The position numbers and the translations under genes are program-made. This document shows positions 1 to 64,000 of a stretch of DNA of 64,000 nucleotides, piece by piece. Source of the stretch: Roridomyces roridus (Eukaryota > Basidiomycota > Agaricomycetes > Agaricales > Mycenaceae). Every line of letters starts with the position of its first letter. Within the stretch, counting starts at the first letter, position 1. Location of the stretch: the NCBI GenBank assembly GCA_029378245.1, contig JARKIF010000179.1:1-64000 (forward strand). The letters run 5' to 3'. The notes below the pieces were generated by a model. That model made no database searches, was not told the DNA's origin, and saw only the letters and a list, made by a program, of their open reading frames with translations.

Positions 1-856
1 TACTCGCTCGAGCGTTTATATCCTTCAAGGACATTGCCACACGCTGCGACACTCGTCTTTTCGAGACCAACTACCGCTGATAGGACAGCGTGTTGAGCTC
101 GGGGCAAGACGTCGACGCTTCAGGTCGGCGAGCTCGTGCTCCAGATGTTCCGTCTGCCACCCCTGCCCGGCATTCCGGCTGATCAGCTCCCGCAAAGCCT
201 GGATGAGTGTCATCGTGGACTGCGACATATCAACTGGCACAAGGTGACATACTTCCAAGGGACACTTACGCAGAACGGTGGTGATTGCAGCGTATGTTTG
301 TTCCTCTTGACTGAAAGTTTCACCATTCTAATTCTTGTTTTGGAACAGACATGGCGTCGCCGTCAACTGCGCGTGATCGGCGCGAGCCTAGTCGCGTTCA
401 ACGACGTGACGAAGAAGGCTACAGCAACTATTGATCTCAAGAAGGCGATTGCTGTTGAAGACGATCAAGATGCCCGTGGTGCCATGAGCCCTGCGTCGGC
501 CAAGACTTCGCGGAGTACCAGGGATGATTACGATGGCGTGTACGGAGTCGAACGATCCTTCCGTTTGGTGTTTCCCAACGATCAGGAAATTGCATTCTTT
601 GCGGATACGGACGAAGAAAAGGCGAAATGGTACACAATCACTTCATCGTTTCTGCTGGTATTGATTCATCTCGTTTCAGGCTCGAGATCCTGCGTGCGCT
701 TGTTGGCACATTCCGCCGCACCCCTTGTGGGGCGAGCTGCTGTGGCAACGACAAGAAGAGCTCGCCAAGCGATCACAGGCGGTCATAGTCGCAAACTTTC
801 TACTAGATCTCTCGTGCATTTTTCTCTTTCTTGTACATTTGCTTCAACTGCAGTGA
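1..856 (+). CDS. Anillin/Bud4-like PH-domain protein, C-terminal part (5' end outside window)
   Basis: The reading frame enters from the left edge and ends at a TGA at 854-856. After one intron (about 290-348) the protein reads WRRRQLRVIGASLVAFND, then a DDYDGVYGVERSFRLVFPND and EEKAKW stretch. This is the pleckstrin-homology domain of fungal anillin/Bud4-like septum proteins, which bind septins and membrane at the division site (family knowledge). After a second intron the match continues as LEILRALVG, then HIPPHPLWGELLWQRQEEL one frame away. The N-terminal side also changes frame near 87 and 112 (ARAFISFKDIATRCDTRLF to PLIGQR to TLQVGELVLQMFRLPPLP). These look like three single-base deletions rather than splicing. 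The exact C-terminus is uncertain because of the last shift. Confidence 0.72.
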
Positions 857-1167
857 CAGACTTGTTTTCGATATACATTGCTACTACTATGTTATACTAT
901 GTAAATACGACGAGCCTTTCAATAGAGAGGTTGAGCCAAATTGAGCACCGTTTTGATGGGTGTTGAAGATGTTGACCATCACGTCCTGCTTGACAGGCTA
1001 CTCGCGCTCAGCGATAAGTCCCTTTAAAGTCCTCGTTCGTTGCCCCTCGCGGTTTCATAGTTCGTGTTTTGGATTCCGGCGGCTAATCCGACTCGGCAAG
1101 CCTATAAATGGATCTTACCTTGGTCTCTGGCTCCCTCCCGGCCCCATGCACCCGAGGCACGCTCCGA
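857..1167. other. Intergenic, no gene seen
   Basis: About 310 bases between the PH-protein stop and the DUF6533 start. Short open frames here have no recognisable content. It presumably holds the terminator of the upstream gene and the promoter of the downstream one. Confidence 0.5.
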
Positions 1168-2480
1168 TGTCCGAAAAGGCCCTTGCGACGCAGATAAATT
1201 ACCGGAGTTCAGGTGCAGTGCACTGCTCTCTTCTGTCTACACTGGGTCTGAACTGGAACAGTCGCCCGCGTCACATTCTTGCTGTATGATATTTGCCTCA
1301 CTTTCGACGACGAAGTACGCTTACCAACAAACTGCGGCTCATTTGCTAACTTGCACCAGGTCAACTTGGTCTGGCCGTAAGGTGTTTCGTCCTGGATGGA
1401 TCTGCTTTGAATTGCATGCTAGGAAAGCGTGGACTCGGAGAAATTCTTGTTCTTGTTCATCCGGTATGTCCCTCTGTTCGTCCAATTGTAAGTTTCCCAC
1501 TACACTTCGTGGATGTACTATGTCTGACTTTTCCAGTTCAATCCTGGTGATTGGCTCTCCAGAATTGACACCGCACTTCCACTTCACTCCTCATGATTGC
1601 TTCATCTGGGAAGTGTATCAAGGAGTCGCGACAGTGCTGATCTTGGCTGCTGTCGACTGCGTCCTCATCCTAAGAGGTAAGATGATCATTCCAGTAGGCT
1701 CAAGTTTTCATGATTGTCAGTCTGTGCCCTGTATCACAATAAGCCAATTATACGAAGATTGGTCCTTCTGGCGTTCCTACTGGAGGTGACCGGGATGATC
1801 GTTGGTCTTGGCCTCTCAGTGTTCACCATCACCTTCGACGACATCTGCCTGATCACTCATGTTTCTACACTTTTGTTGATATATGCGTAAGTGGTTTTCA
1901 GGAATGTATATCGTTGCATTGATAAAAAAACTCTTAGAGGCTCCACCCTCATATTCCAAACCTTTCTCTTCGCTTTAACCGTCATCCAATTTGCGAGGGC
2001 GCTTCGTGACGGCTGGGGAGACACTCCTTTGGTTCACCTGGTGATGCGAGACGGAACATGGGCATTCCTTCTACTTTTTGGTAAGTTACGTGACCGTAGG
2101 GATTCTGTATTAACTTCCCCTTAGCTGTGCTGGTGGGGGCATCCTCTCTGTATACTGTTAAGAACCAGTCATACGCGGGCATCATATATGGGTGCGTGTG
2201 TATCAAAAGCCGCTTCCATAATTTAACTTTCCCCAAGGTGGCTGTTGACGGTCTTTTCTTTCTCCGTGCGGTTTGTCGCTTCTGCGTTTCGACCCATGTG
2301 AACGTCCTCCAGGGCTATCGTGTCCTATTGAACTTGGACCGTCTCAGTTCCACTAGCCCTCGGCTGGACACCACAAACAATACGCCTTGGGAATTTACGA
2401 CAAGACTTACAGCCGTAGAAGAAGCGGCTCAAACGTACGAACTAACCACCGTCGAGGACGCCTCTAGCACGGGTCCATGA
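1168..2480 (+). CDS. DUF6533 domain integral membrane protein
   Basis: Multi-exon gene. I choose ATG 1168 because MSEKALATQINYR joins across an intron (about 1208-1260) to IARVTFLLYDICLTFDDEV, the hallmark N-terminus of the Agaricomycete DUF6533 membrane family. The downstream exons give hydrophobic segments typical of the multi-pass family: VATVLILAAVDCVLILR, ALYHNKPIIRRLVLLAFLLE, GMIVGLGLSVFTITFDD, then FQTFLFALTVIQFARAL and AVLVGASSLYTV. Introns of about 45-60 nt can be placed near 1315, 1676, 1890, 2080, 2192 and 2264. The cytosolic tail ends VEDASSTGP and a TGA. The frame just after VNLVWP is unclear. These proteins are abundant plasma-membrane proteins of unknown function. Confidence 0.75.
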
Positions 2481-2555
2481 CCAGAGAAGGGAGATTTTCG
2501 TTCGAAAGGTACCGTGATGCAGCTGCGGCCTTGCTCAATCAAGATTCGCTCAGAA

Positions 2556-4373
2556 TATGAGACTACTACTGTGCATTCGTCGCTCGAGCTGTCTACTGTA
2601 TGTAGAATGTAGGTAACCGAGTAGAGTAGAGATCGAGGTCGCTAGTAAACTAGCTACTTGATCCCTCGAGCCAAGGCATACTCTTGGATCCTCCCTCTCC
2701 GTGTCTTCATCATCTTCCAAACCCCTCAACTCAGCCTGCATGTATCTAACTACCAACCCAATCCAACTCCATCGAGGAACGTCGACGGCGCCGGCGAAGA
2801 GGGCAGCGAACCTCGGCACAACCTGCAGAAGAAGTGTGGACCCAAGGACATCTGAGCGAGAGTGAGCGACAGGAACGAAGTAGACAAGGAGACTCACCAG
2901 TGACGACCGAACCCATGCGGCCCTCTTGCAGTCTTGAAGCCTTCTCGAGGAGTCGGGACCTCCATACCAGCGGCGAGCACTTGGACGCGGCGGGGTTTTT
3001 GTCCTGGGCGAGCGAGTCAGCGAGAGGGAAGGGAAGAGGGGATATTGGGTCGCACGAAGAAATGGCGAGGAGAGGCTTCTGCCAGAGCGAGTTAGTCAAT
3101 GGCGAGGCGAAGGAATGCTGGGAACTCACTGAGATGATCCACCACATCGCCAGTGCCGGAGGATGGCCCCCGCGCGCCGGTGGTGCCAGGGTGCTTTGGT
3201 GGTAGGTTTAAGGTGTTGGGAGCACACGCTGGGGTCGGCGGCTGGTGTAGCTTCATCTTCTCCTGGCTGGTGCAGTCGCTGTAGGAGATGTGAGTGAATG
3301 GCGAGGTGGAAAGGGCGAGCAACGTACCTCCCCGGGAGAGCAACTGGCGGTAACGAAGAAAGAGGGATTGTGTGTTGGCCTGTTTTTATAGACGCGATCG
3401 AGTCTCCGTTCCATTTTACTCGGGAACTCGCATCCGGCTTTTTTTACTCGGGAACTCGATCGAACGAGTCATATCGGCGGCGGCGGAGGCACGGAGGAGG
3501 TGCGCCAAGGCATGGTGGTCGTCCTTCGTCATAGCAGACGAACAGAATGACAGCATCGGGGCAGCCTCACATGTATCAGTGGCTGTGGTCACGGCGTTTC
3601 CTTGTTTGGACTGCTTCCGACCCGCCCTTCGCGTTCATCGTCGACACCGCAGAGTCGCGCTTGCTACGTCCTCGACATACTCTCTGCTCGGATGTCAAGG
3701 TTCTCAAGGCTTTGTCGATCGAGCGGGTAGACAATCACTTCCGCCTGCGAGGAATGAAGAGGAAAGGTATAAAATGGAGTCGCGTAGCCTGCAATCCCCA
3801 GCCTCTTCTTCCTTCCTACCACCACCATCTATCTCAAACCACAAACCGACAGGTGCGTCCGCTTGCCAGACCACGGGATACTGACCTTGCTTTGCTATCG
3901 TTGCTTTCGTATTGCTTTCACAGTGCTTTCCTATCATTCTCCCCCACACGAGAGCGCGGGTCACCGGGAGACTTGCATAGCTCGCGGCCAGAGGGATGGG
4001 GTCGCACGCATGAGCCAACGCAGCCTGGGCCCCTTCGATGAAACGAGGGGTCGAGGTGGCGAGCGAGACGTGACGGTGGACCAACCAGGCCACCTTAGAC
4101 CCCATTCCTCGTCAACCGACTGATGGTATGTCCCTTACTCTCTTCAACTGAAGACGATGTAGACGCAGACCGGGGGAGTTGTGGAGGCGTGCGGTTCCTG
4201 GGGGTGGGTTCGCAACCCTCGTGCACCTTGTCGTGGGCCCCCAGGCTTGAGACCTTCGGGGTCGACCAATAGCACGTTAAACTTGCGGGGTTTGTTTTCA
4301 AATTCTTCGACGCGTGGCAGTTTGTGTATTGCAATGAACATCTTCTTGGGCTTCATTTAATCGCGATGAGCAC
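2556..4373. repeat. Dispersed repeat copy A (inverted relative to copy B)
   Basis: About 1.8 kb that matches the reverse complement of 27610-29540 along nearly its whole length with point and small indel differences. Shared landmarks are a GAGCTGTCTAC block near the left end, a CTTGGATCCTCCCTCTCCGT block near 2685, a TATA box (GGTATAAAATG) near 3765, and a right end TTAATCGCGATGAGCAC at 4357-4373. Read on the minus strand it contains an exon-like stretch (MKLHQPPTPACAPNTLNLPP near 3260), then two GTGAGT...AG intron-like segments that are also present in copy B. I see no transposase or reverse transcriptase. It could be a non-autonomous transposon, a long LTR, or a duplicated small gene with its promoter. 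Confidence 0.7.
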
Positions 4374-5977
4374 GACAGCAGTCAGGCCGCAAGAAGAGTC
4401 AAGGAACTCGAGAAGACCTGTGGAAGACTTAGAGCCTGAGAGAGGATGATCAACGCTAACTCCATTCGGGTCCAACTCCTTGCTTCTTCCTCTCACTGCT
4501 CTTTTACTTTCATGTCTCCCACTGTCTGGCAGCAGCGCTGATACATGCCTTCGTGCATTCTCAAGACCGTGTTTACCCGAGCATTTCATACGACCACTTC
4601 GCGGCTGTCGCAATATCGCGGCCCACACATACACGGGACTCTACTTGAATGGCTCCCCGTATGATTGAAGAGGATGTCAGCAAGTGGAATCGGCGCAAAA
4701 TCCGTGTTTTCGGCGACGTCGCCAAGCTCCTGACGCCATCTGTACAACGGAGGGACGCGCAGCACAAGCCCAGAGGTCCTTCTCTCCCGCTCATGCAAGC
4801 TGCTGACCGGCTGCTGCAACATGGTGATACAACGGAGACAGAGAGACGGTGTCGTCTGCGTGAAACTCTGCGTCTATACTACCGTGCTTCCGAACGGGCC
4901 AATGGAACCGTGCTCGTCATGGGTAGTCGCATCTCCAATCTACTCGCAGCTCGCGACGAGGTTGACCGAGGCATGCGTGCTTCCCGAGGTGCTTGTCCAA
5001 CACCACCGCAGCTTCAAATGCAGAGCAAGGCTGGTGTGTAATAAAAGACCGCCTCGTGCCCGCCGGTGCGCCGTATTCCGTCGTTATCTTTTGAGAGCAC
5101 CCAAATGCCGCTGCTTCGAGCCTTTTCCGTCAATCATGCTCTTTGCTTCTTGACATTCTGGGACGGCAATTTGACATGGACGAAGGATGAGCGCTTCGCC
5201 CAACAGTATTTGCAGTACTTTGGACGCGCTGCCGCGCGCGGTGCCTCAAAGTGTGTCTGGAACCCTCGTTGTTTTGCAATTCCATGTTTCCTCGCCTTGC
5301 TGGAACTTTGGTTGGGACCGTATGCCATTGACTTGTTGTGCAGCTCCAGGTTCCATCTGAGTCCAGCAGCAAGCAAGCAATCGTTACCGCGATCTCAAGC
5401 ACGACGCTGTTCATAGTCTGCAGGCCACAATTTCACTCACTGCACTTATCGGACTTTCCCATGTTCGTCTCATTCTATCTCAAGCAGCAAATCCGTGCCA
5501 TTCCTTTCAATTCCATCTCTGTCGCCAGGACTGATAAATCTGCTTGAAAGAACTATTTCGTCCCAAAATCACTGCAGAGTCCAGACCTCTCAGCACACTC
5601 CCGATACCTCTGGATCTTCTTGTGACGGAGAGCTAGCGACAATCGGCGGCTAGCTAGTTCCGGCACAGAGAGGGATCGTTCGGACAAGGTGAGTGTCGTA
5701 GGGCTTCTGATATTCGAATCTCTACCTAGCTAACTACGGACTACAGACTTATATACTACGGGTACGATCGGAAACAAGGGGCTAAATTACGTGCCAAGGA
5801 ATGTGGTGCGACGGCGGAGCCGTCGCGTCGAGTCGATAACGAGAGTCGGGGCTAAAATAATCAGTAGAACAGTGTAGATAATCAAAATGGCAAAATATCC
5901 GTTACACTTCTCAGATCTCCGCGTCGGATCTAAAGACGATAATTTCTTAGGTCTCCGGCGGAATGCTGGGGCTTGTC
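4374..5977. other. Low-information region with possible gene remnants
   Basis: An ATG-initiated frame of 130 codons runs at 4649-5041 (+) (MAPRMIEEDVSKWNRRKIRV). Overlapping frames at 4821-5153 and 5066-5416 contain protein-like stretches such as SSWVVASPIYSQLATRLTEA and FWDGNLTWTKDERFAQQYLQ. No single splice pattern joins them convincingly. I do not recognise a family. It could be a decayed gene broken by frameshifts or a chance set of open frames. From about 5550 to 5977 there is only AT-richer sequence upstream of the tRNA. Confidence 0.3.
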
Positions 5978-6082
5978 GGTGGAATGGCCGAGTGGTCTAA
6001 GGCGCTGGAATTAGGTGGTCAACGTTGAGTTGCTCATAAAATCCAGTCCGAAAGGGCGTGGGTTCGAACCCCACTTCCATCA
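5978..6082 (+). tRNA. tRNA-Leu (anticodon UAG) with intron
   Basis: The acceptor stem GGTGGAA (5978-5984) pairs with TTCCATC (6075-6081), followed by discriminator A. The D-arm is GCC...GGC, the anticodon stem CTGGA pairs with TCCAG, and the T-arm is GTGGG-TTCGAAC-CCCAC. The anticodon loop gives TAG, followed by G37 and an intron of about 25 nt (GTGGTCAACGTTGAG region), which is the normal position for eukaryotic nuclear tRNA introns. The variable region (TCCGAAAGGGC) is long, as in tRNA-Leu. A T-run at about 6090-6095 can act as the Pol III terminator. The anticodon assignment depends on intron placement. Confidence 0.85.
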
Positions 6083-6493
6083 GAATCTCCCTTTTTTAGG
6101 CCCACTTTTGGTCGTAGAGTCCCTAAAATGCGATGTGGAAAGGTACGCAACCTGGAAAAACGCGTTCTCACGAGTTTGATCGAAAAAATCAATTTTTTGA
6201 AGCTTGATCACTTTTTTGATGGAATAGTTCAAGCCTTTTGAATGCCAAGCTCGAATCCAGTCTGTCGTATCGAAAGACCAAGGAGTTACTGTCCTAGTCT
6301 CGCAAACTTACTGTCCATGGACTGCTCACTTACGGACCGGTTTCCGTTCTATTAGAAAGCGCTCATGCAAAGAGTAGACACAAGCAAGAACACGACATAA
6401 GATACATTTCTCCTTGCACAGTAGGCTGTTTCGATTGGTAAAACTATATGTAGCAAAGCAAAGAATAAAAAAAAGTCTTGACGGTCATAAGTG
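6083..6493. other. Intergenic, T-run terminator then no gene
   Basis: After the Pol III T-run just downstream of the tRNA there is no supported gene up to the stop codon of the minus-strand BRCT gene. A 67-codon minus-strand frame in this interval has no recognisable content. Confidence 0.45.
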
Positions 6494-9400
6494 CTAGATC
6501 CCCGCAGTTCCAGCTTTGCGTAGCCTCGCTCTCTCCAAAGGAGCGAGATCATCATCCACTATCATCGCTGTACGTTGCTTCAATACCAATGTAGCGCCCG
6601 AGGGTGAATACTTACAAGTTGATGAACCTTCAAAAGATTGATCTCCGTCCGCGTTGTCGACTAGTCTGGGCAACATGGATTTCCGCCGCTGTTCGTTGCC
6701 AGTCAGCCGCCGAATACCAGAAACCAGAAATATCCAACCTTCATGGCAGTGGTGTTCATGTCGTCCATATCAATCACATACGGCAGCTCGTCTTCGTGAT
6801 TCCGCTTTTCGGCAGACTTGATGACCCATTCCATCCCGACCACATGTGGTTTTGGATCAGACAGCGCCTTGTAGCGGGTATATGTACTCCGTTGTCCGTT
6901 CTTGTAAACGATATGAGTGCACGTCTGACCGACACTGGCTAAAACCTAGAAGAAATATCAGACAAAGAATACATCGAGATTCAGGACGCACTCTCGCGCC
7001 CAAGTTGCGTAACATGTCTGTGATAAACAACTTGGCGGAATCATCCCCAATTTCAGATACTATATCGACAAAGACCGTGCAACCCTTGAGAATGGCCAAA
7101 GGGTGACTGACGGTCTGAGCTTCAGTAGCCACAACTTCTTCTTCATCTACAGAGTTATCGGCAGAGGCGGCATTTTTAGCGATCCTAGTGCTTCTCCGCA
7201 TCCCGTCCGTACCCGAGGCATCTGACGACGACGGATAGCTGCTGCTCGTGCTCCGCATCCGATCCAAGGGCGTCTCTGGCGGTCCCATGAGTCCAACAGG
7301 CTTCGGAGGAAGCGAAACCGATTTCGACAGATCCTGTCCAGCCAAGGAAGCCCTGCGAGAAGCATGATGCCTCCATTCACTAGGAAGTTGCTCCTTCTCC
7401 TTTCCCTTCTTGCTGCCAGCGAGGTCAAGGAGGCTGGACATGTCGAACGTCACTGCGCGGGGACTTGTAACCCTCTCAATGGTTCCGCTCGCCTCCGTGC
7501 TTTCAATCGGGTCCTCGACCAGGACAGTCACGTCGCCATCGCCTGCCCCGCCTTTGACCGGACTCCCCATAACACTGGGAAGACCTGGATTACGACTAAC
7601 CTTGGGCGCCGCCCGTCCTCTAGCAGCCCCTCCAAACAGAGATGACCCTCCACGCATGATAGAGCCTTTACCAACAGCGAGTCTGGACCCGCTCCCGGTA
7701 GTCATAAATGCAGCAAGCGGGCGCTGCGCCAGCGCGGATTTCGGACGTGGTACACCGGATGATGTCGGAGGCTTGGATTTGGACAAAGACTCGCCGGCAA
7801 GAGAAGACGTGGAAGACGTAGACTCGATTGAAGCCACGGTAGAAGCCCGCTGCAGTCCAGCAGTCGGACGACCAAGACCGATATGTCGGTCATCCATACT
7901 TCGAGTCGACTCTGCCAGGCTGTTATCCGTGTCGTCCCTGCTAAATCCCAGGCTCGTGTTCGGCCGCTCTGGGGGAGGCATCCTGAGCTTCTCTAATGCC
8001 GACGCCAAAGTCTGCAGCGACGAAGGGTTGCCATCTGGGCCCGTGAATGCTCGTGCGAAAGAAGCTACGTGTTGTCAGTGAAAGAATGTGGTCATTTGAA
8101 GCAGAGAACGTACGAGGCGGTCGCGCATTGAACATGCTAGAAGCCCGAGCCAACCTGTTCTTCGTTGGAGAAGGAGTGTGACTTGGAGCAGCAGCAGACA
8201 CAGGTTTATTCTTTGCAGGCGGCTTGGCGATCGTGGCTCGTGCTGCACTCGCCTTTGTCGGAGCCGCAAAGGAGGAAGTCTTGCTCGGAGACGCCATAGG
8301 CATCTTTGTCGGTGACCCAGGCTCGGCACTCATCTTCTGTTTCTTCGCCGGTTTCTCAATTTCAGCATCAAGAACCCTCTTCTGAACTGCGCGGAATGTA
8401 AGTTGAAAGAATAAGATCAAGGGATGGGATACGCACCTCCACCTCCTGCGTCCTTCCGCTTCAATGAGGCGCTGCGAGTCACTCTATCCGCAGGTGCTGG
8501 TAGCGGGGCAGGCAACCGCGGTTTCCCAAGACGAGAGCGGGGACGACCTTTCGGTGCACTTTCAACAACAGGAGGCTCCTTGTCGCCAGACATGGCTATA
8601 TCTGGAACAGACTCGAGGCCCATAGTAACGTCTTTATGAAGTGGAGTCTCCAATGGAATTTCCACAGCATCGGCGACATTCTCCTCAGCGACCGGAGTCT
8701 CGGCAGGACGGGCTGGCTCCTCCACAAGCATTAGTTGTGGTCCTGCAGATGGCGAGTATAGGAATTCGGGAGAGGAGGATACGGGAGGGGGAGGTCCATC
8801 ATCGTCGATGAGAGGTTCTGCATTGGGCGCCTCTTCATCGTCCAAGTCAGTCAATGGGCTGGGCGGAGCTACTGGCGCTTGGACAAGGGCAGGAGGATCT
8901 GGTGTGATCTTTGGCGTCACTGGGAGGCTCGCAGCCGTCTGAGTACTTGTGGGCTCGGCATCACTTTCATCGGGAAGACGGACATGAATGGGAAGGGGAA
9001 TAGGTTTGGGCTTTTCCCGAGTTCGCATCTTGGCCTTGAGCGATACTTTCTTCTCTTCCTTTGGCTGCTCTTCCGCCCTCTCTTTGCCCTTGCCCTTTGC
9101 CACGAAGCTCGGAGCTGCTGAGGTGGATGAAGCAGCAGGAGCAGGCTTCTCCTTCTCCTTGCCTTTGCCCTTCCCAACTGCGCCTCGCGCTGAGGACGCC
9201 ATCATGAGTTGGAAGGCATTCTTTGCCGGTTTAGCTGTTGAGCGACCGCTCGGAACTGGTGGAGGAGCCATGGTTTCCTTCTTTGCAGGTGGCTTTGATC
9301 TGGAAGCCCCTGGTGCGGGTGCTAGTCCCATGGCGGACGAAGGGCGGGGGAGGCGACTTGGCGCGCGGGGCTGAACTGCTTTGGGCTCCTCTACCGCATC

Positions 9401-10341
9401 CGAGATATGAGGTTCCTCAGCCACACTCGAGAGCACGGGAGGTGCCGGGTTGGTGAAAGTGAACAGGGACGAGGTGGAAGGCGGAAGACCTTCGATTCGC
9501 TGTGTGACGATTAATTACGGAAAATGGGCGCAGCAACAAGACTCACTCCAAGATCACTGCTCGGACGCGTTTGGACAGGTAGAGGAGTCGCGGGCACCGG
9601 AGTCAACGGTGACATTGGTGTGGCGAGGCTATCTTTGGGAGTCGACGGTGGCTCAGCCGCAACCAGAGGAGTTGGCCTGAGTAGAGGAGCCACCATCTCA
9701 TCGGGGATAGCAGCAAGAGACGAGAATGAGAACTGTAGCTTGAATGTATCTCGTTCTTTGGAAGGGGAACGCGAGCGGGCGCGTCGATCCCATGGGGTGG
9801 TGGGAGGATTGCTGAGGTCGAGGACGGGAAAGACAGGCACAGATCGCGCGCGAGCCTTTCCCTTGGGTGTTCGCTTCGAGCTGGAACGGGGTTTGAAGAA
9901 TGAAGCCAGCGCGGGTTCGGAGAGGTTACGAGTATGAGTCGAGGGAGCGGTGCGACGAACGTTGGTATTGGTATTTTCGACGTCACTGCCTCCTGCCCCG
10001 GGCTCTGCTTCATCGTTCGTGTCCTCCGTGTCGCGCTTCATGCGCTTCAATTCGCGACCATCTGGTTGGGATGGGTCGCGATACTCGTCCTGCGGCGGAG
10101 GGGAGGCCGAACGCTTGGAAGAACTTGAATTTGGGCGAGAGTTGACCGGCCGGTTCTTGGCTGGCGAGAGCAGAATCTCGTCGTCAGCGTCCGGGTCGTC
10201 GGGGACAATTGGCTCAATCGGGTGGTAGTTGCGCTGGGCAATGCGGGCGTCCTTGAGGGGAGAACGGGAAAGGGACAGCAGAGAGTCCGGGAGGAGATGC
10301 TGTGAGCGGGTTACGCGTTTGTCTGTCTCGAGGACCTCCAT
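6494..10341 (-). CDS. Microcephalin-like BRCT domain protein
   Basis: Long gene with at least six exons. Most of the product is low-complexity and rich in Ser, Pro, Lys and Ala (about 9436-7100), as in many chromatin scaffold proteins. A near-C-terminal BRCT domain is clear: LKGCTVFVDIVSEIGDDSAK, then across an intron GQTCTHIVYKNGQRSTYTRY and PHVVGMEWVIKSAEK. The VFVDIVS start and the THIVYKNGQRST strand resemble the first BRCT of microcephalin (MCPH1). The protein ends LERARLRKAGTAGI. BRCT proteins of this kind act in chromatin condensation and DNA-damage signalling (family knowledge). I prefer ATG 10341 (MEVLETDKRVTRSQ) because a further in-frame start at 10515 would run close to the divergent NADH-kinase gene. 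Introns lie near 10340-9500, 8420, 8060 and 6930-6960. Confidence 0.7.
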
Positions 10342-10575
10342 GTAACATAAGAGCAAACGCGAAAGTTCAGTGTTGACAGCGATCACGCGATGTACAACTT
10401 TTTGGTCGCGTTCCTTTCGGGCCTTCCCTACCGCCCAAGACCCTACTCGTTCGTCGTCGTCAACGTAGCTGCCGCCTCCACATCGTCGTTGCCACCCTCC
10501 TCTTCTGCTCGCCAACCCGATTTTTGTTACAACATCCGCATCACGTGCCCCTCGAAGCCTCCGTCTGCACCCACT

Positions 10576-11942
10576 ATGTTTTCCCTGCTCCGAGGCCTGC
10601 GTAGCGGCCTCCCTCGGACGTTTTCGCGCAGGACATTTTCAACGCCAGCGCCAACGTTCGTTGTGTCCCGGACCCATCCCCGCGCTAACGGACACGAAAG
10701 ACAGATGGCACCGGTTCACCCACCCACCAAAAAGTATTCTCATCGTAAATAAGCTCCGAACGCAGCCTGTGATTCTGGCGATCGACGCTTTTCTCGAGTC
10801 AGGCTTTTCTTGCTCTAGAGACGCCACGAGTCTCATTTAAACCATTAGACACGTCCACGCAACATACCCAGGCGTACGTGTCTTCCACGAGGACAGACCA
10901 GACATACCCCACGGCGCCGAGGTATGGCAATCTGGTGAAAGAGCCGAGAAAATAGACCTCGTAGTCACTCTGGGTGGAGACGGGACCATTCTTCATGCCT
11001 CTTCTCTCTTTAGCGTCGATGCTGTTCCCCCAGTGTTGAGCTTCTCCATGGGTACCCTGGGCTTCCTTTTACCCTTTCGTGAGATCACCGCCCTTGCCCA
11101 GTGTCACCATTCTGACCCAAATAGACATGGACGACTTTGCAAAAGCTTTGGAAAGCGTATTTCACGGCAAAGCAACCATCCTGAACCGCATGCGACTAGC
11201 GTGTACCTTTTACAACCAGGACCTTTCCATATTGAACAGACAAGGCGACGGTGAGTGCCGCAGCTCTTTGCTACTCCAATCTCACAGCAGCGCAGCTTGG
11301 CAGGTGATGAATGAAATTGCTCTGCATCGAGGCTCTAGTCCACACCTCAACACCATTGATATATACGTAGACGGTCAGCATCTTACGGAGGCTGTGGTGG
11401 GTACACTCCCACATATCCCATGTGCGAATTTGATTTAACGTTTTATTTCTAGTCTGACGGCCTAATCGTCTCGACCCCGACGGGCTCAACCGCCTACTCC
11501 CTCTCTGCAGGTGGACCAATCGTCCACCCGTCCCTCAGTGCCCTGGTCCTGACACCAATCTGCCCACGAAGCTTGTCGTTCCGACCACTCGTCTTTCCGT
11601 CCTCCTCGTCCATTACTTTACGAGTAAGCACACATTGTCCACGTCCACCCGCCTCGAGAGCTCACACTGCCTTAGATAGGCGACCGGAGCCGGGCCCCTG
11701 CGGGCGTTTCAATGGACGGGAAGACTTTTGGGACGTTGAACCCGGGCGAGTCTGTCACGGTGCATGCCTCTCCATATCCCGTCCCATGCATAAACCGGTC
11801 TTCCATTGCCGAGGAAGGTTCAGACGTGCACGAGGGTGCAGGCCCAGGTAAAGAGGACGACTGGGTCCGCGACATCAACAATCTCCTGCAGTACAACGCG
11901 ACGTTCCGGAGCAAGGCCTTGCTGAGGCATAGCCGCACATAA
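10576..11942 (+). CDS. POS5: Mitochondrial NADH/NAD kinase (POS5-like)
   Basis: Phosphorylates NAD(H) to NADP(H) with ATP. Signature motifs are visible: [18 protein letters not shown] (GGDGT nucleotide site), [12 protein letters not shown], and [17 protein letters not shown]. The N-terminus [20 protein letters not shown] is Arg/Ser-rich with no acidic residue, which fits a mitochondrial presequence like that of yeast Pos5. Introns can be placed at about 10794-10850 (L-E-H-V-H join), 11078-11125, 11250-11303, 11395-11453 and 11622-11675. Between the presequence and [18 protein letters not shown] the frame shifts by one base around 10640-10680 with no good splice pair, so a sequencing indel is likely. 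The gene ends [15 protein letters not shown]. It is divergent from the BRCT gene, with about 230 bp between starts. Confidence 0.88.
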
Positions 11943-12084
11943 CAGGTCTATATTAATTATCACATGTAGGATAGTAGCGTTGGAATACACCAGAGAGAAC
12001 AGTTACAAATTATACAGGGATGATGATACATTGGGTATCGCCGGAGATGTCCAGGGGGTATCGACAGATGCAACGCGCGCAGAA

Positions 12085-12610
12085 TTAGACCAGACGCTGG
12101 TACCAAGAACGTTTGGCACTGCTCGTACTGCGCCCCGACGGAGACGGTTGCCGTGAACGAGAAGGAGTTGGCGGTGCCGACGCCGCGCGAGTTTTGCGAA
12201 GAATGTCAATCTCCTCCTTCACCATGCCCATATCCGGGGGCACTGCCAGATACATCGGCGGGCAACCAGGGTCAGGACAGACGATAATGTCAATGACGCC
12301 GCCGCACAGCTGGCGCGCCACAGCCGCAAACCAGGCGCTCTCGGATATCCGGACGACCCGGGGCTCTTGTCTGTTGAGAGTGGCCACCGTGTTGAATGAG
12401 ATTCGGTCTCGTGGCACGTCGGCGAGCTCGACGAATTCCTTCTGGGCAATGTCCAGCGCCGTCTGCAGTAATTGAGCACATGAAAAGTTGAAAGAGTGGC
12501 ACACGACGGACCTCGTACGTCGATGCGGGCTGGACGTACACTAGGCGGTTCGCATAGCGGTAGGTGATATAGTCTGGGAGGGTTGGCGTGGTCGTTTTAA
12601 TGGTAGCCAT
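12085..12610 (-). CDS. Conserved small protein of unknown function
   Basis: Two exons. ATG 12610 gives MATIKTTTPTLPDYITYRYA, and an intron (about 12465-12512) joins VQPASTYE to TALDIAQKEFVELADVPRD. The product is about 158 aa, with a hydrophobic core GGVIDIIVCPDPGCPPMYLA and a Ser/Pro/Arg-rich tail ending SAKRSWYQRLV. It looks like a small folded domain plus a disordered tail. I do not recognise the family, although the clean splice and even coding character support a real gene. It is convergent with the NADH-kinase gene. Confidence 0.65.
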
Positions 12611-12913
12611 GAGCAAGTTGCAGAGGGGTGGTTGAGGTTAGATGAAGGGAAACCGGACATGGTGGCATTTTATAAGAGGCGTAAGTACAGCCCGCGAGGC
12701 CCGGTAGCAGATCCGCGCTTTGTTGGCAGTGTTGGCAGAACAGACGGAGGATGCAAAGGGCGGTGATGCACAGCCAAATTCGGACATGCGCAGTCCCGAC
12801 GAGTCGGTCAAATTGCTGTCTCACAGCAAAGCGCAGAAGGCGCGGGAGAAAATATGATTCGAATATTCCCATGATAGATAAACGCCCGACGGTAAATAAA
12901 TTAAATGTACAGC

Positions 12914-15432
12914 TTAGGCCTCAGCATCGACCAAGAGGTCAAACAGGCTCCCGCCCTTGGCAGGTTTGCGAACCTCCACAGCAGTGTTCTGCCGGTTTTT
13001 CTTCGTCTTCTTCTTCTTCTCGTCCGCCAGTGTCTCGGCAATGTCATCAATGCACGCCTTCAAAAGAGTATCGTCCACGTTCACAGCCGTCTTGCCAGTT
13101 AGATGTGAGTGGAAGGCTGCCCCAGAGAACAAAGAGGCAGGCGAGGGCAGGCGATCGTTGACGAGAAGGATCTGAGAAAGTTGGTCGATGCTCTCGAGTA
13201 CGGCGAGCACCTGGGCCGTAAGCTGGACATTCCGGTCGTGAATATCTGGGAAGGCCGAGAGAGAACTCGAGTCTTCCTCTGCCACCCATGAGAATGCAGC
13301 AAGGAAGCATTGAGCTTCCCTCCTGGTCCACCGCTCCTTTTCGCGTTCCTTGCTTCCTGTTTCAAGAGTTCTATCTTGTAAAGTCAAGAGAACCCAGCGG
13401 AGACAAAGAGCAACGGCCAGCTGTTCCGGTGGCAAGGCGCGCACCAATTTTGTGTCAGACCTCAATACACGAAGCAAGATCGTGAATCGGTCTTGCTCTG
13501 ATTGCAGCACGATCGGAACGGTAGCGGTAAGAGCAAAGTCTGGGCTGGAGATCGACGAGAGAAGGTCAGAAATCGAAGGCACGGTCACAGGCTCCTGGGC
13601 GATTCGGACTCCCCGCCGAACGTATTCGGTTATTATCGGAGATGGCTGGCTTTGAGAAGATGCTGCATCGTTATCCTCGACATGAAGCCGCTCCAGTGCT
13701 CCTCGAAGAGGTGCGATCAAGTTTTTCTCGTCTTCCGAGTCCGACTCCACCACATCAACCAACTCGTCTTGGTCGTCGTCGTCGTCTTCATCACCATCAT
13801 CTTCCACGGACTCGACGGATGTGCTCTCCGTTTCGTCAACCTTCTCTTCAGGAGACGGCAACGGGAGCCCGACCGCGTCGTGCAGAATTGCATAGCCCCA
13901 CCGTCGAAGGGGCCTGCCCAGAGCACGACTAACCGTCTCGAGATCCGGTGTCTCTAGAAACAATCTAGGCCACGCTGTTCCTGTATGCAAGATGTCCAAA
14001 ACCTTGGGGTCAAGGCGTCCTCGCCTATAAGCCGATAAATATTGTCCCCTGATATCGTTCCTCTTCAAAAGCTCGTCGTCATTCTCTCGATCCTCGAGCA
14101 ATGCCTCGGCGGTGACTAGCTTCGAGAAGAGCGGGAGAATAGGACAAATGTCGGCTTCGTGCAAAGCACATATGTCCGTAGGCCAAAGGTCGACGGTTTC
14201 CTCCTCGTTCTTGGGCAGCGCATATTGCAGCGTTGCCTCCACAACGCGCTCAATGATCGCCTCGACCTCTCCTGAACCCATCGACGAGATTGATCGGACG
14301 AGCAGTGCATTCACCGTCCGATCAATGAGGTCCATGACGCTCCCAATCTGTTTCGACTTTCCTTTGCTAGAAAGGATTGTTTGCATCGTAGCCGCGACAT
14401 GAGAGATGCGCTGCGTTAGAGACAGGTGTCGGTCAAAGAACAGGAGCTGAACATTTCGACGAGGAGAAGTCGATTGGTTCGAGAAATCGTTGCCCACAAG
14501 GGCGCCGCAAAGCGGCAGGAGGGTCACTGGTAGGTTCAAATGTGACGCGAGGGTGGTCGGAAGGTAGGCGGTAAATGAGAGTGTGAGTCCAGAGGTGGAC
14601 TCTGGTGGGATGATGCCCCTTCCGGATGCAAAGGCAGCAGTTTTTGTCTGGTCTTGGCCTTGCGAACTTGCTGGAACTCTCCATCTTCGACGGCAGCCGG
14701 CTCTTCGCTGACTGGGGTATTCCAAACCATCTCGTCCAAGGGTATATACCCGCGGTATCCTTCCGCGTTTAAAACGACAAAGTCCGAATCAGTGCCGACG
14801 ACGAATGCACCGACTCTTCCCGCAAGCTCGACTGCGTACGGATCGCCCTCTTCATCGGCATGGTGGACCTCAATCTGGTCCGTAGTTCCACAGACGGCCG
14901 TGAGAGCATCGAGACATGCTGTGTAAGCCAGAGGTGGTATGATCCTTGACTCGTTCAGAAACCGAGGCGTAGCACGTGAACCGGAGGAGGTCCGAAAGAA
15001 AATGAGCGAGTGCGCAATGTGGGTCTGTGTTAAACGCGAAACGATTGTCTGGAACTTTATGTCGGGACAAGGGCCTAGAAGACAGAAAGGTGAGACGGAA
15101 ACGCGTACGGTAACCGTAGACGCACCATCGAACACGAAATAGACTTTGAAACCCACACTGACCCAAGCGTTGACTACAGTGGTAACAAGCTTGTGGAAGG
15201 GTGCATATTCTCCGCCATAGACCCAGGGAAGACCGGATGCTCGGTAAAGGTCATAGATGAAGCTGACGGAGTCTGGGTTGTCGGGAGACGGGTGGTGAGT
15301 GAAAACTCACGACCATCCGTCGACAACGATTCGGTTAGGCTCGGCAAGCGGAAGAGAGCTCGGAAGAGTATATGTCTCGGATAGCTTGCGCTGGTTCTCT
15401 CGAAGATACGTGGTGAGGCCGTGGACCCCCAT
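12914..15432 (-). CDS. Asteroid-family protein (XPG/FEN1-like nuclease fold)
   Basis: ATG 15432 gives MGVHGLTTYLRENQRKLSET, the N-terminal XPG pattern, followed by NRIVVDGW and, across an intron, SFIYDLYRASGLPWVYGG and VSVGFKVYFVFDG. The XPG-I part carries VVGTDSDFVVLNAEGYRGYI. Fungal homologues are called Asteroid or Ast1 and are related to structure-specific nucleases, but often with reduced catalytic residues (family knowledge). The long C-terminal part has an acidic run (DDGDEDDDDDQDEL near 13780) and a Lys-rich tail ending SLFDLLVDAEA. Near 14650 the frame moves from QVRKAKTRQK to TAAFASGRGIIPP at an A5 run, which would be repaired by one extra A. This is probably a homopolymer error. 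Confidence 0.8.
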
Positions 15433-15474
15433 CTCTGCAGATGCTGGGTGTAAGCAAGTTGCAACAATACAATC

Positions 15475-17254
15475 ATGGATCACTTGAAACACATTTGGTA
15501 CTCTGAAGACGCCTCAGAGCTCGCAAAGGCCATCGCTTGCTATCTCTCCGAAGACGTAGCAGAGGACCCCAAGGATGTCGAAAACGCAAGGTTGACGCGT
15601 GAAAATGCTCTTCTCCAAGACAGTATCGACGAGATGAAGTCGGAGATCGCGCAACTACGTATACAGGTGCGGCGTCCAAATATGCAACCTCTCAGCATCC
15701 TTCATCCTGACGTTAGGAAGAATGCATCAGACAAAGCGATATGAAAAATGCTCTTCTTCAAGACAGTATCGACGATATGAAGTGGGAGATCGCGCAGCTA
15801 CAGGTGCGGCGTACAACTATGCGACCTCGAAGCATCCTTCATCCCGATGTCAGGAAGAAAACACCAGAAAACGCGATCTTATTCAGGCATTGAACTGCGG
15901 CAGACCGCAGTTCAGACAGCCGCCCGCAGAGATACTGCGACTGATTTGCAGTTTCGTGATACCCCCGTCATTCCTACTGGACCCATCTGTCTCCTGCGGC
16001 CCTGACTCTCCATGGTGTCAGTCAACCAGAGGGAAAATGGTTTTGACCAATGTTTGCCGCGCTTGGTACGGTACTGCCATTGAGATGCTTTACGAGGAGG
16101 TTGCTCTTCGAAGCATCGGGCAGGTTTCCGCGCTGTTGCGGACGCTGAGGGGGCAAACATCCTTTGGGCCACTGATTCGCAAAATTGGGGTCCACTGTGT
16201 CGTACCCGACGGATGCGGTGTCGTATTTGAGGCCGACCTGAAGGATTTGGTCGAACGCACGCCGAATCTAACCTCTGTCGTCTTGAATTCCACTTGGCCA
16301 TCCCCTCCGCCTGTTCCCCAGGCATTCGACCACATATCGTGGCCAATAACTCATATCGACTTTGGGTCGACATCTTACTCCGACCTCCACCCGCATATTG
16401 GCCATTTATCCTCCAGCTTGGTTTCGCTTTCGATCCGAATTCCACTCGATCTTCCTCCCCATCCTCCCTACACCCTCTCACGTCTTCAAAGCCTCATGTG
16501 TTTTGTGGTCGATCCCTCGCATACAGCACCATTCTCAGCTCTTCCTCTCCTTGCGGAGCGTTTGATCCTACCCAACCTAAACACTTTTTTCCTGCAGACC
16601 ACCAACCGTGATCGACCCAATCAGATAAAGCACTGCGCGGCGTTTTGTAGACGATACGGGCGGACCCTGCGGACTGTTGATGTGCAGCCTTTCAGAATAG
16701 GATGGGAGGATTCACAAGACCGTTCCGAGCAAGTCACGAGTGCCGTCCAGGACATCCTCGACGGTTGCCCCCACTTGGAGCATCTCATTTTGCCGAGCTC
16801 CTTTGTCACAGATCGACAAACCTTCGAGCTCAGCCATCCCAGAATCAAATGGATCGACTTCTGGACATTGGGCGTCCTTTCCTGCCTGGATGCTGTCGAT
16901 ACGACAAATTTTCCCGCCCTCAAAGGAGTCCGTGAAATCTTGCTCTCGGCGAGTATCCTATTCACACACATCCCCACGGACATTCCCCCACACCTCAACT
17001 TGGAAGAGCCCTTCGAGTTTGATTTTCCTGGCTTCTTCCTCCGCCATGGACCTGGTCGAATTTATCGATGTGATGCAGTGGACTCGATCGGAGAAGAGTA
17101 CTCTGATTCAGACAGCAGCGATGAATCCTATTGCCCGGAAAGTGGTTCAGAGAGTTCGGATAGTGGTCCTTCAGAGTTGGGAAACGCAGAGTTATCGGAA
17201 GACGAATGGGAGGCGGACCATGAAGGTGTCCTGGCGATTTACGATCACTTTTGA
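15475..17254 (+). CDS. F-box-like protein, upstream tandem copy
   Basis: Exon 1 (15475-15666) encodes a short acidic segment and a coiled coil (LTRENALLQDSIDEMKSEIA). A 220-nt intron (15667-15886, GTGCGG...TTCAG) joins RIQ to ALNCGRPQFRQPPAEILRLI. The second exon starts with an F-box-like domain (PAEILRLICSFVIPPSFLLD, VLTNVCRAWYGTAIEMLYEE), typical of the large Agaricomycete F-box-like family, then a leucine-rich region and an acidic Ser-rich tail (DSDSSDESYCPESGSESSDS). F-box proteins link substrates to SCF ubiquitin ligases (family knowledge; the substrate is unknown). It closely resembles the gene at 17510-19109. The intron holds a second copy of part of exon 1. Confidence 0.8.
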
Positions 17255-17349
17255 ATCTTCTCAATAAGGATTCTCAACGGCCAAAATACATTTTTCACTT
17301 GGAACATACATAAAAGCAACGGTCCAATGCACAAGCATTGATACTACAC

Positions 17350-17413
17350 ATAGAGCATGCTCTAACTCTTCAAATCCAAAAGAGAGGCGGGCGACTGCAC
17401 CTGTCGCGGGAGA
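17350..17413 (-). pseudogene. Duplicated fragment of the bHLH gene 3' end
   Basis: The stretch TAGAGCATGCTCTAACTCTT, followed by AAAAGAGAGGCGGGCG and CTGCACCTG, nearly repeats 19191-19255. There it encodes the last codons of the bHLH gene (TPASLLGLTRKS) and its 3' end. Here only about 17 codons remain, between the two F-box genes. This shows that the tandem duplication unit ran past the F-box stop codon into the convergent neighbour. Confidence 0.7.
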
Positions 17414-17509
17414 GTGGGCGGGAGGAAAGCCCGCCTGATGAAAGCCAAACACATGCAAGCCACTTAAATCCGTCATCAGTGATCTAACGCCACCTCCTTG
17501 CAAACAATT

Positions 17510-19109
17510 ATGCACTCGTGCCAGTGCTCAGAATGCTGCCTCTCTGACGACACCTCAGAGGATCACGATCCCAAGGATGTCCAAATTGAAAGGTTAACGC
17601 GTAAAAATGCTCTTCTTCAAGACAGTATCGACGATCTGAAGCTCGAAATCGCGCAACTAAAGGTGCAGTGGCGTGTCCAACTACTATGCAAGCTCTCAAC
17701 ATCCTTCATCCCAATCTTAGGAAGAAAACTCCAAACAACGCGATCTTATTCAGGCATTGAACGGCGGCAGACCGCAGTTCAGACAGCCGCCACCAGAGAT
17801 TCTGCGACTGATTTTCAGTTTCGTGATACCCCCCTCGTTCCTACTGGATCCATCTGTCTCCTGCGGCCCTGATTCTCCATGGTGTCAGGCAACCAGAGGG
17901 AAAATGGTTTTGACCAATGTTTGCCGCGCTTGGTACGGTCCTGCCATTGCGATGCTTTACGAGGAGGTTGCCTTTCGAAGCATTGGGCAGGTTTCCGCGC
18001 TGTTGCGGACGCTGAGGGGCCAAACATCCTTTGGGCCACTGATTCGCAAAATTGGGGTCCACTGTGTCGTACCCGACGGATGTGGTGTCGTATTTGAGGC
18101 CGACCTGAAGGATTTGGTCGAACGCACGCCGAATCTGACATCTGTCGTTTTAAAATCCTCTTGGACATCCTCTCCGCCTGTTCCCAAGGCATTCGACCAC
18201 GTCTCGTGGCCAATAACTCATATCGACTTTGGGTCGACATCCTACTCCGACCTCCATCCGCAACTCTGTCATCTATCCTCCACCCTGGTTTCTCTTTCGA
18301 TCCAACTTCCTCCTGATCTTCCTCCCCATCCTCCCTACACCCTCTCACGTCTTCAGAGCCTCATGTGTTTTGTGTTCGGTCCCTCGTTTCCAGCGCCAGT
18401 CTTAGTTCTTCCCCTCCTTGCAGAGCGCTTGATCCTACCCTGTCTCAACACCTTCCTCCTGCAGACCACCAACCGTGATCTATGTGATCAAATACAACAC
18501 TGCGCGGTGTTTTGTAGACGATACGGGCAGACCCTGCGGACTGTTGATTTGCAGCCGTTCAGCGTAGGAAGCTGTACCGAGCAAGTTACGAGTGCCGTCC
18601 AGGACATCCTCGACGGTTGCCCCTACTTGGAGCATCTCATTTTACCGAACTCGTTGGTTACAGCTCGAGAAATTTTCGAGCTCAGTCATCCCACAATCAG
18701 GTGGATTGACTTCTGGGCATCGGGCGGCCATTCGGATGCTGTCGATACAACAAATTTCCCCGCCCTCAAAGGAGTCCGTGAAATCGAGGCCTCGGCGAGT
18801 ATCCTATGCGCTCACATACCCACGGACATTCCCCCACACCTCAACTTGGAAGAGCCGCTCGAGTTTGACTTTCCTGGCTTCTTCCTCCGCCATGGACATG
18901 GTCGATGTGATGCATTGGACTCGATCGGCGAGGAGTACTCATACGCGGACAGCAGCGATGAATCTTATTGTCTGGACAGTGATTCAGACTCAGAGAGTTC
19001 CGACAGTGGTCCTTCAGAGTTGGGAAGCGAAGAATTATCAGGAGACGAATGGGAGGCGGACCATGAAGGTGTCCTGGCGATTTACGATCAACTTGAATCG
19101 TCCCAGTAA
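17510..19109 (+). CDS. F-box-like protein, downstream tandem copy
   Basis: Exon 1 from ATG 17510 (MHSCQCSECCLSDDTSED) carries the coiled coil LTRKNALLQDSIDDLKLEIA. A 91-nt intron (17663-17753) joins QLK to ALNGGRPQFRQPPPEILRLI. F-box-like domain: PPEILRLIFSFVIPPSFLLD and VLTNVCRAWYGPAIAMLYEE, then LERTPNLTSVV-type leucine-rich sequence. The acidic tail contains DSDSDSESSDSGPSELGSEE and ends IYDQLESSQ. It is nearly collinear with the upstream copy, with short gaps (for example GGHSDAVD versus LSCLDAVD). The likely role is an SCF substrate receptor. The open frame across both copies argues that both are functional. Confidence 0.82.
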
Positions 19110-19202
19110 GGATTCTCGACTGCCAAATACAATTTTTTTACTCGGAACATACACAAAAGTAACGGTCCAATGCCCAAAACTTAATAGTACATAGAGCATG
19201 CT

Positions 19203-20183
19203 CTAACTCTTCCGCGTCAAACCCAAAAGAGAGGCGGGCGTCTGCACCTGCCGCGTGATCGTTGGCGACGACGCGCTGATTTCGAGGAGAAGAGACGCAG
19301 CGGACTCTTCCTCGGGTGTGCGAACGGAGAGAAGGGCCTGCGTGGCAATGGGCCCGAGGCTGAGGGCAGGGGGGAGCTGGGCAGGGGGCCTGGACGGCGC
19401 AAACTGCGTCGACGAGGGCGGGGAGGGTAGATGCGAGCTGAACTCGGGGGATGCACGGGGCGAGGGGCGCAGGGCTGGGTCGATTTGGGAGAGGTCGGGC
19501 AGCCAGGAAGAGATGGAAGGTAAACGTGCACCGCTGTAAGGCATCTGAGGCGAGGCGTCTGGGTGCAACCCGGGGCTTCGCTTCGCCTCTGGCAGCTGCT
19601 CGACGTCTGCAGCTGCAGATCGCTTCCGCTTCAACGACATGGAAGAGCAATTGGAACAAGGCTGCTTGTTGGCTCGTTCCAATACCTCGACGCGCTCGAC
19701 GAGCTCCTGCATGTAGGAGACAGTCCGCACAAGGATCTCGAGCTTGAACTCCTTCTCCTTCTCCTCCCGCTTTCCCGCAGGCTTCTTGGCGGCACCTTTG
19801 GCCTCATAATCCCCGTCCACTTCATCCTCTTCTTCAGCAACGGGACTAGGCTGCTGGCCGTGATTGGCTGGAACGAGCTGCCTCAGGGTCGCCAGTGCGT
19901 CGTTGATCTTGGTGCGCCGTGCCTTTTCAATTATGGAGTGGTTGAGCTTGCGTTGGGCCTCTCGTGCCGTTCGAGACAGGGTAGCAGGCTTCCGGCCGCG
20001 CTTTTCCCCGGTAGTAGGGAGCTCAGGGTCCGTGGAAGGCCCCTTGGTGGTCTTCGGGGAGAGGACATGGCGAGGCTCTGGGAGGTATTCCGAGGCAGAC
20101 GAGCTCTCTGACAGGGACCGAGGACGCTTGGCACGCGGCGGGTTGCAGCTTGCTGCGTAGATGTCGTTGGACTGGCCGGGCAT
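19203..20183 (-). CDS. bHLH transcription factor
   Basis: Single-exon product of about 326 aa. The basic helix-loop-helix is clear: REAQRKLNHSIIEKARRTKI (basic region and helix 1), NDALATLRQLVP, an acidic loop of about 45 aa (VAEEEDEVDGDYEAKG), then helix 2 EFKLEILVRTVSYMQELVER. The unusually long loop and the REAQRKLNH...EKARR motif are like fungal INO2/INO4-type and related bHLH regulators. A Ser/Pro-rich C-terminal half ends PASLLGLTRKS. The first ATG is at 20183 (MPGQSNDIYAASCNPPRAKR). The open frame continues upstream without an ATG. A perfect hairpin sits 68-105 bases upstream of this ATG. Confidence 0.85.
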   Translation of the reverse strand: MPGQSNDIYAASCNPPRAKRPRSLSESSSASEYLPEPRHVLSPKTTKGPSTDPELPTTGEKRGRKPATLSRTAREAQRKLNHSIIEKARRTKINDALATLRQLVPANHGQQPSPVAEEEDEVDGDYEAKGAAKKPAGKREEKEKEFKLEILVRTVSYMQELVERVEVLERANKQPCSNCSSMSLKRKRSAAADVEQLPEAKRSPGLHPDASPQMPYSGARLPSISSWLPDLSQIDPALRPSPRASPEFSSHLPSPPSSTQFAPSRPPAQLPPALSLGPIATQALLSVRTPEEESAASLLLEISASSPTITRQVQTPASLLGLTRKS

Positions 20184-20250
20184 GAATAAATAGCGGTCGG
20201 CGAGGGTGGTGAGAAGAGAGGAGGTCTCAAGAAGGAGTTGTTTATCTACC

Positions 20251-20288
20251 GTCGTGTGAGGGCTCACGTTCTTGAGCCCTCACACGAC
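20251..20288. promoter_or_regulatory. Perfect 16-bp inverted repeat (hairpin) upstream of the bHLH gene
   Basis: GTCGTGTGAGGGCTCA (20251-20266), a 6-nt loop CGTTCT, then the exact complement TGAGCCCTCACACGAC (20273-20288). It lies in the leader or promoter of the bHLH gene and could form a stable stem in RNA or act as a two-fold symmetric protein site. Confidence 0.8.
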
Positions 20289-20518
20289 CGAAAATGAAGG
20301 CGGAGGAGCGCACGTTCATCGGATGCTGCTACCGATCTTGCCTTTTTTGGACAACTAACTGAAGCACACGACCTGCACAATACAACTCATAGGCTGGGAT
20401 GTACACTAATAATAAGTGGTAACCGACAGCTCTCGCCCTGGAATGATGACTCTGAGACGGGGAAGCTGTGAATTTGCAGCCCGACAACCTACAAAAAATC
20501 AGTCCAAGGGGAGGTCAT

Positions 20519-21599
20519 CTAAGCGGCACACGCACGATTCACTCCAATGTGCGCCATGAATTTATTCAGATTGCGCTCCCGCGCACCATCAGCTTCGGTG
20601 CTGCATGCTAGCGGTGTGATTGGCAGCGCTTGCTCTGTGAGTCCATACTCGGTCACCAGAGTCTGCGCCTCTTCAGGTTTCAATGCGAATAGCGCCTTGA
20701 GATCGCGAGGGAAGAGCGGCGAAGCAGTCGGGGGTGCATCGTCGAGGTTAGGGATCGGTGTGGGCGGGACAGATTGGTCGGCACTCGGAAGCGGACGCAA
20801 CAGTGGCCGTAGTTCGGTTTGCAATGTTGTCGAGTTGAGTGCAGAGTTATGCTGGCGTGCTTCGCTGGACGTACAGTCAGGCGAGAGTTAAAACGATGCG
20901 AAAATCTTACGAGTTGTGTAAGGTTCGCTGAACTTCAAATATTTGACGCTTGTGTATCTTGGTCTGCTGCCGCAGGTGTTCTGGGATTTGGGTGCTCAGC
21001 TGGTGGAAGAGTTTGCGAGCGTGAAATGCTGATGAAAGAAAGCTTGCCTGTTGGGCAACTCTTTCTGGCACCTCTCGCACCACTCGTTCACGAATATGCG
21101 CCTTGATGTCTTCCGACAAGGCCTGCTTGACCGCTTCTTCGAGCAAAAGCTTCACGCTAGCCATTCGCGCTTCTTGCTCATTGATTTGTTCAGCAATCTC
21201 AGAACGGAGTTTCCTTATCTTGACAGGGGCTCGGTAAACCAGCTTAGCATGCAATAATCTAACTCGCACCTGCTGAGAAGCTTTCAAGGCCGGAGCAAGG
21301 GTGGCAACACGTTCGCTCTGTGTTCCCAGGCAGTCGAAAGTGGTTCCCAGAGCACTGACTACGCCTTGCATTGCGGCCACCAACTCCCCGACGGCCAGTA
21401 GTTCGGGGGTTAGAACCAAAGATATCTCTGTTTTGCTTGGTGATAGGCGAGTAGCACAAGAAAGAGAAGAGGTGAGGCTTGTCTGCATCGGGGTGGTTGA
21501 AATGGCAATCTTGGGTGGGGTCTCTGTCATTTCAGCCTCTGACAGTTTCGTTCCAGGGGAAGCGGGTGGGGTCGAAAGACCGCCTGGCATCTTCATATC
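20519..21599 (-). CDS. Coiled-coil protein of unknown function, paralogue of the gene at 42.5 kb
   Basis: The first ATG in the open frame is at 21599 (MKMPGGLSTPPASPGTKLSE). An upstream exon cannot be excluded. The central part is a predicted coiled coil (RKLRSEIAEQINEQEARMAS, KLLLEEAVKQALSEDIKAHI). Introns near 20900-21060 and 20850 join it to the last exon, which ends RERNLNKFMAHIGVNRACAA. The pattern QxxIxEHLRQQTKIHKRQIFE and the ending NLNKFMAHIG match VQIQEHIPISLKQQSTINKT and NLNRFLGHIG in the gene at 42479-43353, so the two are paralogues. No known domain is recognised. Confidence 0.6.
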
Positions 21600-21962
21600 C
21601 GCCAGGGTGCTGAGTGCGGGGCTGCGGCTCAAGTCTGTGGTGGGACGTACATATTATACACACATGCGTTTGCAACGTGCTCAAGGCTATAGTGGGACTC
21701 TGTGGCGTAGCCAAGTCTTCTGCGTCCGATTGTGGGACATGATACCCAAAGAAGATTGGCATTAAGTGACCGATATACTTGTCGGCGAATCTCCTGTCAG
21801 TTTCTGCCCAAGACCTGAGGAATTCGTGGAGAGATATGTGGATTGCAGAGACCAGAGTCGGAAAGTCGCGTCGATGCGGTGAAAGTAGTCACTAGTAGTG
21901 GCCAAGGCACGCGTGCCCGTGACGAGGTCCGTGCGCCGATTCGGCTGTCAATCATCAACTCT

Positions 21963-21970
21963 TATATAAG
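21963..21970 (+). promoter_or_regulatory. TATA box of the snoRNA host gene
   Basis: TATATAAG at 21963-21970, followed about 25 bases later by a T/C-rich stretch. It lies about 75 bases upstream of the first intron donor of the snoRNA host transcript. Confidence 0.55.
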
Positions 21971-22074
21971 CGGCACAACTTTTTTTTCTTGTCCACAACC
22001 TCATCATCCGATGCGTCCATGCTCGCTCGCTCCCCCGTCCCAGGTGTGTTTCTACCTCTACTTCCCAGCGTCCT

Positions 22075-22171
22075 TCGACGTGATGAAAATTTCCAAATCT
22101 TCGCGAGCTTCCCAATGTCTTACCGGACGTGGATGCGAGGTGCTTTTTGTGTCATAGTTACACTGATCGGT
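22075..22171 (+). ncRNA. C/D snoRNA 1 (25S guide, snR63-like)
   Basis: C box GTGATGA at 22080-22086, D box CTGA at 22163-22166, with a short terminal stem CGA/TCG. The guide next to the D box (GTCATAGTTACA) is complementary to the 25S helix-69 sequence GTAACTATGAC. The fifth base from the box pairs with the second A of GTAAC. By my recollection of yeast numbering this is A2256, the snR63 target. Confidence 0.82.
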
Positions 22172-22311
22172 CTCCTTTGCTTTCCCTCTATCCTCCCTCC
22201 GCTGCCTCAAACTGACTTGTTTTCGGCTGCAGACGTGTGATGTTACCGTGCAATTGCGGGAGAGAATCATATGAATGGTGCGCGTCCTTTCCATACCTTT
22301 GCCCCCCCATC

Positions 22312-22390
22312 CCATACGATGATCTCCATAACAATTCAAACTAGAGTATCTGAGCTAAACGCTATGCTTTTTACTTCTACTCTGATCTTC
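22312..22390 (+). ncRNA. C/D snoRNA 2 (25S guide, snR78-like)
   Basis: C box variant CGATGA at 22317-22322, D' CTGA at 22350-22353, D CTGA at 22382-22385. The sequence before D' (TCAAACTAGAGT) is complementary to 25S ACTCTAGTTTGA. The fifth base from the box points to the U of GACU, the position methylated by yeast snR78 (Um2421, from memory). The D-box guide matches nothing I recognise. Confidence 0.78.
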
Positions 22391-22495
22391 TCTCCTTGTC
22401 GTCGCTATCCATCCATACCCATACTAACAGAACTCTCATCTAGATCCTTCAAGTCCGTGACCTCGTTCGATTGGGTGAGCATCCATGTCCAGTCT

Positions 22496-22584
22496 CAACT
22501 TGATGATAAATAGGAATTACCGCCTGAGCCGCAAGGCCCTGACGACAATTCCATGGCTGTATTTTTTAAAATATCCTGATTCCT
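22496..22584 (+). ncRNA. C/D snoRNA 3 (18S guide, snR77-like), first copy
   Basis: C box TGATGA at 22501-22506, D' CTGA at 22524-22527, a C'-like TGACGA, and D CTGA at 22576-22579. The D' guide GGAATTACCGC (22513-22523) is the exact complement of GCGGTAATTCC in the 18S 530 loop. The fifth base points to the U after GCGG, the snR77/SNORD65 site (yeast Um578). Confidence 0.85.
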
Positions 22585-22721
22585 TTTTCATCTCCTGCAC
22601 TCCGAGTCTTGTTTGCTGATACTGTTTCTGACAGGCCGCGCTCCGTTCTTGGTCTAACGGCGGGTTCGAGGATGCATGACGACGGGAAGCGGAAAATGTG
22701 AGCACTACACCCTCGTCTTTC

Positions 22722-22808
22722 TTTCATGATGCTATACACGACGGTCTTCGTACCTACATGCCGAAAATGCCCGCCACAGCTCATTTCTTCGGGCAACCCT
22801 TCTGATTC
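22722..22808 (+). ncRNA. C/D snoRNA 4, first copy
   Basis: C box variant ATGATGC at 22726-22732, D CTGA at 22802-22805. CACGACGGTCT (22737-22747) is complementary to 25S AGACCGTCGTG, near the sites of yeast snR69/snR71 in the peptidyl-transferase region. The D' box after it is degenerate, so the target is less certain. The guide next to the D box differs between the two copies and may be unused. Confidence 0.65.
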
Positions 22809-22907
22809 CATTATCATTATCCGCCCTATCCTCTTCACTATACTGACTTGCTTTTTGAGGTTCCTACATGGTGCACCCTCAAGCCGTGAGTATTTTGCTC
22901 TTGCCTC

Positions 22908-22996
22908 CTGCGCGATGATACAAAGGAATTACCGCCTGAGCCGCAAGGCCCTGACGACAATTCCATGGCTGTATTTTTTAAAATATACTGACTCCA
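22908..22996 (+). ncRNA. C/D snoRNA 3 (snR77-like), second copy
   Basis: C box CGATGA at 22913-22918, D' CTGA at 22936-22939, D CTGA at 22988-22991. From the 18S guide GGAATTACCGC to the A/T run before the D box the sequence is essentially identical to the first copy, while the flanking intron sequence is unrelated. Confidence 0.82.
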
Positions 22997-23110
22997 TATT
23001 CTCGTCCACCTTGACGGTATCCTTACTGACACTTTGCTCAGGTTTCCTCGTGTACCCTCCTTGTGTCCTTTCCTTGGTGACAGTGAGTCTTTCCCTGCCA
23101 TCCATTCCCT

Positions 23111-23198
23111 CTACATGATGCTATACACGACGGTCTTCGTACCTACATGCCGAAAATGCCCGCCACAGCTCATTTCTTCGGGCACCCTCTCTGATCTC
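23111..23198 (+). ncRNA. C/D snoRNA 4, second copy
   Basis: C box ATGATGC at 23115-23121, D CTGA at 23191-23194. The interval from ATGATGCTATACACGACGG to TTCTTCGGGCA is identical to the copy at 22726. It then diverges just before the D box (ACCCTCT versus AACCCTT). Confidence 0.65.
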
Positions 23199-23281
23199 TT
23201 TTCTCCTCCGCCCTTGATCACACGCTGACTTCCTTTTCTCAGATAATGTGAGCCCAGTCCGTTGTCGAATCTCTTTCATCC

Positions 23282-23377
23282 CATCACGATGATTCTCTTC
23301 AAAAAAATATCAACTAGAAGCTGTTGCTGAGCTCCGCATGTGCGGGGCGTTGATTATAATTCTTTACTCTCTGACCC
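23282..23377 (+). ncRNA. C/D snoRNA 5 (25S guide to the U24/SNORD76 target region)
   Basis: C box CGATGA at 23287-23292, D' CTGA at 23327-23330, D CTGA at 23369-23372. The D' guide ATCAACTAGAAGCTGTTG is complementary, with one mismatch to the yeast sequence, to 25S AACAGCCTCTAGTTGAT. The fifth base points to the A before G in AACAG, a position methylated in yeast (about A1449, by U24) and in human (by SNORD76). Confidence 0.78.
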
Positions 23378-23579
23378 TCCTTTTCTCTTTGCCATTTCTG
23401 TAGGCAGTATTGCTGACTTTTTCGATAGCAGGGTTGGTACTCTATGTCGATAGTTACATACTTGTCCATGTCCCAGCGACGCTTTTCGCGCCCATGGTAC
23501 TTAGAAATTGACAAATGATTTGTTTCTCACAATTGAGACCTGATAATGAATCGGTGATCGCGGCTAGACACCAACTTCC

Positions 23580-25943
23580 ATGTCGGATGAGAAATGCTCA
23601 ACCACGGTCCCAACGACGCGTCGGTCATCGCGAGGAGGGTGGCTCGTCGTCGTCGTCGGTATACTTCTTTTCCGTGCATTCCTGACGCGCGATGAATACG
23701 TTGTCTGTTCTCCATCAAACTCACAGTCAATCTACACGGTCAACGCGAAACATCCAAGAGCACAGTGTATTTCTATTCGCGCAGGCCACATTGCCGATGT
23801 TGGCAACGAATGTCTGTCTCGGTGTTTTCTCAAGACAAGGCTTGACCATTACACAGCGGATATTCGACGAACATGGCTCTCACCCTTTGGCTGGAATGTG
23901 CGATTCACTGAACCGGGCCAGATAATTGTGCCAGGTTTCGCAGGTACTGTAGCCTTGAGCTGGAGACTTACTATGGCTCATTCATCAAGATGCACATGCA
24001 CATCTTCTGCAACAGGGTTACAAAATGCAACTCGAGCTTGATGGCGCTCAGTCTGTGGATGAAGTCGTCGAGAGAATCAAGTCGTATATCTTGCAGCACC
24101 CAGACGTTCATGCCAACACCAGCCGCTGGATTGAGGGCCTGGGTTGGGACCAGACAAAGTGGCCCGGGGCTCAATTCCCAACAGCCGTAAGACCCAACAC
24201 CATCCATGTCGAGGTCCAGTTTTGAATCTTTCTAGGCAGACTTGTCCAAAGATCCGCTTCTCCGGGGACGCCCTATTCTACTACAGAGGGTGGACGTCCA
24301 TGCTTCCTGGGTTTCCGAGCGGCAAGTAGCCGTACCGCGAAACGCTCGGGTGACCATTTACAATTTCACAGGGTGCTAGAGTTGATGTCACCCCTTCCAC
24401 ATGATGTCGAGGGAGGGAAGATCATCCGGGACGCAGACGGGAATCCCACTGGTACGCAGGACTACAACGACCAAACATTATGTTAACAGCGACCCAGGTA
24501 TATTTGTGGACAACGCAATGACTCTCATTCCGCAGCCAGCTTGGACCCCACAACAATACATAGACTTTTTCAACACCGCCGTAGCTGAAGCTCTCAAGTA
24601 CGGGGTCACCAGCGTCCATGACGCATTCACGGACCCAGCTGCGGTGTCATTTTCAAAGGGTACGATACTACTACTATTTTGGAGGTCCGTTTAATCCTCT
24701 CCTAGGGTAGCTGACGCTGGAAAGCTTCCCATTCGGCTCTATCTGATGGCTGCACCTTTCTCCGAAAACTTTACTGGCTGGGAACCGTCTCGGATTGAAA
24801 GGCTTTCTGATTACGGCTTGCACGGAAGACTGAACTTGCGGAGCGTGAAACTCTTCACAGACGGTGCGCTCTCTTATGAAAGGGCCGAAAACCTGCAATT
24901 GAAAATCCCATGCTAGGGGCACTGGGGTCTTGGGGCGCTGCATTACTTGAACCATACAGCGATCGTCCAGATACAAGGGGAATCATGCGCAGCTCAGCTA
25001 CAACCATGGACAGACTCATCCGGAGTGCGTGGAAAGCGGAGATGCAAGTGGTATATGATTTTCTCTCCGTCGTATCGTTCGATGAACCAATTTTCAGAAC
25101 GTACACTGCATAGGTGACCGCGCCAACAAGGTCGTCCTTGATGTGTTTGAGAGCATTCTGGCGGAGGAGGCGAGGGCCGGCAATGGTGATGTATCGGCCT
25201 TTCGTCCACGCATCGAGCATGCGCAAATCATGCAGCCTACCGATTTGGAAAGAATTGGGAGACTTGGAGGTTTGTTATTCTCCCCGCCATTCCTTCTTTC
25301 CGTTTATCCAAGATGGACAGTGATTCCGAGTGTGCAACCAACCCATGGGTACGGTTTGATTGGTTTTGACCAACTGTATGTTCAACATGCTCTAGGACAA
25401 GCGATATGTGGTACGCTGAGATTCGCCTTGGCCCGCAGAGAATCAAGGGCGCGTACGCGTATCGTACCCTTCTCGAGTAAGATAATACTTACAGGCAAAG
25501 TGGTATTTTGACTCCTTCCAGGGCATCCAAAAACAATATCATGCCCTTGGGCTCGGACTTTCCCGTGGAAGGCGTGAATCCCCTCCTGGGTTTCTACGCC
25601 GCGGTTTCGCGGCTAGACACCACAGGGAACTCACCTCATGGAGGCGGCGGATGGTATGAATTTGGTATCGCGCTCGGAATACATTCAAACTTGCCACAGG
25701 TTTCCGGAACAACGCCTCACGCGTGAACAGGCACTCAAAGGAATGACCTACGACGCTGCGTATGCCTCATTTTCGGAGGACGTGCTTGGATCCTTGCAAA
25801 AAGGGAAGCGGGCGGATTTCGTGATACTCGATCGTGATATCATGGAAGTGGAATTGCAGGATATATTGAAGACAAGGGTGGTAGCCACCGTCATTGACGG
25901 TGAGGTAGCATACGGGAGCCTGGGTCGCAGGCGGTGGTGGTAG
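23580..25943 (+). CDS. Amidohydrolase family 3 (YtcJ-like) metal-dependent hydrolase
   Basis: ATG 23580 gives a charged N-terminus then a membrane anchor (GGWLVVVVGILLFRAFL), so the enzyme is probably membrane-bound or secreted. After an intron at 23941 the metal motif reads GFADAHAHLLQQGYKMQLEL (HxH). Later parts are HPDVHANTSRWIEGLGWDQT, GKLPIRLYLMAAPFSENFTG, VKLFTDGALGSWGAALLEPY, VNVHCIGDRANK, FRPRIEHAQIM, PLGSDFPVEGVNPLLGFYAA and LQKGKRADFVILDRDI. This is the usual order for the Amidohydro_3 TIM barrel and C-terminal beta-sandwich. At least seven introns are needed. One near 24325 has a GC donor (GCAAGT). The substrate is unknown. Confidence 0.82.
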
Positions 25944-26005
25944 TATAACAGACCCTAACCCCAGTAGTCAACGAGTACAAACATTGCTCCTTGCCGAGAT
26001 TCACC

Positions 26006-27021
26006 ATGTCCAGCATGAAGGCGTATCTGGCTGAAAAGTACATGTCTGGTCCCAAGGCCGACGCGATACTCGCGCGTGTTGGTCCGCAAAAGAAGAAGAA
26101 ACGTAAAGCAGCGGCCAGCTCTTCAGCCGCCCAGTCTTTCGTTATGGACACGGACGGAGGCTGGGGAGACGACGCAGCGATGGAGGAAGCGCCGGATGTG
26201 GAGGAGGCAATGGTTGCCGCAGACAGGTCTTTCAAGAAACGGAAAGTCGCGCCAAATGAAGAGGGATCGGGGTGGGCGGTGTTGCAGCCAGGGAACAAGG
26301 AGGACACGCCACCACCGGATGAACAACCTGTCGTTGTCGAGGAAGAAACTCCTTTTGTCGGTGGTCTCGTCAGCGCACAACAACTCAAGAAAGTCCTTCC
26401 GCAATCGAGGGTCGAACCCACCGCGACAGAAGAAGAAATGGCACTCGCACAGGAGACAGTGTATCGAGACGCTGCTGGCAAAAAGATCAACACCAAAGCG
26501 GCCAAGGCAGATGCTGCGAGGCTGAAACGAGAGCGGGAAGAAAAGGAGGCTCAAAAGATGGAATGGGGTAAAGGCTTGGTGCAACGAGATGAAGCTCAGA
26601 AGATGCGGGAAGAGTTGGAGAGGCAACGGGGGTTGAAATTCGCTCGACACGCCGACGATGCTGATCTCAACGAGGAGCAGAAGTCCAAGGAGCTCTGGAA
26701 CGACCCAGCTGCTCAATTCTTGACCGTAAGACTTGTCTTTGCTGAACTACAACATGAACTAATATATCCTACAGAAGAAACGGGCGAAAGGGCCCCGTCG
26801 GCCGGAATATAACGGCCCTCCTCCTCCTCCCAATAGATTTGGAATCAAGCCGGGATACAGGTGGGACGGCGTCGGTGCGTTCACATCTAGCCCTCTGATT
26901 CACCATCTGATCATACATTTCAGATCGAGGCAACGGTTTCGAGAAAAAATTGTTCCAGAGCAAGAACGAGAAGAAACGCAAGGGGCTGGAGACATACCAA
27001 TGGAGCGCAGAAGACATGTAG
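26006..27021 (+). CDS. BUD13: Pre-mRNA splicing factor BUD13 (CWC26), RES complex
   Basis: Three exons. ATG 26006 begins MSSMKAYLAEKYMSGPKADA, which matches the BUD13 N-terminal pattern (YLAKYMSGPKAD). The middle is Lys/Glu-rich with AAKADAARLKREREEKEAQK. The conserved C-terminal BUD13 domain spans both introns: RPEYNGPPPPPNRFGIKPGY, RWDGVDRGNGFEKKLFQ and ending ETYQWSAEDM. The RES complex (Bud13, Snu17/Ist3, Pml1) binds the spliceosome to help splicing and retain unspliced RNA in the nucleus (family knowledge). The ORF starts about 60 bases downstream of the amidohydrolase stop, in the same direction. Confidence 0.92.
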
Positions 27022-27609
27022 AGTGAGCACAGCACAACGCATCATCCTTGCCGCATCTCACTCACGGTTTCAGTGGTCCGCTTCCCCAGGTGCAACGCAC
27101 CGCCCGTCCACACACACTCGAGTCACCGTCGCTTATGAGTTTGCTTATTCGGCGGAGCATACTATCCGTTCAGGCCATTCCGGGATGCAAACGGAATTCC
27201 TTCATTAGTCACAATGTTGTGTCCGACGCGCCAGGCGCGTCCTCGACTATCCTGGTATAATTATAAGATAGTTTTGAACGATTCTCCACAAAAACTGAAG
27301 AGACATTCCAACCCAGGTACGAGTTCAAGTCACTTCGTGCAAAATTGGCATTTACCAGACGATATAGTCAGTAATGACCGGATTGGTTGGCCTTGCCCAC
27401 CACTCTCTCGAGATTATCCTCGTGGAGTCCACTCTTTACATCCGGCCTCGACTTTACGAGGCCGACGTTTCAGTCGCCTACACGCCACTAGCGGATCTTC
27501 TGACTTCTGTCGCCGTTACGTCCAGCATCGCGATGTACAATTAGGGTTATCTTGCTGCTAGTATGACTTGCCAGCTTGGGGAGGGCGGTTGGGAATAATG
27601 CCGTCGCAG
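27022..27609. other. Intergenic, no gene seen
   Basis: Region between the BUD13 stop and repeat copy B. Short open frames (for example 27214-27561) have no recognisable motif. It presumably holds the BUD13 3' UTR. Confidence 0.45.
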
Positions 27610-29540
27610 GTGCTCATCGCGATTAAATGAAGCCCAAGAAGATGTTCATTGCAATACACGAACTACTACGCGTCGAAGAGAAAAGAACCAACCCTGCAAG
27701 ATTAACGTGCTATTAGTCGACCCGAAGATCTCAAGCCTGGGGGCTCACGACAAGGGTGCGCGAGGGTTGCGAGCCCACCCCCAGGAACCGCACGCCTCGA
27801 CAGCCCCCCCGGTCTGCGTCTACGTCGTCGTCAGTTGAAGGGCGCTGAAAGGGAGAGTGGACGACATACCATCAGTCGGTTGGCGAGGGAGGGATCTAAG
27901 GCGGCCGGATTGCCACCGTCACGTCTCGCTCGCCGCTTCGACCCCTCGTTTCATCGAAAGGGCCCAGGCTGCGTTGGCTCATGCTCATGCGTGCGACCCC
28001 ATCCCTCTGGCCGCGAGCTATGCGAATCTCCCAGTGACTCGCGCTCTCTTGTGGGGGAGAATGATAGTACGAAAGCACTGTGAAAGCAAAACGAAAGCAA
28101 AACGAAAGCACCGACAGCAAAGCAAGGTGGTCTTGAGGTCGTGAGGGCGGCCAGACTGCAAAAGATCAGCACGACGGGACGGCAGCAAGCGGACGCACCT
28201 GGCGGGCCTCGCCGTAGAGATGGTGGCAGAAAGGAAGGAAGAAGAGAAAGAAGAGACTGGGTATGCAGACTACGCACCTGCATTTTATACCTTTCCTCCC
28301 CATTTAATTAGTCTACATTCTTCACTGGCGGAAGTGATTTTCTACTACCCGCCCGATCGACACGGCCTTTAGAACGTTGACTTTGGCGCAGAGATGATGT
28401 AGAGGTCCGAGGACGTAGCAATTCTCTCGAGTGTCGGGAAGTCCAAACAGGGAAACGCCGTGGGTACAGCCACTGATTACGGACTGAATGCTTATCATTC
28501 CCGGGCCGTCTGCGTCTTCAATGCGTCTTTCTTTGGTCTTTCTCGTCTACTACGACCAAGGACGACCACCATGCCTTGGTGCACCTCCTCCGTGCCTCCG
28601 CCGCCGCCGATATGACTCGTTCGATCCAGTTCCCGAGTAAAATGCCGGATGCGAATTCCCGAGTAAAGTGGAAATCGCGTCTGTAAAAGCCGGCCCAAAC
28701 ACAATCCATCTTTCTTTGTTACCACCAGTGGCTCCCCCGGGAGGTGCGCCGCTCGCTCTTTTCACCTCGTCATTCACTCACATCTCCTACAGCGACTGCA
28801 CCAGCCAGGAGAAGATGAAGCTACGCCAGCCGCCGACCCCAGCGTGTGCGCCAACACCCTAAATCTATCACCAACGCACACTGGCACCACCGGCGCGCGG
28901 GGGCCATCCTCCGGCACTAGCGATGTGGTGGATCATCTCAGTGAGTTCCCAGCATTTCTTCCCCTCGCCATTGGCTAACTCGCTCTTGTAGAAGCCTCTC
29001 CTCGCTATTCCTTCGTGCGACCCACTATCCCCTCTCCTCTTCCCTCTTTCTAACTCGCCCGCCTAGGACAGAAACCCTGCCGCGTTCAAGTGCTCGCCGC
29101 TGGTATGGAGGTCCCGACTCCTCGAGAAGGCTTCAAGACTGCAAGAGGGCCGCCTGGGTTCGGTCGTCACTGGCGAGTCCCATCGTTGTCTACTTCGTTC
29201 CTGTCGCTCACTCTCGCTCAGATGTCCTTCGGTCCGCACTTCTGCAGGTTGCGCCGAGGCTCGCTGCGCCCATTGCGGCCTCTCTCGCCGGCGCCGTCGA
29301 CATCGTTCTCGATGGAGTTGGATTGGGTTGGTAGTCAGTCAGCTACATGCAGGCTGGGTTGAGGGGTTTGGAGGATGAAGAAGACACGGAGAGGGAGGAT
29401 CCAAGAGCGTGTCTGGGCTCGAGGAATCGAGTAGTTTATCAGCTCGAACTCTAATCTACATACTTAGTAACTTGCCTGTTACCTACCTACTCTACATACC
29501 GTAGACAGCTCGATCGTCCAGCAGCAAAGTAGTAGCCTAT
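27610..29540. repeat. Dispersed repeat copy B (inverted relative to copy A)
   Basis: Reverse-complement homologue of 2556-4373. It begins GTGCTCATCGCGATTAAATG and ends near ACGATCGAGCTGTCTACGG (read on the minus strand). In this orientation the exon-like part on the plus strand reads HISYSDCTSQEKMKLRQPPT (about 28778), then a GTGAGT...TTGTAG intron-like segment at about 28941-28991. A later stretch reads LQVAPRLAAPIAASLAGAVD. Its upstream part contains several GAAAGCA-type short repeats (28070-28115). No transposition protein is seen. Confidence 0.7.
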
Positions 29541-29668
29541 AAAACTTGATTGATTCTCTCTGACTCTCTCATCGAGCGAAAGCCACCTATGGACTTGAGC
29601 ACACAGAAGTTGAACATTAGCATTCGAAGAACACACAGATACAGAACAGTCGACTAGTAAATCTCACT

Positions 29669-30599
29669 TCAATGCCATCCGAGTTTCTTCTTCGCGGCCT
29701 CCAACTTCTTCTTTGCCTCGGTCTGCGCAAGGCCCTGGCTGAGCTCGATGGCCTTCTCGAACGCCTTGACAGCTTCTTCATCCCGCTCCAACGCCTGTAG
29801 CGCCTCGCCTAGTCGCACATATCCTTTCCCCCATTTCGGCTCAACCTCGGTGGCCTTTTGAGCGTCGGCGAGCGCGCTGTCGGGGTCTGGAGGGGTGGAT
29901 TTCAGGTGTGCGATGGAGCGGTTTCCTAAGAGCGCTGCTGATGTTGGGGCGAGCTCTATTGCGGCTGTGTACTTCTCGATGGCTTCGGTGTATTTCTCTT
30001 CTTTGTAGAAGGCCTGATCGGTATTGAGATGTGGAAAAATACATTAGAAATGAAAACGCACGTTGCCGGCCACTTTGGCCTCTTCCGCCTCTGCTGGAAG
30101 CGGTGGGACAGGTGGGTTAGGACCACCGTGTTGAAGAACTAGCCGTGCGAGACCCTGGGCGTCGGCGCCTTGTACCATACCCAAGATTTGACCCGACCTC
30201 AGGGCTAGGAAGGTCGGCATAGCGCTCACTTTATATTTCTGAGCAATGGCTTGCTGGGCATCCACGTCCACGCGCAGAAAGCGGACATGAGGATTTTGGG
30301 AAGCTAGTCGACTAAAGTGCGGTGCGATAACCTGGATGTCCATGTTAAACCCGTCGTAGCATGTTTGAGAAACGGTCCTACCTGGATGTCTATGTTAAAG
30401 CCGTCGTAGCATATCCGAGAAACGGTCCTACCTTGCACGGTTGGCACCAAGTAGCATGCTAGGAAGAAATTGGAAGACCGATCCGGAGAAAACGACAGTT
30501 GCGCACAAAGTCGACCAAAACAGTCATTCCAGCAGCAGTGGCGCTTCGCAAGGTTTCGTTCCATTCTTTGACGCTTTTTATTTCGAGTGGTGTCGACAT
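29669..30599 (-). CDS. Thioredoxin-TPR protein
   Basis: ATG 30599 gives MSTPLEIKSVKEWNETLRSA, AGMTVLVDF, then after a short intron HATWCQPCK, the thioredoxin active-site CxxC. Here the usual Gly of WCGPC is Gln. A 100-nt intron (30332-30431) joins K to VIAPHFSRLASQNPHVRFLR. DVDAQQAIAQKYKVSAMPTF contains the cis-Pro loop. After a further intron near 30020-30060, TPR repeats follow (FYKEEKYTEAIEKYTAAIEL, NRSIAHLKSTPPDPDSALAD, GYVRLGEALQALERDEEAVK), ending KKKLEAAKKKLGWH. Such proteins are cytosolic co-chaperone-like thioredoxins (inference). The 100-nt intron is a perfect head-to-tail doubling of a 50-nt unit. Confidence 0.85.
30332..30431 (-). repeat. Tandemly doubled intron, 2 x 50 nt
   Basis: Minus-strand unit GTAGGACCGTTTCTC...GACATCCAG occurs twice with exact 50-nt spacing (30382-30431 and 30332-30381) and about seven substitutions. 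Each unit begins GT and ends AG, so each alone has intron ends. No exon lies between them. Confidence 0.85.
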
Positions 30600-30750
30600 G
30601 GGTGAATGAGGAGAGTCGGGGCAGACGCCCGGAGCCAGTGCATGATTTTAAAGGAAGAGCGTTACAAAGCGTCAGGTGACTTCAAGCGCCTCAATTATTC
30701 CAGAAGATATGCGAGCAATTATAGATACAGTGTGAGTGTACAAGTCCAGC

Positions 30751-31732
30751 CTACGGGTCCTTCTCCTTGTCGTCGTCATCCGAGTCCTTGCCTTTGTTCT
30801 TCCATTGCTCGTAACCAAAGTTAGCGGCACGACTGGCAAGGGTAAACGGCTCTGCTGTCCAAGCCTTGTCCCACACGCGAACGGCAAACTTCTGCAAGTG
30901 GCCCTCGGTAAAGTTCTCGTGCAGCAACTGCAAAGAGAGTCGAGCGGGCCTCAGAAGTTGGTAGACTGGTTCTAGGAATGGCTCGGTGTCGAGGGGTAGA
31001 TGTACGAGGAGGGAGTGTGGTCTATACAGCGAACGATAAGCAGTGGAAGAAGATGAGGAAACGGCCGTACGATGAATCTGGGCCAATATTAGGCGGTACG
31101 ATGCGTCCCAACCATTTATTCTCCTCGGTGGGTTGCTGGCCTGACCGAAGGAACTCCTGGTAATCCTTCCAACGGCTTCGCCTCGCCTGCCTCACAGCAT
31201 TGAACTTGGCCTGCTGCGGCAAGCTATTCGGCATGGTGGAGATGGTCTCGTACACGCCGAGATAACTGTTGGTCTTCCAGAGATAAAAGCCCTCTTCCCA
31301 GTATTTGGTATCGGCCGGAGACTTCCTGCCATGCTCGGGGTCGTCACTGGGTTGACCACCAAAATACCAGGGAAGATTGATAGGCTGGCCCTCGTTGGGG
31401 AGAGGATATAGAGCCTTGCCGTCGGGACCGACCACTTTGTGACTCTTGTACTGGAGAATGTTGCGTACTTCATGGGTGAAGACTTTGCGGAGGCAGATGG
31501 ATCGACACCAGGGCGGCTTGCCATGGATGCGGCCGCTGACATTCTGAGAGCAGTATGTCAAGCACCATTGGTCGTTTCGTGTGGAGAAGGTCCCCTTGGG
31601 CGGCTCGATGACTTTGATAGTCGGGAAGTTGGCAAAGATGACCTGGAGATAGATTAGAAGGGGATAATGTGTATTTGAAAGGCCTACAGTTCTGCTGGAT
31701 TGCTGAGACTGAGACTTTGTCGTGCTCGCCAT
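30751..31732 (-). CDS. Conserved fungal protein with cysteine motif, function unknown
   Basis: ATG 31732 begins MASTTKSQSQQSSRT and a phase-0 intron joins it to VIFANFPTIKVIEPPKGTFS. A conserved-looking block TRNDQWCLTYCSQNVSGRIH and GKPPWCRSICLRKVFTHEVR carries four cysteines in two CxxxC pairs. The following part is rich in aromatic residues (LPWYFGGQPSDDPEHGRKSP, YWEEGFYLWKTNSYLGVYET). After an intron near 31035 the last exon gives PLDTEPFLEPVYQLLRPARL and ends GKDSDDDDKEKDP. The paired CxxxC resembles twin-CX3C small mitochondrial proteins, but I do not recognise the family. Confidence 0.65.
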
Positions 31733-31904
31733 TGACGCGCGGTGATGTTTATCCGTGTTGGGGCCGCTGACGTATAAAGGATCAAAATCTGCCGAAACTT
31801 TTTTCACTCTTGCGCCGTTTGAAGAATCGTTTTCGCAGCTGTCCGCACAGGAGCCTCGTCGCTCTTCACCTCTGCTGTGGGGAAAGTCCCCGGAGATACG
31901 GAGC

Positions 31905-32129
31905 ATGTCCTCGTCCTCCCAATGGAAAGCAACCGGCCCTAAGCACGTCGGTCTGGACGAGGACGGCTGGATCCTTCTGCATGCCTCCCTTACACGGATG
32001 GCTGCTCGGTCCCTGCCACTCCGTTGCCAGTCCGAGGATGGGCCGCTCGACCAAGGCGCAGGTTGCGAAGATATGAGCAGCCTGTTGCTCGGGTGGTCCG
32101 TCCGACGTCTGGCAAACTCTTGCTCATAG
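31905..32129 (+). CDS. Possible small protein in the first exon of a snoRNA-containing transcript
   Basis: ATG 31905 gives 74 residues (MSSSSQWKATGPKHVGLDED, then GWILLHASLTRMAARSLPLR). There is no recognisable family. It lies upstream of an intron that carries a C/D snoRNA (32259-32417), so the transcript may be non-coding and this frame accidental. It is divergent from the cysteine-motif gene. Confidence 0.3.
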   Translation: MSSSSQWKATGPKHVGLDEDGWILLHASLTRMAARSLPLRCQSEDGPLDQGAGCEDMSSLLLGWSVRRLANSCS

Positions 32130-32283
32130 GCATAGATATACGATTGTTGACCCTCGGGTCTTCAACTCAACGGGGCTCACTCTCATTCGGCGCAGCAACC
32201 AATTTTTTCCCTCCCCGAACTTTGTTGTTCATCCCTTCGTCGACCGTGTTACTTCGAGGTGAGTTGGCTCTTTCCTTCCTTCC

Positions 32284-32372
32284 TTTTATGATGCGTTGGA
32301 TTTTCTTGAATTTCTTCATGGTGTATACCCTCTCGAGGGGCGGGCTCCAAACCATTGACACTTCTGACTCTC
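32284..32372 (+). ncRNA. Intronic C/D snoRNA (25S guide, snR47-like)
   Basis: It lies inside a GTGAGT...TTCTCAG intron (32259-32417). C box variant ATGATGC at 32288-32294, the same variant as snoRNA 4 in the cluster, and D box CTGA at 32364-32367. TTGAATTTCTTCA (32306-32318) is complementary to 25S TGAAGAAATTCAA, which contains yeast A2220, the snR47 site. The D' box is degenerate, so the exact nucleotide is inferred. Confidence 0.7.
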
Positions 32373-32464
32373 CTCTCCTTCTCATCGGTTCCAAATGCTG
32401 ACTGTCCTTTTTCTCAGATGAGTGTATTGAGCGTGGACGATGTGTATAGTACAAAATGAATGTA

Positions 32465-34764
32465 TTACAATCTTGCCTTTACTTCCATCCCCAATTCTCC
32501 TCGTTCCGCCTCTTGCTTCGCCAACTCCCTCAATTCACGTCGCAAAATCTTACCAGCGGCGCTAAGAGAATCTTAGCTTTTATCCACTGGAGGAACATCT
32601 GCTCACCTCTTGGGCACGACGTCGATAACCCCAACGCCGCCTCTGAGATATTTGTGTCGGGCAACCTTGGTCTCCATCCACTTGACCACACCGTTCGCAA
32701 ACTCCGCTTTGGCTCTGGCTGTCGTGATCTTCTCCGGGTGTGCATGTACAATGTACGCTCTGTTAACTAGTGAGGATAGGGACGGAAGTGAGTGCAGAAA
32801 CGCACCTCGGCAACTCGGTGGCCTCTTTTCGCGCTTTCTAGCCCGATGACCGCGACATCCGCAATGTCAGGGTGAGTGAGCAACACATTCTCAAGTTCCG
32901 CGGGGGGTACTGGAAGGATGAGCCGGCAGAGTTTGCGCTCGCTTAAACCTCACACACCTTGGAATCCCTAGACTGCAGTTAGCAGCAGTAACAAGTAAAC
33001 GCATAGTGCGGACCTTGTATTTGATGAGCTCCTTCCGTCTATCCACAATATAATAATATCCTTCCGAGTCTCGTATAGCTACATCGCCCGTCTTGAACCA
33101 ACCTTCCGATGTAATAGCATTTGCAGTCGCGGTGGGATTATTCAGGTATCCCTATAATGCATCAATTAGGGAAATTGTCAAGGTAGACTTGATTACCTTC
33201 ATCACAGTCTTGCCCCGCACCCACAGCTCCCCAGGTTGCCCCTCGCCCGCATCGACCTTGCCGTCGTCATCTTCGACAAGCCGTGCCTCGAGGTTGGGAA
33301 GCAGAATACCGATGCTCCCGATCTTGCGGATTGCATCCTTCAAGGGCAGCATATGCGTCGTCGGCGAGGTTTCGGTCAGTCCGTACGCTGCCAATGAATT
33401 CAGTACGTGAGTGGAAGGAGACGGGAACAACGACACCTTGTGTGATAGTGAATGTACCTCCGCGACGCCTGGAAAGGAGACGGTCCGTGACTGTCTTGAC
33501 AAGGTTGTACCCAAGCGGGGCTGCTCCAGAGATTAAGACCTTCAAACTCGAGAGATCGTAATCGTCCACAACTAGCGCAAGGTTAGCAGGAGCTTTGGAA
33601 GGGCCCAGGTAAAACCGACCGGGATGGCGGGCGAGGATGACTAGCACAGGCGGAACCACCAAGGATAGGGTTGCTTTGTATTTCGCAACGTATGCACAAA
33701 AGCGGACGGGATCGAATCTGGTTTCAATGACGACTGGACATCCGCGGGTGAATGGGTAGTGCAGAAGCTTGCCGAGGCTTGGAACCAAGTGAGTTGTCAT
33801 GCGAAATGGAGGAGTGTGAATCGACTCATCATATATATGAAAAAACGGTAGAATGCCAAGGATAACGTCGACACCGGCGGTCAAAGGAGGAAATAGGGAT
33901 CCCACCATATCCATAATGGTCGTCACATTTTGGTGAGTCGTCTCAACACCCTAGAACGATGGTCAATATCACTTCTAGGAGAGGGCAATGAAGTACCTTG
34001 GGTTTCCCCGTCGTGCCCTGAATAATGAGTCAAGGCAACTTTGACCGTAAAACAATATTACCGAGCTGTAGCATAGATAAGTCGTCTCGTGAGCCAAGTC
34101 GCCTTCAAATTTCTCTTCCTCCTTCAGTTCTCCTTTACCAAGAAGATCCTCCAGCTTCAAAAGGCCGGCTGCAGCGGGACTGCGAGGCGCACTTGGTCCC
34201 CCAGCCCAGCGGAGATCATTTCCGAGGACGATAATTCTCTTGTCAATATCTTTGTTGGGGACACCGCTTTCCGCAAGCGCAGCGCGCGCAACAGGGAGAC
34301 CTTCTTCCGAGGTGAAGATCAATTTGGCGCGACTGTCGTTGTATTGGTATGACAATTCGTGGCTGGTATACGCGCTATTCGCCAAGGTACAGCGAAGGCC
34401 CGCTGCGACGGCTAATATAGAACGTTCAATTCATGGTTGAGAGGCAATGCATCAGACACGCACAACCGAATAGAACTACTGGCCAGGCGAGAGAATTGGG
34501 CGAGTAGATCAATACGACCTCACCCCGGTTGGCAAGCGGGGACGTGTTGGGATTGTGCTTGAGCCCATATGCTAGAGAGAGACTTTGGGCCCGAAGCTGG
34601 CCACGCGTGAGAGATGTCCCGGTCGCTGCATCGACGAAGGCAGGCAGGGATGCGGGGAAACCACCAACGTCGCCAGGCGCGTCGGAACGAGGTGCAAAGA
34701 GGCGGGTAAAGACTGAAGTGCTCAAGATTGGGTGGTCCCCGAAGGGAGAGGTGTAGATGGGCAT
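32465..34764 (-). CDS. Acyl-CoA ligase, 4-coumarate-CoA ligase-like (ANL superfamily)
   Basis: ATG 34764 begins [20 protein letters not shown]. Family motifs in order: [24 protein letters not shown] N-domain, TYLCYSS joined to GTTGKPK (P-loop), [121 protein letters not shown], and the terminal lysine region [14 protein letters not shown]. About ten introns. It activates a carboxylic acid as the AMP ester, then forms the CoA thioester. The substrate could be an aromatic or fatty acid. The ending EMKVKARL-like tail has no clear peroxisomal signal except a possible C-terminal ARL. Confidence 0.87.
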
Positions 34765-35158
34765 GACGGAATGCAGATGGAATGTGGGGAAGAGATCAGC
34801 AAGAGCCGGCTTCTTCTACCCGGCGGCGCGTCAATATCGACAAATACTCCCCGTCGTCGTCCGACGCGTCGTGCTCATTGTGATGCATGTTGCTCGATTC
34901 AGACGGTCGAAAGTTGAGAGGTTGTATCCGATTTCCAACGTGGAGAGGGGCGCGTTGACTCCGGGAGAGGAAATAAGATTCCAAGCGTCGGATTGCATTT
35001 CAGAATAGTAGTCTATGAGGGACGGTATCGAGTCGTTGAGCTGAGGGAGTCCAAGTCGAAAGTCGAAGGTGAAAAGTTGCGTTCAAGGTCAAGCGCTAGC
35101 GCCTACATCGGGCCAAACAACAGCATCCTTTTGCTTCCACACTTCCTAGTACACCTCA
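34765..35158. promoter_or_regulatory. Divergent promoter region
   Basis: About 390 bases between the starts of the acyl-CoA ligase (-) and the RRM protein (+). It contains CT-rich and palindromic-looking CGTCGTCG runs (34852-34870) but no motif I can name. Confidence 0.4.
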
Positions 35159-36096
35159 ATGGCTTCCCTTCTCGAGCGCATGAACCTCTCTACAGGCGGA
35201 CCCAGCGGCGTCGTCCGCTCAAAGTCTGGGCCTCCCAAGAGAACCAACTCTCCCTACGTCTGCCCTTTCCTCGCACCCCCCTTTGTTTCGCTCAACAGCA
35301 TCCCAGACACGACCGGTCAGCAAAGGCGACATCGACTCCCAGTGGTCCCACGACATGTTTGACGCCCACAACTCACTCGAGGCCCGCTTGGGAGGTGCCC
35401 CAGGTGCCCCAAAGGCTAACCTGAGCCACGGCATTGTCGGCAAGGCTCTGCAAGCGGCCACTGCTGCGTCTGGTATTTCCATCAAAGGCGCTGGCTCTGC
35501 AGGCAACGTCGTTGAGGTGACGGGTCTGGTGGACGGCACCACCACGGAAGATGTTGTCGCCATCTTCAAACGCTGTGGAGAGATAGTGAAAGCTACCTCG
35601 ATCTCCCCCAAACCAGTCACTATTCGCGTCACATTCAAGACTCCCGCTTCTGCTACGTCCGCAGTGAACAAGTTCAACAACCAACCTGCAGATGGCAAAA
35701 TGCTGTCAGTCCAGATTGTCGGCAGCGCCGCAACAAGTCTCGGTGGACGCTTGGGCGGGATGGATGGCTTGGGGCTGGTAAGGGAAGAGGGAAGCGTTGA
35801 TGTACTCATGGAGTCAAGCGCTGACGGTGGATCGTGAGTAGAAACCCCGTCCTCTATCAGTTCCTCCGAATGACGGGCACATGAACAGAAAAATGCGATC
35901 AGACTCGCTCTTGCGCGCTGACCCCCGCGCTCAAGTCCTCGTCGCACCGCCTGGCGCCGATCCAGCCGACTACGTCCAGACGCCTGCTTCCCGCAACGGG
36001 GGCGGTGCTTGGCGGGGTGGTCGGGGCGGTCGTGGCGGTCGACGTGGCCGCGGCAAGCGTGGCGGAAACGGAGGCGGAAGAATGGACATCGACTGA
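35159..36096 (+). CDS. RNA-binding protein with RRM and C-terminal RGG tail
   Basis: ATG 35159 (MASLLERMNLSTGGPSGVVR). A phase-0 intron (about 35259-35311) joins RTNSPY to TRPVSKGDIDSQWSHDMFDA. The RRM reads VVEVTGLVDGTTTEDVVAIF, CGEIVKATSISPKPVTIRVT and FKTPASATSAVNKFNNQPAD, with weak RNP1 aromatics. A second intron (about 35836-35888) precedes the tail, which ends in a GGGAWRGGRGGRGGRRGRGK run and GGGRMDID. This layout resembles Aly/REF- or Mlo3/Yra1-type mRNA export adaptors, with a WSHD-type N-motif, an RRM and an RGG tail. The assignment to that family is an inference. Confidence 0.75.
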
Positions 36097-37032
36097 AACG
36101 GATTCCGACGATGCGTTTAATACTCCCGGCATTTCTATCTCTCACTTTCCTTTCCTCGTCTTGCTCTACATCTTGGCTCTGGTATGCAAATCCCTTTGCT
36201 CTCTCGTGCGGTGACTTGATGGCGTAGAAAGTTGCGCGATCAAGTACTCTTTGGCGGCTGCTGTAAACATGTACCCTAATCGAATCGTCCCCCGCTCGAA
36301 GCTGATGCACGTAACCCACTGTCTCCACGGCTTCCAGACGAGTTGGCTCGACAATGCTCCAGGGTGCGCGCAATCTCTTCCGTTTAGATTCTAGCTCTAA
36401 TCATTATTGCAGTGGTAAGGCAAATGACTGAAAGTGCGATGCAATGCCAATGCCTCAGACTGACTAACGTCGTGTGAGCGATGCTGGGAGGTATGCGGTG
36501 CCTTCTGTACTTCGGCCTGCGCGCTGATCCATGTTAGTGTCACCTCCTTCGCTCCAGTGAGATAAATGTGCGTCGCGAGAGCCGCAAAGGTAAGGGGAAA
36601 TAAACTACTTGCAGAATGTCTGCTGATCTTCTGCAGTGTTCCGCTTCACATACCAGTGTGAAAAGTGAGAATCCAAGACACCGCGAACATTCCAGAGGTA
36701 GGGAGAAGTCTCCATCTACTGAATGCAATTGACATTATTATTTCCAGCTGCTTGCTCTTTGAGGAACTTGAATGTACTGGAACAGCATTTTACTTGCTTT
36801 TGCTTCCTATCTAGAGTAATGCAGGATGTACTTTGCTTGTAGAAATCAGGAGGATGTGAACTGTTTTCGATCAACCAAATAAGGACACTTTAGGCCAACG
36901 TCACTCGCCATCCTCAACCCCACCACACGTCTCACTTGTCCCTTTCACTTGTCACCATCGTGGTCTTGCTCATTCCAAGCAAGTTCTAAAGAAACCCGAC
37001 TTTATTTCTCGTGAACGCATAACGATACAACG
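36097..37032. other. Intergenic, no gene seen
   Basis: 936 bases between the RRM gene and ERV14. Short frames only. A minus-strand open frame of 384 codons ending here overlaps the RRM gene and has no recognisable content. CT-rich sequence just before 37033 is consistent with the ERV14 promoter. Confidence 0.45.
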
Positions 37033-37846
37033 ATGGGTGGAGCAGGTACGGTCGACCGCCTTTTGTCTCCGTACAATCTCTGACCTGACTCTTCTCTCTC
37101 CTCCCTCCATCTCACAAATTCAAACTCGACTCCTTACCCGTATCCTGCTGTTTCTCTCACGAAAACACCACAAAACCTTTTTCCACGACCAAACCACCCA
37201 CCACCTGCTTCATACTCGCATCGACTATGGTCTCAGGCTGGCTATTTCTGTTCGCGGTCCTGATGGCCGCGGGTCTGCTGTTCTGCATGGTGTTTTTCGT
37301 GCGTTTTTGTACCTTGTCTGCGTCGTGCCAGTGCTTATCGTCGTCGTCCTCACTCAGATCATCATGTTCTCGGATTTGGAATGCGACTATATCAACCCAA
37401 TAGACCTGTGCAATAAACTGAACCAGGTGCGTGTTTGCTATGTCCTTGAATGTGTCGATGTTGAGTGATTTTCGCAGTTTGTCCTGCCAGAAAACATTGC
37501 CCACGCTTTCCTCGCGACGTTATTCCTTCTTTCCGGGCAATGGACGGCCCTGTTGCTAAATCTTCCGCTGGTCGTGTTTAACGCTAACAAGTGCGTTATC
37601 CCCTCTGGTTGTGCTCAGGCCTGACCGTCAATTAAACAGAATACGAAACAAAAACCACATGTACGACGCGACGGAGATTTTCAGGACTCTGCCCGGGCAC
37701 AAGAAGGAGAGCTTCATCAAGCTTGGATTCTACCTGGTCTCGTTCTTCTACTATCTCTATCGGTGCGTGTATCTGGCTCCTTTTTTTCCGTGCCTGCTCA
37801 AACGGCGGCCAGCATGATTGTCGCCCTCATCGCGGACAGCGAGTAG
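37033..37846 (+). CDS. ERV14: ER-vesicle cargo receptor ERV14 / cornichon
   Basis: A tiny first exon MGGA at 37033 joins across an intron of about 200 nt to [20 protein letters not shown]. The alternative ATG at 37227 (MVSGWLFLF) would give nearly the same protein without splicing. The following exons read [71 protein letters not shown] and [20 protein letters not shown], ending DSE. These are the conserved cornichon sequences, including the cargo/COPII region before PENIAHA. It is a transmembrane protein that sorts membrane cargo into COPII vesicles. Confidence 0.94.
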
Positions 37847-38323
37847 GCGGATGGATGTGCACCAAGTCGATCTACTATTCCTCTTACTTAGGATATTAGA
37901 CTGGAATGGCCATACATAATTTACGGGCGATTTGAAATGATTCCATTGCTTTTTTATACCGAGTATCAAAAAATGTACGAACTACCGACCCGTCGCCGTT
38001 CCAGACAGGCTGGGGAACGAAGACAATGGGTGCTAAGACGTTCGGTCTCTCAGACCTCCGCTTGACACTCAAACGACCACGTAGACAATCCATACGGAGA
38101 GCGTAGTCACGAGCAACATGGGGATATAGAGCAGAGGCGCCGCACGAGGTGCATTTGAAAAACTCGGGTCTTATATAGCCTGTTCGTGTGGTGGCATGTT
38201 TGGCGAATGATGGGAACCCTCGTGATTACCTTGATTGCGTCCTTCTCTCCTCGCGGTGCATTGCAGCGATACAAGCTATCCAGCATGGTTCTTTGATCGA
38301 TAACTCCTTGGTCCGCAACCAGC
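37847..38323. other. Intergenic, possible tail-anchored micro-ORF on the minus strand
   Basis: On the minus strand a TATA-like CTATATAAG (about 38172-38180) is followed by a frame PRAAPLLYIPMLLVTTLSVW that ends IVYVVV and a stop near 38060. It is strongly hydrophobic, like a tail anchor, but I can find no convincing first exon. The divergent kinase gene starts at 38324. Confidence 0.3.
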
Positions 38324-39397
38324 ATGTCTCTCTACCTCTGTGTCGACTGTGGCGGTTCCAAGACCTCCGCCGTCATCTGCGATGCCGACGGCACCATCAT
38401 CGGTCGCGCACTGGGCGGGCCATCCAACTTTGCGTATCTCAGCGTCGAGGCCTTTCGTGAGGCAGTCGCCCTCACCGTCAGCGATGCACTCAAAACCTGC
38501 GTCTCCCCACCCTCTGTCGATCCCGTCGCCCTACCTCCTACCGAGCCGTTGTTCGCTGCAGCCTGGTTTGGTGTCTCGGGGCTTGATTCTCCGGCTGCAG
38601 TTGCCGAGGTGACGCCCGTCCTCTCAGAGCTACTGGCCGTCCCTGCCGGCCCTCGATTGTCCATCGCCAACGATACGTGTCTTCTCGCTGCCCCTGCGCG
38701 GATGCACCCAGACGTAAGCTACGCCGTGACCGTCATCGGTGGGACAGGCGGCATCGCTGTCTCGTTCAAGGAGCTGCCTGATGGCTTCCAGGAGCTAGGC
38801 CGTGTGGGTGGATGGGGATGGATACTCGGTGACGAGGGCGGTGGATTCCATGTCGGTCGCGAGGCCGTGCGCCAAATGCTCGCTGAAACAGACTCAGCTT
38901 CTGTCCGTGCTTTACCTCCTCCGGAAAGCACTCTCGTCAAACGTATATTGGAGCGATTTGGCATCTCGAGCGTGCTCGACATCCTGGTGGCCGTCCACGT
39001 CCCCGATGCACCAGAGGGGGTAAACAACGGCCAGACGCTGCCACAATATACCATGTCCAGGGAAAAACGTCTTTCATCGCTTGCCCCACTGGTGTTTCAG
39101 TCGGCGTTCGAGGACGCGGATCCTCTCGCTCTGCGTGTCCTGCAGTCCACCGCAGAGACGTTTGCCACTTCCATTGCCATTCTCTTGGGCGAATCGACAC
39201 CAGAGGCCCCGAATCTGGTCAAGGCGGACGAGGCGATTGTTTCGTTTGGCGGGTCGCTCGTAGGCGTCGAGGCGTACCGGAAGATGGTTCTGGATGCGCT
39301 CGCCGCCAAGGGACATGTGTTCAAATACGTCGCGTTTGTCGATGATGCGGCGGCGACGGGAGCGCAAGGGCTGGTCGCTTCGTTCAAGAGACAGTAA
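38324..39397 (+). CDS. BadF/BadG-type ATPase, N-acetylglucosamine kinase-like
   Basis: Intronless 357-aa protein. MSLYLCVDCGGSKTSAVICD is the phosphate-1 motif of the actin-like ATPase fold. AAWFGVSGLDSPAA, LSIANDTCLLAAPA, YAVTVIGGTGGIAVSF and GGWGWILGDEGGGFHVGREA are the NAGK family blocks, and IVSFGGSLVG lies near the C-terminus. It would phosphorylate GlcNAc or a related amino sugar, for example from chitin turnover (family knowledge). The specific substrate is inferred. Being intron-free is unusual among its neighbours. Confidence 0.88.
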   Translation: MSLYLCVDCGGSKTSAVICDADGTIIGRALGGPSNFAYLSVEAFREAVALTVSDALKTCVSPPSVDPVALPPTEPLFAAAWFGVSGLDSPAAVAEVTPVLSELLAVPAGPRLSIANDTCLLAAPARMHPDVSYAVTVIGGTGGIAVSFKELPDGFQELGRVGGWGWILGDEGGGFHVGREAVRQMLAETDSASVRALPPPESTLVKRILERFGISSVLDILVAVHVPDAPEGVNNGQTLPQYTMSREKRLSSLAPLVFQSAFEDADPLALRVLQSTAETFATSIAILLGESTPEAPNLVKADEAIVSFGGSLVGVEAYRKMVLDALAAKGHVFKYVAFVDDAAATGAQGLVASFKRQ

Positions 39398-39486
39398 AAT
39401 GCATTTATTGATTATGTACTAGAGTCGCGCAGATGGTCTGAACACGAAAGGAATCAGCTGTATGTATTGTAATGCAATGCCCGATT

Positions 39487-40644
39487 CACTTCATCTCGAT
39501 GACAATGTCTTTGCCCTTGCCGGCAGTGAGAAAGTCCTTGAGGTTGGTCAACGCGCGAACCTCCATCTTCCGTTGACTGTCTTGCGTTTCCGTGCCCATG
39601 TGCGGCAGCAGGGTGATGTAAGGGAATTCAAGTAGACGCGGGTTCACCTCTGGTTCGTTGGGATATACGTCCAGTCCGACTGAAGCAAGCTATACAAGAC
39701 GAGTTAGTCAGGTAAAAGAAAGAAGGGGACCGAGTCGAGTACATGACCGTCCTCGAGAGCCCTGATCATAGCCTCCTCGTCGATAACCTTTCCACGGGCG
39801 GTATTGATGATGATAGACCCCTTCTTGAGTTTCCGGATCCACTTCTCACCGACGAGACCCACAGTTTCTGCCCGCAGCGGGACATGCACGCTCAACACAT
39901 CGGCCTCGGCAAGCATGTCCTCGACATTAGGGTAATATTCGCACCACTCGGGGGCATCGACGACCTTGTTACGCGAGTGGTATATGATACGCATGGGAAA
40001 CGCGTGCGCGAGCTCGGCCAGACGGAGGCCGATACCGCCCAGCCCCAAGATGGCGAGGGTTCTTCCAGTCAGATCATGGGTCTTGGTCGCGAGACCTTTC
40101 GGCTTCCATTTACCGTCACGCAGCGACCGTTCGCTGATCGCGTACTGGCGCACGGTAGAGATTAAAAGGTAGAGCGCCGTCGTGGCGCTGGCGTCGTCGA
40201 CCGCACCAGGCGTGTTCGATACCGTGATTCCTATGCCAGATAAAATGAGATCCGAGGCACTTTCGCATTCCAATACCTATCGACTACCTTTTGCTTTGCA
40301 AGCGAGAACATCGATTTGGTCGTAGCCAGCGCCGTTGTGGGCAATCCATTTCAGAGAAGAAGGGAAACCATCGACCAGTTCCTTGTCGAAGAAACCAATT
40401 TTATTGGCCGAGCTGTTGTCCCTGAAGATTCCGACGACGCCGTCGTACTTGCCGCCTGGTTGCAAGCCCTGGAGAAAGTCGGCGCGGGTCGATGAAGAAT
40501 AGGTCTGCAGATGTCATGGATGATTGCGACGAGGGGCACTTGGAGAACGTGACTGACGATGACCTCGGCTATAGGACCCAGCAGCTGCTCGACGTCCTCA
40601 GATGCCCAGACGATTTCACCGACGATCAGGATGCGAGGAGCCAT
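39487..40644 (-). CDS. D-isomer 2-hydroxyacid dehydrogenase (glyoxylate/hydroxypyruvate reductase-like)
   Basis: ATG 40644 (MAPRILIVGEIVWASEDVEQ). The catalytic-domain part reads LKWIAHNGAGYDQIDVLACK and, after an intron, ISNTPGAVDDASATTALYLL. The Rossmann NAD(P) site is TLAILGLGGIGLRLAELAHA. Catalytic residues lie in IIINTARGKVIDEEAMIRAL (Arg), LDVYPNEPEVNPRLL (Glu) and TLLPHMGTETQDSQRKMEVR (His). The gene ends GKGKDIVIEMK. It reduces 2-keto acids such as glyoxylate using NAD(P)H. About five exons. The family length (about 345 aa) is normal. Confidence 0.9.
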
Positions 40645-40833
40645 GGGGCAATTTAATGACCCACATCCTGGAGGAGATCTTCTTAAGTACTTGGCCCGGC
40701 TACGGGCCGGCCCACATTTCAAATTGATCTTGTTTCGGTCCGACCATCCGATTTGTCCAAAACGAGAAACACAATTTCCTTTTTCTACCAATCGCCCACA
40801 TCCGCTAGCATCCGCCCAATACCCCTGATCTTT

Positions 40834-42302
40834 TTACACTCTCCTTGCACATTCATCCCGCGTGTCGTGTTTAGCAAGCCCGATGAATGGAATCGCTTCA
40901 GATACCGGAAACACGCCTCTTCTTTGAATTCGGCATACAACTTTCGGTTGTACTTGCGCTAGTGACGCAATCAACATCGATTCACAGATACAAAAAAGAC
41001 GCACCTCAATACGTCTCGCCGTTTCTTCATACAGGTGATTTTGGTGGATAAGAAAGTGGTCCGAAAGCACGTAGTACGAGATCCCAGACAGGTACATCTC
41101 AAACAGGCACGCCGCCTTGTTGCCGCCGTAGCCTACGAACCGTTCGTCGCACCTAGAAGAATCAGCAGCGAGAAGGAGATGTATTAAGGGGGCGCACCAA
41201 GGAGGGCCATCCTTCTTGAATATCACGTAGGGCTCATACGCCGACTGGTACGTGGTCACCTTGTAAACCTCGCCGGGTGCCGCGCCATAGTACCTCTCAT
41301 AATCCGTCGAACTATGCCCAGGCACCCACGACGCATGGAACACCCCAATCTTCCCAGCACGTACGAGGGAAACCAGCGCCGCCTTGCTTCTTGGAAACTT
41401 GCTTTCATCCGTTCCATCCGCATACACGGGATATTCAAACGCAGGCACGACGAGCGCAGCAGTTCCTGTCCGGAGCTTGTCCATCACTTCCTTGCTCCTT
41501 CGTATCGCTGTGCGAAAGTCGGTGCAAGGGGAGAAATCAATGTCGAGCATCATGACAAAGTCGGTTCGCGCAAAGAAACGGGCGATGTTGCGCCACGTGT
41601 TGAACTGACGGTCAAAGGCTGCAGCAGTCAGAAGGGCTGAAGTCAGAGCAAGGAGGGAAAGCACCGTCAACGACGAGGTGGACATCGACATTCGATGCCA
41701 TCTTGGGTGAAGATAGGTACAGCATATGCAGAGTATCCAAAAGTTCTCGAACTTCATTCGTCGTATTCTTGACGTGAACAGTTACAGAAATGGGACCTAG
41801 CAGATCTGGGCAAGTGCGCCAAGATAGAGCCAACTCGCTCACCTGGATACCGCTCGACCAATCGCGCAAGGACTTGAAACCGGCTACTCGTAACAAGCGT
41901 CGTAATGGTAATATCTTCCTGGTCAAAGCTGCCTGTAGCGCGATAAAAGAATGGCACGATCTTGCTCGGTCGCATCGAAGTCGCGAATAGTTTCGATAGA
42001 AAGAGGTCTTCTGGCATCGAGATGGGGTTCTCGTGCCCCAGCCCGTTTCGGAGCGCAAAGTCGGAGGAAGTCCAGTGGATGACGTTGTCGGAGGAAGAAT
42101 GGGAGTCGGCGAGGACATATTGCTCAAATTCGGGGGGTGTGGCGCGTGGCTGCAGGAGACGAAGCGCGTTGAAGGATGTGGTCGGTGGAAGCAGGCTCGA
42201 TATGGCGGAATTCAGCGGCGCGAGAATGAGTTGATTGCTCGTATAGAGGACTGCAGCGACGAGGTAGAGCCCAAGCAAGGATTTGAGGACGCGTAGGATC
42301 AT
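40834..42302 (-). CDS. Glycosyltransferase family 49 (LARGE/B4GAT1-like)
   Basis: Type II membrane protein. ATG 42302 gives MILRVLKSLLGLYLVAAVLY, a signal anchor. Luminal part: GPISVTVHVKNTTNEVRELL, then FARTDFVMMLDIDFSPCTDF with a DxD metal motif. VVPAFEYPVYADGTDESKFP and FHASWVPGHSSTDYERYYGA follow, then CDERFVGYGGNKAACLFEMY and YVLSDHFLIHQNHLYEE. The order and motifs match GT49 glucuronyl/xylosyl-type transferases. In fungi these act in the Golgi on glycans of unknown structure. It ends DECARRV. About six exons. An alternative in-frame ATG lies upstream at 42392. Confidence 0.85.
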
Positions 42303-42478
42303 GACGCGCGGTTGAAACAAAGGTGAAAAGAGATTTGCAGTCAAGCTCGGCAGCTCCCCGTTCCGCTTTATATTTGAACACAACATTTCCAATGGGAATT
42401 CTACATTTTAAGGCCGCGAGAACCGTACTCTCGGCCGACGGCCACGCGCAAACCTCGTGTCCTACTCGCCACCTAACC

Positions 42479-43353
42479 ATGAACGACGGAACGTCTACAC
42501 CTCGCCAAGATGACGCCGGTAACATAAGGGCGGTAATCGGTGCCATGACTCAAACGCTTTCCAGCCTGTGCGTCCCTCTCCTTGCCAGTTTGACAAAAGT
42601 CTCATGAAGCAGCGAGCAATCTTTCCTCAGCCTGAACACGGCTTCTACCCAGTTGGCTGGCATAGGCCCGAGCTCGGTAACTTGACTCTTCCAACACACA
42701 AACGGGAGTTGACCGCACAACAGCAAGACGTGTTGCAAGATATACAGACACTGCGCAAGCAGGTGCGCGAGGGGAACAAGAAGGGGGTGCGGGAAATCGA
42801 AGAGTGCAATCGCGTGGCACGAGACGACGTCAAGCAGCAGATTGCGGCCAACTTGAAGTGTGTCATTCTTTGTGGAAACGAGAGGAATATTCATTCACCG
42901 TTGCACAGAGACGATATCCTGGAGCAGATTCAGAAGGAGATTGCAGCACAAGTTCAACAGCAAGTGGATGTGCAGATTCAAGAGCACATACCTATCAGCC
43001 TGAAACAACAGTCGACCATTAACAAGACGCGAATATCCGAAGCTCGAATATCCCTCACAAACTCGGCGGCGCGGAAACTGAATTCCGGCTTTCGCGTACA
43101 GAATCTCGATGAGAGCTTGGCCGTCGTTCTCAGGGGCGATGGAACGAGAGGGAAATTATATCCAGCCGACTTGCGGTCCCTGCTGTCTTACGACGCTGGC
43201 AGTGTGAGGGAATTGAATAGCGAGTACGAGTTGGCGGTGGATGAGGTGCGGGAGGTGAATTTGAACCGCTTCTTGGGACATATAGGTAGGCAGAACAGGC
43301 AGTCGAGCTCATCCGCTGACGGTGCATCGCAGGGATATTGTTCGAGGTCGTAG
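42479..43353 (+). CDS. Coiled-coil protein of unknown function, paralogue of the gene at 20.5 kb
   Basis: ATG 42479 (MNDGTSTPRQDDAGNIRAVI). After TQTLSS the frame moves to FDKSLMKQRAIFPQPEHGFY, either over a very short 21-nt GT-AG interval (about 42568-42588) or through a one-base indel. Coiled-coil blocks follow (ELTAQQQDVLQDIQTLRKQV, DDILEQIQKEIAAQVQQQVD) with an intron at about 42847-42891 between them. VQIQEHIPISLKQQSTINKT and NLNRFLGHIG match the paralogue. The ending after LGHIG may be an unspliced read-through. Confidence 0.6.
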
Positions 43354-43682
43354 TCGGGTAGAGAGTGCCATTATGTCATAGTGTACTTGGTCTAGAATGA
43401 GACGGTCAACTTGAAGTTCCCTTTGCATGGCCACGGTGGGCTCCCTCTGCCCAACTATCCTGTCTTATCTGTTCGTAGAATGTTGGCACCGACTCGTTCG
43501 CATTAGTACTGCAGGCCTACCGCAGGCTGTCCCACGCGGAACTAGTCCTTTTCCTCCAAGCACGCAAACTATCGACTGCAGGCCCGGACAGCGAGCTCGC
43601 TTCTAGGCTCACGCACCATGACCTCTCCTCTTACGACTTCCCGACGCCACAGTGCGAGCCTATCCAGCCATCCTCTGTCGCC
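43354..43682. other. Intergenic, no gene seen
   Basis: About 330 bases between the coiled-coil gene and the ankyrin-like gene. A CT-rich stretch before 43683 fits a promoter. Confidence 0.45.
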
Positions 43683-44478
43683 ATGCCACACCAAAAACTA
43701 TCCCCTGATCTTCCTGTCGAAATCCTCGCAGACATTATGGACCACGTCGGCGATTGGGAGCTCGCACGTGCAGTGGGTGTCCCCACCTCTTTAACCCGCC
43801 CCCTGGCCTGGTCCCACGCGTCCTCCACGGACGAGGCCATACTAACAGGCTCTCTCCCTCTCATCCGTGCCGCAGATCCCATAACCCATCCACCCACCCT
43901 GGGGGCCGAAATCTCGGTTCGATTCGCCTACGTCTCGATCCTCGACTACTTTCTCCAATCTGCCCGCATAGCCGACGACGGCGCTGTGTTTAAGCGGATA
44001 TACAAGAACGATCTCATACCCATCAAAGCCTCGCTCCATGGAAGACTCGACGTGCTTTCGTGGTGGAAGCACGGGTTGGAGCACCATCCCGATCTCATTC
44101 CCGCACCCAGTCCAGTCTCCATCGCACAGGCGCTGCACAATGCGTCCTCGCATGGAAGAATCGAAGTCTTGGACTGGTGGTTGGGCAGCGGGTTGCAGCT
44201 CATCTTTGACCCCGAGGCTTTGATTGTGGCTACTCGATGTAACCGCCCCGAGGTTTGTATTGTATCCCATTCTCATTTGACGAGCTAACGTGCACCGCAG
44301 GTTCTGGCATGGTGGGATAGGTCCCTGCTCCCCATAAAATATCGTCTGGTGGACATCGAGGAAGCGCTCGAGGACGCCATAGGCGGTGGGGAGGCAGCCC
44401 GAGAATGGTGGCGAGGGAAGGGTGTAGATTTCAACGCACCCGACAACGAGTGGATGAAGTCGCAAAATCTTAATTGAG
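43683..44478 (+). CDS. Ankyrin-like repeat protein with F-box-like start
   Basis: ATG 43683 begins MPHQKLSPDLPVEILADIMD, an F-box-like LPVEIL motif. Repeats with the pattern A-x-x-G-x-x-x-V-L-x-W-W follow: ASLHGRLDVLSWWKHGLEHH, ASSHGRIEVLDWWLGSGLQL and, over an intron at 44254-44300, TRCNRPEVLAWWDRSLLPIK. This is the atypical ankyrin-like repeat common in Agaricomycetes and protists. The protein ends GVDFNAPDNEWMKSQNLN. It probably binds proteins, perhaps as an SCF adaptor. It is convergent with the F-box-like gene, with only about 20 bp between stops. Confidence 0.72.
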
Positions 44479-44499
44479 TACAATAAGAACATGATTGCT

Positions 44500-45414
44500 C
44501 TACGCATCCTTCGTCAGACGATCTGCCTCGGCCCAAATTCTACTCGCCTCGCCCATGACAAAGGGTACTTCCCATCTCACCTGGGCCTCTCCAACGCGGC
44601 ATATTGGCGGTGACTGGAAGGGAATCACAACCCCGTGCTTCCTGCTCGTCGCCCATTCACGGAACACGGCAGGTGTGAAATCTGAGCCCTTCGCTACATG
44701 AGCCACCATTTCGACTGGAACACTGAGGTCGTTCGAAATGGGTGGAAATGCCATATGAGTGAGGCTCGTAAAATCGGAGAAGGGAATTTCGGCAACCCAG
44801 TGGGGGACAGAGGTTGGCTCCTCCGAGGGAACTGGCGGTGGAATCCAGAACATGAGATGTGTGATACGTCCCATCCAATCGACTCCCGAATGGCTGATTC
44901 TCAACGGGTTCCATCGTGGATTTGCACCGGTGAAAATGATTTTCTGGCATTTCCAGTCCCTTTTAGGATCAGCCTCGGAGCTGTCGAGAGCGTTGTACAA
45001 GAGGTGCAAAGCATAAAAGCTCAACCCCAGGAGGTCGACGCCACGGATGATTTTGTAAAGAGCGGCGTAGTCTAGTTCACCGTCCGGCCCGTGGTCCTCC
45101 CAGCACTCGCTGCACCAAAATTGGCGAACGAGCTTGGAATAGTCGAGCGCGAGTGGCGAACGCCGGTCGAGGCGTCGCTGGAAGGAGAGGGAGGAGATGA
45201 ATGAGAGCGTCTGTGCCGTTGATTCCAATACGATGGTGTGCAGCAGGTGTGGCATGGTAAGCCTGCGCAATGCGTGGGACGTGGAGGCGAGGGACAACGC
45301 TGTGGCGTACGATGTAGGCCTTTTCGCAGTCGGAACTTGGTAATCTGGGGCGGCAGAAATACGAACAATCTCGTGAGCCAGCTCAACCGGGAGACGGGTG
45401 AAGGGAAAGGACAT
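44500..45414 (-). CDS. F-box-like protein of unknown specificity
   Basis: Intronless. I choose ATG 45414 (MSFPFTRLPVELAHEIVRIS) because the F-box-like motif LPVELAHEIV follows at once. The open frame continues 61 codons upstream, but that part looks like leader. A second motif is TALSLASTSHALRRLTMPHL (S/x-x-S-R-AL type). WCSECWEDHGPDGELDYAAL contains a CxxC pair. The remainder (KCQKIIFTGANPRWNPLRIS, LTHMAFPPISNDLS) fits a degenerate leucine-rich region. It ends IWAEADRLTKDA. Confidence 0.65.
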   Translation of the reverse strand: MSFPFTRLPVELAHEIVRISAAPDYQVPTAKRPTSYATALSLASTSHALRRLTMPHLLHTIVLESTAQTLSFISSLSFQRRLDRRSPLALDYSKLVRQFWCSECWEDHGPDGELDYAALYKIIRGVDLLGLSFYALHLLYNALDSSEADPKRDWKCQKIIFTGANPRWNPLRISHSGVDWMGRITHLMFWIPPPVPSEEPTSVPHWVAEIPFSDFTSLTHMAFPPISNDLSVPVEMVAHVAKGSDFTPAVFREWATSRKHGVVIPFQSPPICRVGEAQVRWEVPFVMGEASRIWAEADRLTKDA

Positions 45415-46371
45415 GGTGCAGAGCACAAAGAGAGTGTGGTTTTTCTTAGAATGGTTTGATGAGAATGCTTCTATATCGCAGGCGGGCGACTCTTTGCAAC
45501 AGACAAAAGGAGCGCACCGAAAGTGGTTCAAAGGCACTGGCTGCGTGGAGATAAAGGTCAATTGTTCACAGCCTGCCCGAAAGTTGATTGGTGCCACCGA
45601 GCCGCCCGGTGACAGTGAATTCCCGCCGGTGGTTATACAGAGCGTTGACTAGGTAGGAATGGACGCCCAGGATGGGCCATGTTGGCAGCCATGAGGCGGC
45701 TTGAAGAGGAAGAGGCCAAGCCCCGCAAAGGGAATCTTTTCTCACCTCTTCAGCTTCGCATACCCCTAAGATTTTCGTGCTGTGGTCAAGCTGTGGCCGA
45801 ACCCAATGACACTAGCCTCCATTCGTCCTCTCTGATACTCCGCAAACCTCTCTATGCCTCCGAGGGAGATCCAACGGTGGCCAACCTCGAGACAAAGCAA
45901 GATAAATCGATCTCTGTGCAACACGGTCTGGTCCTTGAAGTTGAAGCTTCTTGATTCACTGGCCGTAGTCGCAAGAATACCGGTAAGTCGTGGCATGCCT
46001 CGTCCGCTGGAGATGAAGTTGTTTGTTTGATGCTCCCGAGTATCTGAGCCTTGGGACAATTTCTGACTTAGCGACCGTGCAGATCCCAGAGCTCTAGCGA
46101 TGGACATTTATTTCGTGTGCGTAGATACGCCCAGCTCGACGAATCAATTTCTTGCCCGAGTATCCCGGTCATATCGCGGCCAAGAAGTAAACAGTTAAAG
46201 TCGAGTTTCCTGGCCGCAGAAAATTGCTGAGCTGCTTAGAAGCTGCTGGCTAGTCGTGGATTGGTGATATCCGGTTCCGAGGAGGGACCATTAACCCATT
46301 CATCGGCAATCCTACGGCCCATCATTTCTGTGGACCCACAGGATCAAACATTGGCCTGGCAATACGGAATC
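45415..46371. other. Intergenic, one possible small minus-strand ORF
   Basis: ATG-initiated frame of 113 codons on the minus strand at 45766-46107 (MSIARALGSARSLSQKLSQG), with a basic Ser/Arg-rich start like a mitochondrial presequence, but no recognised domain or splice support. The rest appears to be the leader of the F-box-like gene and the promoter of the zinc-finger gene. Confidence 0.3.
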
Positions 46372-47562
46372 ATGTCTCCTGCGACCATCCAACCTTGGCC
46401 TTCCGAGGTCGAAGCGTCCATACACTCGCAGGAGGATGCCGACACGAAAGAATGGTTCAAATTCTACAAGGCTGAGGAAGAGCAGTGAGTCTCGTCGAGC
46501 GTATCTCGTGGCATGTAAGCTAATAATTCAAGACTTTCGCTCTGGCCCTTGCACGACGATCCACTGCTCATGTGCTTCAAGCCCGAGAACAAGAGCAAAG
46601 TAGAGGACTGCGACCCAAAGTGGAATGAGGACCCTCCCAAGTTCTCACTGCTTTGGCGTCGCGACCGCGAAATCCCGCTCAACATTGAGGGGCCTCAAAT
46701 ACCGACGAACCTATTTGGAAGAACGGTTGTACGAATATTTTATCGTCTCTATTGGTTTCTATACTGAATCTGTCTAATAGGCCGAGGTGTTCGCCGACTT
46801 CCCAGTTTATTACGACTCCCCATCCTCCTCGCCTTCGCTTTCACCTCCTTCCCTTCCATGTTCTCCCCTTACCTTCTCTGATGAAGACATGACCCCGCCT
46901 TCCAGCGCTTCGTCTGATCCTTCGATCGACGAAATGGCTGAGCAGCTCACAGAGCGTATAGTTATTGACTCGCCTGTCCTTTCGCCGCTTCCACTCCCTG
47001 CACCCGACCTTCCCTCCACTCCCGACGAAAATCCCATGCCGTCGCTCTGCACTCCGATGCTGACCTTGAATTCCCCTTCCTCCAGCACAAGCCGCACATT
47101 GTCAGTAGGAACAGCCAGCACTTCCTCCTCTACCTACGCCGTCTCACCAACGGCAACTGGCTCGAGCGGTGGCGCCTCCCCGCATGCCGATTTGAAACCG
47201 CGTTCACCTGTGCTTTCTGTCCGTGTCGTGGAACTCGATGAATACATCGACCCGCACCCACGGAAGCGGAAGCTCGGTGCAGGCGAGAAAAAGACCCATC
47301 CTTGCCCTATTCCGGGATGCACAGAAATGTTCACGCGGCGCAACGATGCGACCAGACACGCAAAGACTGCTGCGAAGCACAGGGACACTGCTGAACAAGC
47401 TGGGGGCGATGTAATACTATGCAGATATGATTGTGGTTTTAGTACGCCGCCGTTCCTTTGCAGTAAACCGCTGACCGTCGCTGATCAGGGCACCCGAGAG
47501 TGGATGCAGTCAAGCGTCATGAACTCCTGGAAGCATGCGGTAAACGCACGGGAATCTACTAG
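46372..47562 (+). CDS. C2H2-type zinc-finger protein
   Basis: Four exons. ATG 46372 (MSPATIQPWPSEVEASIHSQ). Introns at about 46484-46531 and 46730-46780 join the N-terminal exons. The long middle is a Ser/Pro/Thr-rich, likely disordered activation-type region. The first finger is HPCPIPGCTEMFTRRNDATR followed by HAKTAAKH. An intron (about 47434-47489) joins CRYDCG to HPRVDAVKRHELLEACGKRT, completing a second, CxxxC...H...C-type finger. The stop is at 47560-47562. The pair of terminal fingers is typical of Agaricomycete DNA-binding regulators. Without the last splice the frame would run on to 47713. Confidence 0.78.
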
Positions 47563-47697
47563 TGTGTCTTCTTCGCTGTCGTTTTATATGCCTGCTTTGG
47601 ATTCGTTTCCCTGTTGTACGTTTGCTCGGTGGATGTTCCAAGAATATTGTATTGATCCCATAAAAAACTACATGAAGCGGAGAAGACTTGATAATGA

Positions 47698-48682
47698 TTA
47701 TTCGATATCGTGAAGATGCCTATACGTGGGTCAGGGGAGATGCTCGTGATGGAGATGAGGTCGACTCACTGTCCGAGTACCTTGTTCATCTTGAACATGT
47801 CAATCTTGTCGACGTTGAAGACGGGGCGAAGGCGAGGATCACAGATAATCTCCCGGCCGTTGTTCGGGTTTTGCTGGCGGGGTTCGTTGGGTGATACTGT
47901 TTCGGCGAAAATGAGCGCACATACCAATTCATTCGACTTTATGTATGCCCATAGTTGTTTCACGACCTGAGGTCGAGACAATCTGTCCACACCAAGGAGA
48001 GCGGCCAGAGGTTCGCTAATACTCTGTTAGCTCGAGTAGAAGAGAACGGGATAACAAACCTGAGGATATACAGTTTCGCAAAGCCGCCCTTGGCAGCCCC
48101 GCCTTCAGACGACCTCTTCTTCTTCGCAGGCCGCTTCCCTTGAGGAGAATCACTGTCCTCGTCCGTGTCAATCATTTCAGCACTCTTGGCCTTTGACTTT
48201 TTCTTGCTTGCCGAGGCATTCTTGGGTGCAGCTTTGGACTTGGTCGAACTTCGACGCGTCCGACCGTTGATCTCGCTTGATAATTGACGCGCCAACTCGG
48301 CGTCGGTGAGTTCCCGCTGCACCGCCTTCTTGGACTTTTTAGCTGGCGAGGGATTGTCGTCCGTCTCCTCCTCCGGTACGTCTTCGTCGTCCTCGCTTTG
48401 CCGCCGCTTGCGCGAGGCCGTTACCGGCACGGGCTCCTCTTCCTCTTCTTCGGCCTCGGAGTCGTCCTGGCTCCCATTCGCGCCCTGGACCCTTTCAAAC
48501 ACCCGAGCTATAACAGCGTCCACTGCGTCGCGGTGCTCTTTCAGCAGCGAAGGCGTCAACGAGGGATCAATCTGCTGAAGCTGCTTCCTGACGCGCTTCG
48601 CACTGATTGTCGTCAAATCTGTGCCAGGGGCGGACAAAATGGCGACAATGTGGGGCTCCAGGGCATCAATATCGAGAGCCAT
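47698..48682 (-). CDS. DEK_C and SWIB domain chromatin protein (TRI1/UAF30-like)
   Basis: ATG 48682 (MALDIDALEPHIVAILSAPG). The N-terminal DEK_C domain includes ISAKRVRKQLQQIDPSLTPS. Then comes an acidic and Lys-rich linker (EAEEEEEEPVPV, KKKSKAKSAEMIDTDEDSDS). The SWIB/MDM2 domain is GGFAKLYIL, joined over an intron to SEPLAALLGVDRLSRPQVVK, QLWAYIKSNELQNPNNGREI and FNVDKIDMFKMNKVLGQ. A last intron leads to the ending HLHDIE, which is the usual C-terminus. Yeast relatives act in RNA polymerase I upstream activation (Uaf30) and chromatin (Tri1). It overlaps no neighbour; the stop is about 135 bp from the convergent zinc-finger stop. Confidence 0.9.
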
Positions 48683-48824
48683 GGTCAGGGTAGTCCCGTG
48701 AACAAGACTTTCTAGACAATCGTTCAGGTGAGGTTGATTGAGCACAAGTGATTCGGATCAAAAGCCCCTCTAAGAATAATTTATTTACATGCAATCGGAA
48801 AGCACTATTACTGATACATGAGAG

Positions 48825-51800
48825 TTATCGTAGAACCGCCCATTCATCCCGTTCGGCGCCTGCTTCGGGGAAACGGCCGTTGGCAGGAGGAGGATTGTCC
48901 CCGGCTGCTGGTTGCTGCTCCCGTCGCATCCTGTCCACAATACGCGTACGCACGTATACAAGCACCGACACGGCCAAGCACAGCAGCAACAGAAGGACCG
49001 TGTCCGAAAAGTCGTCCGTGTCTCCATCACGTCCGCCCATGTAATCGTCGGGCCCAAACTCCGTGTCTCTGTCCTGTTGTTCTGCGTTTCTGCGGTCTCG
49101 CGCCCACTTCCGAAACGTTAATTGGGGTAACAGCGTGTGCGCTAAAACAACGAACCTGGATGGGGTCCTCGTCATCCTGAGGACCTTGCGAGCCTTTCCG
49201 TCGTCGGAAGTCCTCGCTCGCCTTTCCCAGATACCAACCAGAGCCATCCTCTTCATCGTGATATGCTCTTTCTTGCTCCAATGCAGCATCTTCAACGGGG
49301 TTCTGCTCTGGGTCGAGAGTACGCATGTCTTTTTTCGGATGCGACACTGCAGAAATCGAATGAGCCATTTGCCAAAAATGTTATTCGCACGAACCGATTT
49401 CCTCCTCATCCAAAGTCCAAATGTTCAGCCCATCTTGGCCGCCCATGAGAGAGTGCCAGATGCTCTTGGCATACAACTTGATCAATGAAAGGTACACAGG
49501 GAACGAAGCCTCGACGTTGGTATCCAATGCCATATCGTAGTGTCGTTTGGCCAGATGGAAGTCCTAGAAGACATACAGTGAGCTGTGTGCTCGACTCGGC
49601 CATTAACGAACCTGTGGCACTCCGACCCCATTCTCATACATCCAACCCAAATTCCACATGGCAAGCGCGCTTTGCTGTGTGTCCGCTGCGGCCTGGTAAT
49701 ACTTGGCAGCCTTCTCAAACCGCACCGCCTCGGACTCTTCCCAAACACCCAGGCCATGGTAGTAATAGTCACCAACTTTGACTAGGGCATCGATGTTGCG
49801 CTGAGCGGCCGCGCGAGTCCATTGCGTTAGTGCAAGACGGGCAGTTTCATTGGAAGGGTTTGTGGGTGCAAAGCGAGTCAGTCTCAGCACACTCTTGTCT
49901 GCAAGGCATGTAAGTGCCAAAATGTAAAGAAAGAGCCAGCCGCACCTTGATCCAACACATACGCTAGATTATTCTGCGCTATCTCGGAGCCCCTTTCTGC
50001 CGCTAGCCACCACTTCAGCATGGCCGCCTCCCTCCCACGGTCCGTACCGCTCATCCAGGCGACTTGAGCATCCCTCAGTAGATCATCACCCCATACACCT
50101 CGTTCCGAGACAGTTTTGTAGAACGAGACGGCCATCGCACACGAGCTAGAGGCCGCAGGAGGCGGCATCCCGGGCGTATCCGCGTAGGCAGAGTGGATCT
50201 GTCCCAGATAATAATACGCCTCGAATGGCGATCCATGTAGAACCGCAGTCTCGAAGAGCCCCGAGGCCAACATTATCTCACCATTTTCTGGTCCCAAGTA
50301 AGTATGAAAGATAAGCATGAACAAGTTGATTCACCGAAATGATGCTTCCCCAAGTTGATCTGCGCCTCGGCGAGTTCTTGACCAGCAGCAGCGGAGAAAT
50401 ACGCCAGGGCCTTTTTTGGGTCCGCTTTCAGAGAGGGAACAAGGCCATCCCTCCAGATGATGCCGAGGCCATTCTGGCACTCCCTGTCCCCATGCTCGCT
50501 CCCTCTTTCAAACCACATCTTGGCGACGGCCGGGTCCGCCTTGACGCCTTCGCCTCTCAGATACATGCGACCAAGGAAAGCAGCACTGGAAGCGGCGAGC
50601 AATATGGGCGCATTTTCGTCCTTCAAATTCGTCGGCGCATATTGAAGGGGATTGATGGGGTCTCTGGGCCAGACTTGTCGGGCGATCAAAAGGAAATAGT
50701 GTCGTGCTCTTTCATAATCCCGCGGGACTGCTCCAACACCTTCGCCGCCCGATGCGATACCTCCTCTTGAAGAATAGATACTGCCCTGATAGAAAATTTT
50801 CCCCAGACGGTAGGCGAATTCGATCTCCTTTCGGTCGGCGTTGAACTAAATGGAGGTGAGGAGATGCTTCCACGTCATTAGGGGAAACCGACCAAGTAGT
50901 AGTCAAGAATGTCCTCCCAGGTTTCTCCGGACGCCTGCGATATGCCTGCTTTGATAGCTGCTCTTTGCGCGTTGGGTCCTGTGGATGCTACACTGGCGCC
51001 CGGTCCATAGACACCGCCCACGAGATCGGACAACCTCGTAGCTGTCTGCGGAAGGGTACGACCACCCGGTGGACCAGAGGCGAACATGCTCATCGCTGTT
51101 GCGATGAGCTCGAGTCGCACCAGATGTGGAGAAACAGACGTACCTTGTTGCGCAGCCCGTTCATACCAACCCACAGCCCGATTGCAGTCCTCCAAGGTAC
51201 CAATACCGCTCCAGTATCGGTAAGCGAGTGCCATCTGAGCGCCCTTGTCGCCGCCATTGGCGGCAAATGTGTAGTAGAGTTGCGCCCGTCCCTGATCAAC
51301 CGGGACAACTCTTTGGTATCCCGTGGCGTGGAAGAAAGCGAGATATCCTTGGGAAGACGCGTTTCCGGTGGCATACGCATGAGTTTTGAAGGCATCGTAC
51401 GCGAGTTTGGGGTCGGAGGGGAAGTGTTGAGAAGGAGGGAACTTGAAAGAAATCTAGAACTGCAATTGATCCAGATCAAAAGAAACGCACCAGGGATATG
51501 TAGCCCAGTGTGTACCATGCCTCGGCGTTTCCCAGAGCGGCGGAATGTTGCAACAGGTCAATGACCTTTATTGCCTTGCCTTTCGCCTCTTCTCGCTTCG
51601 TCCTCGACTCCTTGCCGGCTCCAGAAAGCGCAAGGTTTACAAACTGCCGCTGGAGCTTGACTGCAAAACGGGTAATGCTGGCCAGTGGGCCCTGACCCTG
51701 TACATTGATATTCGGAGACAAGGCCGAGAGTAATGACCGGGAATTTTGTGGATTTGCCGAATGACCATAGGTGTGCAGCGGCGGATTGGCGGTTAAAGTG

Positions 51801-52133
51801 GATAACGTATTGAGAGCTTGCTTGTAGGCTCTGGTAGCTGGAAACTCTGAATAATCTCAGAGTTAAGCAAGGCCGAACCAATACCTTCCGTTACTTGATC
51901 AAGGTCCGCATTGCTCTGGGTGCGAATTATGCACCATTCAGCGCAGATGAAGAGAAGGTTGCTCACTGTCTTGGTTTCCCCGTTGACTGCAGGTTCATTC
52001 GCGACGGCTTGCTGAATGGATCATGAGCACGGAACAGAGGAATGACAGAGGCCAGTACATCGTTTGCAGCGGCGACGACGACAAGGAGGGCCACGAGACC
52101 AAAAGTGAGCCAAGACGCCTGTTTTGTCTTCAT
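48825..52133 (-). CDS. HRD3: HRD3/SEL1L, ERAD ubiquitin-ligase subunit
   Basis: ATG 52133 gives a signal peptide (MKTKQASWLTFGLVALLVVV). Many Sel1-like repeats follow: MALAYRYWSGIGTLEDCNRA and VGWYERAAQQ, KMWFERGSEHGDRECQNGLG, ALAYFSAAAGQELAEAQINL, FEAYYYLGQIH, LKWWLAAERGSEIAQNNLAY, RFEKAAKYYQAAADTQQSAL. Near the C-terminus is a membrane span TVLLLLLCLAVSVLVYVRTR and a short tail ending ERDEWAVLR. Hrd3 recruits luminal misfolded proteins to the Hrd1 ligase in the ER membrane (family knowledge). The gene has about eight exons. Its start is only about 95 bp from the divergent oligoribonuclease start. Confidence 0.88.
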
Positions 52134-52228
52134 ATTCAGAGCATGGAAAGCAAAGCAAAGGTGCAGACGTGTAAGTCTGCGTGTCTCGCGGTCACGGCTT
52201 ATTTCTTGCCGAGTGATGCGGCATCCGA

Positions 52229-53355
52229 ATGCTTCTCGCTCGTGTCGCACGACACACTGTCTTCATCCCTCTCCGATCCTTCCACACACCAGCTACAAGA
52301 CTCAGGCTCCCAAAAATGACTAGCCGGCCTCTTTCCTATGGCGACGGGCCAATGGTCAGGGTGGACGCCGCTCACCTCATATTGCCAGCACTGAAGCTCC
52401 CACTTTTGCGCAGGTTTGGGTGGACTTGGAAATGACAGGGTTGAACGTCGACAAAGATCGGATTCTCGAGATCGCGGTACGTGAGCCCTCGTTTCGGCTG
52501 TGAGTCTCTCAACGACGTAGGTCCTAATCACGAATGGGAATCTGGAACTGGTGGATGAAGGACTCCAGTTCGTCATTCGCACAGACAAGGCCCACTTGGA
52601 TGGGTACGACGCGTCTTTCTTTCTCTTCTTGCATTCCCACATTCTGTGCAGGATGGATGAGTGGTGCACAAACCAGCACGGCCAAGTGGGTCCACGATCC
52701 ACGCAGTTCTTTCCAAACTTGACTTGCTTCCAGTCGGGCCTCACGAAAGCGTGTCTGGAATCTCCTCACACACACGACGAGGTATCCAAAGCCGTGCTTG
52801 CATACATCAAGAAATGGGTTCCTTCAAGACGCACAGGGCTCCTCGCGGGCAACTCGGTGCATGCAGACCGAGCGTTCCTGGCAAAGCACATGCCCGAGAT
52901 CATGGAGTGGCTGCATTACCGGTCTGTATTCCTCTTTACTTTAATGCTCTTGTACTCATACTTCTCCAGTATCATTGGTGAGTAGTGATTTTCTTTCAAT
53001 GCAGAACAACCCCAACCGGCATCAAGACGTCTCTTCCGTCAAAGTAAGTCGCCGTTTTGCATCCATCAAATCCTTTGTGTTGACTTTACTCAGGAACTAT
53101 CCAGGCGATGGTCTCTACATCTTTCATACCCGTCCTCCCAGTACTCATCTTTCATCCCAGGTACCCTCAGCTAGGTATACCCAAACTGTCAGAGAGCAAT
53201 CACCGGGCATTGGATGATATCAGAGGTTCAATCAAAGGTACTCGCAGCCCGCTCCTCGTCTTTCCGTGCTCAGACGAAGCATCGCAGAACTCCAGTGGTA
53301 TCGCAAAAACATCTTTATCCCGCCTATCCAACCACCAGATGCCAGCAAGGCATAG
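52229..53355 (+). CDS. REX2: Oligoribonuclease, mitochondrial (REX2-like)
   Basis: ATG 52229 encodes a presequence rich in Arg, Leu and His (MLLARVARHTVFIPLRSFHT). An intron (about 52351-52421) joins GPM to VWVDLEMTGLNVDKDRILEI, the first DEDD motif (DLE). Then VLITNGNLELVDEGLQFVIR, MDEWCTNQHGQ, SGLTKACLESPHTHDEVSKA, LLAGNSVHADRAFLAKHMPE (second D) and HYRIIDVSSVKELSRRW (third H/D motif). The end is NIFIPPIQPPDASKA. Small terminal exons are needed, including the short IID/VSSVK exons. It degrades 2-5 nt RNA fragments in mitochondria. The match to the family is complete in order and length. Confidence 0.92.
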
Positions 53356-53465
53356 AAGACTCTACACCATGTATCGCTATTCGTTCAATGCAATCGCATT
53401 TATTTCTTGGTAAATTAAATATTAAGATAAGTATGTAAAGGTCCGTCTACTTGGTGCAAGGCAAG

Positions 53466-55614
53466 TTAGAAATCCCACAAAGTTCCAAAAGCTGGGATAC
53501 CCTCCCGCATGCAACCCTCCATCATCTCTGCGTTGCCTGCAAAATATGTCAGCCCCCGCACAGAGACACAGAACGAAAAAACCTACCCTGCATGTTTGAA
53601 GTGATGAAAACAACCTCGGCACCCCACTTCTCATACGTCTCTCTGATCAACCTCATGACAACCGGCCTTCCACCTTTGACTTTCGAATCCCACAAAGTGT
53701 ACTGTTCTGGAGGTAGTTTGTCGCGGATGAGTGAGGATATGGTGGTGCCAAAGGTCGCTTCTTGGTTTGAGCCCATCCAAATTAGGTGCCAGTCAGGACT
53801 CTGTTGCCGTTGAGTGCCAAGTCCAGCCACAGGCAAGACAAACGTACCTGCAAGCAAGTCGATAGAGCAGCACCCAACCCAGTGCCCGTGCACACTCGAA
53901 TACCCCGCTTGTACAATTTCGTCGTGTTGGAAAGATTCGCACACTAGAAAGCTTGGGATCAACACCACGGAAAGCTCCGGAAAGGTGGCAATACCGACCT
54001 TCAATTGCCGCGTCCAAAGATACGTGGGCGGATGATCCACGAGCTACAAATACCGTTGATCAGTGTGTATCGGTACCGATTGCGCCGGAACATACCGACT
54101 GGGTGAAATCCCCCTGAACACCACAAATAAGGAAGTGCTCTCCACTGTTGCGCCCCTCGCTGATGATCCCAAATGCGTGAAACTCGAGCCAAGATCCTCG
54201 GGAAATCCTCGTGAGGAGCCCTTGCTGCATGCCGCGCTGGAAGCGGATGATAGCGACTTTCGGAGAGGGCTGCGGTACGTCAGAGTGGATACTGTGTTGG
54301 AGTAAAGAAGAGACGGACGACTTCGACGACCACCGGAACTTTTCTCAAAGTAACCCACGGCATCACAATCCTTTGATCTGATCAGCCCGGCAAAAAGAAT
54401 CGGCCAGGCAGGACTCACAAAAGAGACATGACTACGGCAAACCAAAAGTCTTGCTGCCTGACCAGGAAGGAGGCGCCGATATGCGCAGCCCGCCATGAGC
54501 GGGTGCTGACGTCATAACAATCGCCAAGGACGACGAAGACCCTGGAGATTTGTTTGAGAATCGTCGGCTTCTCAGGTCTAGATTAGATGGGAATACGTAC
54601 CAGGCTATGATCATATGCAGATGAGGATCTCCGAGTCGATAGAGAGATAAAGGCGGGGACTTACTGGAGATTAAACTCAACCTGGTGTCTCTCATTAGTC
54701 GAGTTACAATTGAGCTCTGAGATTCGACTTACCACCCGATCAAACGATGTCCAGCCTCGAAAATACTGATGACGGGATATTAAGCTATGCAGAAGCCACC
54801 GAGGAAGACCTCACTTGTGTCGGGAATTACGAATCCAGGGAAACTGCGGGGAAATATCAGCTTGCTTCATTCTCTTCGGCTGAAAGGAAACGCACGGCAA
54901 AGAGAACCGAAGCGGCTAATGTAAAGAACGTGATCAAACCAGAGACGATAATCGAGGCCGGGTATCGGTCAGTGTTGGCTGTGATCCTGACCAAGCGAAA
55001 GAGCAGCCATAGCGTGCCCGAGACCGCGCAGCCGGAGTGGATACCGCCAAGGTGCTGTCCAGGTTGGCTTTCAGAGGCTGCCGTCGATAAAATGGAGGAT
55101 ATTTACCTGGAGCGTCGATGTGCAGGCTAGGCGAAACCGAAGGGGCGTCCACTGTGTTGTTCAGGGTCAGATTACAATGAGTGATGAGATGCGTACTTTG
55201 GCGAACAAAGTGTTGACGAGGAGGTACAGCAGTCGACCGAAAAACTCGTTCCGTACGAGGACCGCGACTTGCAAGTTGCCTAGGACGAAGGCGCCTGTGT
55301 ACACTCTAGGATATTGCCAGGTCCCAGTGATGGCCAGAATGAGACCAACAACGTTGAACGTCAGGACGAATGCGAAGAGTTTGCTGTGCTGGGGTCAGTC
55401 AAGCACGAGACGGTCGTAAGGAATGATCTACCGATAGGTGTTGAACCAGAGGCGAAAACTGACGGCTCGGGTGACCTTGGGCTTGTACCTGGCAGAAAAA
55501 CGCAGTGGAGGAAGTTCCTTGCGTGGAAGGGTGGTCGACACGGACAAGGCACTGGTGTTTGCAGAGAGAGACACCGCAGCCTTTTCGACGTCCAGGGATG
55601 CCGCAGACGCAGAC
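53466..55614 (-). CDS. TmpA/NRPS12-like integral membrane protein with NAD(P)-binding reductase tail
   Basis: ATG 55614 (MSASAASLDVEKAAVSLSAN). Membrane segments: KLFAFVLTFNVVGLILAITG, AFVLGNLQVAVLVRNEFFGR, LGGIHSGCAVSGTLWLLFRL and ASIIVSGLITFFTLAASVLF. The luminal/cytosolic part includes a DHPPTYLWTRQLKVGIATFP stretch, and the end matches the reductase-like tail: DWHLIWMGSNQEATFGTTIS, GGRPVVMRLIRETYEKWGAE, VVFITSNMQG and AGIPAFGTLWDF. Fungal homologues are annotated as TmpA or as the C-terminal part of 'nonribosomal peptide synthetase 12'. Here no adenylation domain precedes it. At least eight introns. Some internal exons near 54050-54700 are not well resolved. Confidence 0.75.
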
Positions 55615-57043
55615 ATTTGCGTATCTGCTGAGAGAGGGAATAGAGAATGAAGCTGAATGTCCGGGGATTAAATAGGGTCCGCCACGCTCGGTATATTGTG
55701 ACCGCAGGCATTGACGACGATAGTCCGAAATAGTCTATCCAACATCCGAGGAATGAAACCTTGCCTTCCGAAGATAGATTGGACAGGCACAAGCCGTGCG
55801 CTGACCTCATCTAGTGCACGGTCTAGATTACATGCCGGCGGTGACAAGTTTAGAATCTAGGAATCCGGTTTCAGCAGTTTCAGGAAAGAGATGAGTCTAA
55901 TGGATTTTTGAGGATGTGATAGACAGGAGGGCTTATCGACCAAGCTTCACGGCTGGCAGTGAATATGCAAGAGCGACCTGAGCTGAAGTCTGAAGTTTCC
56001 GAATGCCGCGTCCACGTTGGGATAAGTTACGCACTCACCTCAAATCCTAGTTGTTTCAACAAGCGATGTCGGCAGGGCGATTGTGCACCACCGCCGGTGA
56101 ATACCGCCATTGTATGGTTTTGCTGCCCGATTGTCGGAGCCGCGAGAATCTAGTAAAGGGTGATGGGGCAACAAGCGTCAACACCGCCATCCGAGCGTGG
56201 TTACCTGGCTCCTCCGGCGTGTAATTCAGCCCCCGTCGGGGCAGGCGGCGACATTCCGCTCCCATGGGTGATCACACAGTCTAGACGGCTACCATCGGCC
56301 TAGGTGCGAAAAGCATTGAACGAGACGTAGCAGGCAGAATAGAAACCCGGGTAGTGAACAGACACAGGAAGTCGGTATCGGAGGACATGGTTGCTGAAAC
56401 TTGAAAGACAGTGCGCCATCATTCCGAACAGGGCGTGGGAATAAAACGGAATGTTCCAGTTTGGTCCAGCCATTGTCAAGTTCTTGCCACAAAAACGTGG
56501 CTACCACAATATGCATCTATTGCTGGCGACTTCTCTCGCGATCCTTTTATTGACGACAATCGAAGATAGTTCAGGAATGCTCATTGCGCAAGGCCTAAGA
56601 TTATAATGATACATTCATACGAGAAACACAACAGGAATAGAAACCCGGGTAGAGGACGTCGGGGGCCTGGTCGCGTCTCTCAATCTGACACCGGTGTGGC
56701 ACGACCGGACGACCTCGACGGGACCGGGAGAAAAACACCGCATCTTGAAGATGCGCGTAAATCATCAACGGATCGTGATGCGCTGTAACGTGACCGCGTT
56801 CCAACTAGAATCCGCCCCGAAGCCAGCAAGTTCTAGGTACCACTCAGAAACAGGGTTAATGCAGAGAACAATCTTTTCACTTGTACGAGCTCTTGTACGC
56901 CCGTCGCCAGTTCCATGTTCGGCTTTGGATCGGCGTTATTCGGGTTAGGGTTTATCAAGACGAGATTAATTTTTTTCAGTTGGAGTCATCGGCTACTCCC
57001 ACTCATTCCAAACCTCGACTGGGCACACGCCTGAAGGTCGACC
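55615..57043. other. Long intergenic region, no gene seen
   Basis: About 1.4 kb between the divergent TmpA-like and CPA2 genes. No open frame has recognisable content. It contains a 17-bp direct repeat AATAGAAACCCGGGTAG (56338-56354 and 56636-56652), and AT-rich sequence before the CPA2 start. Confidence 0.5.
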
Positions 57044-60000
57044 ATGCTCATAAAACCAGTAGGCCTGGCGCGCCTGCCCTCCTGCTTGCGACAGGCTTGC
57101 CGGGCACGCGCTTTTCACGCCCCAACACCCTCCCTTCGCGCAGTTGCTGCTCCTGCCGTTGGCGCGTACTCACCGAAAGACGGAGAGCACGTTCTCAACT
57201 CTCCCTCCGAGCTAGCCCGTCGCATATCAGCCAAAGTGCTCCCCAAAATTCCCCGACCAGACGTCCAAAAGGTCGTCGTTGTGGGCAGCGGCGGTCTCAG
57301 CATTGGACAAGCCGGAGAATTCGATTATCCGGCTCACAGGCACTCAAAGCTCTCAGCGAAGAGGGCGTCCAAGCCGTACTCATCAATCCTAACATCGCAA
57401 CCTGGCAAACGTCTCACCAACTCGCATCAGAAGTGTATTTCTTGCCCATTACCTCGGACTATGTCGCATACGTCCTCGAAAAGGAACGGCCAGACGGAAT
57501 ACTCCTCACTTTCGGTGGACAGAGCGCGCTTAACGTTGGAATCGAGCTTGACCGCATGGGTGTCTTGGAACGGCTAGGCGTCAAGGTCTTGGGCACACCA
57601 ATACGGACACTCGAGGTTTCCGAGGACCGGGATCTTTTCGTGCAGGCTCTCAAGGGTGTGTACACTTCTTTCTCCCTTTCTCAAGCTAAAAAAAACCTCA
57701 ATAGAAATCGACATCCCGGTCGCTCAGTCTACCGCTGTATCTTCGGTCAACGCAGCCCTGGCCGCTGCTGAAACCATCGGCTATCCCGTCATCCTGCGCT
57801 CTGCGTTTACCCTGGGTGGACTCGGTTCTGGTTTCGCCAATGACCCCGAGGAACTACGCGACTTGTCTGCCAAAAGTCTCAGTCTCAGTCCCCAGGTCCT
57901 CATCGAGCGTAGTATGAAGGGTTGGAAGGAGTTGGAATACGAGGTCGTCCGTGACGCCGCAGACGTATGTTGTCGTATCCGCTCATTTCAGATAAATTCA
58001 ATTCCATTCAGAATACTATCATCTGTTGCAATATGGAAAACTTCGACCCACTTGGCACGCACACCGGAGATTCTATCGTCGTTGCGCCATCGCAGACTTT
58101 GCCTGATGACGAGTACCATATGCTTCGCAGTGCAGCACTCAAGGTTATTCGCCATCTGGGTGTCATCGGTGAATGTAATATCCAGTATGCTCTCAATCCG
58201 ACGTCCCGCGAGTACTGTGTCATCGAGGTCAATGCTCGGTAAGATATCGTTTCCATCCCGATCACTCGTATTCATCATAAATCTAGTCTGAGTCGGTCAA
58301 GTGCTCTTGCTTCCAAAGCCACGGGCTACCATTAGCATACACCGCCGCCAAGATCGCCCTCGGACACACCCTTCCTGAGCTCCCAAATGCTGTCACAAAG
58401 ACGACCACAGCATGCTTCGAACCCTCCCTCGATTACATCGTCACCAAGATACCGAAATGGGATCTGGCCAAGTTCTCGTCCCAGGTAAACCGCGAGGTTG
58501 GCTCTGCGATGAAGTCCGTCGGAGAGGTCATGGCAATCGGCCGGACATTTGAGGAGAGTCTGCAAAAGGCTATTCGGCAGGTCGACCCGCGGTGGAAGGG
58601 ATTCGAGGTGTATATCGAGCCGGAGGACTTGGACACGGCTCTTTCGAAACCCACCGACATGCGGCTGTTCGCTATCGCATATGCGATGTACAACAGGGAC
58701 TATACCGTTGACCAGGTGCATGACCTGACCAAGATCGACAAGGTGTGTTGCGCTCGTCCGTGATGCAATTTGACTGATCTGTTTTTCATCCAGTGGTTCC
58801 TCTACAAGATCGACAACATCGTTCAGACGCGACACGCGCTCAAAGCTGCCGGGTCGCTCGAAAACATCTCCCACGAGCTGATGATGCGTGCCAAACGGAT
58901 GGGCTTCGCCGACGTGCAAATCGCCGACATTATCTCCTCCACAGAAGACGCTGTCCGTGCTGCACGGAAATCCCTGGGCATCACTCCCTTTGTCAAACGG
59001 ATCGACACACTCGCGGCAGAGTACCCCGCCCACACGAACTACCTCTACACGACTTACAACGCCTCGGAGCATGACGTCGACTTCGACGAGCATGGGACGA
59101 TGGTACTTGGCAGCGGGGTATATCGCATTGGAAGCAGCGTTGAATTTGACTGGTGCGCGGTCACGTGTGCGCGGAAACTCAGGGACATGGGACAGAGGAC
59201 CATTATGATCAACTATAATCCCGAGACGGTGTCGACGGATTTCGATGAGGCAGATCGGTTGTATTTCGAGGAATTGGGGTATGAGAGGGTCATGGACATC
59301 TATGAGCTCGAGCAGAGTCAAGGGGTTGTTGTTAGCGTTGGAGGTGCGCGTTTCCTTTTTTAATGCTTTTGATGTGCTGACCTCATCCAGGCCAACTGCC
59401 GCAAAACATCGCTCTTCGGCTCAAGAACACTGGCGTCAAGGTCCTGGGAACCGACCCCGAGCAGATCGACACTGCTGAGGATCGGCACAAGTTCTCTTCG
59501 GTTCTCGATAGCATCGGCGTTGATCAGCCCGAATGGACTGAAGTCACGACTCTGGGGGCGGCCAAGGCCTTTGCCAACAAAGTAGGATACCCCGTCATCA
59601 TTCGGCCGTCCTACGTGCTCTCAGGGCGGCTATGAACGTGGTTTACGAAGAATCGGCGCTGGAATACAACCTGTCTGCCGCTGCTTCAGTCTCTCCTCTG
59701 CATCCTGTCGTGATCACCAAATTCATCGATGGTGCGCAGGAGATTGACGTGGACGCTGTGGCGCATCAGGGGAAGCTGCTCGTGCACGCCGTCTCGGAGC
59801 ACGTAGAGAACGCTGGTGTCCATTCCGGTGACGCCACTCTGGTGCTTCCTCCATTTTCTTTGGACGAGCAGGATATGAAGCGTCTCAAGACGATCGCGGA
59901 GAAGGTTGCTGTGGCGTTCAAGATCTCAGGGCCCTTCAATATGCAGATCATCAGGAAACCGGCTGAAGACGGCGAGGAGGCGCAGCTCAAGGTCATCGAA

Positions 60001-60805
60001 TGTAATCTCCGGGCTTCACGCTCGTTCCCCTTTGTTTCAAAGGTTCTGGGACACAACTTTATCGACACAGCTACGCGGCGATCGTTGGCCAGAATGTGCC
60101 TGAGCCGGTAGATCCAATGCAGGAGAAGAGGGATTACACCGCTATCAAGGTCGCACAGTTCTCCTGGACTCGTTTGGGCGGAGCGGATCCGTTCTTGGGC
60201 GTGGAGATGGCCAGCACCGGCGAGGTTGCAAGCTTTGGGAAGGACATCTACGAGGCGTATTGGACGGCACTGCTCAGCACCACAGGATTCAAGGTACCTA
60301 AAGCGGGATCAGGGGTCCTCCTCGGGGGTGATGTCACCAAGCCTGAGATGGCCACGATTGCGAAACAGTTGATCGACTTGGGATTCAAGATCTACTGCTC
60401 TTCGCCAGTGGTGGAGAGTTTTTGAATGGGATACCGTATGTGGCTGCGAAACGGATATTCTTCCCTACCAAGGATAAGCGCAAGCGGCGCGAGGTGTTAG
60501 AATGAGTTATATGAGTAGACCTGTGCGTTATCAACCTGGCCAAGGCTCGTGGGACGACGTTTACGGATGAGGATTTGTTGCTCGACGTGAGTCTTACGCT
60601 CTTCAGCTTTTTGTATTTACTGATCGTTTGGCATCAGAAATGCGGTGACTTTGGATTGCCGTTACTCAACAATGCTCAATGTGCTGCACTGTTTCGTCGA
60701 GAGTCTGGCGAGAAAAATACCTCAAGGTGGGCTGAGGAAATATACCGAGGGCGGATACCCAGCGATGTTCAATCTGGGCGAGAGTTTGTTGGTTACCGAG
60801 CTTGA
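57044..60805 (+). CDS. CPA2: Arginine-specific carbamoyl-phosphate synthase, large subunit (mitochondrial); reading frame interrupted
   Basis: ATG 57044 begins with a presequence ([20 protein letters not shown]). The two-fold CPSase structure follows: [120 protein letters not shown]; the linker EHISHEL-type region; then the second half [49 protein letters not shown] and [14 protein letters not shown]. The end is [19 protein letters not shown] and [14 protein letters not shown]. It makes carbamoyl phosphate for arginine with CPA1. The frame breaks by single bases near 57330, 58325, 59632, 60078, 60420, 60510, 60698 and 60770. All conserved blocks survive, so sequencing indels are more likely than a pseudogene. 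The absence of a fused aspartate transcarbamylase excludes URA2. Confidence 0.85.
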
Positions 60806-60940
60806 AGGACGGAGACAAACTACGGAGCTACATTAGGCAGCTCCATGTACATACATATATATTCTTTTGCTTTGCTTCATATCACTGCAAGTCTTCTGCA
60901 ACACACAGGCTCCCCGATAACTAATTCTCGAGGCATCTGG

Positions 60941-62465
60941 TCAACCGCGCGTTTCGTCAACGTGCTTGATCTCTCGATCCACAGCAAATTTCGCCGAAAA
61001 CTCGTCCGTCGATTTGCCTTCGATAATGTCTGCAATCAGCCTTCCGAGGATAGGCAAAAACTAGGCGAGATCAGCCGAAATTCCAAAGATGGGAGGATGA
61101 ACTCTACTTTATAACCATGCCCGCTCCGGCCGTGGCGAAAAACAGCGAGTTCTCATAGTCTGGCTTGTACCCAATCACCCAATCTGAATCTACGGAATCA
61201 TGTACCTGTGAAATGAATGAGCTTCATTCACAAAGGGAACAGAAACCAAGTACCAGCAGAAGTCGGGTGGCGATGAAATTTTTCTCGGCAAGCGCAGGAT
61301 AAACTGTGCGGAGTCCGTCCCTCAGCTTTTTTACCTCGCTCTTGGGGTATGGACAGTCCATCATCCGGGTTGGAGGAGATGGTTCGAGGGGTGGATATGC
61401 CTTGAACACTATGAAGGTACCCAGCTGGAGGGGTTGTTTGTCGATCCAGCATTCATCTAAGTTCTAGGGACGAACCTGAAGGGGTGGCCATTTTGACGAT
61501 ATTATTTTCATTCGGGCTGCTGATTTTGAGTCGGGTCTCATATTTGCACGAAATTCTTACTGGGAAGATATAGAAACCTGAATTGAAGTCCAGCACAACA
61601 GGATAGTCGCGGTATTCATTTCCTTCCTCCTGCGTCAGCTGACCATGGCGACGCATTGCCTGGGACACGAGTCAAGTCGACTTCCAACTGCAAGAGACAG
61701 ACTCACCACACTAGCTTGGAAGAGTTTTCCTTGCGAACAGCGGGGAACGCAGATTCCGTCCAGGAGCCCGTCGCAAGCACCACCAGATCGGCCTCAAGCA
61801 CAGTCCCCATCGCTGCAACGCACACCAGTGATCTTTTGGCCCTCCTTGATGAGTTCTTTAGCTTCTTTCCCGGAGAATCCGGCCGCCCAGAGCAGTTATC
61901 TTGTTCATTATAACAGAGATGCCTTGGCCGGCATTTGCCCATCCATTGTCGCGGTTCAGATAGCCGCGGAGATGCGCCATCCGCGGCATCCATAAATCCG
62001 CAGCATCCATAAATTCGACGCGCTCGCCCAGCTCCAGATCATTCAGTAGGATTTATGCGCATAGTCCGAAGTAGAGTCCCTCCGCTGATTGCAGAACACA
62101 CCAGATCTGAACAAAAACGAGTCAAACAAACGATATATGGACTAGAATAGTCTGAGCTCACTCATGGTAGGCATCGTCCCATTCGGTCTGGTCTCTCCAG
62201 GCGGCGATGGCTTCTTGTCCGAGTTTCGCATAAAATGGATCGGAGTAGGATGTTCGCACAACTGATAATGACTCGGTAAAGATAACAGTTTCGGGGACAC
62301 GTTGGACTTACTTCGGTTGATATCGTTGCTCGCGCCATCTGGGGCGGGCAAAGTGCTGGCCTTGTCGATTATGGTGACATTCGTCCAGCCCCGCTTCAGG
62401 AGATGTAATGCAGTAGAGCACCCAAACACCCCAGAGCCAACGATCAGAGTCTTTCTGTCAGTCAT
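60941..62465 (-). CDS. FAD-dependent oxidoreductase, DAO family (saccharopine/fructosyl-amine oxidase-like)
   Basis: ATG 62465 gives the Rossmann FAD motif KTLIVGSGVFGCSTALHLLK, then NVTIIDKASTLPAPDGASND, an adenine-binding Asp. Later parts: GGRILAGKEAKELIKEGQKI, CSDGTVLEADLVVLATGSWT and, in the C-terminal half, PLEPSPPTRMMDCPYPKSEV, DSDWVIGYKPDYENSLFFAT, and FLPILGRLIADIIEGKSTDE ending VDETRG. The GSGH-type GAGHGYK motif before FLPILGR is the family's C-terminal flavin-contact region. It oxidises a secondary amine or N-glycated amino acid. The exact substrate is inferred. About nine exons, several of them short. Confidence 0.78.
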
Positions 62466-62558
62466 GGGGGAAGATGAGGAGATTAAAAGTTGTATGTTAT
62501 TGGAAATGACTAGGCCTGAATCCAGACCTGCCGTGTAAGGTACATTATAATATTAATT

Positions 62559-64000
62559 TCAAGCGAACAACCCCACAATCACCCGCTGCATTTTTCCATC
62601 TCGGATAGCCTCGTGTATGGATACATTGGCACCAACAGTGTCCTCTTCGAAATTCATGCCGTTCGCGAAAGAGTTGTAGTTTTCGACACCATACATCTTG
62701 ATGCCCAGATCAAGGCGCACATACTCGTACACCGCACGCGTCTTGCCGAGGAAGGCACTCGCCGGCGCCGGGCCTCGCTCGCCGAAAAGATACGTGCGCC
62801 GCAGGCTGTCTAAAAGCGACTCGGCCCGAACGGCAACTTTTGATCGGAACGAGGGATCATCGAATAGGACACCGGATCGGCGGTCGAGAGAGCGTCAACG
62901 AGGACAGTGGAGCTGGATGCGGCGACCTTGAACATCCGCTCGGCAGCATCCATGGTGCTGGTGTCATTGAGAGTGTCTTGAAGAACGGCGCAAACTTTAG
63001 AGGTCGTTGCGCTGAGCTCGGATTGAGGGAGATATGATCCGAAGCTGTGCCCGAGCTCTTCCGTGGCAATAGGGTCAATCCAGCACTCAGCTCGTTCTGC
63101 AGGGCTCGTAGATCCAGAGCTGGAAGAATTTTTAGGACCATCGACGTTAAACCCAATGACCACATACCTTGACAGAGGACGTAGAGATAAGACGCGATCA
63201 AGAGGGAAAGTGTGTCGAGAGAGTCGATGGTGGAACGACCTGCAATCAGCGCGAGGGAGTTTACAGATTGATTGTGCATCTCGGCCGACTGAATGTGCGT
63301 AGAAACAGGAGCGGCCCGGTGGCCGAGCTCTGAGACGTATGCGGCCGTAGCAATGTCGATACCCTTGGCGAAATAATTCAGGGATGGATCCGTCGCTGCC
63401 AGAGAAGGGGGAGACCGCGGTTCATGGCAGGATTCAGCAGCTCGGTGCATTGCGAAAAGAGGATTTTGCCAAAGTGATGCAGGCCGAGCCTTGTCTTTTC
63501 CATGACATTTGTCACTGACATGGCCTGGAAATTACCACCGTTATGAATCTTGCCGGTAGAGCTATCGACAATGGGGTTGTCGGTTGCTAATGTGAGATTA
63601 GAATATGTTGAAGATGACTGTGAAGCAGGACACGAACTCGAATTGCATTCAATGGCGATGGTGTCGAGAGAGGTGAGTAAATCCTCGATCTGGGGACCGA
63701 TGAATTGCGGCGCAGTTCTCAGAGAGTAGCGATCCTGGCGGAGAACACCTCGTCCTCCTCGATGGTGACCTCTTGTTCCGAAGTGATGGCGAACTTGCTA
63801 TCGGAAAGGAGATCCCAGATGATTTTAGCCGACTCGATCTGATAAAATGTTCAACGTCAATGATACAAACTGCAACGGTGACTGACCTGGCCTGGATGCG
63901 GCCGCGCAACATCATGAATGAATGGATCAAACGAGCCACGACTACCAGCCAGAGCCTCTGTTCCCATAGCCGTACAAACAAGCGAAAGGAGGGCGAGGTG
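62559..64000 (-). CDS. PAL: Phenylalanine ammonia-lyase, C-terminal part (5' end outside window)
   Basis: The coding frame runs off the right edge, so the N-terminal half with the MIO prosthetic-group Ala-Ser-Gly is not seen. Visible parts in order: [155 protein letters not shown], and the end [37 protein letters not shown]. These are PAL signatures. It deaminates phenylalanine to cinnamate. Near 63405 the frame changes between NPAMNRGLP and PSLAATDPS at a C5 run, probably one missing C. Confidence 0.9.

Follow-up and report, generated by a model that had tools for sequence, protein, structure and literature searches.

A candidate snoRNA host gene of fungal cluster I type with one box C/D unit in each of seven introns

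The closest described relatives of the locus analyzed here are the hosts of fungal snoRNA cluster I (snR78-77-76-75-74-73-72). The main text of PMC3596301 describes this cluster as wholly intronic in Euascomycetes, Basidiomycota and Rhizopus, its hosts having scant coding potential, with small or missing internal exons reported for ascomycete groups, and as processed from unspliced transcripts in S. cerevisiae. According to the same text, the snR78, snR75 and snR72 introns are scattered in some Basidiomycota and the snR73, 74, 76 and 77 introns are lost, and a movement of snoRNA introns between genes is proposed for fungi. The N. crassa snoRNA hosts are likened to gas5 in the sections of PMC2780460 that deal with them, and clusters I-V of that species have UHG/gas5-like hosts with short ORFs. 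The kind of gene is thus known, cluster I having been described as intronic and the N. crassa hosts as gas5-like (PMC3596301 and PMC2780460, in the portions cited), and the arrangement of one snoRNA per intron pointed out in the earlier note on this DNA is not new. Other fungi and animals already provide examples of this layout, which makes the locus a matter of good annotation rather than of surprise.

The window, that is, the whole stretch of DNA analyzed, comprises 64 kb (C89:1-64000) of a 90.8 Mb genome in 501 contigs. The host locus has a haplotype copy on C112 at 98%. Seven successive introns (22044-23431, + strand) carry one box C/D unit each. The locus is best explained, with a probability of about 0.94, as a host gene for snoRNAs that belongs to the fungal cluster I type, is transcribed by Pol II and encodes no protein. 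Splice signals, guides, conservation in allele and paralogues and the lack of a reading frame in the exons support the view, put forward in the earlier note and upheld here on sequence grounds, that a small non-coding host bears a single C/D snoRNA in each intron. Its features, all on the + strand, are the following.

21963..21969: TATATAA, a TATA-like box preceding the host transcript, as read from the sequence; retained in the haplotype copy
22044..22232: intron 1, GTGTGT...CTGAC...CTGCAG
22080..22166: snR63/SNORD46 (U46)-type C/D snoRNA, intron 1; guide GTCATAGTTAC, adjoining the D box, predicted target 25S Am2256 (yeast number)
22233..22277: host exon 2 (45 nt)
22278..22443: intron 2, with splice and branch signals
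22317..22385: snR78-type C/D snoRNA, intron 2; D' guide TCAAACTAGAGT, predicted target 25S Um2421
22444..22474: host exon (31 nt)
22475..22634: intron 3, with splice and branch signals
22500..22579: snR77-type C/D snoRNA, copy 1, intron 3; D' guide GGAATTACCGC, predicted target 18S Um578
22635..22697: host exon (63 nt)
22698..22859: intron 4, with splice and branch signals; weak GAG 3' splice site
22725..22805: snR73/SNORD35 (U35)-type C/D snoRNA, copy 1, intron 4; guide CACGACGGTCT, predicted target 25S Cm2959
22860..22885: host exon (26 nt)
22886..23041: intron 5, with splice and branch signals
22913..22991: snR77-type C/D snoRNA, copy 2, intron 5; 11 bp guide match
23042..23082: host exon (41 nt)
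23083..23242: intron 6, with splice and branch signals
23114..23194: snR73-type C/D snoRNA, copy 2, intron 6; 11 bp guide match
23243..23247: exon 7, 5 nt (ATAAT), preceded by a CTGAC/CTCAG acceptor and followed by a GTGAGC donor
23248..23431: intron 7; end moved from 23403, which gives a branch spacing like that of the other six introns
23287..23374: U95/snoR33-type C/D snoRNA, intron 7; guide ATATCAACTAGAAGCTGTTG before CTGA; type assigned from a hand alignment and the table of PMC2780460

The observed anatomy is regular. A donor GTGNGY, a branch site CTRAY and a 3' AG are present in all seven introns, the acceptor being YAG in every case except the GAG of intron 4, where the AAG at 22883 was rejected as an alternative because it would leave an exon of 2 nt. 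The C box lies 25-39 nt from the donor and 69-88 nt from the end of the D box, so that the consistent spacing claimed in the earlier note stands, albeit not its range of 60-85 nt, and its one C-box/D-box pair per intron and tiny exons of 5-63 nt are both recovered. From the end of the D box to the branch A there are 34-49 nt, and from the branch A to the acceptor 12-17 nt, ranges that cover all seven introns only with intron 7 ending at 23431, a position itself picked by that spacing. The alternative end at 23403 was rejected because the sole CTRAY within reach upstream is the CTGAC of the D box itself, and intron 7 thus probably ends at 23431. Intron 3 has another CTGAC, 3 nt away from the acceptor, and exon 7 may be skipped in splicing. 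When the exons are joined (with a start at 21995 and the acceptor at 23403 assumed), stops occur in all three frames, in line with the earlier claim that they share none. We infer a transcription start about 30 nt downstream of TATATAA; a scan for bacterial promoters and terminators upstream of the host gave nothing, the bacterial models being uninformative for a fungus.

Along the host the guides follow the order snR63, snR78, snR77, snR73, snR77, snR73 and U95-type. As in the cluster I described in PMC3596301 (main text), there is one snoRNA per intron of a non-coding host, with tiny internal exons (there described for ascomycete groups) and the relative order 78-77-73, found here as 78-77-73-77-73 in the introns of one gene. 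Unlike that cluster, this host adds a snR63 and a U95-type guide and has the snR77-snR73 pair twice, and snR76, 75, 74 and 72 are absent from it, each of the seven introns having another guide. In N. crassa, CD24 (snR77) and CD31 (snR73) are likewise intronic and both reside on chromosome VI, whereas CD33 (snR63) is found on chromosome III and CD28, of the U95 type, on chromosome II (PMC2780460, in the part concerned). The S. cerevisiae snR72-78 polycistron also has snR78, snR77 and snR73 guides, but it is unspliced and, going by the text of PMC3596301, lacks snR63 and U95-type guides. In the open-licence literature, with PMC3596301 covered in its text, neither this exact set of guides nor a duplicated snR77-snR73 pair was found described.

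A C box (RUGAUGA) and a D box (CUGA) are present in all seven units, the first base or bases of the C box deviating from RU in several of them, and the expected base occupies the fifth position in six of the seven, over four guide types, on a working version of yeast rRNA. The guide of intron 1 forms 11 bp with A2256, the numbering anchor, at the fifth position. With the guides of introns 2 (12 bp) and 3 (11 bp) that position is taken by U2421 and by the U in 18S GCGGUAAUUCC, respectively (the 18S was used without computed numbering). The three guides that the earlier note had assigned to snR77 (18S), snR78 (25S) and snR63 (25S) are thus all in place. It had also listed introns 4 and 6 as units, and left them without a guide; both are now of the snR73/U35 type, with 11 bp on C2959 at the fifth position and a degenerate D' box in both copies (CGTA in copy 1). 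snR77-Um578, snR78-Um2421 and snR63-Am2256 are published guide-target pairs (PMC5199042, as far as its site list was covered), and the sites predicted here coincide with the published sites of snR63, snR78, snR77 and snR73 (PMC5199042 and PMC8307265, likewise in part).

The Rfam scan proposed in the earlier note gave matches to the same families, all of them below threshold: no family reaches its gathering score anywhere in the region, and lax thresholds name snR78, snoR77Y/Afu_300/SNORD49 and snoR442. Scores for snR78, snoR77Y, Afu_300, SNORD46 and SNORD35 range from 12.4 to 22.3 bits, short of gathering scores of 36-52. In intron 2, snR78 scores 21.7 bits (gathering 48), and in intron 3 Afu_300, SNORD49 and snoR77Y score 22.3, 21.5 and 19.5 bits, all below gathering. 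In intron 1, UGUCAUAGUUACACUGA is identical at 17 of 17 positions to the SNORD46 consensus (82-98), which nonetheless yields 14.2 bits (gathering 40) and is outscored by DdR4 (17.2) and snoR442 (16.8) over mostly one common stretch. The weak matches of intron 4 to sn3071 (12.6 bits) and SNORD35 (12.4) have the stretch CACGA-GGUCUUC in common, and the top score in that intron belongs to an unrelated minus-strand sR41 (12.8). Because the scores lie below gathering, family names are used here as types, on the basis of guide identity. An annotation based on Rfam would consequently miss the whole gene; a survey of this kind in Pleurotus ostreatus lists only seven snoRNAs (PMC5040776, in the part consulted).

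Yeast rRNA served as the reference, the assembly having yielded no rDNA: neither RF00002 (39 of 3113 candidates scored) nor a probe or a pattern for 25S gave a match there, so that the assembly used either lacks rDNA or has it masked or skipped. The yeast sequences were a working version, with the 25S numbers anchored on Am2256, which hence provides no independent check of itself, as opposed to 2421, which is independent. With this anchor, a guide in the paralogous hosts falls on G2815 (snR38) and one in a unit on C46 on G2288 (snR75), and the agreement of 2421, 2959, 2815 and 2288 with the known sites speaks for the anchor as well as for the working sequence. Among 5000 shuffled bodies, 336 gave at least 10 bp, 84 at least 11 bp and 23 at least 12 bp against the rRNA stretches used, with boxes of up to two mismatches accepted for shuffled and real bodies alike. 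Two rRNA patterns gave nothing in viral contigs, and an rRNA pattern in the genome contigs matched four contaminant contigs, in which a search for eight rRNA landmarks per contig returned one 11-mer (L011) and one 6-mer (L012), in unexpected places. Introns 1, 3, 4, 5 and 6 also had 11 bp matches in these non-rRNA contigs; since the contigs are useless as rRNA, the guide scan on them was set aside. The four (L010-L013) come from bacterial MAGs, yet resemble eukaryotic 28S at their ends, near the R2 insertion site, and they perhaps contain R2-like retroelement-28S junctions from host contamination.

The guide of intron 7 is the one assignment that has changed. Aligned by hand to yeast 25S GAACAGCCTCTAGTTGATA, it forms 6 bp, an A.C mismatch at -8 and then 11 bp, and its fifth base is an A numbered 1867 when counted back from Um1888, the yeast snR62 site (PMC5199042, site list in part). 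The N. crassa table of PMC2780460, as covered, gives 26S Am1845 for CD28 (snoR33/U95), Um1866 for the snR62-type CD22, and Cm1418 and Am1430 for U24. The offset between N. crassa and yeast is 22 for both sites (Am1845/A1867, Um1866/Um1888), and the U24/SNORD76 label given to AACAGCCTCTAG in the earlier note is therefore wrong, the guide pairing near the Am1845 equivalent rather than at Cm1418 or Am1430. It would instead fit the U95 site, with the equivalent of N. crassa Am1845 as the candidate target base. Uninterrupted pairing of this guide reaches 11 bp at most, next to a CTGT box and with a different target base, and Rfam returned unrelated low scores only for this intron.

With the guide at the U95 and not at the U24 site, the link in content to GAS5 falls. 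To our knowledge, no guide is common to the two genes; orthology, judged by snoRNA content, is thus not supported, and there is no evidence of common descent. The resemblance proposed in the earlier note persists in the layout, with one C/D snoRNA per intron and spliced exons without a conserved frame as in vertebrate GAS5/UHG (mentioned in PMC2780460), and not in the guides.

The intron and C/D array is not chance. A composite pattern of donor, C box, D box, branch and acceptor, in strict and loose forms written after the introns had been seen, matched all seven introns (those of introns 3 and 7 ending at other AGs, 22670 and 23428) and only one other place on either strand of the 64 kb (32259-32417), with no match on the minus strand. 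When the region was shuffled 500 times with dinucleotides preserved, the strict form averaged 0.0 matches and the loose form 0.006, with a maximum of 1, and in 20 shuffles of the whole window the loose pattern on the plus strand had a mean of 0.5 and a maximum of 2, figures that flatter a pattern devised post hoc. The loose pattern also matched six of the seven units in the haplotype copy (L007), three in one paralogous host (L008) and two in the other (L009). The additional match in the window (32259-32417, +) is an intron-like C/D unit directly 3' of an RNase MRP match (31812-32192) and before what looks like an ATG exon. Its TTGAATTTCTTCA can pair with yeast 25S 2217-2229, around Am2220, the snR47 site, and its D' box is poor. 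On the minus strand, 37971-38148 is an H/ACA match to S_pombe_snR35 at 36.8 bits (gathering 35).

C/D bodies are observed to be spared relative to their flanks between haplotypes and between paralogues. In the haplotype copy, the seven bodies differ by 2 mismatches and 2 gap columns in 565, the remaining intron sequence by 15 mismatches (10 of them in intron 1) and 6 gap columns in 613, and exons 1-7 (start 21995 assumed), over 262 columns, by 6 mismatches and 3 gaps; mismatches thus amount to 2 of 565 columns in bodies versus 21 of 875 in all else (Fisher p=0.002). Within the gene, the bodies of introns 3 and 5 are identical at 75 of 79 aligned positions and those of introns 4 and 6 at 80 of 82. 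Identity in the flanks of these pairs is 56-66%, with shuffle averages of 47-53%; the values of three of the four flank pairs are also reached among 200 shuffles, and those of introns 4 and 6 on the 3' side (66%) exceed all 200, so that some flank homology may remain. Between exon 4 and exon 6 identity is at shuffle level. By sequence comparison, introns 3+4 and 5+6 go back to an old duplication of the snR77-snR73 pair, a relation that the earlier note, correct as to the seven units, had missed.

Two paralogous host genes, L008 and L009, lie on C1 in opposite orientation, some 45 kb apart. Segments 3962500-3968500 and 4009500-4015500 form an inverted, diverged (~80%) duplication of host gene plus flanks, and neither has a haplotype copy among the candidates, all six of which were scored. 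Between the two genes the bodies are identical at 372 of 387 positions (96%) and the rest at 1168 of 1542 (76%). Their units are of the snR63, snR77, snR38 (two) and snR73 types. A BLAST comparison of the present host with L008 aligns snoRNA bodies and some intron flank but no exon, the remainder being a 19-nt pyrimidine-rich piece at E=0.32. The snR77-type body of L008 (1863-1942) is identical to that of L009 at 80 of 80 positions and has CGACGA instead of TGATGA as its C box. Both genes also have a 250-nt intron (L008 2305-2554 and its L009 counterpart), with 212 of 256 aligned columns identical in long identical blocks, in which no C/D pair was seen and no Rfam match is listed; it perhaps holds another small RNA. 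Elsewhere, a genome-wide snR75 pattern gave three matches (control 2), one exact and credible and two with one mismatch. A snR75-type C/D unit (L017, C46:724569) occupies an intron directly upstream of an apparent coding start, the latter read by eye, in agreement with the scattered introns of PMC3596301 (main text). The snR74 pattern gave three one-mismatch matches in the genome (control 2), none with a C box convincing by eye.

By analogy with known C/D biology, the host would be transcribed by Pol II and its transcript spliced; the excised intron lariats would then be debranched and trimmed back by exonucleases to the C/D snoRNP, which would guide 2'-O-methylation of one rRNA base, leaving the spliced exons as by-products. 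It is very improbable that the short exons instead encode a small peptide with the snoRNAs in the introns of its gene, an arrangement that has its precedent in the snR75-like unit apparently beside a coding start: the spliced exons contain stops in all three frames, differ between haplotypes to the extent given above, and find no BLAST alignment in L008. An unspliced polycistron, cut between its snoRNAs by RNase III and with splice signals as mere relics, would recall the unspliced cluster I transcripts of S. cerevisiae (PMC3596301, main text). It is nonetheless highly unlikely, for donor, branch site and acceptor are kept at similar distances in every unit, and likewise in six introns of L008 picked by eye.

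Decay is also to be considered, and we deem it very unlikely that the copies, in part or as a whole, are decaying snoRNA pseudogenes of little functional value. The extra copies are redundant, the intron 7 guide contains a mismatch, the C box of the snR77 copies in L008 and L009 is weak, and the snR63-type guide of L008 has no clean CTGA beside it, its L009 equivalent having one. Nevertheless, bodies are spared relative to flanks in all three comparisons, of haplotypes, paralogues and tandem duplicates.

We tentatively put forward a further possibility, on balance a doubtful one, namely that cluster I is a growing platform in this lineage: it would have gained the snR63 and U95-type introns (on other chromosomes in Neurospora) and duplicated a two-intron snR77-snR73 unit, with units in common with two further hosts that also hold snR38, and with snR75 moved to an intron of another gene. 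If so, the dose would be raised for guides of the decoding site (Um578) and of the peptidyl transferase centre (Cm2959, Gm2815). Together with the diverged paralogous hosts, the duplicates provide a natural experiment in which bodies are constrained and exons are free, and which may be used to trace the movement of snoRNA introns between genes.
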